Assembly (NCBI GenBank): GCA_900316245.1
Contig: ONCE01000002.1
Coordinates: 1 to 64,000 of the forward strand
Reading direction: 5' to 3'
DNA: 64,000 nucleotides
DNA from: an uncultured Bacteroidales bacterium
GTDB taxonomy: Bacteria; Bacteroidota; Bacteroidia; Bacteroidales; UBA932
Part shown: piece after piece, positions 1 to 64,000 of the stretch
How the letters are laid out: each line of letters opens with the position of its first letter
How positions within the stretch are numbered: position 1 is the stretch's first letter
The notes under the pieces: generated by a model
The model's database searches: none
What the model was told of the DNA's origin: nothing
What the model saw: only the letters and a program-made list of their open reading frames with translations
Translations under genes and position numbers: made by a program

Positions 1-99
1 ACCGAACTGGGAGAATCTTTCCTGCCGGCCTTGAACGGTATTATTGATTGGGCTTTGACAAACAGAGATGCTCTGGCTCCGCATGGCCGCCGCGAATAA
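1..99 (+). CDS. HxlR-type transcriptional regulator, C-terminal fragment
   Basis: Frame 1 is open from the window edge to a TAA ending at 99 and encodes 32 residues beginning TELGESFLPALNGIIDWAL. This matches the last helix of HxlR-family winged-helix regulators, where an LTELG..L.P.L..L..W pattern closes the domain. Only the tail is visible, so the DNA-binding residues cannot be checked. The family usually responds to reactive electrophiles or redox stress, but the target here is unknown. The call rests on this short motif alone. Confidence 0.6.
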   Translation, partial: TELGESFLPALNGIIDWALTNRDALAPHGRRE

Positions 100-287
100 T
101 ATCAAATAAATTCCTGTTTATCGGTCTCTTTGGTTCTTTGGTCTGAAAGAAAAAAGTGACCAAAAGTGACCAAATTTGGTGAATAGAAAAATTAAAGACT
201 TTGTAAGTGCTTGAAAATGAATTTCGGAGGCCGAAGGCCGACCCAGGGGGTCTGGGGGATTAGGCCCCCAGTCTATCGAAGATATTA
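100..287. other. Non-coding spacer with small repeats
   Basis: No credible gene is seen between the HxlR tail and the tRNA terminator. The stretch contains a short direct repeat (aagtgaccaaaagtgacc, about 155-172) and a hairpin at 252-271 (CTGGGGG / CCCCCAG around a 6-nt loop). Short open frames here overlap the tRNA or its terminator and do not look like protein. Confidence 0.5.
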
Positions 288-327
288 GGCACAAAAAGAG
301 CTGCGATGTCGCAGCTCTTTTTGTGCC
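288..327 (-). terminator. Intrinsic terminator of tRNA-Leu
   Basis: A 40-nt near-perfect inverted repeat: ggcacaaaaagagctgcga and tcgcagctctttttgtgcc. On the minus strand it follows the tRNA 3' end directly and ends in a U run. Its outermost bases are the last nucleotides of the tRNA acceptor, so the hairpin overlaps the mature 3' end. The symmetry would also allow it to stop transcription from the other side. Confidence 0.85.
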
Positions 328-374
328 TCGGGCGGGAATCGAACCCGCACGGCCGTTTCGGGCCAAGGGATTTT

Positions 375-758
375 CGTACCACTATGGCTTTCGCCACCAT
401 CTCTGTTTGTGGTCTGGACTATTCCTTCACCGTGGGGCGGGGCCCTTTAGGTGTGTCGTGTCTAGTCTCTGCACCTTCCTCTTTTCAGAGGCTTGGCTCA
501 AGATTGCCATCGGCCTTACCCGCTATGGTTTCCTTGAATTTACGACATTCTACATCTCTCTTTTCAGAGAGTGCACTCAAATTGCCACGTTGACAAATAG
601 AAACATCTCCAGGGCCGATTTTGTGTCGAGGCGGCAGCAAAATCGAAGGAAAAGGGCTTTTCCTTTGCCACGTTGACAAGAAAAAGGCCACGTAGGCCAT
701 TCTGCTTGTCGAGGCGGCGATAACCCTCGGTGTTTTCCGTTTGTCAAAGAGCTCGCAT
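375..758 (-). ncRNA. Group I intron (IC3-like) in tRNA-Leu(UAA)
   Basis: The 384-nt insert carries the conserved group I core in order on the minus strand: a CAAGGAAACC element, ggcaatcttgagccaagcc (508-490, P4/P5 region), ggtgcagagact (475-464, P3/P7), aatagtcc (423-416, P7 3' strand), a GCGAAAGC tetraloop hairpin (P9), and a terminal G at 375. These match, from memory, the Anabaena tRNA-Leu intron. P1 can form between exon GGGACUU and GAGCUCU just inside the intron, with U.G at the splice site. No homing endonuclease ORF is present. It should self-splice using guanosine. Two extra 52-nt hairpins sit between P1 and the core. Confidence 0.9.
584..718 (-). repeat. Tandem duplicated hairpin inside the group I intron
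   Basis: Two 52-nt units (718-667 and 635-584) begin with GCCGCCTCGACA and end with TTGTCAACGTGGC on the minus strand, so each folds into a hairpin with the same stem. Loops differ in sequence but total length is identical. They are separated by a 31-nt spacer that contains its own small hairpin (aaggaaaagcccttttcctt). Their position between P1 and P3 suggests an expanded P2 domain. Confidence 0.75.
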
Positions 759-820
759 AAGTCCCTCGTGTCTACCATTCCACCACCAAGGCAAAATGTG
801 GGAATACAAAGATAAGGAAT

Positions 821-1651
821 TTACAGCTTTTCTGCAAAACGGGCTACGCGGGGGCTGCCCAGCAGGCGCACCAGGGCGTCCCACCAGCGGGTGGGGAGGA
901 CGGCGTGCCAGAAAACGATGTTGGAGGCCCCCATTCCCGGGCGGTAGCGGGTGCGGGGACGCTTAGCGGTGGCGGCTTTCACGATAGCGCGCGTTACCAC
1001 AGAGGGGGCCGACAGCACCTGCATCGAGTAGATCTTGTGCATGGCGGCGGCCTCGTTGGCGGCGGCCTGTTCGTAGGCGGTTCCGGCGGTGCAGGAGGCC
1101 AGGTGGTCGGCCGCAATGTGACCCCACTCTGTGCGGATGGAGCCGGGCTCGATGAGCACCACCTTCACGCCGAAGGGCTTCATCTCAATGCGCAGGGCAT
1201 CGCTGAAGGCCTCTACGGAAAACTTGGACACGTTGTACCAGCCGCCAAAGTTGAGGACGGCCTTGCCTGCCACGGAACTGATGTTGATGATTCGGCCGTT
1301 TCCGCGTTCCCGCATACCGGGAAGCACCAGCTGGCAAAGCCGGGCCAGGCCGAAAAGATTCACCTCCAGCTGCCTTCTGGCTTCCTCCATCGGAACGGTT
1401 TCAATGGGGCCGAAGTATCCGTAGCCGGCATTGTTTACCAGCACGTCGATGGGTCCCACGGCGGCCACGCAGGCCTGCATCGATTCTTCGGAGGTGACGT
1501 CCAGGGCGATGGGGATGACCCCATCGGCCTTTAACGGTTCCATCAGAGCCACGCGCCGCGCGGCGCCATATACTTGGTGCCCAAGTTGGGCAAGGGCCCG
1601 TGCGGTATCAAAACCGATTCCGCTACTGGCTCCAGTAACTAAAACTTTCAT
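821..1651 (-). CDS. Short-chain dehydrogenase/reductase (SDR)
   Basis: A 276-residue classical SDR. The Rossmann motif TGASSGIG is at residues 6-13, NNAG at 73-76, catalytic Ser in INISS near 125, and Tyr139/Lys143 in the YxxxK motif. An Arg pair after the second strand (AARR, 30-33) suggests NADPH preference, which is inference. The substrate is unknown; relatives include YusZ-like and retinol-dehydrogenase-like enzymes. It is the last gene of the mreB operon, 2 nt after the S41 protease, so it is probably co-transcribed. Nothing in the sequence ties it to cell shape. Confidence 0.85.
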   Translation of the reverse strand: MKVLVTGASSGIGFDTARALAQLGHQVYGAARRVALMEPLKADGVIPIALDVTSEESMQACVAAVGPIDVLVNNAGYGYFGPIETVPMEEARRQLEVNLFGLARLCQLVLPGMRERGNGRIINISSVAGKAVLNFGGWYNVSKFSVEAFSDALRIEMKPFGVKVVLIEPGSIRTEWGHIAADHLASCTAGTAYEQAAANEAAAMHKIYSMQVLSAPSVVTRAIVKAATAKRPRTRYRPGMGASNIVFWHAVLPTRWWDALVRLLGSPRVARFAEKL

Positions 1652-1653
1652 AA

Positions 1654-3051
1654 TTAATGTATCAATACTCCAAACCCGGGCTTGCGGATGGGCTCCGGCA
1701 TAGCCTGGGCCGAGACGGATTTGACGGAAGCGGGAACAGGACCGCCGGTGGCGATGGAAAGAGCTGCGGCCAGCATCTTTTCCTGGGGGCTTCCCAGAGG
1801 AGCGGGATCTGCAGGATTGTCAGAGACCTCGTAGTCCGGAGAGATGCCGTCCGGCATACTCAGGGTAACGCCGTTGCAGTCCGAGTAGCGGGAGGTAATG
1901 ACATAGAGGCCCCAGGTAGGGAGGGCCTTTTTGCCCACTTCGATATCGAAACTGGCGTCTTTGAGGGAATCGAACCAGTTGGTGGCCTTGACCAGGACGC
2001 CGCCGGTGAACTTGCCGCTGGTCTGCTTGCCAATCAGCGTCACGTCCATATAGGGTTTGAGTCCGCAGATAAGGGCCTCGGAGGCCGATGCCGTCTGGCC
2101 CGAAGTAAGAACCCACAGGTGCTCGATGCCGGGGTTTACCTTGAGCGGATGCACGGTCACATCCTGACCGGAAGAAGACGGATAAGTAACCTCCTTTTCG
2201 AAGCGTTCCACATCTTCGTCCGACTGGGTGAGGAGGTCGTTATATACATTTTTATTATAGATGGACCGGTTTTCAACGGCGTCAAGGGGCGCAATCATGG
2301 AGGCCAGAGTGACGCTGGTAATGACGTATCCGCCGGAGTTGTAGCGGAGATCCAGCACCAGGTCCGTGATGCCATCGGCCTTGAAACCGGCGAATACGGT
2401 TTCCAGGTCCTTGCAGGAATCCATTGTAAAATTGGTATAGTGGAGATAGCCGAACCGTTTGCCGCCATAGTCCAGCGTGGTGCTTGTCTGGACGGGGTTT
2501 TCATACATCTCCCTGGACTGGAGGTAGAGGGTTCTGCCGTCGTCCATTCCCAACGTGATGGAGCCATCCTGGATAAGTTTTGCGCCCACCGTCTTGTAGT
2601 TGTCCGGTGTCATACTTACCCCATCGATGGAGAGGATGGCGTCTCCCCGCTGGAGACCGGCCAGGCGGGCGGGGGATTTCTCATACGTATAGTTGATCAC
2701 GGCGCAAATCTGGGTATGGGCCTCATCATAGTAGTACATGGAGAAGTCCAGACCAAAGGTTTCCCCGTTTCCGGTGGAAATGCTCTCGAAGGAACTGTAG
2801 TCTTCGTATAGCTTGGTCCATCGGTCCATCTCGTAGCGGCAGTCTTCCACCCTTTTGAAAGGGTCCTCCTTGGTGCTCCAGCCTTTCAGCCGGCTGCTCA
2901 CATCGTCCTTCCAGAGATAGTAGGTATTCATTACGTTGTAGGCGAACGTATTGGCGTAATAGAGGACGGTACGTTCCTCGTCCGGGTTCATCTTTTGACA
3001 GGCCGATGCCAGCAGCAGAACCCCCAGCAGGCTAAAAATACTTCTTTTCAT
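1654..3051 (-). CDS. S41 family (C-terminal processing) peptidase, lipoprotein
   Basis: 465 residues with a lipoprotein signal ending LLLASAC, Cys18 being the likely lipidated residue. A helical N-terminal region is followed by a PDZ-like domain (about 95-170, GLQRGDAILSIDG) and the S41 core. TASASEAL at 320-327 and Lys347 in GKQTSGK supply the expected Ser/Lys dyad. The protein probably trims or degrades periplasmic or outer-membrane proteins. Its start overlaps the end of rodA by 20 nt, so it belongs to the shape operon and translational coupling is likely. Family members elsewhere (Prc/CtpA) cut cell-wall enzymes, which would fit here but is not shown. Confidence 0.88.
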   Translation of the reverse strand: MKRSIFSLLGVLLLASACQKMNPDEERTVLYYANTFAYNVMNTYYLWKDDVSSRLKGWSTKEDPFKRVEDCRYEMDRWTKLYEDYSSFESISTGNGETFGLDFSMYYYDEAHTQICAVINYTYEKSPARLAGLQRGDAILSIDGVSMTPDNYKTVGAKLIQDGSITLGMDDGRTLYLQSREMYENPVQTSTTLDYGGKRFGYLHYTNFTMDSCKDLETVFAGFKADGITDLVLDLRYNSGGYVITSVTLASMIAPLDAVENRSIYNKNVYNDLLTQSDEDVERFEKEVTYPSSSGQDVTVHPLKVNPGIEHLWVLTSGQTASASEALICGLKPYMDVTLIGKQTSGKFTGGVLVKATNWFDSLKDASFDIEVGKKALPTWGLYVITSRYSDCNGVTLSMPDGISPDYEVSDNPADPAPLGSPQEKMLAAALSIATGGPVPASVKSVSAQAMPEPIRKPGFGVLIH

Positions 3052-4555
3052 TGCGGTAAAGAGCCAGGAAAATGAAAATCAAGATGGTGAAGGCCCAAAG
3101 GGAAGAGCCACCGTAGGAGAGCAGGGGCAGGGGAATGCCGATAACCGGCATCAGGCCCACCGTCATACCCACGTTGATGAACAGGTGCATAAAGATGCAG
3201 GAAGCCACGCAGTAGCCATAGATGCGGGTGAAATTGCCGCGGCAGCTCTCTGCGTCCAGGATGAGACGGGCGATGAGGAAGGTGTACAGCAGGATGACCA
3301 CCAGGCAGCCCACAAAGCCCCATTCCTCTCCCACCGTGCAGAAGATAAAGTCCGTTGTCTGTTCCGGAACAAAGCCAAAGGTGGTCTGCGTCCCCTGCAG
3401 GAAACCCTTGCCCAGCAGGCCGCCGGAGCCGATGGCAATCTTGCTCTGGTGTACGTTGTAACCCACGCCGGCCAGGTCTTCCTTCATTCCCAGGAGAACC
3501 TCGATACGGCTTTGCTGGTGGGGCTGCAGCACATTCTCAAAGATATAGTCCGTAGAGAAGATGAGGGCCACGCCCAGCAGGAAAACGCCCGCCGTCAGGG
3601 CCAGGGACGGATTCTTGTCCCAGTAGGCGCGGTAGAAGAAGAAAGGCGTGGCGCCAACAGACAGGGCCAGCAGCACGTACAGGGGCTTGATGCCCGGCAG
3701 GAAGCTCCAGAAATATCGGCCCGTCTCCTTGGCCTGCGGCACCCAGATCCGGTGGGACAGGTAATCCATCTGGTTCTCGGCCCAGCCGCCGGCCCATTCC
3801 AGGAGGGTGGGCAGGAAGGCTACGAAGACCACGAACAGGGCGCCCCACAGCAGATTGCGCCAGGGATGGCTGCCGTTGCCGGTAAGGATGCAGAAGGGGA
3901 CCAGGATGGCAATGAGCCCCACTACCGACCAGTAGGCACCGGCCGTGAGGGTGGCAATGAAGAGCGCAATCACCAGGCCAATCAGTCCCAGCCACCAGCC
4001 GGAGAAACCTTCCCGATACAGGACAAAGATGAAGCCCACGTATACCAGGGCGCTGCCGGTTTCGCTTTCGGCCACGATGATGAGCATCGGGAAAACGATG
4101 ATGGCGGCCGCCAGCATAAAGTTCTTGAAGTTGGAAAGCCGGAAGTTCTGCAGGCTCAGCACATACGAGAGCAGTAAGGATGTAGAGATCTTGGAAATCT
4201 CTGCCGGCTGGAAGCGGATGGGTCCCAGGTCAAACCACGAGTGAGAGCCCTTGACGTCGCTGGAGACGAAAATCACCACCACCAATAGGAATACAACCAG
4301 TATGTAGAAGGGGATACAGATTCCCTCCCAGAGGCGGGGCGGCAGCACAAACAGGATGAGCGCAGCCAGGCCCAGCGAGCTCAGGATCCAAACAAACTGC
4401 TTACCGGCGCGGGAACTCCAGGCAAACATCGAGGCCGGTTCCGAGGAGTGCACGGACGCATAGATGTTGAGCCAGCCGATGAGCACCAGCAGCAGATAGA
4501 CCCCGATGAGGGCCCAGTCAATGGACTGTCTTTTATGTGCGTGCTGCTCAATCAT
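3032..4555 (-). CDS. rodA: RodA, SEDS peptidoglycan glycosyltransferase
   Basis: A 507-residue multi-spanning membrane protein. SEDS signatures are present: WFDLGPIRFQPAEISK in the first third, then HQSKIAIGSGGLLGKGF, FVPEQTTDFIF, and the C-terminal GIPLPLLSYGGSS. It polymerises lipid II during elongation together with the PBP2 encoded just upstream. It is longer than the proteobacterial protein because of extra membrane segments in the middle (about 190-300), which I recall as usual in Bacteroidota. Its start overlaps mrdA by 8 nt and its stop overlaps the S41 gene by 20 nt. Confidence 0.95.
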   Translation of the reverse strand: MIEQHAHKRQSIDWALIGVYLLLVLIGWLNIYASVHSSEPASMFAWSSRAGKQFVWILSSLGLAALILFVLPPRLWEGICIPFYILVVFLLVVVIFVSSDVKGSHSWFDLGPIRFQPAEISKISTSLLLSYVLSLQNFRLSNFKNFMLAAAIIVFPMLIIVAESETGSALVYVGFIFVLYREGFSGWWLGLIGLVIALFIATLTAGAYWSVVGLIAILVPFCILTGNGSHPWRNLLWGALFVVFVAFLPTLLEWAGGWAENQMDYLSHRIWVPQAKETGRYFWSFLPGIKPLYVLLALSVGATPFFFYRAYWDKNPSLALTAGVFLLGVALIFSTDYIFENVLQPHQQSRIEVLLGMKEDLAGVGYNVHQSKIAIGSGGLLGKGFLQGTQTTFGFVPEQTTDFIFCTVGEEWGFVGCLVVILLYTFLIARLILDAESCRGNFTRIYGYCVASCIFMHLFINVGMTVGLMPVIGIPLPLLSYGGSSLWAFTILIFIFLALYRNEKKYF

Positions 4556-6389
4556 GTTTTACACGGGACATAAGGTTGGCTTCTTTCATCCTCTGCTCCA
4601 GGGGACCGCGCTTCACTTCTCCCTTGAGATATTTCTCCACCATCAGGGAGGCCATGGGAGCGGCGTAGGTGGCACCGAAGCCGCCGTTCTCCACGTAAGC
4701 GGCCACGGCAATCTTGGGATTGTCCATAGGGGCGAAGCAGATGAAGACGGAGTTGTCGGCTCCGCGGGGGTTCTGGGCCGTACCGGTTTTTCCGCAGATG
4801 TCCAGGGAATCCACGTGGGCAATCCAGGCCGTTCCGCCCATACCGGCGCCGGAGTTCACGGCCCGCCACATACCCTTGATCACCTTGGGGAAGTGGGTGG
4901 TGTCCACCAGCGTGTACTGCTTCTCCGTAAAGCGCTTGTCAATCTCGACGCCTTCGGACTCTTTGATGATATGGGGGATGTAGTAGTAGCCGCGGTTGGC
5001 AATGGTGGCGCAGAGGTTGGCCAGATGCATGGGCGTAGCCAGAATCTCACCCTGGCCGATGGAAAGCGAAATCACCGTGGTGGAGTTCCAGCTTCCCTTG
5101 CCGTAGGCGCGGTTGTAAGTCTTGGAAGTGGGGATGCTGCCGGAGAGTTCGGCGGGGAAGTCGCTGCCCAGCTTGCGGCCGAAGCCGAAGCTTTCCACCA
5201 TCTCGTGCCAGTGGTCCAGGCCTTCCGCCACGTTGTCGAACTTGCGGTTGTCCAGGATGTTCTTGAGCACGTAACAGTAGTAGGCGTTGCAGCTCATCAT
5301 AATGCTCTCTTCCATATTGAGCGGGCTCTTGTGCCCGTGGCAACCCAGCTTATGGCCGGCGGCATAGGTATAGCCGTGGCTGCAGGAGTACATCATTTCG
5401 GGTCTGAGGACGCCATCCTGCAGGCCGATGAGGCCATTCACCAGCTTGAACACCGAGCCCGGAGGGTACGAAGCCTGCACGGCGCGGTTGTACATGGGCT
5501 TGTAAGGGTCGTTGGAAATCTCGTTCCAGTGCTTTCCTATATCGGCCAGCATGGAAACGTCGACACCCGGCGAGGAAACCAGCGCCAGGATTTCTCCGGT
5601 AGACGGCTCGATGGCCACGATGGAACCCACCTTGTTGGCCATCAGTTCCTGGCCATACTGCTGGAGCGTGGCGTCAATGGTGGTGACGATATCGTGTCCG
5701 GGGATGGCTTCCTTGTCTTCGGCCCCGTCCTTGTAGGGCTGCTCAATCTGATTGTGGGCGTTGCGGAGATAGATGTGGTAGCCCTTCTCTCCGCGGAGTT
5801 CCTTCTCACGGGCGGCTTCGATGCCGGTCATGCCGGCGTAGTCTCCGCTGCGGTATTCATCGGGATGGCTGTCCAGGAAGGCCTGGTTCACCTCGGAGAC
5901 ATAGCCCAGAAGGTTGCCGCCGGCGTTCATGGGGTAATCGCGGATGCTTCGGACCTGTCCGCGGAAGCCGGGGAACTTGTACTTTACCTCGTCAAAACGC
6001 ATATACGTTTCGGCGGGGAGGTTTCGGATCATGGTAACCGCCTGGAAACCGATGGAGCGGCGCCGGCGGTTGTAATCTGCCATCCGGGAGCGGATGAAAT
6101 TCGGATCCACGTCCAGCACGGTAGCCAGGGCCAGGGTGTCAAAGGCCGATACTTCGCGGGGATTGACCAGAATGTCATAAGCCACTTTGTTACCCACCAG
6201 GATGGTTCCGTTGCGGTCGTAGATGATGCCACGGGTGGGGTAGATGGTCTCGTAGAGGATGGCGTTGCGGTTGGCGTCTTCCTTATAGCCCCGGTCTACG
6301 ATCTGGAGGGAGAAAATCTTGCCCAGAAGCAGCAGCGAAGCAGCTCCCAGGCCAATGAGCAGGCGGATATGACGCCCGTTGTCTTTCAT
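4548..6389 (-). CDS. mrdA: Penicillin-binding protein 2 (elongasome transpeptidase)
   Basis: A 613-residue class B PBP: one N-terminal membrane helix (about 8-30), PBP dimerisation domain, then transpeptidase. Active-site motifs are S312-V-F-K315, S366-C-N368 and K534-T-G536. The PTRGIIYDRNGTIL segment at 51-64 is typical of PBP2. It cross-links peptidoglycan during elongation as partner of RodA. It overlaps mreD by 1 nt and rodA by 8 nt, and all motifs are intact. Confidence 0.96.
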   Translation of the reverse strand: MKDNGRHIRLLIGLGAASLLLLGKIFSLQIVDRGYKEDANRNAILYETIYPTRGIIYDRNGTILVGNKVAYDILVNPREVSAFDTLALATVLDVDPNFIRSRMADYNRRRRSIGFQAVTMIRNLPAETYMRFDEVKYKFPGFRGQVRSIRDYPMNAGGNLLGYVSEVNQAFLDSHPDEYRSGDYAGMTGIEAAREKELRGEKGYHIYLRNAHNQIEQPYKDGAEDKEAIPGHDIVTTIDATLQQYGQELMANKVGSIVAIEPSTGEILALVSSPGVDVSMLADIGKHWNEISNDPYKPMYNRAVQASYPPGSVFKLVNGLIGLQDGVLRPEMMYSCSHGYTYAAGHKLGCHGHKSPLNMEESIMMSCNAYYCYVLKNILDNRKFDNVAEGLDHWHEMVESFGFGRKLGSDFPAELSGSIPTSKTYNRAYGKGSWNSTTVISLSIGQGEILATPMHLANLCATIANRGYYYIPHIIKESEGVEIDKRFTEKQYTLVDTTHFPKVIKGMWRAVNSGAGMGGTAWIAHVDSLDICGKTGTAQNPRGADNSVFICFAPMDNPKIAVAAYVENGGFGATYAAPMASLMVEKYLKGEVKRGPLEQRMKEANLMSRVKHD

Positions 6390-6901
6390 TACTTGCGGGG
6401 ATCAGGGGCCAATACGCCCAGCGTGAGGAGGGATACCGCGAAGCTGGCACCCAGGGAGGCAGCCAGCCGGAGGCCGTTGAACCACAGCGGGCGGGTGCCG
6501 GCGCCATCGGCCCAGATGTAGATGACCAGGAACAGGAGGAGGGAGAGGAAAAGGGCCGTGGCCACCTTCCCAAAGCCGCAGCGCTCAACGGAGAAGTCTT
6601 CCCTGCGGGCAAAAAGCTCCCGGCCCAGGACCAGGCCGATGATGCTGTTGCGGGCAAAGGCCACGGGGATGAGAGCCAGGGCGTTGAGGCCCAGTACGCC
6701 CTCGGAGAGAAAGTCTATGGTAAGGCCGGTGATGGCGGCAATGAGCATGGCGCCCACCGTTCCCACGCGGATGGGAATGCTGAGCACCATCACGGGGAGG
6801 AGGGTGAGGAAGATGTACGGCGTAACGTGGAAGTAGTTGCTCAGCAGCAACTGGGCCACGAGCAGCAGTATGTACGCTATCCAAAATTCTCCTCTTTTCA
6901 T
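6389..6901 (-). CDS. mreD: Rod shape-determining protein MreD
   Basis: A 170-residue very hydrophobic protein with about five membrane segments, the size and character expected of MreD. Sequence identity to distant MreD proteins is always low, so the call rests largely on position between mreC and mrdA. It starts 2 nt after mreC and overlaps mrdA by 1 nt. It helps link MreB filaments to the membrane elongation machinery. Confidence 0.9.
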   Translation of the reverse strand: MKRGEFWIAYILLLVAQLLLSNYFHVTPYIFLTLLPVMVLSIPIRVGTVGAMLIAAITGLTIDFLSEGVLGLNALALIPVAFARNSIIGLVLGRELFARREDFSVERCGFGKVATALFLSLLLFLVIYIWADGAGTRPLWFNGLRLAASLGASFAVSLLTLGVLAPDPRK

Positions 6902-6903
6902 TC

Positions 6904-7707
6904 CTAGAAGGCTTCTATCTCGTCAAACGAGTTGTTATGCACTACGGTCACGTAGCGGACCGAACCAAAATCCTGGAAGAGCGTCACCTTGATCTCGTTG
7001 GTGGCGCCGTTGATCACGCGGGACTCTCCGGCCACGCCCAGCGGAATGTCCGGGGGGAACAGGAGGGAATGACCGCTGGTATACACGGTGTCTCCGGGCT
7101 GGTAGTGGTACTGGAGGGGAATCTCCTTGAGGAGGGCTATGTTGGAGTGGATGCCGTCCCATACCAGGATACCGCTGCCGCCATCGTTTCCGATGCGGGC
7201 GCTGATGGAGATGTCGTGGTTCTGGAGGGAGAGGGCAAAGGCGTGGTGCTCGCTTACGGCGTCAATGATGCCCACGACGCCCTTGGGGGTCACTATGCCG
7301 GATTTTTCCTGGACGCCGTCCTCGTAACCGCGGTTGATGATCAGGTAGTTATGCTGTTTGTTGCGGCTGATCTTCACCACCTCTGCAGGGGTGAGGGTGT
7401 AGCCGGAGTGGGAATCGGTTCTGGCGGTGTCGATGCGGGCCTGCCGGAGCTGGTGCTGAGCCTTGGCCAGCTGCTGCTGGAGGGCGTTGTTTTCCTCCAC
7501 AAGCCTTTTGTTTTCGGCCGACAGGGAGAAATAGTTGCGGACACTTTCACTGGCTCCCCAGACCGTTCCCATAAAGGCGTGGCTCCAGCGGGCAAACCAC
7601 GTGCGCTGCAAGGCGGCACTGTTGGTTACCAAATGCAAACAGGCGATCTCCAAAAGAATGAAGATCACCAGGTTCGCAATTTTTGACAGGATGCCCCGCC
7701 CCCTCAT
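6904..7707 (-). CDS. mreC: Rod shape-determining protein MreC
   Basis: 267 residues: one N-terminal membrane helix (about 10-30), a coiled coil rich in Leu, Glu and Gln (about 60-95), then the periplasmic beta domain. GYEDGVQEKSGIVTPKGVVG and the later PPDIPLGVAG are typical MreC segments. It is a periplasmic scaffold that activates PBP2/RodA. It follows mreB by 3 nt. Confidence 0.94.
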   Translation of the reverse strand: MRGRGILSKIANLVIFILLEIACLHLVTNSAALQRTWFARWSHAFMGTVWGASESVRNYFSLSAENKRLVEENNALQQQLAKAQHQLRQARIDTARTDSHSGYTLTPAEVVKISRNKQHNYLIINRGYEDGVQEKSGIVTPKGVVGIIDAVSEHHAFALSLQNHDISISARIGNDGGSGILVWDGIHSNIALLKEIPLQYHYQPGDTVYTSGHSLLFPPDIPLGVAGESRVINGATNEIKVTLFQDFGSVRYVTVVHNNSFDEIEAF

Positions 7708-7710
7708 GGC

Positions 7711-8727
7711 TTAGCGGATGAGGAAGGAGTAATTGTCAGTGTTCTTGAGGGCGATGCAGGTTCCGCGGGCTACAGCGCGAAGCGGGTCCTCGGCCACATA
7801 GAACGGGATGTTGACTTTTTCGGAGAGGCGCTTGGCCAGACCGCGCAGGAGGGAACCGCCGCCGCTGAGAAAAATACCGTTTTCCACAATGTCGGAGTAT
7901 AGTTCCGGAGGAGTCTGCTCCAGGACCTGCTGGATAGAGGCTTCCAGACGGGCGATGGACTTGTCCAGGCAGTGGGCAATCTCCTGGTAGGGGATGAGGG
8001 CCTCTACCGGGTGACCGGTCATAAGGTTGGGACCGCGGACCTGGAACGGTTCGGGTTCTTCATCCAGCTGGGAGATAACGGCGCCCACGGCAATCTTGAT
8101 CTTTTCGGCGGTGGTTTCACCAACCTTGATCACGTGCTGCTGGCGGAGATAGTTCTGAATGTCGGCCGTGAAAACGTCACCGGCCACACGGATGGATTCC
8201 TGCTGTACGATGCCGCCCAGGGAGATGACGGCAATCTCGGTGGTACCGCCTCCGATGTCCACCACCATATTGCCCTTGGGGGCTTCCACGTCCAGGCCGA
8301 TACCCAGGGCTGCGGCCATGGGTTCGTAGATGAGATAGACGTCACGGCCGCCGGCGTGCTCGGAAGAGTCGCGGACGGCACGGATCTCCACCTCCGTGGA
8401 ACCGGAAGGGATACCCACCACCAGCTTGAGGTTGGGGGCGAAGAGGCTGCGATGACGGGCGTTCACCTGCTTGATGAAGCCGCGGATCATCATTTCTGCA
8501 GCGTTGAAGTCTGCAATCACGCCATCCCTCAGCGGACGCACGGTCTTGATGCCGGGGTTGGTCTTCTCGTGCATCAGTTTAGCCTTCTGGCCCAGGGCGA
8601 TGCACTTCCCTGTCTGGTTGTCGATGGCCACGATGGACGGCTCGTCCAGGGCTATTTGGTCGTTCTGGAATATGACGGTGTTAGCGGTTCCCAGATCGAT
8701 GGCCAATTCTTGGTTCAGGAATCCCAT
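7711..8727 (-). CDS. mreB: Rod shape-determining protein MreB (bacterial actin)
   Basis: A 338-residue actin-fold ATPase. The phosphate-1 loop LAIDLGTANT is at residues 8-17, VDIGGGTTEIAVIS gives the phosphate-2 loop, and LSGGGSLLRGL the adenosine site. Length and motifs are normal for MreB. Filaments under the membrane direct side-wall synthesis. It is the first gene of the seven-gene operon running down to 821, with a Bacteroidota promoter element just upstream. Confidence 0.97.
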   Translation of the reverse strand: MGFLNQELAIDLGTANTVIFQNDQIALDEPSIVAIDNQTGKCIALGQKAKLMHEKTNPGIKTVRPLRDGVIADFNAAEMMIRGFIKQVNARHRSLFAPNLKLVVGIPSGSTEVEIRAVRDSSEHAGGRDVYLIYEPMAAALGIGLDVEAPKGNMVVDIGGGTTEIAVISLGGIVQQESIRVAGDVFTADIQNYLRQQHVIKVGETTAEKIKIAVGAVISQLDEEPEPFQVRGPNLMTGHPVEALIPYQEIAHCLDKSIARLEASIQQVLEQTPPELYSDIVENGIFLSGGGSLLRGLAKRLSEKVNIPFYVAEDPLRAVARGTCIALKNTDNYSFLIR

Positions 8728-8760
8728 ATCTGTAAGTTTCTGTTTCTAGTAATTAGCTGT

Positions 8761-8768
8761 CAAAATTA
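8761..8768 (-). promoter_or_regulatory. -7 promoter element for the mreB operon
   Basis: Minus-strand TAATTTTG matches the Bacteroidota -7 consensus TAnnTTTG. Transcription would begin about 25-30 nt before the mreB start. It lies in the 77-nt divergent gap shared with ispD. Confidence 0.65.
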
Positions 8769-8804
8769 CGAAAAAATTCTTATATTCGCATAAAGTATTT
8801 TGCT

Positions 8805-9506
8805 ATGGAAAGAAAAAAGTTTCTGGTGGTTACGGCCGGCGGAATGGGGACCCGGATGGGCGGTCCTGTGCCTAAGCAGTTTATGGAGCTGGAAGGCAAA
8901 CCCATCCTGCGTCTGACCATAGAACGCTTCCTGGAAGCGGAGCCCGATTTGCAGGTTATCACCGTGCTCCCGGAGACCCATATTTCCACTTGGCGGCAAT
9001 ACTGTCTGCAGGCCGATTTCCGCTGCCCGCAGCGTCTGGTCAAAGGCGGCTTCACCCGTTTCCATTCCGTTAAAAACGCCCTGGAATTCGTGCCCGACGG
9101 CGCCCTTGTGGCCGTTCACGACGGCGTACGTCCGCTGCTTTCCATCGCCAAGATCCAGGAACTCTTTTCCGTGGCCCAGACCGTTCCGGCCCTCATCCCC
9201 GTGATGCCCGTCACGGATACGCTGAAGGTGCTGGAGAAGAAGGCCGACGGAACGCTGGCTGCCACGGGAGAACCCATAGACCGCAGCCGTATCTTCGGTG
9301 CCCAGACGCCCCAGATCTTCTACAGCGAAGGCCTCAAGCAGGCCTATACCCAGGGCTTCGATACGCTGTTCACGGACGACGCCTCCGTAGCGGAAAGATA
9401 CGGAATACCGCTCACCTTCATCGAAGGAGAGCGGTTCAACATCAAAATCACAACCCCGGAGGATCTAATCCTCGCCAAGGCCATTATTCAGTCGCGGCCG
9501 GAGTAG
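8805..9506 (+). CDS. ispD: 2-C-methyl-D-erythritol 4-phosphate cytidylyltransferase
   Basis: A 233-residue nucleotidyltransferase with TAGGMGTRMGGPVPKQF at residues 10-26 (CTP-binding loop with Arg and Lys) and VAVHDGVRPLLS near 103-114. It makes CDP-methylerythritol in the MEP isoprenoid pathway, feeding among others the undecaprenyl carrier used by the neighbouring wall genes. It is transcribed divergently from mreB. Its last 19 nt overlap the end of the convergent lrp gene. Confidence 0.95.
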   Translation: MERKKFLVVTAGGMGTRMGGPVPKQFMELEGKPILRLTIERFLEAEPDLQVITVLPETHISTWRQYCLQADFRCPQRLVKGGFTRFHSVKNALEFVPDGALVAVHDGVRPLLSIAKIQELFSVAQTVPALIPVMPVTDTLKVLEKKADGTLAATGEPIDRSRIFGAQTPQIFYSEGLKQAYTQGFDTLFTDDASVAERYGIPLTFIEGERFNIKITTPEDLILAKAIIQSRPE

Positions 9507-9982
9507 CTGGTACTCTTGAAATCCTTGACCCAGACTTGGCGCTCGATGGGCTCATCGAGGGAGATCATGGTGTCCGTGCTCTGGATGTACGGAATCTTCT
9601 GGATGGTGTTCAGCAGGACCTCCATCAGGTGGTCGTTGTCCAGGCAGTAGAGCTTGGCCAGAATGGCGTACTTGCCGGTTACAAAGTGACACTCCACAAT
9701 TTCCGGAATCTTCTTGAGGTTGGCGATGACCTCGGGGTATTTGGTGGATTCCGACAGGGAGATGCTCACGTAGGCGCATACGTTGAGGCCCAGGGCCTGG
9801 GGTTTCACCTGCAGGCGGGAGCCGGTAATGACGCCGTTGGCCTCCAGGCGCTTGTAGCGCTGGTGGATGGCTGCGCCGGAAACGCCGCATTCGCGGGCAA
9901 TCTCCAGGAACGGCATGCGGGCATTCTTTACAAGGTAAGAGAGGATCTTTTGGTCGATCTGATCGATGTGATAACTCGCCAT
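9488..9982 (-). CDS. Lrp/AsnC family transcriptional regulator
   Basis: 164 residues. The N-terminal winged helix-turn-helix (LDQIDQKILSYLVKNARMPF-like start, then IARECGVSGAAIHQRYKRLEA) is followed by a RAM/ligand-binding domain (about 65-145, with CHFVTGKYAILAKLY). Such regulators sense amino acids as octamers or hexadecamers. Targets cannot be read from the sequence. It overlaps ispD tail to tail by 19 nt and has its own promoter element. Confidence 0.93.
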   Translation of the reverse strand: MASYHIDQIDQKILSYLVKNARMPFLEIARECGVSGAAIHQRYKRLEANGVITGSRLQVKPQALGLNVCAYVSISLSESTKYPEVIANLKKIPEIVECHFVTGKYAILAKLYCLDNDHLMEVLLNTIQKIPYIQSTDTMISLDEPIERQVWVKDFKSTSYSGRD

Positions 9983-10010
9983 TTGCTTACAATTTAAAAC
10001 TAACCGGCTG

Positions 10011-10018
10011 CAAATGTA
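10011..10018 (-). promoter_or_regulatory. -7 promoter element for the Lrp/AsnC gene
   Basis: Minus-strand TACATTTG fits TAnnTTTG. It lies 29 nt upstream of the start codon, leaving a short leader. Confidence 0.65.
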
Positions 10019-10029
10019 AAAAAAATTTT

Positions 10030-12336
10030 TTATTTATTACGCTTGCCGGAAGATTTTTTTGTAGGCTCTGACTGGGCTATAATCTCTTGACAATCAGCTT
10101 CGGTGAGCTGGGTGGCATCCTTCCCCTTGGGGATTTTGTAGTTGGACGTTCCCTGCTTGATGTAGGGGCCATATCGGCCGTTGATGACCTTGATATCTCC
10201 AAATTCTGCCAGATAAGCAGAAGCGGGTTTCTCGGCCACAGCCTCCTGTATAAGGGGTTCACACTCTTCCAGGGTAATTCTGAGCGGGTCTTTTCCGCGG
10301 GGAAGTTTCACATTTTTATCTCCGTACTTGAGGTACGGGCCAAAACGGCCGCGGGTAGCCACTACGTCCACGCCGGCAATCTGACCCACAACACGGGGCA
10401 GTTCCAGCAGTTTGAGGGCCTCTTCCAGGGTGAGCGTCTCAATGAGCTGTCCCTTGGCCAGCGAGGCGCTCTGGCGGCGCTCGCCTTCACCTTTTTGCAC
10501 ATAGGGGCCGAATTTGCCGAAGGCGGCAATCACCTTGTCTCCGTCGGGGGCCGTGCCTATCTCGCGGGTTACCTTGCTGTAGTTGCGGTCCTGCATCACG
10601 CCGTCCACGTTCTTGTGGAAAGGCTTGTAGAATTCTTCGATGGTCTTGTTCCAGGCCTTCTTGCCTTCGGCCACCTTGTCGAAGTCGGTCTCCACCTTGG
10701 CGGTGAAGTCATAGTCCAGGATGTCCGAGAAGTTCTGCACCAGGTAGTCGGTGACGATGAGGCCAATTTCCTGGGGCAGGAGTTTACCCTTTTCGGCCCC
10801 TACCACCTCAGTCTTCTGGCTTTCCTTGATGGCACCTCCCTTGAGGGCCAGGTTGTTCACCTTGAAGCTCTTGCCTTCCTTGTCTCCCTTGACGGCATAG
10901 CCGCGGCCCCGGGTGAGGGTGTCCACGGTGGCGGCATAGGTGGAAGGACGGCCGATGCCCAGTTCTTCCAGTTTCTTCACCAGCGTGGCTTCCGAGTAGC
11001 GGACGGGCGGGGCGGTGAATTTGCAGAGGGCGCTCACGCCGTCTTCCAGCATTACGTCTCCCTTCTTGATGCCGGGGAGGATGACCTCCTGGTCGTCGGC
11101 GTTGTCTTCATCGTCGCGGCCTTCCAGGTACACCTTCATAAAGCCGTCGAAGAGAATCTCGACGGACTGGGTGGCGTACTGCTCGGAGCGCTTGTCGGAA
11201 GAGAGCTTGATGGTGGTGTTCAGGACGCGGCTCTCGGCCATCTGGGAAGCGATGGTACGCTTCCAGATGAGTTCGTAGAGTTTCTTCTCCTGAGGCGTTC
11301 CCTCAATCTCGGTATTCTCTATATAGGTGGGCCGGATGGCTTCGTGGGCCTCCTGGGCGCCTTTGGACTTGGTGCGGTACTGGCGGGTGTGGAGATAGGT
11401 CTCGCCATAGTTCTCCAGGATGTGCTTCTTGGCGGTGGCCAGGGCCAGGGAGGAGAGGTTGGTGGAGTCCGTTCTCATATAGGTGATGAGACCGCGCTCA
11501 TAGAGCGTCTGGGCCACCCGCATGGTGGTGGAAACGGGGAAGTGGAGCTTCCGGGCCGCCTCCTGCTGAAGGGTGGAAGTGGTAAAGGGGGCCGAAGGAA
11601 CCCGCACGCCCTCCTTCTTCTCCACGGAGGCCACGCGGTAGGTGGCGCCGATGCTGTCTTCCAGGAACTTCCGGGCTTCGGCCTCGGTGGCGAAGCGGGT
11701 GTCCAGGGCGGCGCGCACGTTGGCGCTGCTGCCTTCCGGATGGAAGAGGGCTTCTACGCGGTAGTAGGGAGTGGGCACGAAGGCCATAATCTCCTTTTCA
11801 CGGTCCACGATCAGGCGCAGGGCCACGCTCTGTACGCGGCCGGCGCTGAGCTTGGGTTGGATCTTGCGCCAGAGGATGGGGGAGAGTTCAAATCCCACCA
11901 GACGGTCCAGCACACGGCGGGCCTGCTGGGCGTTGACCAGATTCATATCGATGTCCCGGGGGGTTTCGATGGCCTCCAGGATGGCGTTCTTGGTGATTTC
12001 GTGGAAAACGATGCGGCGGGTCTTCTGGGACGGCAGCTGAAGCGTTTCGCGAAGGTGCCAGGAGATGGCCTCTCCCTCGCGGTCCTCATCGGAAGCCAGC
12101 CAGACGGTCTGGGCTTCGCCGGCCAGCTTGCCCAGCTCGGCCACTACCTTTTTCTTATTGGAAGGAACTACGTATTCCGGCTGGAAACCGTTCTGCACGT
12201 CCACACTGAGCTTGTGCTCTTCCAGGTCCCGGATGTGGCCGATGGAGGCCTTGACCAAATACTCTTTTCCCAAATACTGCTGGATGGTCTTTACCTTGCC
12301 GGGAGACTCAACAATCACTAAATTTTTCACGTTCAT
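10030..12336 (-). CDS. topA: DNA topoisomerase I
   Basis: A type IA topoisomerase. The Toprim domain starts LVIVESPGKVKTIQQYLG and contains DEDREGEAI; the active-site Tyr lies in GLITYMRTDSTNLS. Instead of zinc fingers the C terminus has several Topoisom_C repeats (GKFGPYVQKGEG, GRFGPYLKYG, GRYGPYIKQG) and a Lys-rich tail. The enzyme relaxes negative supercoils. I chose the ATG at 12336 (MNVKNLVIVES); an upstream in-frame ATG at 12372 would add 12 residues that resemble no topoisomerase. The protein is 768 residues. Confidence 0.96.
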   Translation of the reverse strand: MNVKNLVIVESPGKVKTIQQYLGKEYLVKASIGHIRDLEEHKLSVDVQNGFQPEYVVPSNKKKVVAELGKLAGEAQTVWLASDEDREGEAISWHLRETLQLPSQKTRRIVFHEITKNAILEAIETPRDIDMNLVNAQQARRVLDRLVGFELSPILWRKIQPKLSAGRVQSVALRLIVDREKEIMAFVPTPYYRVEALFHPEGSSANVRAALDTRFATEAEARKFLEDSIGATYRVASVEKKEGVRVPSAPFTTSTLQQEAARKLHFPVSTTMRVAQTLYERGLITYMRTDSTNLSSLALATAKKHILENYGETYLHTRQYRTKSKGAQEAHEAIRPTYIENTEIEGTPQEKKLYELIWKRTIASQMAESRVLNTTIKLSSDKRSEQYATQSVEILFDGFMKVYLEGRDDEDNADDQEVILPGIKKGDVMLEDGVSALCKFTAPPVRYSEATLVKKLEELGIGRPSTYAATVDTLTRGRGYAVKGDKEGKSFKVNNLALKGGAIKESQKTEVVGAEKGKLLPQEIGLIVTDYLVQNFSDILDYDFTAKVETDFDKVAEGKKAWNKTIEEFYKPFHKNVDGVMQDRNYSKVTREIGTAPDGDKVIAAFGKFGPYVQKGEGERRQSASLAKGQLIETLTLEEALKLLELPRVVGQIAGVDVVATRGRFGPYLKYGDKNVKLPRGKDPLRITLEECEPLIQEAVAEKPASAYLAEFGDIKVINGRYGPYIKQGTSNYKIPKGKDATQLTEADCQEIIAQSEPTKKSSGKRNK

Positions 12337-12382
12337 GGTGCAAAGTAAACTACAATTGAGGCAATTTTCCAAATTTTCTCAC

Positions 12383-12390
12383 TACTTTTG
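12383..12390 (+). promoter_or_regulatory. -7 promoter element for the PBP1A operon
   Basis: TACTTTTG fits TAnnTTTG. It implies a leader of about 55 nt before the ATG at 12448. That leader contains a 7-bp hairpin, CAAGACC-TAA-GGTCTTG (12407-12423), of unknown role. Confidence 0.7.
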
Positions 12391-12447
12391 TAAGTTGAAC
12401 TTTTGGCAAGACCTAAGGTCTTGTACGCATAAGAATTTTTTGGCAAG

Positions 12448-14775
12448 ATGACAGACGACAAGAAGAAAAAGATTGTCAAGTGGTACTGGATCCTTCTGGT
12501 AACACCCTTTGTGGCTCTATTCCTTTTGCTGTGCATAGTTTGGGCCTTTGCCGACATTCCCTCCATCGAAGAACTGGAGAACCCCGATTCCAAGCTGGCC
12601 ACCCAGGTCATAGCGGAAGATGGGGAAATCCTTACTACCTACCATATAGAGAACCGTACCTTCGTGAGCTACGAGGAGCTGGCCCCCTCGCTGGTGCAGG
12701 CCACCGTGGCCACGGAAGACAAGCGCTTCTACAAACACTCCGGCGTGGACATCCAGTCCCTGGCCCGCGTGCTGTTCAAGACCCTCCTCTCCCGGGATTC
12801 CTCCCAGGGCGGCGGCTCCACCATCACCCAGCAGCTGGCCAAGACCCTCTATCCCCGCGGAGAGCACGTAGGTAAAATAAAGATGGTATGGATCAAGCTG
12901 AAGGAGTGGATCACCGCCATCAAGCTGGAGCGCAACTACACCAAGGAAGAGATTGTGGATATGTACCTTAATGCCATCTTCTTCGGTTCCAATTCCTATG
13001 GCATCTCCAGCGCCGCCAACCTCTTCTTCGGCAAGCAGCCCTCGGACCTTCTGATAGAAGAGAGCGCCGTGCTGGTGGGTATGATGAACAAGCCCACGCG
13101 CTACAACCCCATCATCAATCCGGACAATGCCCTGAAGCGCCGCAACCTGGTGCTGGACCGTATGCGTTCCATGAAGTACATCACCAAGGCCGAGTGCGAC
13201 TCCCTGCAGGCCCTGCCCATCGTGCTGCACACCCGCCAGGGAGACCGTACCACCGGTGTGGGCCCGTACTTCCGCGATATGCTGCGCCGCACAATGGGCG
13301 CTACCCAGCCCAAGCGCTCGTCCTACCAGTTCTACGAGGACTATCAGGCCGATTCCCTCCTCTGGGCCGACGATCCCCTCTACGGCTGGCTCAACAAGAA
13401 CTCCAAGAGCGACGGCAGCCAGTACGACCTGGACCGCGACGGCCTCCGCATCTATACTACCATTAATTACAAGATGCAGCGCTATGCAGAGGAAGCCATA
13501 GCGGAGCACCTGGGCAAGGACCTCCAGAATGCCTTCTGGAAGGAACTCAAGAACCGCCGCAATCCTCCGTTCACGTCCGACACGGACAAGTCCGTCATCG
13601 AGACCACCCTCAAGCAGGCCCGCCGCTGGAGCGACCGCACCCGTATGATGAAGGCCTCCGGCCACACGGATGCAGAGATTGAAGCCTCCTTCAAGGAGCG
13701 CGTCAAGATGCGGGTCTTCACCTGGGAGAAGCCCGGCTACCGGGACACCCTGATGACTCCGGACGATTCCATCCGCTACTACAAGTCCTTCTTCCGCGCC
13801 GCCTTTATGGCCATCGAGCCCGGTACGGGCCACGTGAGAGCCTATGTGGGAGGCCCGGACTACCGTTACTTCAAATATGACAACGTGCGCCAGGGCAAGC
13901 GCCAGGTGGGCTCCACCATCAAGCCTTTCCTTTACACGGAGGCTATGGAGTCCGGAATGACGCCCTGCGACCCTGTGCTCAATTCGCCTGTGGTGATTGT
14001 GGTTAACGACGGAGACACCTGGTCTCCCCAGGACACCCACGCAGACGGCACTATGGTAGACCTTACCTGGGGTCTGGCCCACAGCTCCAACTCCGTATCG
14101 GCCTATCTGATGAAAGAACTGGGCGCCGCGTCCATGGTTTCCATGATGCGCAAGATGGGCATCACCGGCTTCATAGATCCGGTGGCATCCCTCTGCGTAG
14201 GCTCTGCAGACCTGTCCGTCTACGATATGGTTACCGCATACAACACCTATCCTTCCGGAGGCACCTATACCTATCCCATCTTTGTGACCCGCATCGAGGA
14301 CAGTGACGGCAATGTGCTGGGCCAGTTCAGCGACCGCAAGAGAGAAGCCCTGTCGCTCCGGGCCACCGGCGCCATGATCCAGATGATGCGCGCCGTGGTG
14401 GATGGCGGCGGCACCGGCGGCCGTCTGCGCTTCCGCTATGGCCTCAAGGGAGAGATAGCCGGTAAGACCGGTACCACCAACGACAACTCCGACGGCTGGT
14501 TCATAGGCTACACACCCACCATCACCGCCGGCGTATGGGTAGGGGCCGAAGACCGCTATGTCCACTTCACCAGCACCAACCTGGGCCAGGGAGCCAATAT
14601 GGCCCTTCCCATCTGGGGCCTGTGGATGCAGAAGGTAATCAAGGACGGAACCCTGGGCATCTCGGAGACCGATGTCTTTCCGGAGAACCTCAAGGGGTCC
14701 TACTGCAACGGCGTGCAGCAGGAAGAGAATCCTACGCCGGAGAAATCTGAATTGGAAAACTACTATTTCGAATAA
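12448..14775 (+). CDS. Penicillin-binding protein 1A (glycosyltransferase/transpeptidase)
   Basis: A 775-residue class A PBP. One membrane helix (about 12-35) is followed by a GT51 domain with catalytic Glu90 in ATEDKRFYKHSGVD and GGGSTITQQLAKTLYPR (121-137). The transpeptidase domain has S489-T-I-K492, SSNS and KTGTTND motifs. It both polymerises and cross-links peptidoglycan. It heads an operon with ddl (1-nt overlap) and prmC, so precursor synthesis and polymerisation are coupled. Confidence 0.95.
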   Translation: MTDDKKKKIVKWYWILLVTPFVALFLLLCIVWAFADIPSIEELENPDSKLATQVIAEDGEILTTYHIENRTFVSYEELAPSLVQATVATEDKRFYKHSGVDIQSLARVLFKTLLSRDSSQGGGSTITQQLAKTLYPRGEHVGKIKMVWIKLKEWITAIKLERNYTKEEIVDMYLNAIFFGSNSYGISSAANLFFGKQPSDLLIEESAVLVGMMNKPTRYNPIINPDNALKRRNLVLDRMRSMKYITKAECDSLQALPIVLHTRQGDRTTGVGPYFRDMLRRTMGATQPKRSSYQFYEDYQADSLLWADDPLYGWLNKNSKSDGSQYDLDRDGLRIYTTINYKMQRYAEEAIAEHLGKDLQNAFWKELKNRRNPPFTSDTDKSVIETTLKQARRWSDRTRMMKASGHTDAEIEASFKERVKMRVFTWEKPGYRDTLMTPDDSIRYYKSFFRAAFMAIEPGTGHVRAYVGGPDYRYFKYDNVRQGKRQVGSTIKPFLYTEAMESGMTPCDPVLNSPVVIVVNDGDTWSPQDTHADGTMVDLTWGLAHSSNSVSAYLMKELGAASMVSMMRKMGITGFIDPVASLCVGSADLSVYDMVTAYNTYPSGGTYTYPIFVTRIEDSDGNVLGQFSDRKREALSLRATGAMIQMMRAVVDGGGTGGRLRFRYGLKGEIAGKTGTTNDNSDGWFIGYTPTITAGVWVGAEDRYVHFTSTNLGQGANMALPIWGLWMQKVIKDGTLGISETDVFPENLKGSYCNGVQQEENPTPEKSELENYYFE

Positions 14776-15794
14776 TGTCCAAGTATCAATCGATAGCTGT
14801 TATATACGGCAGCGATTCCTCCGAGTGGGAGGTCTCTTGCCGCAGCGGAGAGTTCACCGCTTCCCGCATTGATGAATTCAAGTACGACGTGTACGAGATT
14901 TTCGCCCGCTTCGGCGAGTGGAAGCTGGTTGCCATGCGCAAGGCCAACACCATGCGCCAGGCCTTCCCCGAGGGGGCCCAGCCCGTGGTGGACAAATCAG
15001 ACTTTTCCGTGATGGTGCTGGGAGAGAAGGTCAAGTTTGACTTCGCCTACATCATGCAGCACGGCGCCCCCGGCGAGACCGGCCTCCTGCAGGGTTATTT
15101 CGAGATGCTGGGCATTCCCCACTCCACTTGCAGCGCCTTCGTTACCACGGTGGCCTTTGACAAGTACTCCTGCAAGAGCTACCTCCGGGATCAGGACTTC
15201 GTGAAAATGGCCCCCGACGCCATCGTGCGCATAGGAGACGATATTGATATCTTCAGTGCCAAGACGGTGGCCCGCCTGGGTCTGCCCCTCTTTGTGAAAC
15301 CCACCAGAGGCGGATCCAGCTTCGGCATCACCAAGGTAGAGAAGGCCGAAGACTTGCCGGCCGCCATCCGCTTTGCCTTCACGGAAGGTGAGGTGGCCAT
15401 TGTGGAAAAGGCCGTTCCCGCCCAGCACGAGCTCACCTGCGCCGTGTACAGGGACGGAAAGGAAGTGAAGGCCCTCCCCATCATCGAGATCATTTCCGAA
15501 ACGGGCTGGTTTGACTACGACGCCAAGTATAACGGATACAGCCAGGAGGTGTGCCCCGCCCAGGTTTCCGAAGAACTGACCCACCAGGTCCAGGAAACCA
15601 GCAAGCGTATCTACGAGTATCTGGGCTGCAAGGGTCTGGTGAGAATGGACTACCTGTCGGCCCAGGACGGTCTTTATTTCCTGGAAGTGAACATCATCCC
15701 CGGTATGACCAACGCCTCGCTGGTGCCCAAGATGATCCGTACCGCCGGCATCTCCCTGCCGGACTTCTTGACCACCATCATAGAGAACGCCTAG
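14775..15794 (+). CDS. ddl: D-alanine--D-alanine ligase
   Basis: A 339-residue ATP-grasp enzyme that makes the D-Ala-D-Ala dipeptide of peptidoglycan. Visible motifs are LPLFVKPTRGGSSFGITKV (ATP-binding loop), AQHELTCAVY and the metal-binding EVNIIPGMTNASLVPKM near the end. The N-terminal GGxS-type sequence is replaced by IYGSDSSEWEVS, as I recall for Bacteroidota homologues. The ATG overlaps the PBP1A stop (TAATG), which favours translational coupling. Confidence 0.94.
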   Translation: MSKYQSIAVIYGSDSSEWEVSCRSGEFTASRIDEFKYDVYEIFARFGEWKLVAMRKANTMRQAFPEGAQPVVDKSDFSVMVLGEKVKFDFAYIMQHGAPGETGLLQGYFEMLGIPHSTCSAFVTTVAFDKYSCKSYLRDQDFVKMAPDAIVRIGDDIDIFSAKTVARLGLPLFVKPTRGGSSFGITKVEKAEDLPAAIRFAFTEGEVAIVEKAVPAQHELTCAVYRDGKEVKALPIIEIISETGWFDYDAKYNGYSQEVCPAQVSEELTHQVQETSKRIYEYLGCKGLVRMDYLSAQDGLYFLEVNIIPGMTNASLVPKMIRTAGISLPDFLTTIIENA

Positions 15795-15797
15795 CAT

Positions 15798-16700
15798 ATG
15801 CTGCTGGTAGATTTTCTGAAAGAAGGGACCCGGTCTCTGGAGTCGTTGTACCCTGCCGCCGAGGCCAGGAATCTGGTTTCGCTGCTGTGTCAGGAGCTCA
15901 TAGGCACCCAGAGTTACACGCATATTGTAGACCCCCAGTACACCATAGCCAAAAAGGACGAACCGGCTCTGGAAGCCGGTATGGAGCGCCTGAAAGCGGG
16001 AGAACCCATCCAGTATGTGGTGGGCAGCTGCGAGTTCTGCGGCCGCCGTTTCCACGTGACGCCCGCCGTTCTCATCCCCCGTCCGGAGACCGAAATGCTG
16101 GTCCGGGAGGCCGTCAAGGCGGCCGACCGCCTGCACCGGCTCCGCAGCCCTTACGGCAAGACGGCCGAGCCCGTGCGCGTGCTGGATCTCTGCACCGGTT
16201 CCGGAAACATTGCCTGGTCCGTGGCCCTGGAAGTTCCCGGGGTGCAGGTGGTAGGCGTGGACTGGTCCGATGGCGCCCTGGAAGTAGCCAGGGGGCAGAA
16301 CTTTGCCGCCGAACTCAAAGCCACCGGCGCCGTGGCGCCCACCTTTGTGAAGGCCGATGTCCTGGATACCGCGCAGGAGTTCCCCTTCGGCCCTTTTGAC
16401 CTCATTCTCTCCAATCCGCCCTACATCCAGGAGAAGGAGAAAGCGCTTATGCGGCGCAATGTCCTGGATTATGAGCCGGAGATGGCCCTCTTTGTGCCAG
16501 ACGAGGATCCCCTTCTCTTTTACCGCGCCGTGGCCGCCTGGAGCGTCCGCTTTTTCGGAGCCGAAGGCGTGGGTATTTCGGAGATCAATGAGGAGCTGGG
16601 AGCTCAAACGCTGGAGGTTTTTAAGGCCGCCGGCTTCCAGGAAGCGGATCTTTTGAACGATTTTTTTGACAAAAACCGCTTCGTTTTCTACAAGAAGTAG
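15798..16700 (+). CDS. prmC: Peptide chain release factor N5-glutamine methyltransferase
   Basis: A 300-residue SAM-dependent enzyme. The N-terminal helical substrate domain is followed by a Rossmann methyltransferase with VLDLCTGSGNIAW (SAM site) and the catalytic SNPPYI motif. It methylates the Gln of the GGQ motif in release factors. It begins 3 nt after ddl and closes the operon. Length is slightly above the usual 280 or so. Confidence 0.93.
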   Translation: MLLVDFLKEGTRSLESLYPAAEARNLVSLLCQELIGTQSYTHIVDPQYTIAKKDEPALEAGMERLKAGEPIQYVVGSCEFCGRRFHVTPAVLIPRPETEMLVREAVKAADRLHRLRSPYGKTAEPVRVLDLCTGSGNIAWSVALEVPGVQVVGVDWSDGALEVARGQNFAAELKATGAVAPTFVKADVLDTAQEFPFGPFDLILSNPPYIQEKEKALMRRNVLDYEPEMALFVPDEDPLLFYRAVAAWSVRFFGAEGVGISEINEELGAQTLEVFKAAGFQEADLLNDFFDKNRFVFYKK

Positions 16701-16730
16701 GCTTTCTACCCCCGTGAAATGCCGTTTTTA

Positions 16731-16766
16731 AATTAAGCGTGTGAAACCTTTTTTACACGCTTAATT
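16731..16766 (+). terminator. Hairpin after prmC, possible terminator
   Basis: aattaagcgtgt and acacgcttaatt form a perfect 12-bp stem with a T-rich loop. The downstream U run is poor (cttcgg), so termination may be weak or the element may be a palindromic repeat. A second imperfect inverted repeat, ggttctttg/caaaggaacc, lies at about 16772-16792. Confidence 0.5.
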
Positions 16767-16816
16767 CTTCGGTTCTTTGCACAAAGGAACCGGAGCTAAA
16801 AACCGGCAGTCACAAT

Positions 16817-17977
16817 ATGAAAAACTATGCGCTTTCGGCTGCCCTTTGTGCAGCGCTGGCCTTGGGATGCAACAAGGCCCCGTTATCTCCCGTGGAAGAA
16901 CCCGAAGACCCTGCCAAGGCGCCCGTGGTGCTTTTGGAAGACGTAGCCCGGGTGCTGGCCCGCATCCCCCTGGAGGGAGAACAGTTGGACGAGGTATACG
17001 ACGCCACCCACGCCTCGTCGGTCAACGGCTACGACGAAGAATACAGGATGCAGGAACTCTTCTCAGACCCCGGCAGCGGGGTAGGAGGGGGAGAATCCAC
17101 CAAGGCCGATGGATACCGCAAGCCCCTCCGGGAACTCATCCGAGAGGCGGCCCGGTCCACCAAGGCTTCCGGAGACCTGGAAGACCCGGATGCCTGGCTG
17201 GAGGCCCTTTCGGCCTCGGATGTCCAGATCTATTGGCCTTTCTCGGAAAAATGGAACGGAGACTCGTTCCCCGTCATTACCTTTGACCCGGGCGGAGATA
17301 TGCCCCAGAACGAGGGCTACGCCGTGGGTCCGGACGGGAAGGTGACCAAGGTGCTGGTTACGGAAGAAATGGCCCGGGAACAGCCCGTGTGGGTGGTAAA
17401 CCGCAACTCGGACGCAGACTACAAAACGCTTGAGATGTTCCGCCGGGAAGACCCTTCCTGGGGCCAGGGCGGAGGAGATATCCTGGTTACCAAGGCCACG
17501 GGCGACACCCAGACCCTGGTGCTCCGCTCTTTCAAGGCCCGCCGCCAGTTTGACAGCTGGTTCGCTGGTGCCAGCGAGTTCTGGATCAAACTGGGTTCCA
17601 TCGAGGATTTCCGGGCCTCCACCGAGGGAGAACTCCGGCTCTACGAACCCACCATCACAGACTTTGTAGTGGTAGTCCGCCGCGGCCAGGTGGGAGAGTT
17701 TGTCCCCTTCAATGCGGTCCTGGTGTCCAGTTGGAGCAAGCTGTTGGAGTCTTGTGCCCTGATGATCATCGAAGACGACGGCGGAACCCAGACTTCCTGG
17801 AAATGCGCGGCCACCGTCAAGTACGAGTCCAAGGCCTATGGCTTTGACCTGGACCTTCCCCTGCGCACCAGGGACGACATAGTCTGGCGAGGCAATCTCA
17901 CCCGCACCTTTGTAGAGAAGAACAACGGTCACACCGTGTCCCTGGGAGATGTTCAGCTGGTTTTTGAGTTGATTTAA
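16817..17977 (+). CDS. Unrecognised lipoprotein
   Basis: 386 residues that I do not recognise. The signal peptide ends AALALGC, with Cys18 as the likely lipidation site, followed by an acidic and Pro-rich linker. The rest is rich in aromatic and charged residues with predicted beta character in the last third and no catalytic motif I can name. Residues 60-120 contain a Gly-rich run (DPGSGVGGGES). It stands alone: a hairpin precedes it and the U32 gene converges on it, the two stop codons interlocking in TTAA. Export to the periplasm or outer membrane is the only supported inference. Confidence 0.75.
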   Translation: MKNYALSAALCAALALGCNKAPLSPVEEPEDPAKAPVVLLEDVARVLARIPLEGEQLDEVYDATHASSVNGYDEEYRMQELFSDPGSGVGGGESTKADGYRKPLRELIREAARSTKASGDLEDPDAWLEALSASDVQIYWPFSEKWNGDSFPVITFDPGGDMPQNEGYAVGPDGKVTKVLVTEEMAREQPVWVVNRNSDADYKTLEMFRREDPSWGQGGGDILVTKATGDTQTLVLRSFKARRQFDSWFAGASEFWIKLGSIEDFRASTEGELRLYEPTITDFVVVVRRGQVGEFVPFNAVLVSSWSKLLESCALMIIEDDGGTQTSWKCAATVKYESKAYGFDLDLPLRTRDDIVWRGNLTRTFVEKNNGHTVSLGDVQLVFELI

Positions 17978-19689
17978 CGCACCGTCATTTCACAGACGTC
18001 GCAGTGGAAAGTCAGTTGGAGACGCTCTTTGCCGTTGCGGAGGAAGAGCGGTTCTGCCTTTTTCACTTTGCCCTGTTTGGGGCAGAGGCCCAGTTCGTGC
18101 CGGATGCAGTATTTGCTGCGCATCAGTTCCCCGTTGGAAGCATATTCCAGCCGGAAAGAAGTCTCGGGATTCCGCACACCCCTGTACAGAGGCAGGGCGT
18201 TGACGGAAATCTGGTCCAATTGGGCCGCCAGGTCCCTTCGCAGGCCGTTAAGGGCCGATGTAGGAAGGAAAGGAACGGCGCCCTCCACCTGCACGGAAGG
18301 GGCCTGGAAGGCATAGAGCCCGCTGCGTTTGCCCAGTTGCTCGCGGATGGTCTGCAGCATCCGCTCCGGGTCACGGGCGGTATCGGCGGGGGCCGGGAGT
18401 TGGGCCTGGACCTTTCGGCCGTCCTCGCTCACGGCACAGGCCAGAAGCTGCCCCTCCTTCAGGGTCAATTCCAGCCGGACGTCTATCTCCCTCACGGGCT
18501 TTCCGGCTTCCACCTGCCGTTCAAAGGCCGCGCTGATGTTGCGGTACAGTTTCACGCCTTCCTTCAGCTCATCCGGACGGCGGCAGCGGATGCGGAAGCC
18601 GTCGCAGACATCGGCCCGGAAGCCTATGATGCTGCCGTCTTTGTTCACAAAGGCAAAACCGTCTCCGTTGGCCAGCTGAAGGCCTTCCCGGGCGGGTTGG
18701 AGCACCAGTCCGTCGGGTGTGAGGCGGGCCACGGTGCCGGCATATTCGCCCATCGATTTGGGCGCGTCCATCGAGGACCACTGGCCCCTCTGGCCGTCCA
18801 GGAACAGTTCGGTATAGCCTCGGTTGAAGGTCTTGTCCAGGTCCGGCACAAAGCCGCCCCGGCTGTGGCCGAAGGAAGAGCGGCGGTACCGGTCCGGATA
18901 GCGGGCCACCAGGGCATCCAGGGCCTCGGAATAGGCCTTGACCACGTTGCGCACATAGGTTTCCCCCTTGAGGCGGCCTTCGATTTTGAAGGAACAGACC
19001 CCGGCGTCGGCCAGTTCTTCCAGGCGGTGGATGAGTTGGTAGTCTTTAAGGGACAGCAGCGCCTTGTTGCGTACGAGCACCTTGCCGGAAGCGTCTTCCA
19101 GGTCGTACAGGCTTCTGCAGGGCTGGGCGCAGGCGCCGCGGTTGGCGCTGCGGCCGGTCAGGTGCTCGGACAGGTAGCACTGGCCGCTGTAGCACACGCA
19201 GAGCGCCCCGTGGACGAAGAACTCGATCTCCGTGTTCACGGCGTCCCGGATGGCCCGGATCTGGTCCAGCGACAGTTCCCTTTCCAGCACCAGGCGCCCG
19301 AAGCCCAGGCTTTCCAGCCCGCGGGCCTTTTCCGGCGTGCGCAGCGCACACTGGGTGGAGGCGTGCATAATGAGGGTGTCGCTCATAGACAGCACGGCCG
19401 GGTCCTGCACAATCAGGGCATCCACCCCCGCCTGTTCCAGGGCTTTCACCAGTTCCCGGGCCTGGGGGATTTCTTCCGGATTCAGAAGGGTATTGACCGT
19501 GGCATAGATGCGTGCGCCAAAACGGTGGGCGTACTCACAGAGTTGGGCAATGTCTTCCACGGAATTGCCGGCCGCCTGGCGGGCCCCAAAGGCCGGACCG
19601 GCAATATATACGGCATCGGCTCCGCAGTCTATGGCTGCGAAGCCGATGTTTATGGTTCTGGCTGGAGCCAGTAGTTCCAGCGCTTTCAC
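17974..19689 (-). CDS. U32 family protein, RlhA-type (23S rRNA hydroxylation)
   Basis: 571 residues. The U32 domain carries the signature CVCYSGQCYLSEHLTGRSAN followed by RGACAQPCR, with the Cys cluster expected to bind an iron-sulfur centre. A DUF3656-like segment follows (about 385-500). This architecture matches RlhA, which hydroxylates C2501 of 23S rRNA using prephenate; older annotation calls it a collagenase-like peptidase. The C terminus holds a further Cys-rich part (KYCIRHELGLCP, CDVCEM). It starts 3 nt after the TPR gene, and its stop interlocks with that of the convergent lipoprotein gene. Confidence 0.87.
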   Translation of the reverse strand: MKALELLAPARTINIGFAAIDCGADAVYIAGPAFGARQAAGNSVEDIAQLCEYAHRFGARIYATVNTLLNPEEIPQARELVKALEQAGVDALIVQDPAVLSMSDTLIMHASTQCALRTPEKARGLESLGFGRLVLERELSLDQIRAIRDAVNTEIEFFVHGALCVCYSGQCYLSEHLTGRSANRGACAQPCRSLYDLEDASGKVLVRNKALLSLKDYQLIHRLEELADAGVCSFKIEGRLKGETYVRNVVKAYSEALDALVARYPDRYRRSSFGHSRGGFVPDLDKTFNRGYTELFLDGQRGQWSSMDAPKSMGEYAGTVARLTPDGLVLQPAREGLQLANGDGFAFVNKDGSIIGFRADVCDGFRIRCRRPDELKEGVKLYRNISAAFERQVEAGKPVREIDVRLELTLKEGQLLACAVSEDGRKVQAQLPAPADTARDPERMLQTIREQLGKRSGLYAFQAPSVQVEGAVPFLPTSALNGLRRDLAAQLDQISVNALPLYRGVRNPETSFRLEYASNGELMRSKYCIRHELGLCPKQGKVKKAEPLFLRNGKERLQLTFHCDVCEMTVR

Positions 19690-19692
19690 GAC

Positions 19693-20619
19693 TTATTTCA
19701 GGGCCTTGAGCTGAGCCTCGGCCTGGGCGGCGTACTTGCTGCCGGCGAGCTTCTTATAGTACTCGGTGGCGGTAGCCTTGTCACCGGCCTTCTGGGCGGT
19801 AGCAGCGATGGTGAACATGATGTCTGCGGCGTCCTTGGCATTGGGGCTCACTTCCAGGTATTTCTTGTAGGCGTTGATGGCGTCCTTGCTCTTGCCGGCC
19901 TTGGTGTAGGCGCTGGCGATGAGCTTGTAGGCGTTGGCGCTCTCGACAAAGCTGTTGGACTTCTCCAGGGCGGCTACGGCCTCCAGGTTCTTGCCGGCCT
20001 TCAGGAGGGACTGGCCTTCGCGGAGGTAGGCGGTGGAAAGGAGCTTGGCGGCATTGGCCTCTCCCAGTTCGTTGGCCTTGGTGAGGGCCTCGATGGCGGC
20101 GTCGGTGTTACCACCCTGCATCAGGGCCTGGCCCAGCAGGAGGTTGGCTTTGCCGTCTTCCGGATTCAGGGCTACCAGCTCCTTGAAGGTGGCGGCGGCA
20201 CCGGCGAAATCCTTGTTGCTCATCTGGGTGGAACCCTTACGCATGTAAACGTTGGGGACGAGGGTGGCTACCTCGGCGGCAGCTTCGGCCTCTTCATATT
20301 CTGCAGCTACGGTCTTGGCCTCGGCCAGGGTGGCGAGGGCCTCGTCGTAGGAAGCTTCGTTGATCTGCTCCTTGGCAATAGAAAGCAGGGCACCGGTGAT
20401 GGCGGTCTTGCACTTGGAAATGAATTCTGCGGTGTCTTCTTCCGTGCAGGCCTGGGCCATTTCGAGTGCAGAACGGAACTTAGCCAGAGCTTCGGTCTTG
20501 TTGGTCTCCATGGCCTGGGCACCGGCGTTGAAGGCATCAACGGCCGCATTGAAATCCTGTGCACTGGCCACTGCGGCTGCAAGGCACAGTGTTGCGATAG
20601 CTACAAAAAGTTTTTTCAT
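19693..20619 (-). CDS. Exported tetratricopeptide-repeat protein
   Basis: 308 residues with a signal peptide (about 1-20, cut after ASAQ) and a helical, Ala-rich repeat array. TPR-like units are clearest at about 125-290 (for example NPEDGKANLLLGQALMQGG and AINAYKKYLEVSPNAKDA). Such proteins act as periplasmic scaffolds; no partner is evident. It has its own promoter and may be co-transcribed with the U32 gene downstream (3-nt gap). Confidence 0.85.
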   Translation of the reverse strand: MKKLFVAIATLCLAAAVASAQDFNAAVDAFNAGAQAMETNKTEALAKFRSALEMAQACTEEDTAEFISKCKTAITGALLSIAKEQINEASYDEALATLAEAKTVAAEYEEAEAAAEVATLVPNVYMRKGSTQMSNKDFAGAAATFKELVALNPEDGKANLLLGQALMQGGNTDAAIEALTKANELGEANAAKLLSTAYLREGQSLLKAGKNLEAVAALEKSNSFVESANAYKLIASAYTKAGKSKDAINAYKKYLEVSPNAKDAADIMFTIAATAQKAGDKATATEYYKKLAGSKYAAQAEAQLKALK

Positions 20620-20668
20620 TTCAGTAAGATATTACACTAAATTAAACATTCGTTTAGCACACGAGTTG

Positions 20669-20676
20669 CAAAAGTA
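20669..20676 (-). promoter_or_regulatory. -7 promoter element for the TPR gene
   Basis: Minus-strand TACTTTTG fits TAnnTTTG. It faces away from the plus-strand element at 20690, so the two genes share a compact divergent promoter region. Confidence 0.65.
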
Positions 20677-20689
20677 GCAAAAATAGTTG

Positions 20690-20697
20690 TAATTTTG
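20690..20697 (+). promoter_or_regulatory. -7 promoter element for the M16-like gene
   Basis: TAATTTTG fits TAnnTTTG. The expected start of transcription is around 20702, which rules out the in-frame GTG at 20697 and favours the ATG at 20715. Confidence 0.65.
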
Positions 20698-20714
20698 TGC
20701 GAAAAATTCTAAAA

Positions 20715-23237
20715 ATGAATCTTGGCAGGCAATACTTCCGGTTTTTACTGCTTGTGGCGCTTTTGTTTTTCTCAACAATTGTGCCAGCGCAGACGCTTCC
20801 CAGCCTGCCCAGGGACAGCCGCATCCAAAAAGGAACCCTGGCCTGCGGGGTCCGGTATTACATGGTTACCAACCCTTCGGCCAAAGGTTATGGCCATATA
20901 GCCGTCATCCAGCGGGATACGCCTCTGTCGGAATCGGCCCGGGAACAGTTGGACCCGGCTTTCCTGTCCCGTATGGGCGTGGCCCCCGGAGAAGAAGGTT
21001 ATGTCAGTGACGTGGACGGCTCCACGGTCTATCACTTCCGGGATGTCCCCATCTACCGGCCCGAGGTCCTGGATTCGATGCTCCTGTATTCGTTTGCCCA
21101 CGTGGCCCTCTCCAAGGCCGAACAAGCCGTGGTGGTAAGCGGAGACATCGATCCGGTGGAACTCAAGAAGAAGATGGACATCTTCTCCATGCTGGTGCCC
21201 AAGATGCTGGTGAAAGAAAACCACAGGCCGGACTACGTATGGGAGCCTTCTCCCGCGCCGTGGGTGGATGCCTATCCCTCCCCGTCTCCGGTAGCGGAAG
21301 TATCGGTTACCTATGCCGGCGCCCGCGTCCCCTTTGACTTTATGAACACGGCCCAGGCCATCGTCTCAGACCTCTTTGGAGAGGAATTCCAGGCCATCCT
21401 GCGGCACCGGCTGTCGCGCAACCTCCGGGATGCCGGCATCCCTTACGGCACCATCGGCTTCCGTTCCCTGCGCAGTATGGACTATGGCGGAGACGAGCGG
21501 TACACCGTTACCGTGACCGTGGCCAAGGAGCAGGTAGACGAAGCCATGCGCGTCGTTTCCTCCACCCTGGCAGAGATAGACTCCAAGGGCGTATCGGCCC
21601 GGGAATTCTCAGACGCCAAGAAGGTCCTTACCGCCCAGATCCGGAGCCGGGCGGCCTCTTCACCTTCACAGGAAGAGGATATCCGCCGGTGCGTAGCCAA
21701 CTTCCTTTACGGCGCCCACCTGGCCCCCTACTCGGAGACCATGCGCCTGTTTGCCAGAAAGAATCTGGCCGATACCACCGAAGCCCGCTTCTTCAACCGC
21801 TTCGCCGACGCCCTCCTGGGCCAGCTGGAGAACCTCACGCTGGAGTTCACCGGCGCCCCCGACTCGCTGGACAAGGACCAGGCCCTGTTCAACTACAACC
21901 TGGCTTACCTCTATGGCTCGGTGGTTCCCAGCGGAAAAACCTACGACTGGCACAGTGCAGACAGCACCCTCCTGAATGTTTCGGCCCCCAAGGTCAAGAT
22001 CAAGGCCGAAAAGACCGAGCCTGTGACCGGAGGCACCCTCTGGACCTTCTCCAACGGGATGCGCGTGGTGTTCAAGCGCGTTCCCGGCAGCGGCGTTTTT
22101 GACTATGCCCTGCAGCTCAACGGCGGCCTCAACCAGATAGCCGGCCTCAAGGAAGGGGAAGGCGGTTACATAGGGGAGATGCTCTCCCTGTACGACGTAG
22201 CCGGCATTCCCGCCCCCGCATTCCGGGACCTGCTGAGCGCCGGCGGTATCCAGATGGAAACCGAGCTTTCGGTACACAGTTTCGCCCTCAAGGGGGAGGC
22301 TCCGGCCGGCCAGCTGGAGTTCCTGCTCAAGTGCCTGCTGGGCCTTTCCGGCGACCGCAAGCTCAACGTGAACGAGTTCAACCATTACAGCCAGAACCAG
22401 GCCCTGGTCCAGCCTTCCGTGACGGATCTGCTGTATCAGCGGCTGGTCCCCGGCTTCGTGTATACGTCCAACAAACTCCCCGGCAAGCTCACCGCCGATA
22501 CGCCCGCCAAGGCCCACAAGTACTACAACGAGCGCTTCGCCCATATGCAGGACGGCGTGCTCATCCTGTCCGGAGACCTCAAGGAAGAAGAGGTGAAACC
22601 CCTCCTGCAGCGGTATCTGGGAGGTTTCAACACAGACAAGGAGACCGTGGCCCGCAAGCCCGTGACCATGAAGCCGCTCACCGGTACGGTCACTACGGAA
22701 ATCCAGGGCCAGCCCCGCGGCATCTATGTACTTATGGACGCAGAATACGCCCTTACCTCGGACCATTACTACACCTCCCTGGTGGCGGCGCGCGCCCTGC
22801 AGCGGACGCTGGTCCGATACCTGGCCCCTTATGGCTACACGGTACAGATTGGAACCAATTTCTTTGCCCAGCCGCAGGAGCGTTTCCAAATAGAACTTAC
22901 CTGCCTTCCCGCCGCGCTGTCCGGCCTTCCGGAGCAGACCCTTTCCCAGAACGCGGAAATCGTGCTGCCGGTGCTTCGTGAGGCCCTCAAGGCCAGTGTG
23001 GACGCCAAGGTAGATCCCGTAGACCTCAAGGCGTGGAAAGAGCGCCTGCAGGCCGATGTGAAGCGGGAACTCTCCAGCCCGTCCGGCTTCGTGGCCACCC
23101 TGCTGGACCGCTATGCCAACAACAAGGACATCGCCAGCCGCCACGAAGAGAGCATTGGGGGCATCAATGCCGCCAAGGTACAGGAATACCTGCGCGTCCT
23201 GGTCAGCGGCGGCCGCATAGAATTTGTGTCGGAATGA
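20715..23237 (+). CDS. M16 family protein lacking the zinc motif
   Basis: 840 residues with a signal peptide (cut near PAQT) and the two-half M16 fold: LACGVRYYMVTN and LWTFSNGMRVVFKRVPG each open a half. The inverted zinc motif HxxEH that should follow the first of these is absent, and the second half also lacks it. The protein is therefore probably not a peptidase itself. In M16 pairs one partner is often inactive; no active partner is seen in this window. It was placed at ATG 20715 because a promoter covers the earlier GTG. The next gene overlaps it by 4 nt (ATGA). Confidence 0.85.
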   Translation: MNLGRQYFRFLLLVALLFFSTIVPAQTLPSLPRDSRIQKGTLACGVRYYMVTNPSAKGYGHIAVIQRDTPLSESAREQLDPAFLSRMGVAPGEEGYVSDVDGSTVYHFRDVPIYRPEVLDSMLLYSFAHVALSKAEQAVVVSGDIDPVELKKKMDIFSMLVPKMLVKENHRPDYVWEPSPAPWVDAYPSPSPVAEVSVTYAGARVPFDFMNTAQAIVSDLFGEEFQAILRHRLSRNLRDAGIPYGTIGFRSLRSMDYGGDERYTVTVTVAKEQVDEAMRVVSSTLAEIDSKGVSAREFSDAKKVLTAQIRSRAASSPSQEEDIRRCVANFLYGAHLAPYSETMRLFARKNLADTTEARFFNRFADALLGQLENLTLEFTGAPDSLDKDQALFNYNLAYLYGSVVPSGKTYDWHSADSTLLNVSAPKVKIKAEKTEPVTGGTLWTFSNGMRVVFKRVPGSGVFDYALQLNGGLNQIAGLKEGEGGYIGEMLSLYDVAGIPAPAFRDLLSAGGIQMETELSVHSFALKGEAPAGQLEFLLKCLLGLSGDRKLNVNEFNHYSQNQALVQPSVTDLLYQRLVPGFVYTSNKLPGKLTADTPAKAHKYYNERFAHMQDGVLILSGDLKEEEVKPLLQRYLGGFNTDKETVARKPVTMKPLTGTVTTEIQGQPRGIYVLMDAEYALTSDHYYTSLVAARALQRTLVRYLAPYGYTVQIGTNFFAQPQERFQIELTCLPAALSGLPEQTLSQNAEIVLPVLREALKASVDAKVDPVDLKAWKERLQADVKRELSSPSGFVATLLDRYANNKDIASRHEESIGGINAAKVQEYLRVLVSGGRIEFVSE

Positions 23238-23836
23238 AGCCCAAAGACTTTGGAACCATCATCGAGATAGGGAACGTTCTGGTCTCCGAGGAGGTCATCC
23301 TGGAATACTTTGCCTGCAACTATGCCGTTTGCAAGGGCAAATGCTGCATCGTGGGGGACAGCGGCGCTCCGCTCAAGGAAGAGGAATTGGAACCCATCGA
23401 GGCCAATTATGACGCCTTCAAGGACCTGATGCGCCCCGAAGGCCGCGCCGCCGTGGATGCCAAGGGCTTTTTCGAGATAGACCGGGACGGAGACCTGGTG
23501 ACTCCGCTGGTGCCCGGCAGCGAAGAATGCGCCTACTGCCATTTTGAGGACGGAAGCTGCTTCTGCTCCATCGAGCGCCGTTTCTGCCAGGGCAAGTCCA
23601 CCTTCAAGAAACCCATTTCCTGCTCCCTCTATCCCATCCGTGTGGTCGATCTGGGAGGGGGCCGATGCGGACTCAACCTGCACCGCTGGGATATCTGCAA
23701 GGAGGCCTATGAAAAAGGGCGCCGCGAAGGAATCCGGGTGTACGAATTCCTCCGCGGGCCGCTTACAGATGCTTTTGGGCAGGAGTTTTACTCTACGTTG
23801 TCTGCCGCCGCCAAAATGTTGATAGCGGCGTCGTAA
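23234..23836 (+). CDS. DUF3109 family Cys-rich protein
   Basis: 200 residues starting at the ATG that overlaps the M16-like stop in ATGA. CNYAVCKGKCCIVGDSGAPL near the start is the hallmark of DUF3109, related to the YkgJ zinc/iron-cluster family. Further Cys pairs (CAYCHF, CFCSIERRFC) suggest a metal site. Function is unknown. A longer frame begins upstream at 23033 but lies inside the M16-like gene. The last 49 nt overlap the convergent DUF2007 gene. Confidence 0.88.
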   Translation: MKPKDFGTIIEIGNVLVSEEVILEYFACNYAVCKGKCCIVGDSGAPLKEEELEPIEANYDAFKDLMRPEGRAAVDAKGFFEIDRDGDLVTPLVPGSEECAYCHFEDGSCFCSIERRFCQGKSTFKKPISCSLYPIRVVDLGGGRCGLNLHRWDICKEAYEKGRREGIRVYEFLRGPLTDAFGQEFYSTLSAAAKMLIAAS

Positions 23837-24015
23837 TCACTTTCATTCACTTTCACCTCGATGGGCTTGGCATAGCCCAGGGAAGGGAAGGAAGAGTCGG
23901 CTGTAAAAACGCCGGCAGGGATGCCGTTGTCTCCCAGATAGGCGGCGCAGATATCGGCCTGGTTCCTATCTACGAAGGTGGCAACCGTTTTGAATCCTTG
24001 GGTGTCAGTGTTCAT
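23788..24015 (-). CDS. DUF2007 domain protein
   Basis: 75 residues, one small alpha/beta domain with VATFVDRNQADICAAYLGDNGI and VKVNESDYDAAINIL, typical of DUF2007 (putative signal-transducing domain, PII-like fold). The ATG at 24015 was chosen because residues upstream in the same frame belong to the shadow of the next gene. It overlaps that gene by 11 nt and DUF3109 by 49 nt tail to tail. Confidence 0.82.
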   Translation of the reverse strand: MNTDTQGFKTVATFVDRNQADICAAYLGDNGIPAGVFTADSSFPSLGYAKPIEVKVNESDYDAAINILAAADNVE

Positions 24016-24481
24016 ATTGGTTGAGTTTATGGTCCAGGAGCATGACCACGCGGACGAGGTCCCGGGTGAGACCTTCCGCCTGGAATCCTTCCAGGACAGG
24101 GTTGATGGTAACGGTGTCTTCCCACAGGCGGGCGGCGCGGTTGGTAACGGACTTGAGGTGGTACTTGCGGCCGCCTTCCGGGGTTTCACCGGCAAAAACG
24201 TATCCCCGGTTGTCCAGGGCTTCATCAATGGTCTGCCAATGCGTGGCGGGGTCTCCGGTAGCATGGACGGTGCGCTTGCCGTAACCAAAGAAGGGGTAGA
24301 TCAGGCTCATAAGGGCAAAGGCCGCCAGGATGAGCTGGACCGACTTCCAGCCGCTTCTGAACGCGGTGTCAATGTCGGTGGAGGCCATGCCGCTGAGCAT
24401 CAGGATGCCAATGATTACGCCAAACAGGAGCGTAATCTGGATAAAGTATTTCAGGGCGCGTCTGAGGTGCTTGAGGATCAT
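24005..24481 (-). CDS. Small membrane protein of unknown function
   Basis: 158 residues with two clear membrane helices (about 14-32 and 47-66) and a mixed cytosolic or periplasmic tail carrying GYGKRTVHATGD and HLKSVTNRAARLWEDTVTINP. I do not recognise the family. It overlaps hemW by 4 nt upstream and DUF2007 by 11 nt downstream, so the three are probably translated from one message. Confidence 0.75.
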   Translation of the reverse strand: MILKHLRRALKYFIQITLLFGVIIGILMLSGMASTDIDTAFRSGWKSVQLILAAFALMSLIYPFFGYGKRTVHATGDPATHWQTIDEALDNRGYVFAGETPEGGRKYHLKSVTNRAARLWEDTVTINPVLEGFQAEGLTRDLVRVVMLLDHKLNQYEH

Positions 24482-25554
24482 ATCAGTTCTCGGATAATTT
24501 CATCGGATACAAAGAAGTGGTCTTCCGGAATGCGGTAGCGACGGCCTTCCTTGGCCAGGGCGCCGGCTGCGCACAGGCGGTCTATGTTGTCCCGCAGGCA
24601 GTTGGCTTCCATAAATTCGGCATCCACGCCGTGGGCGGTTCTCAGGGCCAGCATAAGGGTTTCCACCTTCTCGTCCTCTACGCTCAGGGATTCCCGGGTA
24701 AGGGTGTAGCCGGTGAGTTCGGGGCTGTTCCAACTCCGGCCTCTTCCGCTGAAGGAATGGGCCGAAGGACCCAGGCCCACATAAGGCCTGCGGGTCCAGT
24801 AGCCGCCGTTGTGCACGGCCTCATAGCCGCGCTTGGCGAAGTTGGAAATCTCATAGTGGAGGTAACCGGCGGCCGCCAGTTTGGCGCAGAGAAGATCGTA
24901 CTGGGCGCGGCAGACTTCTTCCGACGCTTCCTCGTACTCTCCGTTCTCCAGGCGGTGGGCCAGCACGTTGTCTCCTTCTACGGTGAGCTGGTAGCAGGAG
25001 ATGTGCTCGGGACCCAGTTCCAGTACCTCGTCAATGGTCTTTTCCCAAACCTCGTTGGAAAGGTTGCTGAGGCCGAAGATGAGGTCTACGCTGATGTTCC
25101 GGATGCCGGCTTCCCGCACTATCCGGAAGGCCTTTTTGGCGTTCTCGGCGTTGTGGCGGCGGTTCATCCACTGCAGTAGATCGTTGTCCAGGGACTGGAT
25201 GCCAATGCTGATGCGGTTCACGCCCAGCGTCTTGAGGCTCTCCACATAGGGGAGACCCTTCTCCACTATGTCCTCCGGGTTCACCTCCATGGTGAACTCC
25301 TGATAAGGGCCGCCGTGGCCCGCCTCCTCCAAAGCCAGGAGGATGCGGGTTAAACAGCTTAGCGGCAGCACCGAGGGGGTGCCACCGCCAAAGTAGAGGG
25401 TTTTGGGGTTGTCGTCCATTTCTCGGCTGCGACGCTTAATCTCCGCGCAGATTTCCCGGGTGTAGGCCTCAGTCACTCCTTCTGTGACGATCTCGGAATA
25501 AAAGTCACAGTAAATGCAGAAGCTCTTGCAGAAAGGGACGTGGATATAAATCAT
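24478..25554 (-). CDS. hemW: HemW-like radical SAM protein
   Basis: A 358-residue radical SAM protein. The cluster motif CKSFCIYC sits at residues 8-15 (CxxxCxxC), then LYFGGGTPSVL and VEGDNVLAHR. The short C-terminal HemN-like domain ends at the protein end. HemW is thought to be a haem chaperone rather than a true coproporphyrinogen oxidase. Proteins once called HemN-like fall here when they lack the second SAM site. It lies 1 nt after the coiled-coil gene. Confidence 0.92.
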   Translation of the reverse strand: MIYIHVPFCKSFCIYCDFYSEIVTEGVTEAYTREICAEIKRRSREMDDNPKTLYFGGGTPSVLPLSCLTRILLALEEAGHGGPYQEFTMEVNPEDIVEKGLPYVESLKTLGVNRISIGIQSLDNDLLQWMNRRHNAENAKKAFRIVREAGIRNISVDLIFGLSNLSNEVWEKTIDEVLELGPEHISCYQLTVEGDNVLAHRLENGEYEEASEEVCRAQYDLLCAKLAAAGYLHYEISNFAKRGYEAVHNGGYWTRRPYVGLGPSAHSFSGRGRSWNSPELTGYTLTRESLSVEDEKVETLMLALRTAHGVDAEFMEANCLRDNIDRLCAAGALAKEGRRYRIPEDHFFVSDEIIRELI

Positions 25555-25555
25555 G

Positions 25556-26467
25556 CTATCTGAGCATACATTCGGCGCGGCCCAGGAGGCTCTTCTCCGT
25601 GAAGACTTCCATGGTATAGATGCCCTTCTGGAAATCTCCGGTGTCGTTGATGTAGATGGACAGATCTACCTCGTTGCCTTCGTAATCTACCTCGCGGGAA
25701 GCAGTTGCCTGCAGGGTAGCGTAGTCAACGGTAAATTCGATGGACTCGTTGTTGAGGAGCAGTACGCCCTCCGGGTCTTTCACGCGGACGTATACGCGCA
25801 CGGGGCCGTGGTCTGCCAGGGAGTTCTCCACCAGCGTGAGGTTGGCCACCATATAGCGTACGCGGCTGTGACGGTCTCCCACCTTGTCGTTGCTGTAGTG
25901 GGCGTTGAGGGAGATGGCGCGGGCCTTGAGGATCTTGCCGGCACTTACCTGCGAAGACAGGGTTTCTACCTGCTGGGTGAGTTCCTCGTTGGCACGGCGG
26001 CTCTCGGCCGCCTCCCGGCGGGCGGCGGCGGCATCTGCCGTCAGGCGCTTGTTGAGGGAGTTGAGGGAGTCAATCTGGACAATGTAACCCTTCATAATGG
26101 AACGGAGGGTGCCCAGTTCTTTCTCGTACTGGCGGATCTTGCTGCGGTTGGTGGCTTCCGTTTTGGCCAGCTTCTCAATGAGCTGGGCCACCTGTTCGCG
26201 GGAGGTGTCCAACTGGTGGTTGATGGACTCATAGTCGGAGCTCAGGGCCGAGAAATCGGACTGCAGTTCCACCATCTGTCTGGCCAGGTCTGCCTTTTCA
26301 ATTTCCAGCTGGCTCACCAGCGTACTGCGTTGATACAGAAGGTATCCGAGTACCAGGGCGAGGACGCCGGCCACAATGGCCAGAACGGTCATCAGGGTGC
26401 GGGGTCCCTTCTTTTCACGACGTTCGCGCTCTTCGCGCTCTATTCTCTCGAGGGGGTCTTCAGTCAT
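25556..26467 (-). CDS. Membrane-anchored coiled-coil protein
   Basis: 303 residues: a highly charged N terminus (ERIEREERERREKKG), one membrane helix (about 27-46), a long coiled coil (about 50-175), then a beta-rich C-terminal domain (about 180-303) with immunoglobulin-like character. No enzyme motif is seen. The topology suggests that the coil and C-terminal domain are periplasmic. It probably forms an operon with hemW (1-nt gap) and is driven from the palindromic divergent promoter at 26490. Confidence 0.8.
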   Translation of the reverse strand: MTEDPLERIEREERERREKKGPRTLMTVLAIVAGVLALVLGYLLYQRSTLVSQLEIEKADLARQMVELQSDFSALSSDYESINHQLDTSREQVAQLIEKLAKTEATNRSKIRQYEKELGTLRSIMKGYIVQIDSLNSLNKRLTADAAAARREAAESRRANEELTQQVETLSSQVSAGKILKARAISLNAHYSNDKVGDRHSRVRYMVANLTLVENSLADHGPVRVYVRVKDPEGVLLLNNESIEFTVDYATLQATASREVDYEGNEVDLSIYINDTGDFQKGIYTMEVFTEKSLLGRAECMLR

Positions 26468-26490
26468 GGCTATTATCTTTTTAATTCGTA

Positions 26491-26498
26491 CAAATATA
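26491..26498 (-). promoter_or_regulatory. -7 promoter element for the coiled-coil gene
   Basis: Minus-strand TATATTTG fits TAnnTTTG. It forms one half of a perfect 20-bp palindrome (26490-26509) shared with the oppositely facing promoter. Confidence 0.7.
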
Positions 26499-26500
26499 AT

Positions 26501-26508
26501 TATATTTG
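26501..26508 (+). promoter_or_regulatory. -7 promoter element for the Xaa-Pro aminopeptidase gene
   Basis: TATATTTG fits TAnnTTTG and is the other half of the 20-bp palindrome. The ATG at 26524 follows 15 nt later, so the leader is about 10 nt. Confidence 0.7.
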
Positions 26509-26523
26509 TGCAAATAACGTGCT

Positions 26524-28329
26524 ATGGACAACATCTTTTACCAGCGAATAGAGTCGCTGCGCGCCCTGATGAGGGAGAATCATTGGGATATTGTGATCCT
26601 CACCGGCAGCGATCCGCATGCCAGCGAGTACCCTGCCCAGCGGTGGAAACAGGTGGAATGGCTGTCCGGTTTTACCGGAGAAGCCGGGGATATTGTGGTC
26701 ACCCAGGACCACGCCGGCCTCTGGACCGATACCCGTTATTTCATCCAGGCCAACAAGCAGCTGGAGGGTACCGGCATAGTCCTTCACAAGATGCGTGTTC
26801 CGGAGCAGGTCCCCATCCCGGAGTGGATTGCTTCCCTGGGAATGGACGAGCCTTGCATAGCCATAGACGGCCTGTGCTATACGATGGATGCGGTCCGTCA
26901 GCTTCGGGAGTCCGTGCCCGGAGCCGTCCTTTTCTCCGTCCCCGATTTGCTGGACGGCCTGTGGGAAGACCGCCCCTCCGTCCCCACCTCTCCCATCATC
27001 ACGCTGGGAGAAGACCTGGTGGGCCTTTCCCGCGAGGCCAAGCTGAGCTGGCTGCGCAAGTGGCTGGTGCTGCAGGAGGCCGATGCCATCCTCCTTTCGG
27101 CCCTCGACGACATTGCCTGGATGCTGAATGTCCGCGGATCGGACATCGAGTACAACCCGGTGGTCATTTCCTACCTGCTGGTTACGCTGGAAGATGTCCA
27201 GTGGTTCGTGCGCAAGGATGCCTTCGCCGCCCCGGACCCCGACACGCAGGACTCCTTCCAGGAGTTACAGGCCGATGGCATCCAAATCCGCGATTACTCC
27301 GATATCAGTTTTGCCCTGGAGTCCCTCAAGGAGTCCGGAGTGGATATGCTCTGCATAGATCCCGCCACGCTCAATGTAGCGCAGCGGGAGGCTGTGGACG
27401 CCGGAGACCGGATTCCCCTTACGCTGGAGCGTCCCAGCCCGGTGGCGGCCAAGAAAGCCGTCAAGAACGAGACGGAAGTGGCGGGTATGCGGGAAGCCCA
27501 TCTGGAAGACGGCCTGGTGATGGAGCAGTTCCTCTACTGGCTTTCTTCCCGCGCCGGTCAGGTGAACGAATGGGAGGCTTCCGAGTATCTTCATTCTCTC
27601 CGGGCCCAGATTTCCGGCTTCCGGGGAGAGAGTTTCGAGACCATATCGGCCTATGGCCCTTCTGCGGCTTTGCCGCACTTCAGCACGCCCCGGGTGGGAT
27701 CGGCCCTCATTGAGCCGCGCGGGCTTTATCTGTGCGATTCCGGCGGCCAGTACCTCTTTGGCACCACGGATATCACCCGCACCGTTCCTATGGGCCCCTG
27801 CACGCCCCTGGAGCGGGAAGACTATACCCTGGTGCTGCGCGGTCACATAGACCTTTCGATGGCGGTCTTCCCCCGCGGAACGGCCGGCTGCCAGATAGAT
27901 GCCCTGGCCCGCGAACCGCTGTGGCAGGCCAAGCGCAACTTCGGCCACGGAACCGGTCACGGCGTGGGTTTCTTCCTCAATGTCCACGAAGGTCCGCAGG
28001 AATTGCGGCAGAATTTCAACAGCGTGCCCCTGGAGCCCGGAATGATTCTGTCCGACGAGCCCGGTGTCTATCGGGAAGGCATGCACGGTGTCCGGCACGA
28101 GAACGTGGTGCTGGTGCGTTCGGTAGGGGACAACGAGTTCGGTTCCTGGCTGGGCTTCGAGCCCCTTACCCTCTGCCATTTCGATACGTCCTGCCTGGAG
28201 GTTTCGCTCCTCACGCAGGCCGAAAAAGACTGGCTCAACGCCTACAATGAGCGGGTATACCGCGCGCTCTCGCCCCGTCTCCCGGCCGAGGTGGCGGCCT
28301 GGTTAAGAGAAAGAACCCTGCCGGTATAA
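26524..28329 (+). CDS. Xaa-Pro aminopeptidase (M24B)
   Basis: A 601-residue three-domain aminopeptidase P of the long type. Two creatinase-like N-terminal domains precede a pita-bread catalytic domain. Metal ligands are visible: Asp in LCDSGG and in GTTDITRT, His in GHGVGFF, Glu in LSDEPGVY and Glu in RHENVVLV. It removes N-terminal residues before proline and is likely cytosolic because no signal peptide is seen. All ligands are present. Confidence 0.94.
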   Translation: MDNIFYQRIESLRALMRENHWDIVILTGSDPHASEYPAQRWKQVEWLSGFTGEAGDIVVTQDHAGLWTDTRYFIQANKQLEGTGIVLHKMRVPEQVPIPEWIASLGMDEPCIAIDGLCYTMDAVRQLRESVPGAVLFSVPDLLDGLWEDRPSVPTSPIITLGEDLVGLSREAKLSWLRKWLVLQEADAILLSALDDIAWMLNVRGSDIEYNPVVISYLLVTLEDVQWFVRKDAFAAPDPDTQDSFQELQADGIQIRDYSDISFALESLKESGVDMLCIDPATLNVAQREAVDAGDRIPLTLERPSPVAAKKAVKNETEVAGMREAHLEDGLVMEQFLYWLSSRAGQVNEWEASEYLHSLRAQISGFRGESFETISAYGPSAALPHFSTPRVGSALIEPRGLYLCDSGGQYLFGTTDITRTVPMGPCTPLEREDYTLVLRGHIDLSMAVFPRGTAGCQIDALAREPLWQAKRNFGHGTGHGVGFFLNVHEGPQELRQNFNSVPLEPGMILSDEPGVYREGMHGVRHENVVLVRSVGDNEFGSWLGFEPLTLCHFDTSCLEVSLLTQAEKDWLNAYNERVYRALSPRLPAEVAAWLRERTLPV

Positions 28330-28341
28330 GGCAGGGTTCTT
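28311..28341. terminator. Hairpin between convergent genes
   Basis: aagaaccctgcc and ggcagggttctt form a 12-bp stem; the aminopeptidase stop codon lies in the 7-nt loop. It sits between two convergent genes and may stop both, though U runs are short. Confidence 0.6.
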
Positions 28342-28345
28342 AAGT

Positions 28346-28594
28346 TTACGCGCGGCGGAGGCGGGCTTTCAGGAGTCTTACCACCCCAAGGAGGATTCTT
28401 CCCGGGGAGGGCGAAGCAGGAGCTACGGCGCGCCAGCCGGAGTTGAGCAGGCGGCCGGGTCTGAAAAAGTTCAGGAAATCACTGACGTCCCTTCTCATGG
28501 AGTTTCTCCGGCGGATGAGGCTGTTGCGAATCTCCAGATGGGCTATTTCCAGATCCTTGATATTGTGGATGTTTCTTAAGTCCTGTCGTGTCAT
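28346..28594 (-). CDS. Small basic protein of unknown function
   Basis: 82 residues, Arg-rich, with an amphipathic N-terminal helix (LEIAHLEIRNSLIRRRN). No known domain. It overlaps the holin-like gene by 4 nt, which supports that it is translated. It may work with the two envelope-stress-like proteins upstream, but this is a guess from position. Confidence 0.6.
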   Translation of the reverse strand: MTRQDLRNIHNIKDLEIAHLEIRNSLIRRRNSMRRDVSDFLNFFRPGRLLNSGWRAVAPASPSPGRILLGVVRLLKARLRRA

Positions 28595-28944
28595 ACCTCC
28601 TCCTCCTCAAAAAATACTTTGGTAAAGAGTCTCACGAACCCGTTCACGAAGAGTTTGTTCTTGAGCAGGAACAAAATCAAGGTGACCACGGCAAAGAAAC
28701 CGGCCACAATGAAGGCGGCTACGGCAAAATTGCCCAGCCAGTTTCCCAGCAGGATCACGCAGCCGGCACCCAGGGCCAGCAGCAGGATGGACAGGGACAC
28801 CAAGGCAAGCACCAGGGCCAGCACCTGACCCAAAGAGAGGGACAGGCCCTTGGTGACCCGGAGTTTCAGATCATCTACCTGCAGGTCCACATATTCCCTG
28901 GCGTTGGACGCCAGGTCTTGCAGGGGTCTGTCAAAACCGCTCAT
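28591..28944 (-). CDS. Phage-holin-like membrane protein (Phage_holin_3_6 type)
   Basis: 117 residues with two strong membrane helices (about 38-62 and 67-94) preceded by an amphipathic helix, the pattern of the Phage_holin_3_6 / DUF1469 family. Despite the name, chromosomal members are common beside YtxH-type proteins and are not phage genes. No phage genes are nearby. It begins 1 nt after the YtxH gene. Confidence 0.82.
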   Translation of the reverse strand: MSGFDRPLQDLASNAREYVDLQVDDLKLRVTKGLSLSLGQVLALVLALVSLSILLLALGAGCVILLGNWLGNFAVAAFIVAGFFAVVTLILFLLKNKLFVNGFVRLFTKVFFEEEEV

Positions 28945-28945
28945 A

Positions 28946-29299
28946 CTATGCCTCCTGAGGCTGCTGCTCGTCTACTTCTTCCTCCGGTTCAGAGGTGAGG
29001 GACTTCTCCAGCTTGTCCAGTTTTTCCATCAGGGCCTTGCGGGCCTCTTCCTTGAGTTCTTCGCCCTGCTCCATCAGGGTCTTCTTGAGGGCGTTCATTT
29101 CCTTGCGGGCGTAGCGGTAGCGGACGTGGGCCTTGTGGGCCAGTTCGTCGGCCTCTTCCTTGGCCTGGTCGTAGCCATCAGAAGCGGCTTCCTTAATTTT
29201 CTTGCGGGTCTCGTCCCCGGCTGCGGGGGCAAAGAGGACACCGGCCAGGGCACCGATGGCGGCGCCGGCGATAAAGCCAAATACGGATTCAGTTTTCAT
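28946..29299 (-). CDS. YtxH-type envelope protein
   Basis: 117 residues: a Gly/Ala-rich membrane segment (GFIAGAAIGALAGVLFAPAAG) followed by a charged helical tail ending in an acidic run. This is the YtxH/gas-vesicle-like family associated with general stress. It lies 26 nt after pyrH and 1 nt before the holin-like gene, so these small genes probably share the pyrH transcript. Confidence 0.87.
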   Translation of the reverse strand: MKTESVFGFIAGAAIGALAGVLFAPAAGDETRKKIKEAASDGYDQAKEEADELAHKAHVRYRYARKEMNALKKTLMEQGEELKEEARKALMEKLDKLEKSLTSEPEEEVDEQQPQEA

Positions 29300-29325
29300 A
29301 TTCCAGTGTTATTAGTGTTGGTTGA

Positions 29326-30030
29326 TTACGGGTGTACAAGGGTTCCCACCTTTTCTCCGGCCAGGAGTTTGGCGAGGTTGCCGGTGGCATTCATATCGAA
29401 GACGATGATGGGCATCTTGCCGTCGCTGCAGAGGGCATAGGCGGTCTGGTCCATCACCTTCAGGTGCTTGGAAATGGCCTCGTCAAAGGACAGCTCCTCA
29501 TATTTCCGGGCCGAAGGGTCCTTCTCCGGGTCTGCGGTATAGACGCCATCCACGCGCGTGCCTTTGAGGAGGGCGTCGGCCCCGATCTCCAAGGCACGGA
29601 GGGCTGCACCGCTGTCCGTGGTGAAGAAGGGATTGCCGGTACCGCCGGCGATGAGGGCCACCCCGCCGCGTTCCATTACTTTCACGGCGTCGTCCCTCAT
29701 ATAGTACTTGGCGTAAGGCTCCATAGGCGTGGAGGTGAAGACCACGGCGTCTACGCCTTCGGCCTTGATGAACAAGCTGAGGGCCAGGGAGTTGATGACC
29801 GTGGCCAGCATACCCATCTTGTCTCCGTCCACCCGGTCGAAGCCCTTGCCCACACCCTGCAGGCCGCGGAAGATGTTGCCGCCGCCGTTTACGATGGTAA
29901 TCTGAAGACCGGCCTTGGCCGCTGCTGCAATTTCCTTTGCATATTTTTCCAGCCAGGCAGTATCCAGCCCCTTGCCTGCGGGCCCTCCGAGGCTCTCGCC
30001 ACTCAACTTCAATAGAACTCTTTTATACAT
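29326..30030 (-). CDS. pyrH: Uridylate kinase
   Basis: A 234-residue amino-acid-kinase-fold enzyme with LKLSGESLGG at the start, IVNGGGNIFRG (phosphate loop) and TGNPFFTTDSGAALRALE. It makes UDP from UMP, feeding RNA and UDP-sugar synthesis including wall precursors. It is the first gene of a likely operon with the YtxH and holin-like genes. No clear promoter motif was found upstream. Confidence 0.95.
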   Translation of the reverse strand: MYKRVLLKLSGESLGGPAGKGLDTAWLEKYAKEIAAAAKAGLQITIVNGGGNIFRGLQGVGKGFDRVDGDKMGMLATVINSLALSLFIKAEGVDAVVFTSTPMEPYAKYYMRDDAVKVMERGGVALIAGGTGNPFFTTDSGAALRALEIGADALLKGTRVDGVYTADPEKDPSARKYEELSFDEAISKHLKVMDQTAYALCSDGKMPIIVFDMNATGNLAKLLAGEKVGTLVHP

Positions 30031-30112
30031 ATATCAACAAGTATTACCTTCGGTTCGACTTTCTGCAAAGCCCACGCACAAAAAAACGCTCTACGTTACC
30101 CCCTCCCGAAAC

Positions 30113-30131
30113 CCCTCCCCTCGGGGGAGGG
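30113..30131. repeat. G+C-rich hairpin in the pyrH-sdhC gap
   Basis: CCCTCCCC-TCG-GGGGAGGG is a perfect 8-bp stem with a 3-nt loop in the 242-nt divergent gap. It lacks a U run on either strand. It resembles a short palindromic repeat; no second copy was noticed in the window. Confidence 0.5.
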
Positions 30132-30234
30132 ACTTAATCGCCACTGAGTTTAAGTAAAACGCGTCTGTACATTGGGTTTCCTTTTAATTGTAACAAAAGT
30201 ATCGAAAAATTGGGATACTTCCAAGAAAGATTCC

Positions 30235-30242
30235 TATATTTG
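30235..30242 (+). promoter_or_regulatory. -7 promoter element for sdhC
   Basis: TATATTTG fits TAnnTTTG and lies 30 nt before the sdhC start. Confidence 0.65.
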
Positions 30243-30272
30243 CATACTTAAGAAATTAACTAAACTAGAATA

Positions 30273-31034
30273 ATGGCTAACTTTTTAACCTCTTCTATCG
30301 GCAAGAAGTTCATTCAGAGCGTCAGCGGCGCTTTCCTTGTCCTCTTCCTGCTCCTTCACGGTACCATTAATTTCTTCTCCGTCATGGACTCCTTCTACGG
30401 AAGGTTCGGCAAGGTGGCGGCAGACAACATGCCCTACTCCCACGGAGACGGCTGGTTCCAGCTGGGCTGCGACTTTATGTCCTCCCCCTTCATCAAGATT
30501 ATGGTCCCCATCCTGGCCCTGGGCTTCGTGATTCATATTGTGTACGGTATCTGGCTCAGCTACGAAAACATCAAGAAGCGTGGCGGCCTCAAGCGATACG
30601 AGGTAGCTTCCAAGGCCAAGAATGACAGCTGGAGCGCCAAGAACATGGCCGTTCTGGGTATCCTCATCCTGGGCCTCCTGGGCTTCCACCTCACCCACTT
30701 CTGGGCCAAGATGCAGCTGCAGGAATTTATGGGTGGAGAAGCAGAGAACCCTTACTATCTGCTCATCGCCACTTTCCGCAACCCTTGGGTTGTGGCCTGC
30801 TATATCGTATGGTTCATCGCCCTGTTCCTGCACCTCGAGCACGGTTTCTGGAGCATGTTCCAGACCATCGGCTGGAACAACAAGAAGTGGCTGAAGCGCC
30901 TCAAGGTCATTGGCATCCTCGTAGCCGCTATCATTGTGCTGCTGTTTGTGGCCACCGCCCTCAACGCCTATGTGGAGGCCAACTACGTAACGGCTTCTTC
31001 GCAGTACACCCAGGCCCTTTTGGTTATTTTTTAA
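30273..31034 (+). CDS. sdhC: Succinate dehydrogenase/fumarate reductase cytochrome b subunit
   Basis: A 253-residue membrane protein with about five helices, the single-subunit di-haem anchor type found in Bacteroidota. It opens SSIGKKFIQSVSGAFLVLFLLLHG, whose His is a haem ligand candidate, and later HLTHFWAK and FLHLEHGFWSMFQTIGW carry others. It should anchor SdhA/SdhB and pass electrons to or from menaquinone. Unusually, neither sdhA nor sdhB follows; the next gene is trpB2. Confidence 0.88.
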   Translation: MANFLTSSIGKKFIQSVSGAFLVLFLLLHGTINFFSVMDSFYGRFGKVAADNMPYSHGDGWFQLGCDFMSSPFIKIMVPILALGFVIHIVYGIWLSYENIKKRGGLKRYEVASKAKNDSWSAKNMAVLGILILGLLGFHLTHFWAKMQLQEFMGGEAENPYYLLIATFRNPWVVACYIVWFIALFLHLEHGFWSMFQTIGWNNKKWLKRLKVIGILVAAIIVLLFVATALNAYVEANYVTASSQYTQALLVIF

Positions 31035-31090
31035 AAATTTTTGAAATTTTTCTTGCATTTGTAATTTCAATTGCTCATCTTTGCAACAGC

Positions 31091-31141
31091 ATGAGAAAGA
31101 ACAACAATAACTGGTGGCGCACTTACAGCTTAACCCTGTAA
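31091..31141 (+). CDS. trp leader peptide
   Basis: A 16-codon ORF, MRKNNNNWWRTYSLTL, with adjacent Trp codons at 31112-31117. It is followed by mutually exclusive hairpins and an intrinsic terminator in front of trpB2, the layout of a ribosome-stalling attenuator. Segment 1 of the RNA switch lies in the codons just after the Trp pair and segment 2 covers the stop codon. It is too short for ordinary gene finding. Confidence 0.88.
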   Translation: MRKNNNNWWRTYSLTL

Positions 31142-31201
31142 GTCGCTTCGCCGTAGTTATAAATATAGGAAAGGCCTGCTGACTTACAGCAGGCCTTTTT
31201 T
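31121..31201 (+). promoter_or_regulatory. Tryptophan attenuator
   Basis: Segment 1 ACTTACAG (31121-31128) and segment 3 ACTTACAG (31182-31189) are identical, and both are complementary to segment 2 CTGTAAGT (31136-31143). Segment 3 is part of the terminator hairpin AAGGCCTGCTG / CAGCAGGCCTT (31171-31181 with 31187-31197), which ends in a U run. A ribosome stalled at the Trp codons would cover segment 1, let 2 pair with 3 and break the terminator. With ample Trp, 1:2 forms and transcription stops before trpB2. Confidence 0.88.
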
Positions 31202-31252
31202 GTGTGTGGTAAACAATCAAAAAATCATTAAAAACATAAAACACTTAGCATT

Positions 31253-32617
31253 ATGAAACAGAAAAAGTACATCCTCCCGGACAGTGAGATTCCTACTCAT
31301 TACTTTAACATCCAGGCCGTCATGCCCAACAAGCCGCTGCCTTTCCTGCACCCGGCTACCAAGCAGCCTCTGAAGCCCGAAGACCTGTATCCCATTTTCT
31401 GCAAGGCCTGCGCCGACCAGGAACTGAACCAGACCGATGAGTGGATCCCCATCCCCGAAGAAGTACGCCAGCAGTACGCCGCCTACCGCTGCACCCCGCT
31501 GGTGAGAGCCTATGAGCTGGAAAAAGCCCTGGGTACCCCCGCTCACATTTACTTCAAGAATGAGTCCGTGAGCCCCGCCGGAAGCCACAAGCTCAACAGC
31601 GCCCTGGCCCAGGCCTATTACGCCAAGGAGCAGGGCATCACCAACCTCACCACCGAGACCGGTGCCGGCCAGTGGGGCGGTGCCCTCAGCTATGCCACCA
31701 AGAAATTTGGCATTGACTGTGCGGTCTATATGGTAAAGGTGAGCTATGAGCAGAAGCCTTTCCGCCGCTCCATCATGCAGGCTTTCGGTGCCACCGTCAC
31801 CCCCTCCCCGTCCATGAGTACCCGTGCCGGTAAGGACATCATCACCCGCAACCCCAACGACCAGGGTTCCCTGGGCTGCGCCATCTCCGAGGCCATCGAA
31901 CTGGCCGTGAACACGCCCAACTGTAAGTATGCCCTGGGTTCCGTGCTCAACCACGTTTGCCTGCACCAGACCGTCATCGGCCTGGAAGCCGAAAAGCAGA
32001 TGGCCATGACCGGCGAGTATCCGGACATTGTTATTGCCTGCTTCGGCGGCGGCTCCAACTTCTGCGGCATCGCCCTCCCGTTCATGCGTCACAACATCCA
32101 GGACGGCAAGAAGACCCGCTTCATCGCGGCCGAACCTTACTCCTGCCCTAAGCTCACCAAGGGTAAGTTCGAGTACGACTTTGGCGACGAATCCGGTATG
32201 ACCCCGCTTCTCCCCATGTTCACGCTGGGCCACACCTTCAAGCCCGCTGCCATCCACGCCGGCGGTCTGCGTTATCACGGTGCCGGCGTTATCCTTAGCC
32301 AGCTGATGAAGGACGGTTATATGGAGGCCGTGGACATTGAACAGCTGGATTCCTTCAAGGCCGGTGTGCTCTTTGCCCGTACCGAGGGCATCATCCCCGC
32401 TCCGGAAAGCTGCCACGCCATTGCCGCCACCATCCAGGAGGCCCTCAAGTGCAAGGAGACCGGCGAGCAGAAGACCATCCTGTTCAACCTTTCCGGCCAC
32501 GGCTTCGTGGATATGTCCGCCTACGACCAGTACTTCTCCGGCGAGATGCAGAACTACCACGTCTCGGAGGAAGACCTGAACAAGTTCATCCAGAGCGCCG
32601 ATGCCCTGAACAAGTAA
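31253..32617 (+). CDS. Tryptophan synthase beta chain, TrpB2 type
   Basis: A 454-residue PLP enzyme of the TrpB2 group, longer than TrpB1. KNESVSPAGSHKLNSAL holds the PLP-binding Lys and ETGAGQWG the substrate carboxylate loop; CFGGGSNFCG binds the cofactor phosphate. It joins indole and serine to tryptophan and usually acts without TrpA. No other trp gene is present in the window. Control by the Trp attenuator just upstream supports a true role in Trp supply or indole salvage. Confidence 0.94.
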   Translation: MKQKKYILPDSEIPTHYFNIQAVMPNKPLPFLHPATKQPLKPEDLYPIFCKACADQELNQTDEWIPIPEEVRQQYAAYRCTPLVRAYELEKALGTPAHIYFKNESVSPAGSHKLNSALAQAYYAKEQGITNLTTETGAGQWGGALSYATKKFGIDCAVYMVKVSYEQKPFRRSIMQAFGATVTPSPSMSTRAGKDIITRNPNDQGSLGCAISEAIELAVNTPNCKYALGSVLNHVCLHQTVIGLEAEKQMAMTGEYPDIVIACFGGGSNFCGIALPFMRHNIQDGKKTRFIAAEPYSCPKLTKGKFEYDFGDESGMTPLLPMFTLGHTFKPAAIHAGGLRYHGAGVILSQLMKDGYMEAVDIEQLDSFKAGVLFARTEGIIPAPESCHAIAATIQEALKCKETGEQKTILFNLSGHGFVDMSAYDQYFSGEMQNYHVSEEDLNKFIQSADALNK

Positions 32618-32632
32618 CCCCCCGTTTTTTTC

Positions 32633-32663
32633 AAAAAGCCTCGTTCACCGAACGGGGCTTTTT
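32633..32663 (+). terminator. Terminator of trpB2
   Basis: AAAAAGCCTCGTTC and GAACGGGGCTTTTT form a 14-bp stem (one G.U) with a 3-nt loop and U run, 15 nt after the trpB2 stop. Confidence 0.88.
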
Positions 32664-32665
32664 GT

Positions 32666-32673
32666 TATATTTG
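32666..32673 (+). promoter_or_regulatory. -7 promoter element for the esterase gene
   Basis: TATATTTG fits TAnnTTTG and ends only 4 nt before the ATG at 32678. Expected initiation is at or next to the A of the ATG, so the message may be leaderless. Confidence 0.6.
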
Positions 32674-32677
32674 TGGT

Positions 32678-33559
32678 ATGAAACGCATTGTGATCATCCT
32701 TTGCCTGATGGCGGCCGGAACAGCCGCCTGGGCGCAGAGCAAAATTGTAACGGACAGCATCCAGAGCACCAAACTGGGCTGTGAGCAAAAGTACAATGTT
32801 TACCTCCCTTCCGGCTATGATGCCGCCAAGAGCTATCCCGTCATCTATCTGCTGCACGGCCTGTATGGAGACTACAGCAACTGGGCCGGAACCGGCAGGA
32901 TGAAAGACGTGGCCGATGAACTCATCGCCTGCGGAGAACTGGTTCCCACCGTTATCATTATGCCCAACGCCGGAGACAACGACGTTCACAATTACCAGAA
33001 CGGCTATTTCAATGTAAAGGACTGGCCCTACGAGGATTTCTTCTTCGAGGAGTTCCTGCCGGCTGCCGAAAGGAAGTACAACTGCGGCGGCTGCAAGGGA
33101 AGGCGCGCCATTATGGGCCTTTCCATGGGCGGCGGCGGATCCATCGTTTACGCCCAGCATCACCCGGACCTGTTCTCCAGCGCCTATGGAATGAGCGCCT
33201 GGCTGGACAACAAGCACCGCGAGGTGCGGGGGGCCAACCGTCCCGGAAGCAAACTCGTCATTACGGACGAGTCCGTGCGGGAGCATTCGGCCCTGGATTT
33301 CATTGACCAGGCCGATGACGCCACCAAGGCCCAGCTCAGAACCGTCAAGTGGTTCCTGGACTGCGGAGACGATGATATCCTGATGCTTCTTTCCGTCCAG
33401 CTGCACCTCAAGATGAATGAGGCCGGTATCAAGAACGAACTGCGGGTGCGCAACGGCGGTCACACGTGGGAATACTGGCACACGGCACTGAGACTTTCCC
33501 TGCCCTTTGCCAGCCGGAATTTCTGTCAGTCCACCATCACCAACAAGGCGGAGGGGTGA
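32678..33559 (+). CDS. Secreted alpha/beta-hydrolase (esterase)
   Basis: 293 residues with a signal peptide cut after AWAQ. The alpha/beta-hydrolase fold shows VIYLLHGLYGDYSNW (oxyanion region) and GLSMGGGGS, whose Ser is the nucleophile; a His near GGHTWEYWH completes the triad. It belongs to the esterase D / feruloyl-esterase-like group; the natural ester is unknown. Its 3' end overlaps the thiamine pyrophosphokinase gene tail to tail by 34 nt. Confidence 0.9.
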   Translation: MKRIVIILCLMAAGTAAWAQSKIVTDSIQSTKLGCEQKYNVYLPSGYDAAKSYPVIYLLHGLYGDYSNWAGTGRMKDVADELIACGELVPTVIIMPNAGDNDVHNYQNGYFNVKDWPYEDFFFEEFLPAAERKYNCGGCKGRRAIMGLSMGGGGSIVYAQHHPDLFSSAYGMSAWLDNKHREVRGANRPGSKLVITDESVREHSALDFIDQADDATKAQLRTVKWFLDCGDDDILMLLSVQLHLKMNEAGIKNELRVRNGGHTWEYWHTALRLSLPFASRNFCQSTITNKAEG

Positions 33560-34167
33560 TTGAAATGCAGGGAGACGATGGGAGCGGAGGTCCGGTTCAA
33601 GGTAGCCTTCCACCAGGCGTCAAACACCACATCGTCCGTGGGCCACTGAAGCCCTTCGGAAGTAACCTTTAAAGAATTGTCAGCGCTGAAAAGCGAGATG
33701 CGGCGGCCTTCACCCAGGTGGAGGTCGCAGCTGTCTGTAATGGCGAAGGCCGTTCCGTAGTCCGATACCATCGACACGCGGCGCTCTCCCAGGTCAAACA
33801 GGCGGGTGTATTCCATCAGCAGGCCCAGGTTGCCAATCGTATGGTCTTCGCGGAGGCCGGTGGCGCCCAGGATGGTAATCTCCTGCACCTCGGGATGCTC
33901 CCGGAGCACCCAGCGCATGGCTTTGGTAAGGTCGTTGTAGTCCTGTTCGCTCTCGGGGTACAGGCAGTCCTTATAGCGCTCTTTGAGTTCCGGGGGAATG
34001 GAATCCATATCTCCCACCACCGCGAGGGGTTGGGCCGATGGATTATACTCCACCCAGCGCTTGAGAGCTCCGTCGCAGCAGACTACGCCTTCGGCCGAAT
34101 CCAGCAGATACAGCGGATACGGCTCGGTAGGGAACGCCCCGTTGCAGAGGATAATGAGGCTATTCAT
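33526..34167 (-). CDS. Thiamine pyrophosphokinase
   Basis: 213 residues. VVGDMDSIP, EQDYNDLTKAM and LGATGLREDHTIGNLGLL are the thiamine pyrophosphokinase signatures (metal-binding Asp residues and substrate loop). It converts thiamine to thiamine diphosphate. It overlaps the LptG-Fmt gene by 8 nt at its start, so coupling is likely. No TPP riboswitch is seen. Confidence 0.94.
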   Translation of the reverse strand: MNSLIILCNGAFPTEPYPLYLLDSAEGVVCCDGALKRWVEYNPSAQPLAVVGDMDSIPPELKERYKDCLYPESEQDYNDLTKAMRWVLREHPEVQEITILGATGLREDHTIGNLGLLMEYTRLFDLGERRVSMVSDYGTAFAITDSCDLHLGEGRRISLFSADNSLKVTSEGLQWPTDDVVFDAWWKATLNRTSAPIVSLHFNHPSALLVMVD

Positions 34168-36613
34168 CTTCCTTGGGTTGGGCCTTGGCCACTTCGGCCT
34201 TGGAGGTGCCTTGGGTTGTGGTATAGGCGGTAGGGTTGCGGAAGCCCAGCAGGAAGGACTTCACATCCATCCGCTTCTTGCCAGCAAGCTGGAGGTCCGT
34301 GATGGCAATGGCGCCGTCCTGGGTGGCAATGGCCAGGTACGTCTTGCCGTCGGACAGGACTGTGCCGGGAGCGGCGTGCAGGTCTTCCCGGATTTCTCCG
34401 AAGTAGATCTTCAATTGGGTAGGAGATACGCCCGCTTCGCCCGGTAGGACAAGCTCAGTGAAGGCGCAGGGGAAGGGGGAGAGGCCGCGGATGAGGTTGT
34501 AGACATTCCTGGAAGTGTCGTTCCAGTCAATGTGCTGCAACTCGCGGGTGAGCTTGGGAGCGGGCTTGAGGAGCTCAGAGCCCTGGATGAAGCTGCGCTG
34601 GACACGCAGTTCCACATTCTTCTGAATGAGGCCTTCCACGGTTTCCACCACCAGCGTGGAGCCCAGTTCCATCAGCTTGTCGTGGAGGTCTCCGGCGGTG
34701 TCCGTAGGCTCGATGTGGCACTCGGAGCGGAGGATGATGCCGCCGGTGTCAATCTTCTGGTCAATCATAAAGGTGGTGACACCGGAGATGTTCTCTCCGT
34801 TGATCACGGCCCAGTTGATGGGGGCGGCACCGCGGTACTGCGGCAGCAGGGCGGCGTGCAGGTTGAAGGTGCCCAGCTTAGGCATGCTCCACACCACTTC
34901 CGGCAGCATCCGGAAGCCCACTACCACAAACAGATCGGCCTTCCAGGCGGCGAGGGCCTTCAGGAACTCCTCGTCCTTGAGTTTCTCCGGCTGCAGCAGG
35001 GGCAGGTCGTGTGCCACAGCGTATTTCTTGACGGCGCTTTCGTTCATCTTGAGGCCGCGGCCGGAGGGCTTGTCGGGTACGGTGACCACGCCCACCACTT
35101 TGTAACCGGCCTTCTGCAGGGCCTCCAGCGGGCCCACCGAGAACTCCGGCGTGCCCATATATACTATACGTGTCTTTCTGAACATACGAATGATTTGACT
35201 CTTGATTTTGCGGAAGCCCGCCTTGAGCAGATCCGTGCTCAGCAGGCTGGAATCCTGGACGGCCTTGATGGTGAGGAAGCCGCCTATGGGCGCCAGGATG
35301 AAGGCCGATATGAATTTTCCGATAAAGGCCGATGTGACACCGTTGTTGCCCAGCCGTTCTCCAATGATGTCAATGACCCAGTATAGCACGAAGAACAGCA
35401 TGGAGATGATGGCCGGAGCACCCAGGCCGCCCTTCTTTAGGATGGCGCCCACGGGAGCGCCTATGAAGAAGAGCAGCAGACAGGCCAGGGCCTGGGCGTA
35501 CTTCTTCCAGATTTCCACATTGGTGCGGTAGATGAGGCGGGTATAGTCGGCCGATTCCATAACCATATTGCGGGCTGCGTTGGCGTACTGCCGGGCGCCG
35601 TTGGCCGCATTGTCATAGGCCCTCTGTTTTTCGCGGAGGTTTCTCCAGGGACCGTTGGTGCGCACGGGCATCACCGTGGAGGAGATGGAGCGCCAGTTGG
35701 TGTCCAGCTGCTTGCGGTTGTCGATGACGCTGTTGCGGAGGAACTCTTCCACGTGGCGGCGCGTTCCGTCGTTCACCAGCGTCATCAGGGAGTCCCTTCC
35801 GTTGTGGAGGGATTTCAGGTTCATCGAACGGACCTGCTCTCCGTAACGGGCGCTGTCGGACTGGTGATAGGCATAGTTCTCCAGGGAAATGACCATCTCC
35901 TCCCGGGAGAAGGCCACCCGCTGCAGGCTTAGGGTGGTATCCCTGTACTTGCGCACGTTCTCTTCCTGGTAGCTTACGCCGTCGTACATCGTAAAGGTGA
36001 GGTAGTCCTTGACCTTGGACATCTTGATGATGCCGCTGTCGGCCACCGTGATGCTGGTATTGCCCTTGGACGAGCTGTGGTCGTACACTTGGATGTTGTA
36101 CATCATCCCGGTCTCCTTGTTGCGCCGCTCCACGCGCAGGATATAGCCGTCAATGCCATCGTAGAAGATGCCGGTGGGAATCTTGATCTCACTCTTGGTG
36201 CGGCGGATGTCGTCTCGCATCGTGTAGATCTGGTTGATGGCGTAGGGGACCAGGCGGTCTCCCACATAGAAGGCGCCTACGCAGATAAGCAGGCACATAA
36301 GGGTCATAGGGGCCAGGACGCGGGTGAGCGAAATGCCGGAGGCCTTGATGGCCGTGAGTTCGAACTTCTCGCCCATATCTCCCAGCGTCATCATCGCGCT
36401 CAGGAGGGTGGCCAGGGGAATGGCCAGGGGGAGCACTTGGAAACTGCCCCACATCATAAACTCAAGGATTACCTTGAATTCCAGGCCCTTACCCACCAGC
36501 TCGTCTATGTATACCCAAAGAAACTGCATGGCCAGAATAAACACCACAATCCCCAGCGTAGCCAAAAACGGCACGCCGAAAGACTTAATGATAAACAGGT
36601 CCAGCTTCTTCAT
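34160..36613 (-). CDS. LptG/LptF-type permease fused to methionyl-tRNA formyltransferase
   Basis: One open frame of 817 residues. Residues 1 to about 476 are a complete LptF/LptG permease: membrane helices near 10-35, 50-75 and 100-120, a periplasmic beta domain, then helices near 375-450. Residues 477-817 are a complete Fmt: MGTPEFSV at 486-493, catalytic Asn584 and His586 in FNLHAALLP, and Asp622 in QKIDTGG. I translated the junction by hand and found no stop. The ATG at 35185 (residue 477) could still serve as a separate Fmt start. LptG helps extract LPS; Fmt formylates initiator Met-tRNA. The LptG C terminus is cytosolic, so the fusion is topologically possible. Confidence 0.88.
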   Translation of the reverse strand: MKKLDLFIIKSFGVPFLATLGIVVFILAMQFLWVYIDELVGKGLEFKVILEFMMWGSFQVLPLAIPLATLLSAMMTLGDMGEKFELTAIKASGISLTRVLAPMTLMCLLICVGAFYVGDRLVPYAINQIYTMRDDIRRTKSEIKIPTGIFYDGIDGYILRVERRNKETGMMYNIQVYDHSSSKGNTSITVADSGIIKMSKVKDYLTFTMYDGVSYQEENVRKYRDTTLSLQRVAFSREEMVISLENYAYHQSDSARYGEQVRSMNLKSLHNGRDSLMTLVNDGTRRHVEEFLRNSVIDNRKQLDTNWRSISSTVMPVRTNGPWRNLREKQRAYDNAANGARQYANAARNMVMESADYTRLIYRTNVEIWKKYAQALACLLLFFIGAPVGAILKKGGLGAPAIISMLFFVLYWVIDIIGERLGNNGVTSAFIGKFISAFILAPIGGFLTIKAVQDSSLLSTDLLKAGFRKIKSQIIRMFRKTRIVYMGTPEFSVGPLEALQKAGYKVVGVVTVPDKPSGRGLKMNESAVKKYAVAHDLPLLQPEKLKDEEFLKALAAWKADLFVVVGFRMLPEVVWSMPKLGTFNLHAALLPQYRGAAPINWAVINGENISGVTTFMIDQKIDTGGIILRSECHIEPTDTAGDLHDKLMELGSTLVVETVEGLIQKNVELRVQRSFIQGSELLKPAPKLTRELQHIDWNDTSRNVYNLIRGLSPFPCAFTELVLPGEAGVSPTQLKIYFGEIREDLHAAPGTVLSDGKTYLAIATQDGAIAITDLQLAGKKRMDVKSFLLGFRNPTAYTTTQGTSKAEVAKAQPKEDE

Positions 36614-36621
36614 TGAGCGTC

Positions 36622-36642
36622 ATACCCGGCTTGACCGGGTAT
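36622..36642. repeat. Palindrome between alaS and the LptG-Fmt gene
   Basis: ATACCCGG-CTTGA-CCGGGTAT, an 8-bp stem immediately after the alaS stop. No U run follows, so it is more likely a REP-like element than a terminator. It leaves only 30 nt between the two genes. Confidence 0.55.
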
Positions 36643-36643
36643 C

Positions 36644-39256
36644 TTAAGCGGTAGCTACTTCTACAAGTTTGTTGAGAGCTTCGGAGAGGCCTTCTACCGT
36701 ACGGCCGCCGGCGGTTGCCAGGCCGGGCTGTCCGCCGCCGCCGCCCTGGATGAACTTGGCGGCTTCGCGGATGTCCTTGCCGGCATTCTTGCCCTTGGCT
36801 ACCAGGTCGTTGGAGTACATAAGTACCAGGTTGGGCTTTTCGTCGTAGGCGAAGGCGCCGGCCAGTACGAAGTTCTCCACCTTTTTCTGCAAAAGCAGGG
36901 CCACGTTGCGAACCAGGGCCGGGTCTATGGAGTTGTCGAAGCGAACCAGCTTGATGCCGTTCACTTCTTCGGCCTTGGTGGCCAGTTTCTCGGCCAGGGC
37001 GGCGGCCTTTTCGTTGGCCACGGCCTCCAGCTGCTTACGGGCCTCGGCGTTCTCCAGCACCAGTTTCTCGACGGCTGCGGTGAGGTCGGGAGCGTTGTTG
37101 AACAAGCCCTTGATGCCTCTCAGAATGTCCTCCGTGTGCTGGATGTTCTCCATCGCGCGGGCGCCAGTGACGGCCTCGATGCGGCGTACGCCGGCGGCTA
37201 CGGCACTTTCGGAAACAATCTTGAACAGGCCGATGGTGCCGGTATAAGGGGTGTGCGTACCGCCGCAGAGCTCAATGGAATCTCCGAAGCGGACCACGCG
37301 GACCACGTCTCCGTACTTTTCTCCGAACAGGGCCATGGCACCCATGGCGCGGGCCTCTTCCATAGTGGCATCTCGCTTTTCGCAGAGCGGGAAGTTGGAG
37401 CGGATGAGTTCGTTTACGCGGGTTTCCACGAAACGCAGCTCTTCGTCGGTCATCTTCTGGAAGTGCGAGAAGTCGAAGCGGAAATAGTCCGGTCCCACGA
37501 AGGAGCCCTTCTGCTCCACGTGCGTACCCAGGGCCAGGCGAAGGGCCTGGTGCAGCAGGTGGGTGCAGGTGTGGTTGTTCTGGATGTGACGGCGGCGGCT
37601 GTTGTCCACCATCAGGGTATAGGCCTGGGTACTGGTGGAAGGCAGACGCTCGGCCAGATGGATGGTCAGGTTGTTCTCCTTGACGGTGTTCAGGATCTGG
37701 ATGCGCTCGCCGTTTTCACCCTCGATGAAGCCGGTGTCACCTACCTGGCCGCCCATTTCGGCATAGAAAGGCGTGCGGTCAAAGACCAGCTGGAACAGTT
37801 CCTTGTTCTTCTGCTTCACGGTGCGCTGTTTCAAGAGGCGGGCCCCCTCTACGCGCAGGGTATCGTAGCCCACGAAGACTACATCGGCCTCTCCAAAGAC
37901 CATCCAGTCTCCAAACTCGTTGGCGGTGGCGTTGCGGGCGCGCTCCTTCTGTTTCTGGAGCTCGGCGTTGAAGCCTTCCAGGTCCACCGTATAGCCTTTC
38001 TCGGAGGCGATGAGCTGGGTGAGGTCGATGGGAAATCCGTAGGTGTCGTACAGTTCAAAGGCGTCGGGGCCGGCCACCATCTTGGTGGCGGCGTTCTTGG
38101 CCATGTTGTCCTCCAGCATGCGGATGCCGCGGTCCAGGGTGCGCAGGAAGGCGTTTTCCTCTTCCTTGATCACGTTGGTGATGAGTTTCTGCTGGGCCTT
38201 CAGTTCGGGATAGGCTTCTCCCATATCGGCCACCAGCTGGGGGATGAGGCGGCAGAGGAAAGGTTCATTGAAGCCCAGGAAGGTATAGCCGTAACGCACG
38301 GCGCGGCGCAGGATGCGGCGGATTACGTAGCCGGCCTTCACGTTGGAAGGCAGCTGGCCGTCTGCAATGGAGAAGGCGATGGCGCGGACGTGGTCTGCAA
38401 TCACGCGCATAGCCACCTGCACATTGCCGCCTTCTTCGTATTTATGGCCGGAGAGGGCCTCCACCTGGCCGATGAGGCCGGAGAAGACATCCGTCTCGTA
38501 GTTGCTCTTCTTGTTCTGGAGAATCATGCACAGGCGCTCGAAACCCATACCGGTGTCGATGCTCTTGGCCGGGAGGGACTCCAGGTGACCGTCGGCCTTG
38601 CGCTCATACTGCATGAACACCAGGTTCCAGATTTCGATGACCTCGTCGTTGTCTGCGTTCACGAGCTCGCGGCCGGGAACCTTGGCAATCTCTTCGTCGG
38701 ATCGGAGGTCAATGTGGATCTCCGAGCAGGGGCCGCAGGGGCCGGTGTCTCCCATTTCCCAGAAGTTGTCGTGTTTGTTGCCGGTGAGCACGTGGTCTTC
38801 CGGAAGGTGCTTGAGCCAGGCGGCCTGGGCCTCGGTGTCCAGGGTGGTTCCGTCTTCTTCGGATCCTTCGAACACGGTGGCGTACAACTTGGTCTTGTCA
38901 ATCTTGTACACCTCCGTGAGGAGCTCCCAGGCCCAGTCGATGGCCTCGGTCTTGAAGTAGTCTCCAAAGCTCCAGTTGCCCAGCATTTCAAACATGGTGT
39001 GGTGACGGCCGTCGTGACCCACGGCTTCCAGGTCGTTGTGCTTGCCGCTCACGCGGAGGCACTTCTGGGAGTCGGTTGCGCGGGGGAACTTGGGGGCGGA
39101 GTTGCCCAGGAAGATGTCCTTGAACTGGTTCATGCCCGCGTTGGTGAACATAAGGGTAGGGTCGTTCTTGATGACCATGGGGGCCGAAGGAACCACGGTG
39201 TGTCCCTTGGAGGCGAAGAAGTCCAGATACTTCTGGCGGATTTCTTTAGATGTCAT
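36644..39256 (-). CDS. alaS: Alanyl-tRNA synthetase
   Basis: An 870-residue class II synthetase. The catalytic core at the N terminus contains [10 protein letters not shown] and NLVFMQYER. The editing domain has [11 protein letters not shown] and CGGTH (zinc ligands), and a C-terminal Gly-rich domain ends [14 protein letters not shown]. Length is normal and motifs are intact. A promoter element lies 40-47 nt upstream. Confidence 0.96.
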
Positions 39257-39295
39257 ATATTGAGTACGTTTCTATTATCTATAAGATATAACTTG

Positions 39296-39303
39296 CAAAA
39301 TTA
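39296..39303 (-). promoter_or_regulatory. -7 promoter element for alaS
   Basis: Minus-strand TAATTTTG fits TAnnTTTG, in the divergent gap with the M23 genes. Confidence 0.65.
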
Positions 39304-39376
39304 CACAAATTTCCACGAAAATCCTTGAATGGGGGCACAGAATATGCAAGACAACCCGGGATTGAAAGAAAATTGT

Positions 39377-39384
39377 TAAATTTG
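39377..39384 (+). promoter_or_regulatory. -7 promoter element for the M23 pair
   Basis: TAAATTTG fits TAnnTTTG. It lies downstream of an earlier in-frame ATG at 39325, which therefore cannot be the start; the ATG at 39403 is used. Confidence 0.68.
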
Positions 39385-39402
39385 CGGACTCTACTGCAAA
39401 AG

Positions 39403-40356
39403 ATGGCGAAGAGCAAGAAGAAATACGTGATGAACCCGGAGACCCTTATGGTGGATGTCCAGGAGGAGACCCGTATCCAGGGCTGGCAGGTTCTGGTGGT
39501 GGGCGTCGCGGGCCTGTTTCTGTTCCTGCTCTTTATGTGGGCCAGGGTCTCTGTAATGAAGCAGGACCTTCCCAAAACCTCCATACTCCGGCACCAGAAC
39601 GCGGAGTGGAACACCCGCATAGACCAGATGTCCCAGCAGTTGGACCGCTATGAGGAACTGCTCTCCATGATGGAAGAAAGGGACGACCGTGTGTACCGTT
39701 CCGTCTACGGCCTGGACGAGATTCCGGAGGCCATCCGCCGCTCCGGTTTTGGCGGGGAAAACCGCTACCGGGAACTGGAAGGGACGGCCGTCCTGGACAT
39801 TGCCCGCCGCCTGGACCAGCTGGAAAAACGCGTATACATCCAGTCCAAGTCGTTTGACGACGTGTCCACCCTCCAGCGCACTGCCGGTGACCTGGCCTCC
39901 CACATTCCCGCCATCTCTCCCGTGAATACGGATCCTTCCACATACCGGATGTCCAGCCCCTTCGGCTATCGCGTGCACCCCGTTTTGGGCTATAGAAAAC
40001 GCCATACCGGCATGGACTTCGCCTGCCCGCCCGGCAATCCCATTTACGCCACCGGTGACGGTGTAGTGGTAAAGGTGGCACGCGAGCGCGGCGGCTACGG
40101 CACCCACGTGGAAGTGGACCACGGTTTCGGTTACAAGACGCGTTACGCCCATATGTCCCGCATCGACGTAACCCTGGGCCAGCGGGTAACCAGAGGGGAT
40201 TGCCTAGGTTTGACGGGCCGAACGGGCCTGGTTTCCGGACCGCACCTGCACTACGAGGTGATGTACCGTAAGGAGTACGTCAACCCCGCCTTATATATGG
40301 ACCTCACCATCTCGGCCGAAGACTACGCCGAAATGGTTAAAAAACCCAACAGCTGA
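39403..40356 (+). CDS. M23 metallopeptidase (LytM type), membrane-anchored
   Basis: 317 residues from the ATG after the promoter. A membrane helix (about 30-50), a coiled coil (about 65-150) and a C-terminal LytM domain. Zinc and catalytic residues are complete: HTGMD (first His and Asp), YAHM (His) and PHLHYE (HxH). It should cut peptidoglycan cross-bridges from the periplasmic side or recruit an amidase. The next gene, overlapping by 1 nt, is its paralogue. Confidence 0.9.
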   Translation: MAKSKKKYVMNPETLMVDVQEETRIQGWQVLVVGVAGLFLFLLFMWARVSVMKQDLPKTSILRHQNAEWNTRIDQMSQQLDRYEELLSMMEERDDRVYRSVYGLDEIPEAIRRSGFGGENRYRELEGTAVLDIARRLDQLEKRVYIQSKSFDDVSTLQRTAGDLASHIPAISPVNTDPSTYRMSSPFGYRVHPVLGYRKRHTGMDFACPPGNPIYATGDGVVVKVARERGGYGTHVEVDHGFGYKTRYAHMSRIDVTLGQRVTRGDCLGLTGRTGLVSGPHLHYEVMYRKEYVNPALYMDLTISAEDYAEMVKKPNS

Positions 40357-41279
40357 TGGCCGCCAAGAAGAAAGACAGCAAAACCAAGCAGATTCTGATG
40401 GCCATCCTGCGGTATACGGTGGCATCGGTTTCCACGGGCATTGTGCTCTATATGCTCTTTGCCCTGTTCTTCTCCACCAAGGAAGAACGCCGTCTGGAGA
40501 GGGAAAACCGCCTTTACAGCAATATGTACTCCGGTATGAAAGCCAAGGAAGAGCTCATAGGAGACGTGCTGGAGGGGCTTATGGAAAGGGACGACGCCAT
40601 CTACGAAGAACTCTTCGATACCCCGCCGCCGTCCCTGGAAGAAGTGGGCGGCTACCGCGGCATAGGTATGAACGGGAGCGAAAATATGCCGGAGCGCTAT
40701 TATGTCAAGAAGGCTTCCAGCCAGTCCGACAGCCTCCTTCAGACGGCCCGCGCAATTGACGAAAACTTTGCGGAAGTTTTCCGCATTCTTCAGGAGAAGA
40801 CAGACAGCATACCCCCGCTTTCCCTGCCGCTCAACAATATGTCTTATGTGCAGGTGGGTGCCTCCGTGGGCCTCAAGCACAATCCCATCTATAACCTTCA
40901 GGTGCAGCACGACGGCCTGGATCTCATTGCCCCGCAGGGAGACCCTGTGCTGGCCGCCGCTTCCGGCCGCGTAACCAACGTGACCCGTTCCCGCAAGGGC
41001 CTGGGCAACGAGGTGGTGATCGATCACGGAAATGGCTATGTGACCAAGTACAGCCTTCTGGGAGACATCTCCGTATCCCAGGGAAAAATGGTTAAAGTGG
41101 GTCAGGTGCTGGGTACGGTGGGCGTGTCCACGTTCGTTACAGCCCCTCACCTCCACTTCGAGGTATACCACAACGGAGAAGTCAAGGATCCCATTGACTT
41201 CTTCTTCTCCTCCCTTTCCCCGGAGGACTATTCCCGAATGAGGATTATGGCTGCCAAGACCAGCCAGTCCATGGACTAA
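40356..41279 (+). CDS. M23-family protein with altered active site
   Basis: 307 residues with a membrane helix (about 15-38), a coiled coil and a LytM domain. His185/Asp189 (HDGLD) and His265/His267 (HLH) are kept, but the YxH motif is replaced by KYSLLGD (231-237), so one catalytic His is missing. It may be an activator like EnvC rather than an enzyme. It overlaps the active paralogue by 1 nt; the pair probably arose by duplication. Its stop interlocks with that of smpB in CTAA. Confidence 0.88.
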   Translation: MAAKKKDSKTKQILMAILRYTVASVSTGIVLYMLFALFFSTKEERRLERENRLYSNMYSGMKAKEELIGDVLEGLMERDDAIYEELFDTPPPSLEEVGGYRGIGMNGSENMPERYYVKKASSQSDSLLQTARAIDENFAEVFRILQEKTDSIPPLSLPLNNMSYVQVGASVGLKHNPIYNLQVQHDGLDLIAPQGDPVLAAASGRVTNVTRSRKGLGNEVVIDHGNGYVTKYSLLGDISVSQGKMVKVGQVLGTVGVSTFVTAPHLHFEVYHNGEVKDPIDFFFSSLSPEDYSRMRIMAAKTSQSMD

Positions 41280-41731
41280 TACCCGGATCTATCCATTTCG
41301 CGCCTCAGATCTTTGTCCTTGATGGACTGGCGCTTGTCGTATTCTTTCTTACCCTTGGCCAGGGCAATCACCAGCTTGGCAAAGCCGTTGTCCGCGATGA
41401 AGAGTTTCACGGCCACGATGGTGAGGCCTTTCTGTTTATCGGCCTGCTGCAAATGCCTGAGCTCCTTGCGGTTGAGGAGGAGGCGGCGGTCCCTCACGGG
41501 TTCGTGCTGGCCCCAGCTGCCCCAGTGGTACAGGGCTATGTTCATACCCCTTACAAAGAGTTCGTTGCCCACGAAGAAGCAGTATGCATCCTGCAGCGAG
41601 CACTTGCCGGCGCGGATGGATTTGATCTCCGTTCCCACCAGCTGGATGCCGGCGGTATAGGTCTCCAGGAACTCGAAATCGAACGAGGCCCGGCGGTTTT
41701 TGATCTGTATGGTGCTCTTGGCTTTGGGCAT
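41276..41731 (-). CDS. smpB: SsrA-binding protein SmpB
   Basis: 151 residues with the OB-like SmpB core: RRASFDFEFLETYTAGIQLVGTEIKSIR-type start, GMNIALYH and the basic C-terminal tail KGKKEYDKRQSIKDKD. It binds tmRNA for rescue of stalled ribosomes. The ATG at 41731 follows a promoter directly, so the message may be leaderless. The longer frame to 41926 runs into miaA on the other strand and is not used. Confidence 0.95.
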   Translation of the reverse strand: MPKAKSTIQIKNRRASFDFEFLETYTAGIQLVGTEIKSIRAGKCSLQDAYCFFVGNELFVRGMNIALYHWGSWGQHEPVRDRRLLLNRKELRHLQQADKQKGLTIVAVKLFIADNGFAKLVIALAKGKKEYDKRQSIKDKDLRREMDRSGY

Positions 41732-41738
41732 AGGATTG

Positions 41739-41746
41739 CAAAGGTA
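41739..41746 (-). promoter_or_regulatory. -7 promoter element for smpB
   Basis: Minus-strand TACCTTTG fits TAnnTTTG and ends 7 nt before the smpB ATG. Confidence 0.7.
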
Positions 41747-41771
41747 GCACTTTTTTCGTAATTTCGCCTCC

Positions 41772-42572
41772 GTGAACAAAACCGAGTTACTTCCGGACCG
41801 TCCGGGCATTCCGCCCATGGCCAAACTGCCAGACCCCGAGGTGGTGGATCCCGCCGCCCTGGCCCGGGCGTATGATGCCGGGGACATAGACCTCATCTGC
41901 GTGGTGGGGCCCACGGCTTCCGGCAAAACCCGCTATGCCGTGCAGTTGGCTAAGGCCTTGGCCCCGGCAGAAATTCTTTCGGCCGATTCCCGCCAGGTAT
42001 ATACCGGTATGGACATCGGCACGGGGAAGGACCTCAGGGAGTACGGAGACGTGCCCTATCACCTGATTGACATTGTGCCGGCCGGCAGCAAATTCAACAT
42101 TTACCAGTACCAGGAGGCCTTTGCCAAGGCGTATGCCGATATCCGGAGCCGCGGCGCCATTCCCATCCTCTGCGGAGGCTCCGGCCTGTACATAGAATCC
42201 GTGACCCGGGCGTATAAGTTCGAGAAACAGAACGGGTTACCGGACGACGCCCTCCCGCGCAAACCTTATTATATAGGGACGCTCGTAACCCGGGAGGAGC
42301 GGGTGGCCCGCATCGACCGCCGCCTGGAAGAGCGCCTGCAGGAAGGCCTGGTGGAGGAAATCCGCACCCTGCTAAAGACCGTTCCGCCGGAAGACCTTCT
42401 CTATTACGGCCTTGAATATAAGTTCGTTACCCAGTATGTGCTGGGCCAGTTGTCCTACGAAGATATGGTGGTGGCCCTGGGTAATGCCATCCATCAGTTT
42501 GCCAAGCGCCAGATGACCTGGTTCCGCGGTATGGAACGAGATGGAGTGCAAATTCATTGGGTGCGACCGTAA
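41772..42572 (+). CDS. Compact MiaA-like tRNA dimethylallyltransferase
   Basis: 266 residues from a GTG (an ATG at 41817 is the alternative). GPTASGKT (P-loop), ADSRQVYTGMDIGTGK and LCGGSGLYIES are clear MiaA motifs, and the C terminus HQFAKRQMTWFRGM is typical. The segment that normally follows GGTGLY, the helical insertion with PNDxxRIxRALEV, is missing: only about 15 residues join GLYIES to KPYYIGTLV. The enzyme should prenylate A37 of tRNAs, but the missing insertion leaves substrate choice uncertain. Bacteroidota often carry two MiaA paralogues. Confidence 0.85.
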   Translation: MNKTELLPDRPGIPPMAKLPDPEVVDPAALARAYDAGDIDLICVVGPTASGKTRYAVQLAKALAPAEILSADSRQVYTGMDIGTGKDLREYGDVPYHLIDIVPAGSKFNIYQYQEAFAKAYADIRSRGAIPILCGGSGLYIESVTRAYKFEKQNGLPDDALPRKPYYIGTLVTREERVARIDRRLEERLQEGLVEEIRTLLKTVPPEDLLYYGLEYKFVTQYVLGQLSYEDMVVALGNAIHQFAKRQMTWFRGMERDGVQIHWVRP

Positions 42573-42601
42573 AATTTTTTTGCAAAGCGAAAAACTTTTA
42601 C

Positions 42602-42609
42602 TACCTTTG
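42602..42609 (+). promoter_or_regulatory. Promoter of metK (-33 and -7 elements)
   Basis: TACCTTTG is a full TAnnTTTG, and TTTG at 42579-42582 lies exactly 19 nt upstream. This is the best promoter in the window. It places the SAM-II riboswitch at the very 5' end of the transcript. Confidence 0.82.
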
Positions 42610-42620
42610 CAGCCCCAAAA

Positions 42621-42675
42621 ACATATGTGGATAGATTTGGCTGCTTGCAACCACGTTAAAAAATGCTAAAATTAC
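42621..42675 (+). promoter_or_regulatory. SAM-II riboswitch
   Basis: P1 is ATGTGG (42625-42630) with CCACGT (42651-42656). The loop GATTTGGCTGCTTGCAA matches the SAM-II pattern GAUUU...UUGCAA, and the 3' strand TTAAAAAATGCTAAAA matches the conserved A-rich, GCUAAAA-containing strand of the pseudoknot. It lies upstream of metK (SAM synthetase), so product feedback is expected. Confidence 0.88.
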
Positions 42676-42697
42676 ATTTCATATCAGTGTTTTGTGT

Positions 42698-42733
42698 TTT
42701 TAGCCTCCGCATATGCTCGGGGCTAATTTTTTT
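42698..42733 (+). terminator. Riboswitch-linked terminator before metK
   Basis: TTAGCCTCCG (42700-42709) pairs with CGGGGCTAA (42718-42726) with one bulge, followed by seven T residues, 7 nt before the metK ATG. The 5' arm TTTTAGC (42698-42704) is exactly complementary to GCTAAAA (42665-42671) of the SAM-II 3' strand, which could act as antiterminator when SAM is scarce. Confidence 0.83.
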
Positions 42734-42739
42734 GTATCT

Positions 42740-44047
42740 ATGGTAAAGAATTATCTATTTACTAGTGAGTCGGTTAGCGAAGGTCACCCCGACAAAGTGG
42801 CAGACCAGATTTCCGATGCTATCCTGGACGAATTCCTGAAGCAGGACCCGGAGGCCAAAGTGGCCTGCGAGAGCTTCTGCTCCACCGGTATGGTGGTGGT
42901 GATGGGAGAGGTTAAGGCCGAAGCTTACGTAGATATCCAGAACACCGTCCGCAACACCATCCGCAAAATCGGATATACCAAGGCCGACTATATGTTTGAC
43001 GCCAGCAGCTGCGGCGTGCTGAGCGCGCTGCACGAGCAGAGCGCCGACATCAACCGCGGCGTAGAGCGCGCCACGGAAGAGGAGCAGGGCGCCGGCGACC
43101 AGGGTATGATGTTCGGTTACGCCTGCCAGGACACCGAGGATTATATGCCCCTCCCGCTGTATCTGAGCCACAAAGCCCTTGAGATTCTGGCCGATATCCG
43201 CCACAACGAACTGTCCCTGATGCCCTATCTGAGACCCGACGCCAAGAGCCAGTTCACCATCGAATATGACGGCGAGACCCACCAGCCGGTGAAGGTCCAC
43301 ACCATAGTCCTGAGCACCCAGCACGACGAGTTCGTGCCCGAGAGCCTGGGCAAGATGACCTATGAGGAAGCCGTGGCCCAGTACGGCCAGGCCAAGGTGG
43401 ACGAGGCTATGCAGAACAAGATCCGCCAGGATGTGGAGACCATCCTCATTCCCCGCCTGAAGGCCGAACTCCCGGAGCAGACGGCCGCGCTCATCCACGA
43501 CTATGTGCTGCACGTGAACCCCACGGGCAAGTTCGTGATTGGAGGCCCCCACGGCGATACCGGTCTTACAGGCCGAAAGATCATCGTAGACACCTACGGC
43601 GGCAAGGGTGCCCACGGCGGCGGAGCTTTCTCCGGAAAGGACCCGTCCAAGGTGGACCGCAGCGCCGCTTATGCCGCCCGTTATATTGCCAAGAACCTGG
43701 TGGCCGCCGGTGTGGCTTCCGAGTGCCTGGTCCAGCTGGCCTACGCCATCGGCGTGGCCCGGCCCGTGAGCGTTTTCGTAGATACTTACGGCACCGCAGC
43801 CAAGGGCCTGTCCGACGGTGAGATTGCCGCCAAGGTGCAGGAACTGTTTGACCTTCGGCCCGCCGCTATCATCAAAAAGTTCCAGCTCAAGAATCCCATT
43901 TATGCCCCCACGGCCGCCTATGGCCACATGGGCCGGAAGCCTTTCCAAAAGATGGTGAAGGTGCAGGGAAAAGAGAAAATTGTCCAATTCTTTGGCTGGG
44001 AACTGCTGGACAGCGTTCCTGCCATCCAAAAGGCTTTCAATCTTTAG
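42740..44047 (+). CDS. metK: S-adenosylmethionine synthetase
   Basis: 435 residues. [15 protein letters not shown] at the start, [33 protein letters not shown] and [12 protein letters not shown] are the MetK signatures. It makes SAM from Met and ATP. The ATG at 42740 ([12 protein letters not shown]) was chosen; an ATG at 42713 lies inside the terminator loop. The protein is slightly longer than the E. coli enzyme owing to a mid-protein insertion, which I recall as common in this phylum. Confidence 0.96.
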
Positions 44048-44057
44048 ATTGACTTAC

Positions 44058-44085
44058 AGCGAATTCTTAGGAGTTCGCTTTTTTA
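44058..44085 (+). terminator. Terminator of metK
   Basis: AGCGAATTC and GAGTTCGCT form a 9-bp stem (one G.U) with loop TTAG and a T run, 10 nt after the metK stop. Confidence 0.85.
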
Positions 44086-44101
44086 TTATCTGAATTCTTC
44101 G

Positions 44102-44109
44102 TATCTTTG
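44102..44109 (+). promoter_or_regulatory. -7 promoter element for the Oar-like receptor gene
   Basis: TATCTTTG fits TAnnTTTG. The ATG at 44165 lies about 50 nt downstream. Confidence 0.65.
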
Positions 44110-44164
44110 CACTTTGATTGGTTGGGAAATACTGTTAGTATCAATATTTATTTTTCAAACATTT

Positions 44165-47100
44165 ATGAAACAAGCTTTTAAAAGCCTTTCTCTCGCATTC
44201 ATTACCATGTTTGCGGGTATTGTCGCCTTTGCTCAGGTGACCACGTCCTCCCTTTCCGGTAGCGTGGTAGACCAGAACGGCGAACCTGTCATCGGCGCTG
44301 CCGTTGTGGCCCTCCACGAGCCCTCCGGTACCGTCTATGGCGCAGTAACCAACGCCGATGGCCGCTACACCATCCAGGGTATGCGTACCGGCGGTCCCTA
44401 CAAGGTGGACTTCACCTGCCTGGGCTACCAGGACGCCACCTACACTGGCATTACCCTCCAGCTGGCCGAGACGTTCAGCCTGAATGCCAAAATCGCCGAG
44501 TCTTCTGAGTTCCTTGAGGGAACGGTGATCGTAGCAGACGCTACCTCCAAGTTCGCCGCCCAGGAGCGCACGGGCGCTGTGACCAACATCAACAATGCCC
44601 AGATCACGGCCATCCCCACGGTGAACCGCAGCATTACCGATGTTACCCGCCTTTCCCCTTACGGCGGTAACGGTATGAGCTTCGCCGGCGCCGATGGTCG
44701 TACCGCCAACTTCACGGTTGACGGCGCCAACTTCAACAACAACTTCGGTCTTAACGATAATCTCCCTGGTGGTGGCAACCCCATCTCCATCGACGCCATC
44801 GAAGAACTCCAGGTTGTGATCAGCCCCTACGATGTTCGCCAGACCAACTTCATCGGTGGTGGTGTCAACGCTATCACCAAGTCCGGTACCAACACCTTCA
44901 AGGGTACGGCTTATGTATATCACAAGAATGAGTTCCTGCGTGGTGACACCATCTACGGTGAGCAGATTTCCGGCGCTCGTGACAAAGACCGCACCACCAC
45001 CTATGGTTTCACCTTCGGCGGCCCCATTGTCAAGAACAAGCTCTTCTTCTTCGTAAATGCTGAAATGTCCAAGATTCCTTCCATCGTAAACCGCTGGAGG
45101 GCTTCCGATAACGGTAAGGCAGATCCCGACAATTACGTTTCCCGCACCACCAATGCAGACCTCAAGAGAGTTTCTGACTACGTTAAGGAAAAGTATGGTT
45201 ATGAAACCGGATCCTGGAGCAATTTCCCGGCCAACGAGAGCAACGCCAAGATCCTGGCCCGCCTGGACTGGAACATCAGCCAGAAGCATCACCTGGCCCT
45301 GCGTTACAACTACACGGTCAACAAGTACTGGCAGTCTCCCAACGCTTCCTCCATGGATGCTGGTAGCCGTATGGTAGATGCCCGTATGTCCAAGAGCTCC
45401 ATGTCCTTTGTCAACTCCATGTATTCCATGCAGAACATTGTGCATACCTGGTCTCTGGATTTGAACAGCCGTCTTACCGATAACCTTTCCAACCAGTTCC
45501 TGGCTACCTTCTCCAAGCTGGATGATATCCGCGGTTCCAATTCCGAGCAGTTCCCGCACATCGACATTCTGGATGGTGACGTGCGCGAAGAGGGTGCAGA
45601 TCCTAACATCTACATGGCTCTGGGTTATGAGCTCTTCACCTGGAACAACGCTGTGCACAACACCGTTGCCAACGTAAAGGACGACCTCACCTGGTACCTT
45701 GGTAAGCACAAGATCACCGGAGGTATCAACTTCGAGTACCAGATGGCCGACAACGCCTATATGCGTAACGGTACCGGTTACTATCGTTACAACTCCGTGA
45801 CCGAGTTTATCAACGGTGCCAATCCTGAGATTGTGAACCTCACCTACGGTTACGACGGAGAGCAGAACCCTGCTGCCCGTGTACAGTTCTACAAGGCCGG
45901 CCTCTATGCCCAGGATGAGTGGAACGCCACCGATAACTTCAAACTTACCTACGGCCTCCGTATGGACGGTCTGTTCTTCAACAACGGTGACCTTATCACC
46001 AATGCCGCCATCAAGGAGCTCTCCTTCTATCCCAAGGCTAACAACTATGAGGAAACCCATATCGACACCGGTAAGTGGCCTACCGCCAAGGTGACTTTCT
46101 CCCCGCGCGTTGGTTTCACCTGGGATGTATTTGGCAACAAGAGCCTGAAGGTTCGTGGTGGTACCGGTCTGTTCAGCGGCCGTCTGCCCCTGGTGTTCTT
46201 CACCAACATGCCCACCAACGGAGGTCTGGTTCAGTATCAGGCCCAGATTAATGCCGACAAGGCCAAACAGATGGGCTTCACCATGGATGAGTTCGCCGGT
46301 GGTCTCGTGACCGACGAGAACGGCAAGGCTACCATTTCCGCTCTCCTGAATAAGCTCCAGAAGCTTGGATATCCCACCACCGTATCTCCTGAATCCGGTG
46401 TTGTTCCTTCCGCAGTGAACGCTGTGGATCCCAAGTTCAAGATGCCGCAGGTTTGGAAGACCTCCCTGGCCTTTGACTATACCTTCCCCACCTCCTTCCC
46501 GTTCAGCATTACGGCTGAGGGTATCTTCAACAAGACCATCAACGCCGTTGCTATCTCCGACTGGAGCATTAAGAATGTAGGTGGTTTCGCCCGCTTCAAC
46601 GGCGCCGACAACCGTCCCATCTATCCCGAATCTTTCCGCGTAGCCAACATCGTGAGCGGCAAGTCCAAGGAAGTCTCCGCCTTTGTGCTGGAGAACACCT
46701 CCAAGGGTTATGGCTGGAGCGCCAACGTTACCCTCAACATGCAGCCCATCGAGAGCCTGAGCCTCATGGCCGCTTACACCCACACCGTGAGCAAGGAAAT
46801 CACCGGTATGCCCGGTTCGGCAGCTGAGTCTGCTTTCACCTATGTTCCCACGAACGAAGGTCCCAACTACATCAAGCTGCATAACTCCCAGTACGTGACC
46901 CCGGATCGTGTTGTTGCTTCCGCAACCCATCACGACAAGAGCGGTAACCACTATTCCCTCATCTATGAGGCCTGGAGAGGTGGTTACAACTACTCCTACA
47001 TGATGGCCAATGATATGAACGGTGACGGTTACAACTACGACGCCCTCTACATCCCTACGGATGAGCAGGTTGCCAACGGTGACTTCCGCTTCGTCTCCGC

Positions 47101-47515
47101 TGACGATGCCACCCGCTTCATGGACTTCGTTCACAACGACGCTTACCTCTCCAAGCATCAGGGTCAGTATGCAGAAGGTTACAGCCTTTACAACCCTTGG
47201 GTGCATCGTCTGGACTTCAGCTACAAGCACGACTTCACCGTGATGATTGGCAAGACCAAGAACACCCTGCAGCTGAGCTTCGATATGAAAAACATCCTCA
47301 ACCTCTTCAACTCCAGCTGGGGCGTTTCCAAGGCTCTGAATTCCGCCATTGGTTCCGACGCTCGCGTTCTTAAGTACGAAGGCGTTGATAAGGATGGTTA
47401 TGCTACCTTCTCCACTCCTAAGGCTATCTCCGGTAGCACCCAGCTCTGGACTCCTGTCCACAGCCTCGGTCAGTGCTGGTATGCCTCTATCGGTATCAAG
47501 TATCTGTTCAACTAA
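44165..47515 (+). CDS. Oar-like TonB-dependent outer-membrane receptor
   Basis: 1116 residues from the ATG at 44165 (MKQAFKSLSLAF); an ATG at 44114 would add 17 hydrophobic residues before the signal peptide. Signal cut near AFAQ, then a carboxypeptidase-regulatory beta domain (about 25-115), a plug (about 135-250, VDGANFNNNFGLND and VVISPYDVRQTNFIGGGVNA) and a large barrel. The plug matches the Oar group. It should import or export a large ligand using TonB. The downstream OB-fold lipoprotein (18-nt gap) is the probable surface partner. Confidence 0.9.
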   Translation: MKQAFKSLSLAFITMFAGIVAFAQVTTSSLSGSVVDQNGEPVIGAAVVALHEPSGTVYGAVTNADGRYTIQGMRTGGPYKVDFTCLGYQDATYTGITLQLAETFSLNAKIAESSEFLEGTVIVADATSKFAAQERTGAVTNINNAQITAIPTVNRSITDVTRLSPYGGNGMSFAGADGRTANFTVDGANFNNNFGLNDNLPGGGNPISIDAIEELQVVISPYDVRQTNFIGGGVNAITKSGTNTFKGTAYVYHKNEFLRGDTIYGEQISGARDKDRTTTYGFTFGGPIVKNKLFFFVNAEMSKIPSIVNRWRASDNGKADPDNYVSRTTNADLKRVSDYVKEKYGYETGSWSNFPANESNAKILARLDWNISQKHHLALRYNYTVNKYWQSPNASSMDAGSRMVDARMSKSSMSFVNSMYSMQNIVHTWSLDLNSRLTDNLSNQFLATFSKLDDIRGSNSEQFPHIDILDGDVREEGADPNIYMALGYELFTWNNAVHNTVANVKDDLTWYLGKHKITGGINFEYQMADNAYMRNGTGYYRYNSVTEFINGANPEIVNLTYGYDGEQNPAARVQFYKAGLYAQDEWNATDNFKLTYGLRMDGLFFNNGDLITNAAIKELSFYPKANNYEETHIDTGKWPTAKVTFSPRVGFTWDVFGNKSLKVRGGTGLFSGRLPLVFFTNMPTNGGLVQYQAQINADKAKQMGFTMDEFAGGLVTDENGKATISALLNKLQKLGYPTTVSPESGVVPSAVNAVDPKFKMPQVWKTSLAFDYTFPTSFPFSITAEGIFNKTINAVAISDWSIKNVGGFARFNGADNRPIYPESFRVANIVSGKSKEVSAFVLENTSKGYGWSANVTLNMQPIESLSLMAAYTHTVSKEITGMPGSAAESAFTYVPTNEGPNYIKLHNSQYVTPDRVVASATHHDKSGNHYSLIYEAWRGGYNYSYMMANDMNGDGYNYDALYIPTDEQVANGDFRFVSADDATRFMDFVHNDAYLSKHQGQYAEGYSLYNPWVHRLDFSYKHDFTVMIGKTKNTLQLSFDMKNILNLFNSSWGVSKALNSAIGSDARVLKYEGVDKDGYATFSTPKAISGSTQLWTPVHSLGQCWYASIGIKYLFN

Positions 47516-47533
47516 TCAAAATCGGCATATCTT

Positions 47534-49123
47534 ATGAAACTCAAGTATATTTTTGCTTCCATCGTTGCCACTTTGGCTCTGGCCGTGAGCTGCGAGAAAG
47601 AGGCCGATCATTATCTTGACGAGGTTAAACTTTCTACTTCCTACGTCTCCCTCAGCACTGGCGTTGGTGCCAATACCTCTATCACCCTCACTGCAACGAA
47701 CAATTGGAACATCGTGATGAGTGATGACGTTGCCAAGTGGCTCACAGTGAGTCCCCTGTCCGGCAGCGCTGGTGAGACTACCGTTACCTTCACTGCTCCC
47801 GCTTATGAAGGTGGCCGTACCGCGGAGCTCACTGTTTCCTGCGGCGACAAGACTCAGTTCATCAATGTAATCCAGGGTGTAAAGAGCGTTTCCGAGGTTA
47901 CTTGCGCAGAGGTTATGAAGAACCCCGGCAAAACCTATCGTGTTACTGGTACTGTTACCAGAATTGCTAACACCGTTTATGGTAACTGGAATATGGACGA
48001 CGGCACCTATGATTATTCTGGTGCCACTGCTGATAACAAGGCCGGTCTGTATATCTATGGTACCCTGGACAACAAGGGCAACACCAAGAACTTCTCTTAT
48101 TGGGGCCTCGAAGTAGGTGACAAGATCACCGTCGAAGGACCCAGCAAGGAGTACAACGGCACCATCGAGCTTGTGGACGTGACCGTCATCAAGATTGTCA
48201 AGTCTCTCATCAAGGTGGACGAAGTGGTGTATCCCAACCCTGAGCACCTTCTCCCTGCTCCCGAGTATCTCCCGGTTGCCGGTGGCGAAGCAGAGGTTAC
48301 CCTTGTTAACAAGGGCGAATCCCTCAAGGTGGTTATCCCCGAGGATGCCAAGTCCTGGCTCTCCATCTCCAGCCTGGATGGTAATAAGGTAACTCTCAAG
48401 GCCCTGCCCAACGAGGGTGGTGACCGCGAGACCACTGTGACCTTCGGCACCAACCAGGGTAACGAAGCCTACACCTGCGAACTCACGATCACCCAGAAGG
48501 GTGCAGTGGTTTCCGCTACGGTAGCCGAGTTCCTGGCAGCCAAGGAAGATGACACCGTCTATCGCCTCCAGGGTATCATTACCGCCCTTTATACCTCTGA
48601 CAAACAGGGTAAGAGCTTCTACATCCAGGATTACTCCGGCAATGTGCTCGTGTATCGTGCAGAAGGCTTCGATACCGCCGGCGCCAAGGTTGGTGATATC
48701 GTAACCGTCACCGGTAAGCGCACCTCTTACAAGGAGACTCCTCAGATGGGTACTACCACGTTTGAGAGCCTTGACAAGGTGGTTGCCACCAAGACCGTGG
48801 CCGAACTCCGCGCCCTGGAAGACGACAAAAACACTTACTTCATGGTTACTGGTAAGGTGGTGAAGTCCGAAGAGCCCAACACCAAGTTTGATCTCGAGAC
48901 CTACGGCAATCTGAGCCTTCAGGACGAGTCCGGCGAAATCTATGTGTACGGCGTTTCCACCGGTTGGAACGGCGCCACCAAGCAGTTCGGAACCCTGGGT
49001 GTCAAGGAAGGCGACATTCTCACCGTTATCGGTTATCGTACCTCCTATACAAAGGGTGACTACACGCTCCTCCAGATTGGCGGTGCCATGTACGTAAGTC
49101 ACGTACCTGCCGACGCCGAATAA
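47534..49123 (+). CDS. Lipoprotein with BACON and OB-fold-like domains
   Basis: 529 residues. Lipoprotein signal ending LALAVSC (Cys20). Two BACON-like domains (about 31-115 and 235-325, with NWNIVMSDDVAKWLTVSP and KSWLSISSLDGN) alternate with three OB-fold-like units (about 120-225, 330-420 and 420-529). OB cores read YRLQGIITALYTSDKQGKSF and YFMVTGKVVKSEEPNTKF, similar to the OB domains of the YhcR nuclease. Surface binding of nucleic acid or another polymer is inferred. A strong terminator follows. Confidence 0.82.
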   Translation: MKLKYIFASIVATLALAVSCEKEADHYLDEVKLSTSYVSLSTGVGANTSITLTATNNWNIVMSDDVAKWLTVSPLSGSAGETTVTFTAPAYEGGRTAELTVSCGDKTQFINVIQGVKSVSEVTCAEVMKNPGKTYRVTGTVTRIANTVYGNWNMDDGTYDYSGATADNKAGLYIYGTLDNKGNTKNFSYWGLEVGDKITVEGPSKEYNGTIELVDVTVIKIVKSLIKVDEVVYPNPEHLLPAPEYLPVAGGEAEVTLVNKGESLKVVIPEDAKSWLSISSLDGNKVTLKALPNEGGDRETTVTFGTNQGNEAYTCELTITQKGAVVSATVAEFLAAKEDDTVYRLQGIITALYTSDKQGKSFYIQDYSGNVLVYRAEGFDTAGAKVGDIVTVTGKRTSYKETPQMGTTTFESLDKVVATKTVAELRALEDDKNTYFMVTGKVVKSEEPNTKFDLETYGNLSLQDESGEIYVYGVSTGWNGATKQFGTLGVKEGDILTVIGYRTSYTKGDYTLLQIGGAMYVSHVPADAE

Positions 49124-49146
49124 TCTGAAAGGATCCTGATTCTGAA

Positions 49147-49179
49147 GGCGCGACCCTATCCCGGGCCGCGCCTTTTTTT
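49147..49179 (+). terminator. Terminator of the receptor/lipoprotein operon
   Basis: GGCGCG (49147-49152) and CGCGCC (49167-49172) close a hairpin with a G+C-rich inner loop followed by seven T residues. Confidence 0.85.
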
Positions 49180-49195
49180 GTCGCAAAAAGTTTTC

Positions 49196-49203
49196 TAACT
49201 TTG
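49196..49203 (+). promoter_or_regulatory. -7 promoter element for the nuclease operon
   Basis: TAACTTTG fits TAnnTTTG. It lies downstream of the terminator and 25 nt before the nuclease ATG at 49228. Confidence 0.68.
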
Positions 49204-49227
49204 TACTTTGTACAAAAACAAAGAAGT

Positions 49228-50658
49228 ATGAAAAACACCACGTATATTCTAGTAACGCTGTTAGCTTTTTCGGCCACTCTTTTAACCTCCTGTGGCAAAG
49301 ACAATCCCAAACCGGACCCGCAGCCCGAACCGGGTGGCGGCGGAACCCTTCCTGCCCTGATCCTTTCCCAGGACTTTACCAAGGGTCTGGGCGGCTTCAC
49401 CGTTCAGGATAAGGAAAAAGGGGGTTTCACCAAGGCCATCTGGAAGGTGGAAACCGGAGACAATGCCAAGTACGGTGCACAGGCCGCCGCTTCCGAGAAC
49501 AACGGCCAGAAGTGCTACCAGGCAGAGAGCTGGCTCATCTCTCCGGAGATTGACCTTACCAATTACAAATCGGATGTCTATCTTTACTTCAATCACGCCT
49601 TTGCTTATCTTTCCAAGAGTGACGGCAGCAAAGTCTCCTCTCCGGAAAAGCATTTCTTTGTAAAGGTTTCGGAAGACAACGGCGCTACGTGGGTAGACCG
49701 CGAACTTCCCAAGTGGCTGGTTCCCTACAGTTACTTTGAGCTGGCCCAGTCCGGCAATATTCCCCTGGGTCTTTTCAAGGGCAAGAAAATCAAGATAGCC
49801 TTTGTTTACAAGAGCACCACTGAGTTTGCCCCCACCTGGGAGATTACCAACCTGACCGTCTCCACCGAGCGCCAGGAACTTCTTCCGGACGATGCCGGAG
49901 ATCAGTACAAGAGTGTTTCCGGATGGATGGAACTGCCTCAGGTCAAGGATGCATCGGCCTGGCACGCCCATACCACCATCCTGCGCTTCGACCGCGTAAG
50001 GGACTATTCCTTCTCTTACAACGAGCCCTGCCTGGTATCCGACTGGGTGGCTTATCCCCTGTACGAGCAGTTCACCAAGAACCGCGTCAACCGCAGCAAC
50101 TCCAATTGGGAGAAGGATCCCTTCCTCAAGACCCAGTCCAATGTCTCTTCCGGCGGCTCTTACGAGTTCTCCACCAAGGGTTATGACCGTGGCCACCAGA
50201 TTCCTTCCGGAGACCGTCTGGGCGGCGCTATGACCAACCAGCACACCTTCTACTGCAGCAATGTCACGCCCCAGCTGCACGATTTTAACAGCGGCGTGTG
50301 GGAGAAACTGGAGAGCGCCGTCCGCACCTGGAGCGCCTCCTCCGACACTATGTACGTAGTTACGGGCTGCATAGCCGACAATACCTGCGAAACCGTCAAG
50401 GACCACGACGGAAAGGCCGTGGCCGTTCCCAAGGCTTATTACAAGGCCCTCCTGCGCCTGAAAGGTGGTAACTATATTGCCGCCGGCTTCTATCTCAAAC
50501 ACGAGAATACCACCAAGGAATATAAAGAGTTTGCCCTGTCCGTCAAGGAACTGGAGCAGAAGACCGGTATGACGTTCTTCGTGAACCTGCCCTCCGACAA
50601 GGCTGCCGCCATCAAGGCCGAAGATCCCAAGAACAACTCCTTCTGGAACCTGAAGTAA
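49228..50658 (+). CDS. Secreted DNA/RNA non-specific endonuclease, lipoprotein
   Basis: 476 residues from ATG 49228; a TTG-type start at 49201 lies in the promoter. Lipoprotein signal ending ATLLTSC, then a Pro/Gly linker, a jelly-roll-like accessory domain (about 40-215) and a NUC1 nuclease domain (about 235-476). The catalytic DRGH motif lies in KGYDRGHQIPSGDR and the metal-binding Asn in LHDFNSGVWEKLE. It should cut DNA and RNA at the cell surface. The EEP nuclease gene starts 1 nt later. Confidence 0.92.
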   Translation: MKNTTYILVTLLAFSATLLTSCGKDNPKPDPQPEPGGGGTLPALILSQDFTKGLGGFTVQDKEKGGFTKAIWKVETGDNAKYGAQAAASENNGQKCYQAESWLISPEIDLTNYKSDVYLYFNHAFAYLSKSDGSKVSSPEKHFFVKVSEDNGATWVDRELPKWLVPYSYFELAQSGNIPLGLFKGKKIKIAFVYKSTTEFAPTWEITNLTVSTERQELLPDDAGDQYKSVSGWMELPQVKDASAWHAHTTILRFDRVRDYSFSYNEPCLVSDWVAYPLYEQFTKNRVNRSNSNWEKDPFLKTQSNVSSGGSYEFSTKGYDRGHQIPSGDRLGGAMTNQHTFYCSNVTPQLHDFNSGVWEKLESAVRTWSASSDTMYVVTGCIADNTCETVKDHDGKAVAVPKAYYKALLRLKGGNYIAAGFYLKHENTTKEYKEFALSVKELEQKTGMTFFVNLPSDKAAAIKAEDPKNNSFWNLK

Positions 50659-50659
50659 T

Positions 50660-51721
50660 ATGAAACGCTATATCCTCCTGCTGGCAGCGCTGTTGCTGCT
50701 GCTCCCCGCCCAGGGAAGCGCCAAGAAGAAAAACCACCGGCACATCATCGGGTTCTACAATGTGGAGAACCTCTTTGACACGGTGCACGACCAAGGCAAG
50801 AATGACTACGAGTACCTGCCCGACGGCGCCAACGAATGGACGGCCGACAAGTACGCCGTCAAGTTGCAGAACATGGCCCGCGTGATTGCGGATATGCGCC
50901 AGGACAATGGTATCTGGCATACGGTGCTGGGCCTCGCAGAGGTGGAGAACCGCCACGTGCTGGAAGACCTGGTGAAAGAGCCGGCCATTGCCAATGCCAA
51001 CTATAAGATTGTACATATGGAGGGCCCGGACCGCCGCGGCATAGACTGCGCCCTGCTGTACAACCCCGCCCGCTTCAAATTCATCGAGTGTGCCGCCCTT
51101 CCGTACGATTTCAATACGAAGATTCCCATTACCACCTATAATAAACAGGAGCAGGAAGACTTCCGTACCCGTGACATCCTGATGGTGCACGGCACCATTG
51201 ACGGAGAGCACTTCGTCTTCTATGTGTGCCATTTCCCTTCCCGCAGGGGAGACAAGGGCCAGGATCTGAGGGCCCGTGCAGCGGAAATCGCCTACGCCCA
51301 CGCCCGTCAGATGCAGCAGAAGTATGCCGGCATCAAGTGCGTGGTGATGGGAGATATGAACGACAATCCGGCCGATGCCTCCCTGTCGCAGTACCTCCAC
51401 GGCCGCCGCAACCTGGCAGAGGTAAAATCCGGAGATTTCTTCAACCCTTTCTGGGAGATGTTGGACGACGGCATAGGCTCCCTTTATTACAGGGGAGACC
51501 CCAACATCTTCGACTGCATCCTGGTGAGCAATTCCCTGGTGAACGGCAAGGGCTTCCGCATTGACAAGATGGGAAAATACTACGGCGTGGTCTATTCCAA
51601 GCCTTATATGACCCAGCAGAGCGGCCAGTACAAAGGCCAGCCTTTCCGCACCTTCTCCAACGGCAAGTTCATCAAGGGCTATTCCGACCATTATCCCACG
51701 TTTATAGAAATCTCAAGATAG
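50660..51721 (+). CDS. Secreted endonuclease/exonuclease/phosphatase family enzyme
   Basis: 353 residues with a signal peptide (cut near GSA). EEP motifs are complete: FYNVENLFD (Asn), AEVENR (metal Glu), GDMNDNP (Asp/Asn) and YSDHYP (Asp-His). Members cut DNA, RNA or phosphate esters. Between the NUC1 gene and an outer-membrane barrel, it may shorten fragments made by NUC1; this is inference. Gaps of 1 nt on both sides point to one operon. Confidence 0.9.
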   Translation: MKRYILLLAALLLLLPAQGSAKKKNHRHIIGFYNVENLFDTVHDQGKNDYEYLPDGANEWTADKYAVKLQNMARVIADMRQDNGIWHTVLGLAEVENRHVLEDLVKEPAIANANYKIVHMEGPDRRGIDCALLYNPARFKFIECAALPYDFNTKIPITTYNKQEQEDFRTRDILMVHGTIDGEHFVFYVCHFPSRRGDKGQDLRARAAEIAYAHARQMQQKYAGIKCVVMGDMNDNPADASLSQYLHGRRNLAEVKSGDFFNPFWEMLDDGIGSLYYRGDPNIFDCILVSNSLVNGKGFRIDKMGKYYGVVYSKPYMTQQSGQYKGQPFRTFSNGKFIKGYSDHYPTFIEISR

Positions 51722-51722
51722 C

Positions 51723-53387
51723 GTGAAGCGTTTACTCTGTGCCCTGACTGCCCTGCTGTGGACGGTCGCCCTGCTGGCCGCCTCCCTTAACGGCGGCGTC
51801 AAGGGACGCGTGCTGTCCAAGACGGACCGTTACCCCATTGAGCACGCCCGTGTGCGCCTGATGAAGGGCACCGAAAAGGTGGTGGAAGTAAGGGCCGATG
51901 CCAACGGCAACTTCCGGATGGAAGAGATTCCCGCCGGCGACTATACCCTCGTTTTCCTGGCTACGGGCTACCTGGAGAACCGCGTTCCCGTGGTTGTGAC
52001 GGAGGGTAAGCTCAAGAATGTGTTCAACATTCTGCTTTCCGAGATTAACAGGGCCGGAGACAGCTGGCTGGACGTGCCCTACGGCTCCACGGATATTCAC
52101 CGGAACATGAAAGATTACCTCAGGCCTGGCAATGACTCGGATCTGGGAGACGCCCATCTGATGGATGCGGAGATCCTGTTGGCCGGCGTCCGTATGGACG
52201 AGGTGGACCCCACGGCTTCCGGTTTTCTTTCCGAGGCCCTGCGAGAGAATAAGTTCGTTTCCGGCGGCGGGCTTTCAGAGACGGCCCTGGGCGGTTTCAA
52301 CGGCGTGGCGGAGATATCGGCCACGGCCTCGCACCTCCGCACCGGCTTTTACGGCTCCCTCTGGAACGATACGGCTAATTATGGTTTAAGGGCCGATGCC
52401 GCCTACGGCTTCGGGCAACTCCCCGGCGGCTGGTCGCTGGCGGCCAACGTGGCGGGGATTGGCTGGAACAAGACCGCCTATGACCCTTACGCCGTGTATG
52501 TGGGCGTAGGAAAGTCCTTTGGGGAAAAGCATCAGCTGAGCGCGGCTTTCCTGCGGGACCAGGAGCCGGTCACCTTCCTTCGCTACGATTTTACCCCTTC
52601 CCGGAATTTCCAGGCCTATGCTACGGTGTTGGGCCGGTTTGGCCAGGATAACCCCGCGCTGCATGCGGCGGCGGCTTTCAGCTGGAAGACCGGTCGCCTT
52701 CTGCGCCTGAGCGGCGGCGTCGACGGCCGCAAAGGCATGCAGGACATGAACTCCGAGAACCGGGCCGAAGCCTGGCTGAGCGGCCTGTTCACCTTGGGGA
52801 AATGGGGCTTTCACCTGGGTGGAAGAGGCGGCTATATGACCTCTTCCCTGGGTCGTGGCGCCATTTATTCCGCCAAGGCGGGGTTGCAGTATACCCTGGG
52901 CCACAACTGGCTGTTGTCGGCCAATACGGGTCTTTACAAGTATAGTCCCTTTTTGCCCAAGACCTTTGCTTCCGATGTGAACGTGGCCTTCAATACCAAC
53001 GGCATCAATATGAAGCTGACGGGTTTTTATGAGCGTTATATAGGGACGGACGATATCCACGCCGGCCTGGAGTTTGGCTTCAAGGTGCCGGTGTTTGTGA
53101 TTCCCAACGTGTCCCTGCAGGGGCAGGTGACGGCCGGGCATTTTGGGGAGGGAGACCGCTTCGAATGCGCCGTTGCCTACGGCGGTGTGTCCTGGAACAA
53201 CAAGGGCTGGTTTGCCGATGCCGGCTATCTGTACAACAGGCCGTATCACATGATTGATACATCGGCCGGTAAAACCTGGACCTTTGATAAAAGGCGCCAG
53301 CTGGGCGTGGCCCTGGGCTTCCGCCCGTACTTTGGCGACGGGACTCCTGCGCCGCGTTTTTCGGCCCGTATTTTCTGCCGGATATAA
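51723..53387 (+). CDS. Outer-membrane barrel with carboxypeptidase-like N-terminal domain
   Basis: 554 residues from a GTG directly after the EEP stop; a signal peptide follows at once, which supports this start. Residues 24-105 form a carboxypeptidase-regulatory domain (GVKGRVLSKTDRYPIEHARV). A short plug-like stretch (about 110-200) leads to a beta barrel of alternating aromatic strands ending FSARIFCRI. It is about half the size of a usual TonB receptor. It may be the exit or entry pore for nuclease products; function is not shown. Confidence 0.82.
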   Translation: MKRLLCALTALLWTVALLAASLNGGVKGRVLSKTDRYPIEHARVRLMKGTEKVVEVRADANGNFRMEEIPAGDYTLVFLATGYLENRVPVVVTEGKLKNVFNILLSEINRAGDSWLDVPYGSTDIHRNMKDYLRPGNDSDLGDAHLMDAEILLAGVRMDEVDPTASGFLSEALRENKFVSGGGLSETALGGFNGVAEISATASHLRTGFYGSLWNDTANYGLRADAAYGFGQLPGGWSLAANVAGIGWNKTAYDPYAVYVGVGKSFGEKHQLSAAFLRDQEPVTFLRYDFTPSRNFQAYATVLGRFGQDNPALHAAAAFSWKTGRLLRLSGGVDGRKGMQDMNSENRAEAWLSGLFTLGKWGFHLGGRGGYMTSSLGRGAIYSAKAGLQYTLGHNWLLSANTGLYKYSPFLPKTFASDVNVAFNTNGINMKLTGFYERYIGTDDIHAGLEFGFKVPVFVIPNVSLQGQVTAGHFGEGDRFECAVAYGGVSWNNKGWFADAGYLYNRPYHMIDTSAGKTWTFDKRRQLGVALGFRPYFGDGTPAPRFSARIFCRI

Positions 53388-53405
53388 TTGTATTTCTATA
53401 AACCT

Positions 53406-55406
53406 ATGAAAAAAACATTAGTCTTTTTTGCAGCCATGGCTATGCTTACCGCTTGCAACACGGAGAAACCCGCCAACATCTTCCTGCAGGAGTGGGACAC
53501 CCCTTACGGGACGGCCCCCTTCTCCAAGATTACCACCGACCAGTATATGCCCGCCTTCAAGGCCGGCCTGGAGGAGCAGAAGGCCAACATCGAGGCCATT
53601 CTGGCCAATACCGAGGCCCCTACCTTCGAGAATACCATCCTGGCCTATGAGAACGCCAGCCCCATCCTGGACAAGGTTCAGGGCGTGTTCTTCAACCTTT
53701 CCGAGAGTGATTCCACCCCCGAGATGCAGGCCATCGAAGAGGAAGTGATGCCCCTGATCACCGAGGCGTCCAACGAGATCATGATGAACGAAGACCTCTA
53801 TGCCCGCGTGAAGGCCGTGTATGAGAATTCGGCCAGCCTCACCCGCGAGCAGCAGATGCTGGTCAAGAAAATCTACGAAAGCTTCGAGCGCAACGGCGTG
53901 GGCCTGGCTCCCGAGGCCAAGAAGCGCTTTGCGGAGATCAACACCCGCCTGGCCATGCTGAGCCAGAAATTTGGCCAGAATCTCCTGGCCGAGAACAATG
54001 CCTTCAAGGAGGCCACCGGCATCACCGTGAGCGAGTACTACGACTTCATGGGTTCCTGCCCCGACCGCGCCAAGCGTGAGCAGGTGTTCAAGGCCTACAG
54101 CTCCCGCGGCAACCACGGCGACGAGCACGACAACAACGCCATTGTGCTGGAGACCCTGCGCCTTAGGGCCGAAATGGCCGAACTCCTGGGCTATCCCAAC
54201 TTTGCGGCCTACCAGCTTTCCAACAAGATGGCCGGCAATCCCGAGACCGTGGACCAGTTCCTGCAGCCCATCATGGATGCCGCCATGCGCAGCGCCAAGG
54301 CCCAGCTCAAGGAGATGGAGAAGATAGCCGGTCACAAGATTGAAGCCTGGGACTGGAGCTACTACGCCGAGAAGGTGCGTGCCCAGAAGTACGCCCTGGA
54401 CGAGAGCCAGACCAAGCCTTATTTCCAGGCCGACAGCGTGATGAAGGGTGTGTTCACCGCCGCTTCCAAGGTCTACGGCCTCCAGTTTGAGGAAGTGACC
54501 GGCGAGGTTGAGGTGTACCAGCCCTCCGTCAAGGCCTACAAGATTACCGACGCCGACGGTTCCCTGATTGGCATCTTCTACCGAGACTACTATGTGCGTC
54601 CCACCAAGCGCGGCGGCGCATGGATGAACAACTTCCGCGAGCAGAAGACCGGTGTGCGTCCCATCATTGTGAACGTCTGCAACTTCCCGGCCCCCGGCGC
54701 AGATCCCACCGAACCGCAGCCCAGCCTCCTTACCATTGACAACGTGCAGACCGCCTTCCATGAGTTTGGACATGCCCTGCACGGCTTCCTGAGCCAGGGC
54801 AACTATGTGTCGGTGTCCGGAACCAATGTGGCCCGCGACTTTGTGGAAATGTTCTCCCAGTTCAACGAGAACTTTGCCTTTGTGCCCGAGATTCTGGCCA
54901 ACTATGCCAACAATTGGGAAACCGGCGAGCCCATCTCTCCTGCCCTTGTGGAGAAGATCCAGAAGGGCCTCAAGTTCAACCAGGGCTTCATGACCGGCGA
55001 ACTCTGCGCCGCCTCTATCCTGGATATGAAGTGGCACGAACTTTCCGCCGCCCAGCTGGCTCAGTTCACCGACGCCCAGAGCGTCCGTGACTTCGAGACC
55101 AAGGTATGCAAGGAAATGGGCCTGATTGACATCATCATCCCCCGTTACCGCACCACCTACTTCAACCACATTATGGGCAGCGGTTACAGCGCCGGTTATT
55201 ACGGCTACCTCTGGAGCGAAGTGCTGGCCGTAGACGCCTGGGAGAAGTTCAAGGCCGACGGCATCTTCAACCCCGCCACCGCCAAGGCTTTCCGCAAGAC
55301 CTTCCTGGAGAAGGGCGGTTCCGAAGAGCCTATGGTCCTCTACAAACAATTCAGAGGAGCCGAACCCGACCCCTCTGCATTGATGAGAGCACGTGGACTG
55401 AACTAA
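53406..55406 (+). CDS. M3 family peptidyl-dipeptidase (Dcp-like), lipoprotein
   Basis: 666 residues from ATG 53406 (MKKTLVFF); an upstream in-frame start at 53388 would add 6 residues. Signal ends MLTAC, so it is probably a lipoprotein. The thermolysin-like fold has AFHEFGHALHG (zinc His pair and catalytic Glu) and the third ligand Glu in FVEMFSQF. It removes C-terminal dipeptides from peptides. Its stop interlocks with the convergent manA stop in CTAA. Confidence 0.94.
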   Translation: MKKTLVFFAAMAMLTACNTEKPANIFLQEWDTPYGTAPFSKITTDQYMPAFKAGLEEQKANIEAILANTEAPTFENTILAYENASPILDKVQGVFFNLSESDSTPEMQAIEEEVMPLITEASNEIMMNEDLYARVKAVYENSASLTREQQMLVKKIYESFERNGVGLAPEAKKRFAEINTRLAMLSQKFGQNLLAENNAFKEATGITVSEYYDFMGSCPDRAKREQVFKAYSSRGNHGDEHDNNAIVLETLRLRAEMAELLGYPNFAAYQLSNKMAGNPETVDQFLQPIMDAAMRSAKAQLKEMEKIAGHKIEAWDWSYYAEKVRAQKYALDESQTKPYFQADSVMKGVFTAASKVYGLQFEEVTGEVEVYQPSVKAYKITDADGSLIGIFYRDYYVRPTKRGGAWMNNFREQKTGVRPIIVNVCNFPAPGADPTEPQPSLLTIDNVQTAFHEFGHALHGFLSQGNYVSVSGTNVARDFVEMFSQFNENFAFVPEILANYANNWETGEPISPALVEKIQKGLKFNQGFMTGELCAASILDMKWHELSAAQLAQFTDAQSVRDFETKVCKEMGLIDIIIPRYRTTYFNHIMGSGYSAGYYGYLWSEVLAVDAWEKFKADGIFNPATAKAFRKTFLEKGGSEEPMVLYKQFRGAEPDPSALMRARGLN

Positions 55407-56374
55407 CGGATATACGAGGTCAATACCTTCATGCTGCCGCCGGGGACAAAACAAAGGTCGTCGGCGGTAGCTGGTATTAAGACGGTCTCTCCCTGGTGGA
55501 CAGGGACTTCTTCTCCGTCTACCTCCAGGGTGCCTTCACCATCCAGGCACATCACTACCATAAAGGAATCGATGCCGGAGAGGTCCTTGGCAAAGGGCAG
55601 GGTGAGGTCGTAGATGCTGGTGGTGAAATACGGGCAGCTCACCACTTCCTGTTCTTCGTCCTTTTCCGGGCTGTAGTGGGTGCGGTAGTCCGGGTATACC
55701 GTGTAGTCAATGGCGTCCTTGGCCAGTTCCGTGTGAACCTCGCGGGGTTTGCCGTCCAGGCCCAGGCGGCCGTAGTCGTAGATGCGGTAGGTGATGTTGG
55801 ACGTCTGCTGGATCTCTGCGATGAAGCAGCCGCCGCAGATGGCGTGGATGCGTCCGGCGGGCAGGAAGAACACGTCTCCGGGATGCACGTCATAGCGGGC
55901 CAGCACATCGGTGATGGTGCCGTCGGCCACTTTGGCGGCGTACTCTTCCGGGGTAATCTTCTTGGTGAGGCCGGCCAGCAGGTGGGCTCCCTTATCGGCC
56001 GCTACCACATACCACATCTCGGTCTTTCCCTTGGAGCCGTTGTGGCGCTTGGCGGCCAGTTCGTCGTTGGGATGCACCTGGATGGAGAGGTCCGTGAGGG
56101 CGTCGATGAACTTGATCAGGAGGGGGAATTCGTCCCCGGTGTTGGCATACACGTGCTCTCCCACCAGCTCTCCCTTGTATTCTTTTACCAGTTCGGCTAT
56201 GGTCTTGCCCTTGAAGGGACCTTCGGCCACTACGCTCTCGTTGCCGGCCACGCCGGAGAGTTCCCAGCTTTCGCCAATGTGCTTCTGGTCGGTTTCTATG
56301 CCTTTGTACGGGGCAATCTTTTCACCACCCCATACAATGGTCTTGAGGATAGGTTCAAATTTCAGAGGAGTCAT
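55403..56374 (-). CDS. manA: Mannose-6-phosphate isomerase, class I
   Basis: 323 residues, a cupin enzyme. GEKIAPYKG-like start, IQVHPNDELA (zinc His), EMWYVV and the C-terminal jelly roll with VPVHQGETVLIPA. It interconverts mannose-6-phosphate and fructose-6-phosphate. It closes the minus-strand mannose locus, 6 nt after the GH92 gene, so mannose released by GH92 can enter glycolysis after phosphorylation. Confidence 0.93.
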   Translation of the reverse strand: MTPLKFEPILKTIVWGGEKIAPYKGIETDQKHIGESWELSGVAGNESVVAEGPFKGKTIAELVKEYKGELVGEHVYANTGDEFPLLIKFIDALTDLSIQVHPNDELAAKRHNGSKGKTEMWYVVAADKGAHLLAGLTKKITPEEYAAKVADGTITDVLARYDVHPGDVFFLPAGRIHAICGGCFIAEIQQTSNITYRIYDYGRLGLDGKPREVHTELAKDAIDYTVYPDYRTHYSPEKDEEQEVVSCPYFTTSIYDLTLPFAKDLSGIDSFMVVMCLDGEGTLEVDGEEVPVHQGETVLIPATADDLCFVPGGSMKVLTSYIR

Positions 56375-56380
56375 ACGTTT

Positions 56381-58555
56381 TTACTTTCCCATTACAAATT
56401 CTAAGGTACCTCCCTGGATCAGGTCTTCGTACTGGATGTAGGGGAGGGTGTAGGGCTTGCCGTTGAACTTGACGCTCTTGATGTGGGGCTTGTTCTCGCC
56501 GGCTCCCTTGGCAAGGATGGTCAGCTCTCCGCCGGGCATCTTCACCGTCATCTTGTCAAACAGGGGCGCGCCGAACCAGAAGCGCGGACGGGCGGGTTCC
56601 ACCTGGTAGAAGCCCATGGCGGAAAGTACGTACCAGGCACTCATCTGCCCCACGTCCTCGTTGCCGGCCAGGCCCTCGGGATCGTTGAAATACATCTCCT
56701 TGTATACCTGGCGGAGGCGGTCGGCGGCCTTGTCGGGCTGGCCCAGCATCGAGTACAGGTAAATGGTGTGGTGGCTGGGCTCGTTGCCGTGGGCATACTG
56801 GCCAATGAGACCGGAGATGTCCGGGCTGGCGTTTTCGCCCTCCACGTGGTCAGGAGCCTCAAACAGGCCGTCCAGCTTGGCCAGGGTAGCTTCCTCGGAA
56901 CCGAAGAGCTCTACCAGGCCGTCTACGTCCTGGGGAACCAGCCAGAGGTACTGCCAGGCCGTACCCTCGGTGTAGTCGGAGGTCTCGTGGCGGGAGTAGA
57001 TGGGGTCGAAGGGCTCGGTGAAGGTGCCGTCTACCTTGCGGCCGCGGAGGAACTGGGTCTTGGGATCCCAGAAATGTCTCCAGGAGTGGCTGCGCTCGGT
57101 GAACTGGGCGGCCAGGCTCTCGTGTCCCAGGAAGGAGGCTGCGTTGGCCAGGGCGGCGTCTGCAATGGCGTATTCCATATCGTTGGCCACGGACTCGGCA
57201 TAGAGGTCTGCGGGAATGTAACCGTAGGTCATACGGAAGTTCTGTCCGCGGTCGGGCATATTGGCGGTGGTTACCATGGCGTCCAGGATCTCCTGGTCGG
57301 TCAGGCGGGCGTTGTAGCCTTTTACGATGGCGTCGGCAAAGACAATCAGGCCGGGGTTGCCCACCATACAGTCGGTCTCGTTGCCCATCAGGTGCCAGAC
57401 CGGCAGGTCTCCCTGCTCCTTGTAAATGTGGTAGAAGGTGGCTACCACGTCATCCATCATATCGTGGTGGATGAGGCTCATCAGCGGATGGGCGGCACGG
57501 TAGGTGTCCCAGAGGGAGAAGGTGGTGAAGTTGCGGAAGTCTCCCTGACGGACGCCGTCGTCGCTGCCACGGTACTGGCCGTCCACATCGTTGAAGACGC
57601 TGGGGGCAATCATAGTGTGGTAGAGAGCGGTGTAGAAGACGGTTCTGGCGTCTTTGTCCTGGGTCTCTACGGAAATCTTGCTCAGTTCCTCGTTCCAGGC
57701 ACTGCGGGCGTCTTTCTTCACGGCTTCAAAGTCCCAGCCGGGGAGTTCGGCCTTCATATTGGCCTTGGCGCCTTCTACCGAAACGGGGGAGAGGGCCACC
57801 TTGAGCATAATCTGGTCGCCTGCATTGGTGTGGCCAATCTTGCAGCGGCCATAGAGCTTTCCTTTTTCGAATTCCACTCCGGAGATGGGCTTGTCAAAGG
57901 CGGCCCAGAAGAAGACCTTCTGGTTCTTGGCCCAGCCGTGGGAGTAACGGTGACCGCTCAGGGCAATCACGTCTCCGCCGTCGTTGGTGATTACGTCCAT
58001 ATCGGCGTCGTAGACGGTGTCCCAGCAACCGCCGTTCTGCAGGTCAAAGAGGATGGCGGCGTCATCGGCCTCCGGGAAGGTATAGCGGTGCATACCTACG
58101 CGGGCGGTGGCGGTGAGTTCGGCCGTAATGCCGTAGCGCAGCAGGGGAACGCTGTAGTAACCGGGCTCGGTCACTTCCTTGGTGCGGTCTGCATAGCTCC
58201 AGGCTCCGCTGTTGGGATCATCCTCCGTACCGCGGGCAGGCGTGGTGGGGCCAATCACGGGCATTACGGTGATGTCAAAGAGGTCTCCGATGCCGGTTCC
58301 GCTCAGGTGCATATGGCTGAAACCGATGACGGTGGAATCGCTGTCGTGGTAGCCGGAGCACCAGTCCCATTCCTGGGGAATGCTGGTGGGACCCAGCTGA
58401 ACCAGGCCGAAGGGAACGTTGGCGCCCACGAACACGTGGCCGTGGCCACCGGTGCCAATCTTGGGATTGACGAAGGCGGCAGGGTCATTATTGGCCAGGG
58501 GGGCGCTGCAGGCGGCCATCAGAGCCGCGGCGGCAGCAAGGATAAGCTTTTTCAT
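56381..58555 (-). CDS. GH92 alpha-mannosidase, lipoprotein
   Basis: 724 residues with a lipoprotein signal ending AALMAAC. GH92 features: PKIGTGGHGHVFVGANVPFG at the start of the N-terminal beta domain, GFSHMHLSGTG, and in the (alpha/alpha)6 domain HGNEPSHHTIYLY and GNEDVGQMSAWYVLSAMGFY, which carry the calcium and catalytic sites. GH92 enzymes remove alpha-1,2, 1,3, 1,4 or 1,6 mannose from N-glycans or mannan. The linkage cannot be told here. It lies between the CBM9-like gene and manA. Confidence 0.94.
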   Translation of the reverse strand: MKKLILAAAAALMAACSAPLANNDPAAFVNPKIGTGGHGHVFVGANVPFGLVQLGPTSIPQEWDWCSGYHDSDSTVIGFSHMHLSGTGIGDLFDITVMPVIGPTTPARGTEDDPNSGAWSYADRTKEVTEPGYYSVPLLRYGITAELTATARVGMHRYTFPEADDAAILFDLQNGGCWDTVYDADMDVITNDGGDVIALSGHRYSHGWAKNQKVFFWAAFDKPISGVEFEKGKLYGRCKIGHTNAGDQIMLKVALSPVSVEGAKANMKAELPGWDFEAVKKDARSAWNEELSKISVETQDKDARTVFYTALYHTMIAPSVFNDVDGQYRGSDDGVRQGDFRNFTTFSLWDTYRAAHPLMSLIHHDMMDDVVATFYHIYKEQGDLPVWHLMGNETDCMVGNPGLIVFADAIVKGYNARLTDQEILDAMVTTANMPDRGQNFRMTYGYIPADLYAESVANDMEYAIADAALANAASFLGHESLAAQFTERSHSWRHFWDPKTQFLRGRKVDGTFTEPFDPIYSRHETSDYTEGTAWQYLWLVPQDVDGLVELFGSEEATLAKLDGLFEAPDHVEGENASPDISGLIGQYAHGNEPSHHTIYLYSMLGQPDKAADRLRQVYKEMYFNDPEGLAGNEDVGQMSAWYVLSAMGFYQVEPARPRFWFGAPLFDKMTVKMPGGELTILAKGAGENKPHIKSVKFNGKPYTLPYIQYEDLIQGGTLEFVMGK

Positions 58556-58567
58556 ATAGGTAAGTTT

Positions 58568-59317
58568 TTATTTGACAAAACGAAGCACGCCCCAGTTCTC
58601 CGGCTGGTGCATATCTACAACGCCGGTGGGGTTCCAGACCCAGTTCTCTTCCGGGCCGCCGGCCACCAGCCACTCAACGCGGGAGAAGCCAATCTTCCAG
58701 TCCTTGGCCCGGAGTTCTTCGGGCGTCTGGAACTCTACGCAGAGCGAGGCAATGGGGATGGCCATTTCCACCGTCCAGCCCTTGTCCACGTCGGAATCGT
58801 CGTTGAGGGTGCCGTTGATCTGAACAGCGGTCTGGAGGCCGCGGAGATCCCAGGGCAGGTAGAACTTGCCGCCGTCGCGGTACGGCTTGTCCATCAGGAG
58901 ATCCATCACCGTGTTGAGGGCGTTGAGTTCAATTTCAAAGTAGAAGCGGCAGTCGGAGTCCGGATCTATGAACACCTCCCAGTCGTTGTCGTGGTAGATG
59001 ATGGCGTCCCGTTCCGTGAGGCTGCCCGTCACATTGTCTTCCTCGATGAGGCCGGCAATGTAGAGGTGGTCCTTATCCCAGAGCATCTTCATCTGCGTGT
59101 TCTTGGTGGGTTTGGGCTCAAAGTCAACGCCGCGGATGTCTGCGAAAGGCTCGCTCAGCGGGGCGTTCTGCCAGTCGGGCTCGTCCAGGATGCCGTCAAT
59201 CACAATGGGGCCGGTGGCCTGGGGAGCGTTATAGGTACGTATGGGGACCTTGGGAAGGTTGGCTTTGGGCGCGCACGCGGCCACAAGCAGGAGAATAGGA
59301 ATAAGTATACGCTTCAT
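58568..59317 (-). CDS. CBM9-like carbohydrate-binding lipoprotein
   Basis: 249 residues, signal ending LLLVAAC. The rest is one carbohydrate-binding family 9-like domain: IVIDGILDEPDWQNAPLS opens it, followed by MLWDKDHLYIAG and WEVFIDPDSD. Such domains bind glycan ends or act in periplasmic sugar handling. It is 12 nt before GH92 and has its own promoter, so it leads a three-gene unit with GH92 and manA. Confidence 0.88.
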   Translation of the reverse strand: MKRILIPILLLVAACAPKANLPKVPIRTYNAPQATGPIVIDGILDEPDWQNAPLSEPFADIRGVDFEPKPTKNTQMKMLWDKDHLYIAGLIEEDNVTGSLTERDAIIYHDNDWEVFIDPDSDCRFYFEIELNALNTVMDLLMDKPYRDGGKFYLPWDLRGLQTAVQINGTLNDDSDVDKGWTVEMAIPIASLCVEFQTPEELRAKDWKIGFSRVEWLVAGGPEENWVWNPTGVVDMHQPENWGVLRFVK

Positions 59318-59339
59318 AAGAACATTTGTATGTGGTCTA

Positions 59340-59347
59340 CAAATTTA
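59340..59347 (-). promoter_or_regulatory. -7 promoter element for CBM9-GH92-manA
   Basis: Minus-strand TAAATTTG fits TAnnTTTG and ends 22 nt before the CBM9-like start. It lies after the terminator of the previous gene. Confidence 0.68.
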
Positions 59348-59381
59348 GCACAAATTCTTGTTTATTCCTTTGGTAATACAG

Positions 59382-59410
59382 AAAAAAGGGCGGCCCGGGA
59401 GGGTCGCCCT
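59382..59410 (-). terminator. Terminator of the small secreted protein gene
   Basis: On the minus strand AGGGCGACCC pairs with GGGCCGCCCT (one mismatch), followed by a run of six U. It begins 6 nt after the stop codon. Confidence 0.83.
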
Positions 59411-59416
59411 AAGGGA

Positions 59417-60082
59417 CTAAAACAATTGTTTGAGATAAGAAATAACCTGCAGGGCCTGCTGGGCGTTCTCCAAAGTGTATTTCTTTTCTTTCACGTAAGC
59501 TTTGAGGGCGGGCGCCTGGTCCGGGAAGGCTTTATACAAATCCTTGAGCCGTTGGGCCTTGTACTGCACGCCCCCTATCTTGAAGATGTAGGTATTGTTG
59601 CCCTTCCGCTGCCATACCTCCTGCACATAATCTCCCCTTTGGGCAAACATTCCGTCTCCTTTCACCGGTTCGCCGGGAGCGAGACTGGTCCACAGGACGT
59701 CCACTTTGTTCTGCGTAGTGGCTCCCAGTGCTCCTTTGGAGCCCTTGTTCACGTTCTTGAACTTCCAGTTCACGTAGACGGTATCTCCCGGCCAGGCCAG
59801 TTGTTCGCACAGGAGCCCCTCCTTCATCACAAAGCGCTTCCCGCTTACAAGGAGCGTGTCAATCAGGTACATATTGGTGAGCTCCATCAGCGTCTCTCCC
59901 TGCAGGTAAAAGACGCGCTGGCCCATGGCGTCAATGTTCAGGAGCACCTCTTCCTTCCGCTCGAAGCCCTGGAAAGAAAGGGTCCCGGGCTGGAATTCGG
60001 GGAAAAGGAAGACAGGCTGCTGGGCCAGGAGGGAGAAGGCCGAAAAGAGGCTGATAAAAAGGGCCGATAAGGTGCGTTTCAT
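59417..60082 (-). CDS. Secreted protein of unknown function in the mannose locus
   Basis: 221 residues from ATG 60082; the longer frame to 60133 crosses the susD terminator. Signal peptide cut after SLLAQQ. The body is mostly beta (for example LLNIDAMGQRVFYLQGETLM) with a helical C-terminal tail. I do not recognise a family. It is flanked by terminators on both sides, so it may be expressed separately, or through read-through from susD. Confidence 0.72.
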   Translation of the reverse strand: MKRTLSALFISLFSAFSLLAQQPVFLFPEFQPGTLSFQGFERKEEVLLNIDAMGQRVFYLQGETLMELTNMYLIDTLLVSGKRFVMKEGLLCEQLAWPGDTVYVNWKFKNVNKGSKGALGATTQNKVDVLWTSLAPGEPVKGDGMFAQRGDYVQEVWQRKGNNTYIFKIGGVQYKAQRLKDLYKAFPDQAPALKAYVKEKKYTLENAQQALQVISYLKQLF

Positions 60083-60094
60083 AAGAATTGGGTT

Positions 60095-60126
60095 AAAAAG
60101 TGGCGCCGTCACAAAGGCGGCGCCAC
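60095..60126 (-). terminator. Terminator of the susCD operon
   Basis: GTGGCGCCG and CGGCGCCAC form a perfect 9-bp stem; on the minus strand five U residues follow. It lies 24 nt after the SusD stop. Confidence 0.86.
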
Positions 60127-60149
60127 GATTCATTCAAAAAACAGGCCGA

Positions 60150-62012
60150 TTATTTTTTGGGCGTGCCCCACTGGGGAGCGTTCTTGTCCTGCCACAGGCG
60201 CTCGGTGTTGAGCAGCGTGGTGGTGGCGTAACCCATACCGGACTGGTTCTTTCCAGGGGTAAGGCCCTGCTCTTTCAGGTTCTCCATACGGATATCGTGC
60301 ATGATGTCGGTAGGAGAAGGCTCGTTGAATTCGAAGCGGCGGGGAACACCGGCCAATTCAAATTTCTCGAACTTCACGTAAGGAAGGAGCGTGGAACCCA
60401 CCTTGGGATAACCGGAACGACGGGCGGTGACATACAGCTCGTTGGGAAGCATGGTGAAGTTCATCAGCTGCTGCAGATAGATCTTCTCCATGGAACCGTC
60501 CCACTTCACGGCGTCCGTATTGAGCATGGCGGCGATTTCGCCTTCCTTCAGCTCGATGCTGGCCTCCAGCGGATCGTAACCATAAGTGGTTCCGTAGTAA
60601 GGAATCTTGTTCTTGCCGGCCACGTAGTCCCACTCTTTCACGGAGAGTTCTACGCCTTTCTCATAGTAGGCCTTTGCGCTGCCGCTGATGGCACCGAGCT
60701 GGGCCAGTTCGGCCAGGTAGAGGTTGGTTTCACCGGCACCCAGGTACATACCCCACCAAGGCATCTGGGTGTTGTCCTGGATCACAGGACCGCCGGGGAT
60801 GGTAGGAACGGAGTAGCCGCAACGGCCGCGGACCATCTCTTCGGAGAGAGAGGAGAAGAGGCCATAGGACTTGGTGGCTTCACCAACGGTGAGCTGGTAG
60901 CGGTCCGTGTAGTCAAAGTAGATGCCCTTGTAGGCTTCGTACTCGGGAGACATTTCCCAAACCACGGGACGGCCCTGATAACGGCACCAAGGTTCTCCCA
61001 GCTTGTAGGAAACGAAGTTGCCTTCTGCATCCACGTTGATGTTGTCCGTCACGAAAGGAGGAAGCTTGTCGGCCTTTCCTTCGGTGATGAACTCCTGGAT
61101 GATCTTGGAGTTGAAACCGTTCTTGGTGTAGAAGAAACGCACGCGAGGGTCGAGGGAGGCTACCATGTAGTCAATCACGTTCTCGCTGCCGCCAATCATG
61201 GAGATGCTGTTTTCGGTCTGGTAAGCAATGTCACCACCGGTAGCGGCATCGGCCTTGTGGAAGATGAAGGCTTCGTCCAGGCTGTCGATATAGCCTTCTT
61301 CGCTGTTCACCACGGACTGAGCGATCTGGCTGGCCTTGGTGGCGTCGTTGGCATACAGACGGACGGCGATCTTGAGCTTCAGGGAGTTGGCCAGTTTGGC
61401 CCACTTGGCCATGTTGCCGTTGTAGATGATGTCCTGCTTGGCCACTACAACCTGGGTGTCGTCCTGGAAGGTGTCAATGTACTCGTCCAGTTCCTTGATG
61501 AAGAGGTCATAGAGTTCAGCCACGTGGTCGTACTTGGGCTTCAGCTCTCCGCCGTAGCGGTACTGGGCAGCTTCCGTGTACTGGATATCACCGTTGATAT
61601 CGATGGCGTAGATGGCGCTGTAGACGGCCAGCACACCGCACATGGCAGCATAAGCCTTGGCGTCGGGACGCTCATACTTCTCGATAAACTGGTTGATGTC
61701 GTTTCTGTAGGTGAGCATGGTGATGTATGCCGTCTGGCGGTGAACCGTGGAGGCATCCATACCATAGGAACCCTCGGAGAAGACTCCGGAGTTACCCATC
61801 TGGCTCCATCTGAAGTAGAGAGAATGGTTGTAGAACCAGAAGAGATAGTCGTTGGTCTCGAACAGCGTCTGGGCGCGGGTGGCCAGGAAGGACGGTTCGG
61901 GGTCGGTAACGGCATCCGGCTTCTTGTTGAGTTCGGCGAACTGGTCGCGGCAAGAAGAAAGACCTACCACCGCGAGCAGAGATAATGCAATGAATATTTT
62001 ATTTGCTTTCAT
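60150..62012 (-). CDS. SusD/RagB-type nutrient-binding lipoprotein
   Basis: 620 residues with signal ending VVGLSSC (Cys21). The SusD-like fold is indicated by the helical TPR-like core (for example KWAKLANSLKLKIAVRLY), typical of the SusD-like_2 branch. It lies over the SusC channel and captures oligosaccharides. It starts 14 nt after the SusC stop. No sugar-binding residues can be assigned from sequence alone. Confidence 0.92.
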   Translation of the reverse strand: MKANKIFIALSLLAVVGLSSCRDQFAELNKKPDAVTDPEPSFLATRAQTLFETNDYLFWFYNHSLYFRWSQMGNSGVFSEGSYGMDASTVHRQTAYITMLTYRNDINQFIEKYERPDAKAYAAMCGVLAVYSAIYAIDINGDIQYTEAAQYRYGGELKPKYDHVAELYDLFIKELDEYIDTFQDDTQVVVAKQDIIYNGNMAKWAKLANSLKLKIAVRLYANDATKASQIAQSVVNSEEGYIDSLDEAFIFHKADAATGGDIAYQTENSISMIGGSENVIDYMVASLDPRVRFFYTKNGFNSKIIQEFITEGKADKLPPFVTDNINVDAEGNFVSYKLGEPWCRYQGRPVVWEMSPEYEAYKGIYFDYTDRYQLTVGEATKSYGLFSSLSEEMVRGRCGYSVPTIPGGPVIQDNTQMPWWGMYLGAGETNLYLAELAQLGAISGSAKAYYEKGVELSVKEWDYVAGKNKIPYYGTTYGYDPLEASIELKEGEIAAMLNTDAVKWDGSMEKIYLQQLMNFTMLPNELYVTARRSGYPKVGSTLLPYVKFEKFELAGVPRRFEFNEPSPTDIMHDIRMENLKEQGLTPGKNQSGMGYATTTLLNTERLWQDKNAPQWGTPKK

Positions 62013-62026
62013 AGTACTTGCCCGAA

Positions 62027-64000
62027 TTAGAATCTTGCATTGATGGTGAAGGTGAAGTACGTAGTCACGCCCTGGAGGTTACGGATACGGAACTCGGAAG
62101 CGGCGGTACCGCGGACGGATTCCGGATTCTCCTTGTTGGGCATGGAGTTGAGCAGGTAACCCAGGTTGTGGGCGTTGGCCTGGAGGGTGATACCCTGGCA
62201 CTTGATGGCGTTGGCCCACTTTTCAGGAATGGCCCAGGCGATGGAAACATCACGGAAGGCGATGTAGTTGAGCTTGCGGAACCAGTTGTCCTTTACGACG
62301 AAGTAGCTCCAGCTGTTGGTGTAATAGGTCCATGCAGAAGCGTGGCAAGGATCCACTTTGTCCTTGGCATAAACCTCGGCGAAGGTTTCACCGGTGCCAA
62401 ACTGACCGCCAAGTACCTCGTAGGTGCTGCCGTCGGGCTGAGGGATTTTGGTGCCCTTAGGGAAGATACCTTCGGGGATGATACCGTCGTCGTAGGTGAT
62501 ACCGTCCCAACGGGAAGTGTAGGTTACACCACCGTGAGCGGCGTCAGCACCCTCGAGAGCGGTAGCCATATAGCCGTAAGCGGTACCGTAGTGGGAAGGA
62601 TAGGAAGCCACATAGCCACCGAAGCGGGCGTCGAAGGAAGCACGCAGGGTCACTCTCTTGAAGCGGATGCCGGTGTTCAGGGAACCCAGGAAGTCCGGAA
62701 CGGAGTTACCAACCTCTTCCACCTTACCGCTGCGGCGATACAGCGTGGTGCCGTTGTTGGTCTGCCAGTTGTACAGAACCGGGAGACCGGAACCGCCGGT
62801 GATATTGCCTTCATCATCATAGGTGTAGTCCTTCAAGGGGGCGGAGTCGGACATCAGGATACCATAGGTGCCACCCACCTTGGCAACGGAACCGATACGG
62901 TAGTTACCATAGTCGGCATCACCCTGGAGCTTGATGTAGTCAGCCACGAGGTCGCTCAGTTCCACAATCTTGGACCAGTTCTTGGTGAAGGTAAAGTTCA
63001 AATCCCAGGAGAAATTCTTGGTTTCCACGGGGATGGTGTTGAGGGCAATCTCAATACCGGTGTTCTGGATGTTACCGGCGTTGATGAAAGCGTTGGAAAC
63101 ACCGGAGGCACCGGGCAGGGGAACTCTCATAATCTGGTTGCGGGTATTCTCCTTATAGAAGGTGGCGTCCAGGCCGATGCGGTTGTTGAACATACGGTAG
63201 TCGACACCGATTTCCCAGGAGGTCTTGCGCTCAGGCTTGAGGTTCTGGTCGTACACGGAGTCGGGGATGGTCATATAGTTGGTACCATTCTCGCTGTCGT
63301 GACGGAAGCTGTTGATGCTGTAGGCGGTGTTGATGGTATAAGGATCGGTGTCGTTACCCACCTGGGCAATGGAACCGCGAACCTTGAAGAAGGAAATGCT
63401 CTTGGGCATATCGAACGTCTCGTGCAGCAGCCAGGAAGCGCTGAAGGACGGATAGAAGTAGGAGTAGTTACCGTGCTTGTCGGCGTAGACAAGGGCGGAG
63501 GACCAGTCGTTACGGCCGGTGAGCTCGAGGAACACCTGGTCGCGGAAGGAAGCGGTGGCCTGACCTACGATGGAAAGCATGGTCTTGGTGCCGCTGATGG
63601 AACCGCTACCCTTGATGGGGTTCTTGGAGTTGTCCAGGAAGTAACGGTTGGGAACCACCAGACCGCCATCGGTCCAGGCGGCAGTGGCCTCTCTGTAGTT
63701 GTTGTAGTATTCACCGCGGAGGAAACCGCCAATCTGCCAGTCTTCGTTGATCTTGTAATCGAAGATGAAGTTGGTGTTCAGGTTGGTCTGCTCCTGGGTG
63801 CTGTTGGACAGGCCGTAGTAACCGTTGTTACCGGAGTTGGCGTAACCGGGATCCGGGCGCTTGGTCTCCTGACGGGTGTAATAGTAGTTGAAGGAGCCGT
63901 CGGTGACCCATTTGAACCAAGGAGTGAACTGGATGGTGACCTTCAGGTTGGGACGTACTACGGTTTCCTTCTGGGCGGTGTTGTTCTCCCAGATGCTCCA
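62027..64000 (-). CDS. SusC/RagA TonB-linked outer-membrane protein, N-terminus cut
   Basis: The frame is open from 62027 to the window edge (658 codons, no stop), so only the barrel part is present; signal peptide, regulatory domain and plug lie outside. RGEYYNN, AAWTDGGLVVPNRYFLDNS, ELTGRNDWSSAL and the final FTFTINARF are characteristic of SusC. An internal GTG near 63658 is not a real start. It forms the uptake pore for the locus, with SusD directly downstream. Confidence 0.94.
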   Translation of the reverse strand, partial: WSIWENNTAQKETVVRPNLKVTIQFTPWFKWVTDGSFNYYYTRQETKRPDPGYANSGNNGYYGLSNSTQEQTNLNTNFIFDYKINEDWQIGGFLRGEYYNNYREATAAWTDGGLVVPNRYFLDNSKNPIKGSGSISGTKTMLSIVGQATASFRDQVFLELTGRNDWSSALVYADKHGNYSYFYPSFSASWLLHETFDMPKSISFFKVRGSIAQVGNDTDPYTINTAYSINSFRHDSENGTNYMTIPDSVYDQNLKPERKTSWEIGVDYRMFNNRIGLDATFYKENTRNQIMRVPLPGASGVSNAFINAGNIQNTGIEIALNTIPVETKNFSWDLNFTFTKNWSKIVELSDLVADYIKLQGDADYGNYRIGSVAKVGGTYGILMSDSAPLKDYTYDDEGNITGGSGLPVLYNWQTNNGTTLYRRSGKVEEVGNSVPDFLGSLNTGIRFKRVTLRASFDARFGGYVASYPSHYGTAYGYMATALEGADAAHGGVTYTSRWDGITYDDGIIPEGIFPKGTKIPQPDGSTYEVLGGQFGTGETFAEVYAKDKVDPCHASAWTYYTNSWSYFVVKDNWFRKLNYIAFRDVSIAWAIPEKWANAIKCQGITLQANAHNLGYLLNSMPNKENPESVRGTAASEFRIRNLQGVTTYFTFTINARF

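Follow-up and report, generated by a model that had tools for sequence, protein, structure and literature searches.

A group I intron in the anticodon of a Bacteroidales tRNA-Leu(UAA) gene and its relatives in congeners and on phage contigs

The 64,000-nt stretch of DNA analyzed here (hereafter, the window) carries a tRNA-Leu(UAA) gene with an insert that, judged from its sequence, was confirmed to be a group I intron. We consider it very likely that this intron belongs to a mobile family that was acquired more than once, probably through phages, and that the window copy is a decayed member of it. The genus is Candidatus Cryptobacteroides by one named record, JAGHSA010000006.1 (Candidatus Cryptobacteroides onthequi), in which the core and its flanks are identical, over the compared stretch, to a locus of congener G012.

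The gene lies on the minus strand (792-324), where 384 nt are inserted between U34 and A35 of exons that join to 85 nt (Table 1). When CCA was added to the joined exons, ARAGORN folded them as tRNA-Leu(TAA). The exact coordinates and this fold bear out a preliminary description of the DNA, which had claimed a tRNA-Leu(UAA) with normal 85-nt exons and a 384-nt insert, and the insertion point and the Bacteroidales host that it had named are likewise correct. A promoter-like element, which we take to agree with the Bacteroides -33/-7 consensus, precedes the gene and a terminator-like hairpin follows it, so that tRNA-Leu(UAA) looks like a one-gene unit. Run by default, i.e., without introns, ARAGORN found no tRNA in the window, and a search of the whole window with Rfam at gathering thresholds missed the intron and returned a SAM-II riboswitch only. 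This riboswitch (42621-42679 on the (+) strand; 64 bits) lies 33 bases upstream of a frame (42713-44047) that, named from reading its translation, resembles S-adenosylmethionine synthetase MetK.

Table 1. Features of the interrupted tRNA-Leu(UAA) gene and its surroundings (positions in the window)
Feature	Position	Strand	Basis
Promoter-like TTTG-N20-TATCTTTG, upstream of the gene	807..838	-	Sequence
tRNA-Leu(UAA) 5' exon, 34 nt, last base U34 (...GAGGGACTT)	759..792	-	ARAGORN fold of exons
Group I intron, 384 nt, last base G	375..758	-	RF00028, 46.1 bits (608-394); R1, built with the window sequence included, 213.5 bits (407-580)
Loop L1, 178 nt, from 5' splice site to internal guide sequence; position of the HNH gene in congeners	581..758	-	
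Palindromic repeat unit 1, 52 bp, within L1	667..718	-	
Palindromic repeat unit 2, 52 bp, within L1, 83 bp from unit 1	584..635	-	
Internal guide sequence GAGU, predicted to pair with 5' exon ACUU (U.G at splice site), forming P1	575..578	-	Sequence
P2 hairpin, loop GAAA	551..574	-	10 pairs, 4 double-changed
P3 5' strand, partner 454-459	542..547	-	2 of 6 pairs double-changed, 100% paired
P4-P5-P6-P6a domain	473..537	-	P6a, 4 of 4 pairs double-changed; P4 and P6 invariant
P7 5' strand GACUA, partner UAGUC (417-421); expected guanosine-binding helix	463..467	-	Invariant in 15 of 15
P3 3' strand, partner 542-547	454..459	-	Covariation test
P8 hairpin	428..453	-	Helices 9 and 10, one double-changed pair each
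P7 3' strand; its TAG is the stop of the HNH frame in many HNH-bearing relatives	417..421	-	
P9 region, GGCGAAAGCC hairpin, terminal G	375..406	-	Sequence
tRNA-Leu(UAA) 3' exon, 51 nt, first base A35; CCA not encoded	324..374	-	Sequence, ARAGORN
Intrinsic-terminator-like hairpin, then T run, directly after the tRNA	285..325	-	-26.3 kcal/mol

Searched against positions 250-850 with an E-value threshold, the Rfam model RF00028 (Intron_gpI) matched the minus strand over its entire length (model 1-253 of 253) with an E-value of 1.4e-10. The score of 46.1 bits falls under the 50-bit gathering score, which 8 of the 15 congeneric RF00028 matches pass, and up to E 10 the window intron is the sole match to this model in its draft genome. 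For the covariation test, the 174-nt core was aligned from 15 congeneric introns, and we drew a structure of 46 pairs ourselves. Specifically, 98.7% of 690 cells were paired and 13 of the 46 pairs had changed on both sides among the 15 cores; none of 500 shuffles scored as high on pairing, double changes, or the covariation score, and the count of further pair types was unexceptional (491 of 500 shuffles as high). As a control, sliding the pairing partners by 1-3 columns left 37-42% paired. Core pair 52-75, which adjoins P5, is non-standard in 8 of the 15 cores. RNAalifold, run without the drawn structure, returned 45 pairs, 15 of them double-changed, and the folding energy of the entire gene is 4.35 sd lower than that of 100 shuffles. 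The preliminary description had claimed a group I core and had proposed a covariance-model match as a check; the match was found, below the curated cut-off, and the covariation over 15 cores stands beside it.

The pseudoknotted P7 and the P3-P8 core show the pair conservation expected of group I introns, with P4, P6, and P7 invariant in all 15 cores, so that covariation neither supports nor contradicts these three helices. The guide GAGU (578-575) is likewise invariant (15/15) and, reading by eye, would pair with ACUU of the 5' exon to form P1. As in group I introns, the last intron base is G, and the final U of the 5' exon would face a G of this guide (U.G) at the 5' splice site. Both L2 and the L9 of the window copy are GAAA.

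Next to these features of the window copy stands its distribution. RF00028 matched in 15 of 37 genomes of the genus and in none of 24 genomes from other families. The preliminary description had held that such an intron is not a standard feature of Bacteroidota; this needs amending, since the intron is no lone oddity but occurs patchily across the genus, with model R1 matching in 97 of 250 congeners (42 of 99 among the good-quality genomes) and in 30 of 394 other genomes of a phylum-wide sample. Among the 97 congeners, 73 scored at least 187 bits and 19 scored 57-103 bits, two matches lie at contig ends (140 and 112 bits), and three are weak or fragmentary (G240, G009, and G217). ARAGORN called an intron-bearing tRNA in 18 of the 19 genomes at 57-103 bits, and all 18 have the exons GGACTT / AAAATCC, i.e., the tRNA-Leu(UAA) site. 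Locations in tRNA-Ser, tRNA-Phe, and tRNA-Tyr, as given by the ARAGORN labels of 8 of these 18 divergent matches, were rejected, because the labels come from ambiguous intron edges and the exons read GGACTT/AAAATCC. On one contig of a congener (G231:C33; loci L085 and L086), there are three further weak matches: one intron whose host tRNA has a CAU-like anticodon loop, and two matches in a phage-like protein gene region.

Outside the genus, an order-wide sample had an R1 match in 2 of 392 other genomes, G493 (tRNA-Leu) and G503 (labelled tRNA-Ile(UAU)). The G503 locus (L062:1454-1740) holds a related intron, and its Ile(UAU) label would be an unusual anticodon for the group. For 19 phylum loci, repeats within one genus included, the ARAGORN labels were Leu(TAA) in 6, Arg(TCT) in 5, Ser in 3, Leu(CAA or CAG) in 4, and Gln in 1; to our reading, the Ser-labelled genes are tRNA-Leu(UAA), and two or more of the CAA- or CAG-labelled ones are CAU (Met-like) tRNAs. 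Introns of other families were seen in tRNA-Arg(UCU) and CAU-reading (Met-like) tRNAs (L414-L416, L420, L421 and L418, L419, L422), and several genomes of other phylum families have two introns each.

Empty sites in close relatives, as expected of a mobile intron, were found in 14 of 37 congeners, with all 14 genes running uninterrupted across GGGACTT/AAAATCCC (AAAATCC...). A further 18 congeners have the intron (15 by RF00028 and 3 more by R1 alone, namely G010, G021, and G009, the last as a 40-nt stretch at a contig end), 5 have neither, and none has both. An RpoB tree was built for 18 genomes (10 with the intron and 8 empty; 30 were sought, 19 matched, and the partial G027 was dropped); on it, intron presence requires 6 changes, compared with a mean of 6.2 in shuffles, 297 of 500 of which were as low. 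Strongly supported branches force at least 4 changes, and one sister pair (100/100) consists of an intron-bearing genome (G033) and an empty one (G017). Comparison thus shows that the intron is patchily present among congeners and does not cluster on the host tree.

We found the core pattern in 14 stretches of viral contigs. Five of them (L291, L292, L295, L296, and L298) have a tRNA-Leu(TAA) with an intron according to ARAGORN; by reading, L293 has both exons and L300 and L302 have one, L301 is a tRNA-Asn, and the rest lie outside tRNA genes. Stretches of several of these contigs are rich in tRNA genes, with up to 28 (L302). When the alignment of the HNH proteins discussed below was used as the query, encoded relatives turned up in at least 539 viral stretches, of which 80 were kept, several near-copies included. 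R1 matched in 44 of these 80 loci (36 had no match); 38 of 80 have both an R1 match and an ARAGORN tRNA-Leu(TAA) with an intron, and 32 of 80 have both exons by pattern. The 5' exon pattern matches in L295, L296, L300, and L347 are spurious, and ARAGORN calls a tRNA-Leu intron in L295, L296, and L347. The contigs, taken from IMG/VR, are predicted viruses, some of which may be host DNA. Two cyanobacterial-type patterns had no match each in the viral contigs.

The intron trees, which are unrooted (midpoint), cover 173-174 columns, and have long branches, place phage and chromosomal introns together. In a tree of 85 rows, a supported group (98/96) unites 28 type-A introns with 7 phage tRNA introns, and in a tree of 89 rows, which included other phylum families, 23 type-A and 7 phage tRNA introns are likewise grouped (100/97). 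The latter tree also joins type B with L064, L066, and the phage locus L313 (100/99) and places L065 and L067 together with L063 and phages (100/94). A single clade was rejected both for all Cryptobacteroides introns (AU p 3.7e-5) and for the phylum's chromosomal tRNA-Leu introns (AU p 2.5e-63), the AU groups having been named after the alignment was seen. These comparisons show that the introns of the genus fall into at least two lineages and are akin to phage introns. Type A as a single clade was not rejected (AU p 0.275), so that a nesting of phage introns within type A is unsupported; since the tree roots are midpoints, the direction of transfer is something we can only infer.

Phage introns are closer to Cryptobacteroides introns than are those of other phylum families, and the nearest relatives found outside the genus are, by sequence, tRNA-Leu(UAA) introns on phage contigs. 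Cyanobacteria, the comparison put forward in the preliminary description, are a valid one but not alone, given these phage relatives. Together with the HNH genes of several congeners, the closeness of the phage introns favors recent lateral movement over one ancient inherited intron, and it points to phages as a likely carrier. Descent from an ancient tRNA-Leu(UAA) intron, passed on vertically in Bacteroidota from an ancestor shared with the cyanobacterial/plastid intron and lost in most lineages, seems unlikely to us. It would account for the insertion site, the same as that in cyanobacteria and plastids, and for the tRNA-Leu(UAA) introns in other phylum families within the 30 of 394 genomes with an R1 match. 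Against it stand the mere 2 of 392 genomes in the order sample, the patchiness within the genus without host-tree clustering, the rejection of single clades at both levels, and phage introns that are closer than those of other families. Still less probable is a transfer straight from cyanobacteria or some other free-living bacterium with no phage involved, which the shared site and a presumed similarity in compact architecture (two GNRA loops and no P7.1/P7.2, as in the cyanobacterial and Azoarcus introns) would fit; among the introns compared, from Bacteroidota, phages, Omnitrophota, and archaea, the nearest relatives are phage introns, which weakens this reading.

A separate set of introns appears to cross domains. 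A closely similar core was seen in L125, L126, and L165, which have archaeal titles, and in L128, L131, L158, L167, L192, L199, and L200, which have Omnitrophota titles. These introns sit in an apparent tRNA-Asn(GUU), some with an HNH-like frame, and form one clade across two domains. In the tree, the tRNA-Asn-type introns of Omnitrophota and Pacearchaeota or Nanoarchaeota are a clade of their own (100/99); for the 10 loci of this set, ARAGORN called Asn in 5, other tRNAs in 4, and none in 1. The clade could reflect real transfer or a binning error. As far as the accessible part of Nawrocki 2018 (PMC6125680) extends, all 39 archaeal introns are in rRNA genes, and two IC3 hits are set aside.

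Loop L1 is taken as everything from the 5' splice site to the guide sequence. We surveyed 119 distinct introns out of 183 matches, some of the loci being among the 80 listed of 117 stretches. L1 is short (<40 nt) in 75 introns, holds a full HNH frame in 23 and a remnant in 6, and contains paired repeats in 4 (the window, L014, L091, and L113); 6 have other content, and 5 have no readable 5' exon. A wider search yielded 31 HNH frames of at least 140 residues. Type-A introns hold 25 of them and type-B introns 4; the other 2 are free-standing. The latter (L051:1848-2327 on the (+) strand and L066:880-1401 on the (−) strand) adjoin a tRNA-Leu(UAA) with a short intron. These two lack a ribozyme-encoded tail, and similar neighbors occur in phage loci, e.g., L334, L351, and L375.

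The HNH frames have weak matches to Pfam HNH/HNH_3 and match phrog_10822 over their own full length (E 2.5e-44 to 4.3e-47), a family of HNH endonucleases whose function is an annotation; the window copy lacks the gene. The HNH protein had no match in the plasmid collection, nor did the core, and the 2 chains matched among solved structures (E 0.49 and 0.55) are not meaningful. In type-A introns, the frame extends from L1 into the ribozyme, stopping at the P7 TAG in 13 of 25, in P6a in 9 of 25, and elsewhere in 3 of 25. Five phage loci (L293, L295, L296, L298, and L307) have a single frame of 279-291 codons that crosses the whole core and ends at the P7 TAG, the second half of the protein being encoded in L8; in the other 18 of 23 phage loci examined, the frame stops earlier or elsewhere. 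For the part outside the core, dN/dS had a median of 0.081 (range 0.047-0.214) and was below 1 in all 33 usable pairs, dS being computable in 33 of 300 pairs and saturated in the other 267. Comparison of the relatives thus shows a signature of purifying selection on the HNH gene.

The ends of L1 can pair with each other. Among 39 introns with an L1 of at least 50 nt, the pairing was matched in stability by none of 200 single-base shuffles in 29 and by at most 10 of 200 in 38. The ends of the window L1 can pair as well (-15.9 kcal/mol; 3 of 200 shuffles as stable). In L004 the pairing ends are kept with almost nothing between them, as expected if an HNH gene was lost between the ends. The window copy has no HNH gene, the longest open stretch in its L1 being 59 residues, and, without an endonuclease, it would be unable to home by its own enzyme. 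Its close sister G005 (100/100) has an intact HNH gene (L013) at the place of the window repeats, and the two cores are 97% identical, which suggests that the window HNH gene was lost, or exchanged, recently.

In place of the gene, the window L1 holds two 52-bp imperfect palindromes, 83 bp apart. The same pair, usually with the 83-bp spacing, occurs elsewhere in the genome (C15:84.0k, C16:80.7k, C32:25.3k, C33:63.5k, and C35:30.7k and 33.0k), and its 12-base palindrome end, with at most one mismatch, occurs 48 times, compared with 31 for the reversed control. The pair is, on this sequence evidence, an interspersed genomic element. It resembles paired palindromes of the REP/REPIN type in that its 52-bp imperfect palindromes stand in tandem pairs, 83 bp apart, at several sites of this genome; unlike that type, the window pair sits within a ribozyme loop.

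The draft genome, which is 92.8% complete, has 41 RF00005 matches, and its other four tRNA-Leu genes read CAA, TAG, GAG, and CAG. A second intact tRNA-Leu(UAA), with the interrupted copy silent, was one of the findings that the preliminary description had set against its own reading; a search of the draft genome for an uninterrupted tRNA-Leu(UAA) site with at most two mismatches found none. The interrupted gene is the only tRNA found for codon UUA in the draft genome; at this completeness, a hidden second copy is possible. Since no intact gene was found, the window copy presumably splices. That the insertion is dead, with a pseudogene that does not splice and UUA read in some other way, is highly improbable: the large L1 insertion, the low Rfam score, and the apparent rarity of UUA in the window (a crude count over all six frames, spurious ones included, gave 33 TTA in 27,658 codons) would suit it, but no other tRNA-Leu(UAA) was found, the exons fold as a normal tRNA, the core positions invariant among the 15 introns are kept, though by construction of the alignment, and the pairing of the L1 ends can hold P1.

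From these data we infer how a mobile intron of this kind would splice, cut, home, and travel with phages, including the direction of travel. In the pre-tRNA, the end of the 5' exon (ACUU) would pair with the guide GAGU as P1, a guanosine held in P7 would attack after U34, and the freed 5' exon would then attack after the terminal G, joining the 85-nt tRNA and releasing the intron. In relatives, the HNH endonuclease encoded in L1 would cut an intronless tRNA-Leu(UAA), and repair would copy the intron in. Where the HNH gene lies next door, homing may be helped by the neighbor, a scheme known as 'collaborative' homing. Phages with introns in tRNA-Leu(UAA), armed or with an adjoining HNH gene, probably ferry introns between hosts. 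The window copy would be a member that has lost its HNH gene; two genomic palindromic repeats fill its L1, which pairing of the ends would hold.

Among known systems, the closest by site is the cyanobacterial/plastid tRNA-Leu(UAA) intron, with which the window intron shares the host gene and the anticodon site; the U34/A35 insertion point is, we presume, that of the trnL intron. It differs in the L1 HNH gene of several relatives, the patchiness among congeners, and the phage copies. The introns of Azoarcus tRNA-Ile(CAU), Agrobacterium tRNA-Arg, and cyanobacterial tRNA-fMet are likewise short, compact group I introns in anticodon loops, in a different tRNA and at a different site; the endonuclease of the cyanobacterial fMet intron is not known to be of the HNH type. 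We assume a resemblance of the window intron to the Azoarcus intron in L2, L9, and the P7-P8 stretch, and to the IC3 subgroup (cyanobacterial and Azoarcus tRNA introns) more generally. The insertion in a tRNA anticodon loop is as in IC3. HNH-armed phage introns of the Twort-like, Bastille-like, and crAss-like kinds have a group I core and an HNH gene in common with the present family, and the window-type core aligns with Staphylococcus phage introns annotated Intron_gpI at ~78% identity (91 of 176 query bases; 51 records match). Those phage introns lie in protein genes, whereas the phage copies described here lie in tRNA-Leu(UAA).

The tRNA-Leu(UAA) group I intron is described from most cyanobacteria, the plastids of many algae, and all green plants in the part of PMC4476775 available to us, and the accessible text of PMC5733544 calls plastid introns immobile. 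In the available portion of the tRNAscan-SE 2.0 paper (PMC8450103), group I introns are hidden in tRNA-fMet or tRNA-Ile2 in 36 genomes. The accessible text of a 2014 review (PMC3984707) places all phage introns then known in protein genes, despite the many phage tRNAs, and the string 'Bacteroid' does not occur in it; the available part of PMC11878797 already notes that the nuclease gene and the ribozyme of phage introns can overlap. In the open-access journal articles searched, we found nothing on group I introns in Cryptobacteroides, no paper joining group I intron, tRNA-Leu, and Bacteroidetes, and none that we recognized as describing a phage tRNA-Leu intron. The window element belongs to the known group I tRNA introns, and the armed family shared by phages and hosts is unreported in the literature searched.

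A broader proposal, which we offer tentatively and consider possible rather than probable, is that tRNA-Leu(UAA) anticodon introns are primarily phage elements, that phages reseed host genes repeatedly, and that the cyanobacterial/plastid intron is an old, disarmed survivor. In phages with tRNA arrays, an HNH-armed intron would shield the phage's own tRNA-Leu(UAA) while the nuclease cuts unprotected copies, and Cryptobacteroides would display every stage: armed introns, loss of the HNH gene at the pairing ends of L1, and loops that are short or filled with repeats. Apart from this proposal, our preferred reading of a mobile intron carried by phages bears on several points. In such genomes, an essential tRNA gene escapes tRNA annotation run by default, and phage tRNA genes appear to host group I introns, which were unseen according to the 2014 review. 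The tRNA-Leu(UAA) intron of cyanobacteria and plastids is a textbook case for ancient versus laterally moved introns, and the same gene and site are involved here. The family is patchy, is armed with an endonuclease in at least some of its members, and occurs both in a genus abundant in rumen and gut and on phage contigs; since one sister species has the intron and the other an empty site, it may offer a living system for testing intron gain, arming, disarming, and loss.
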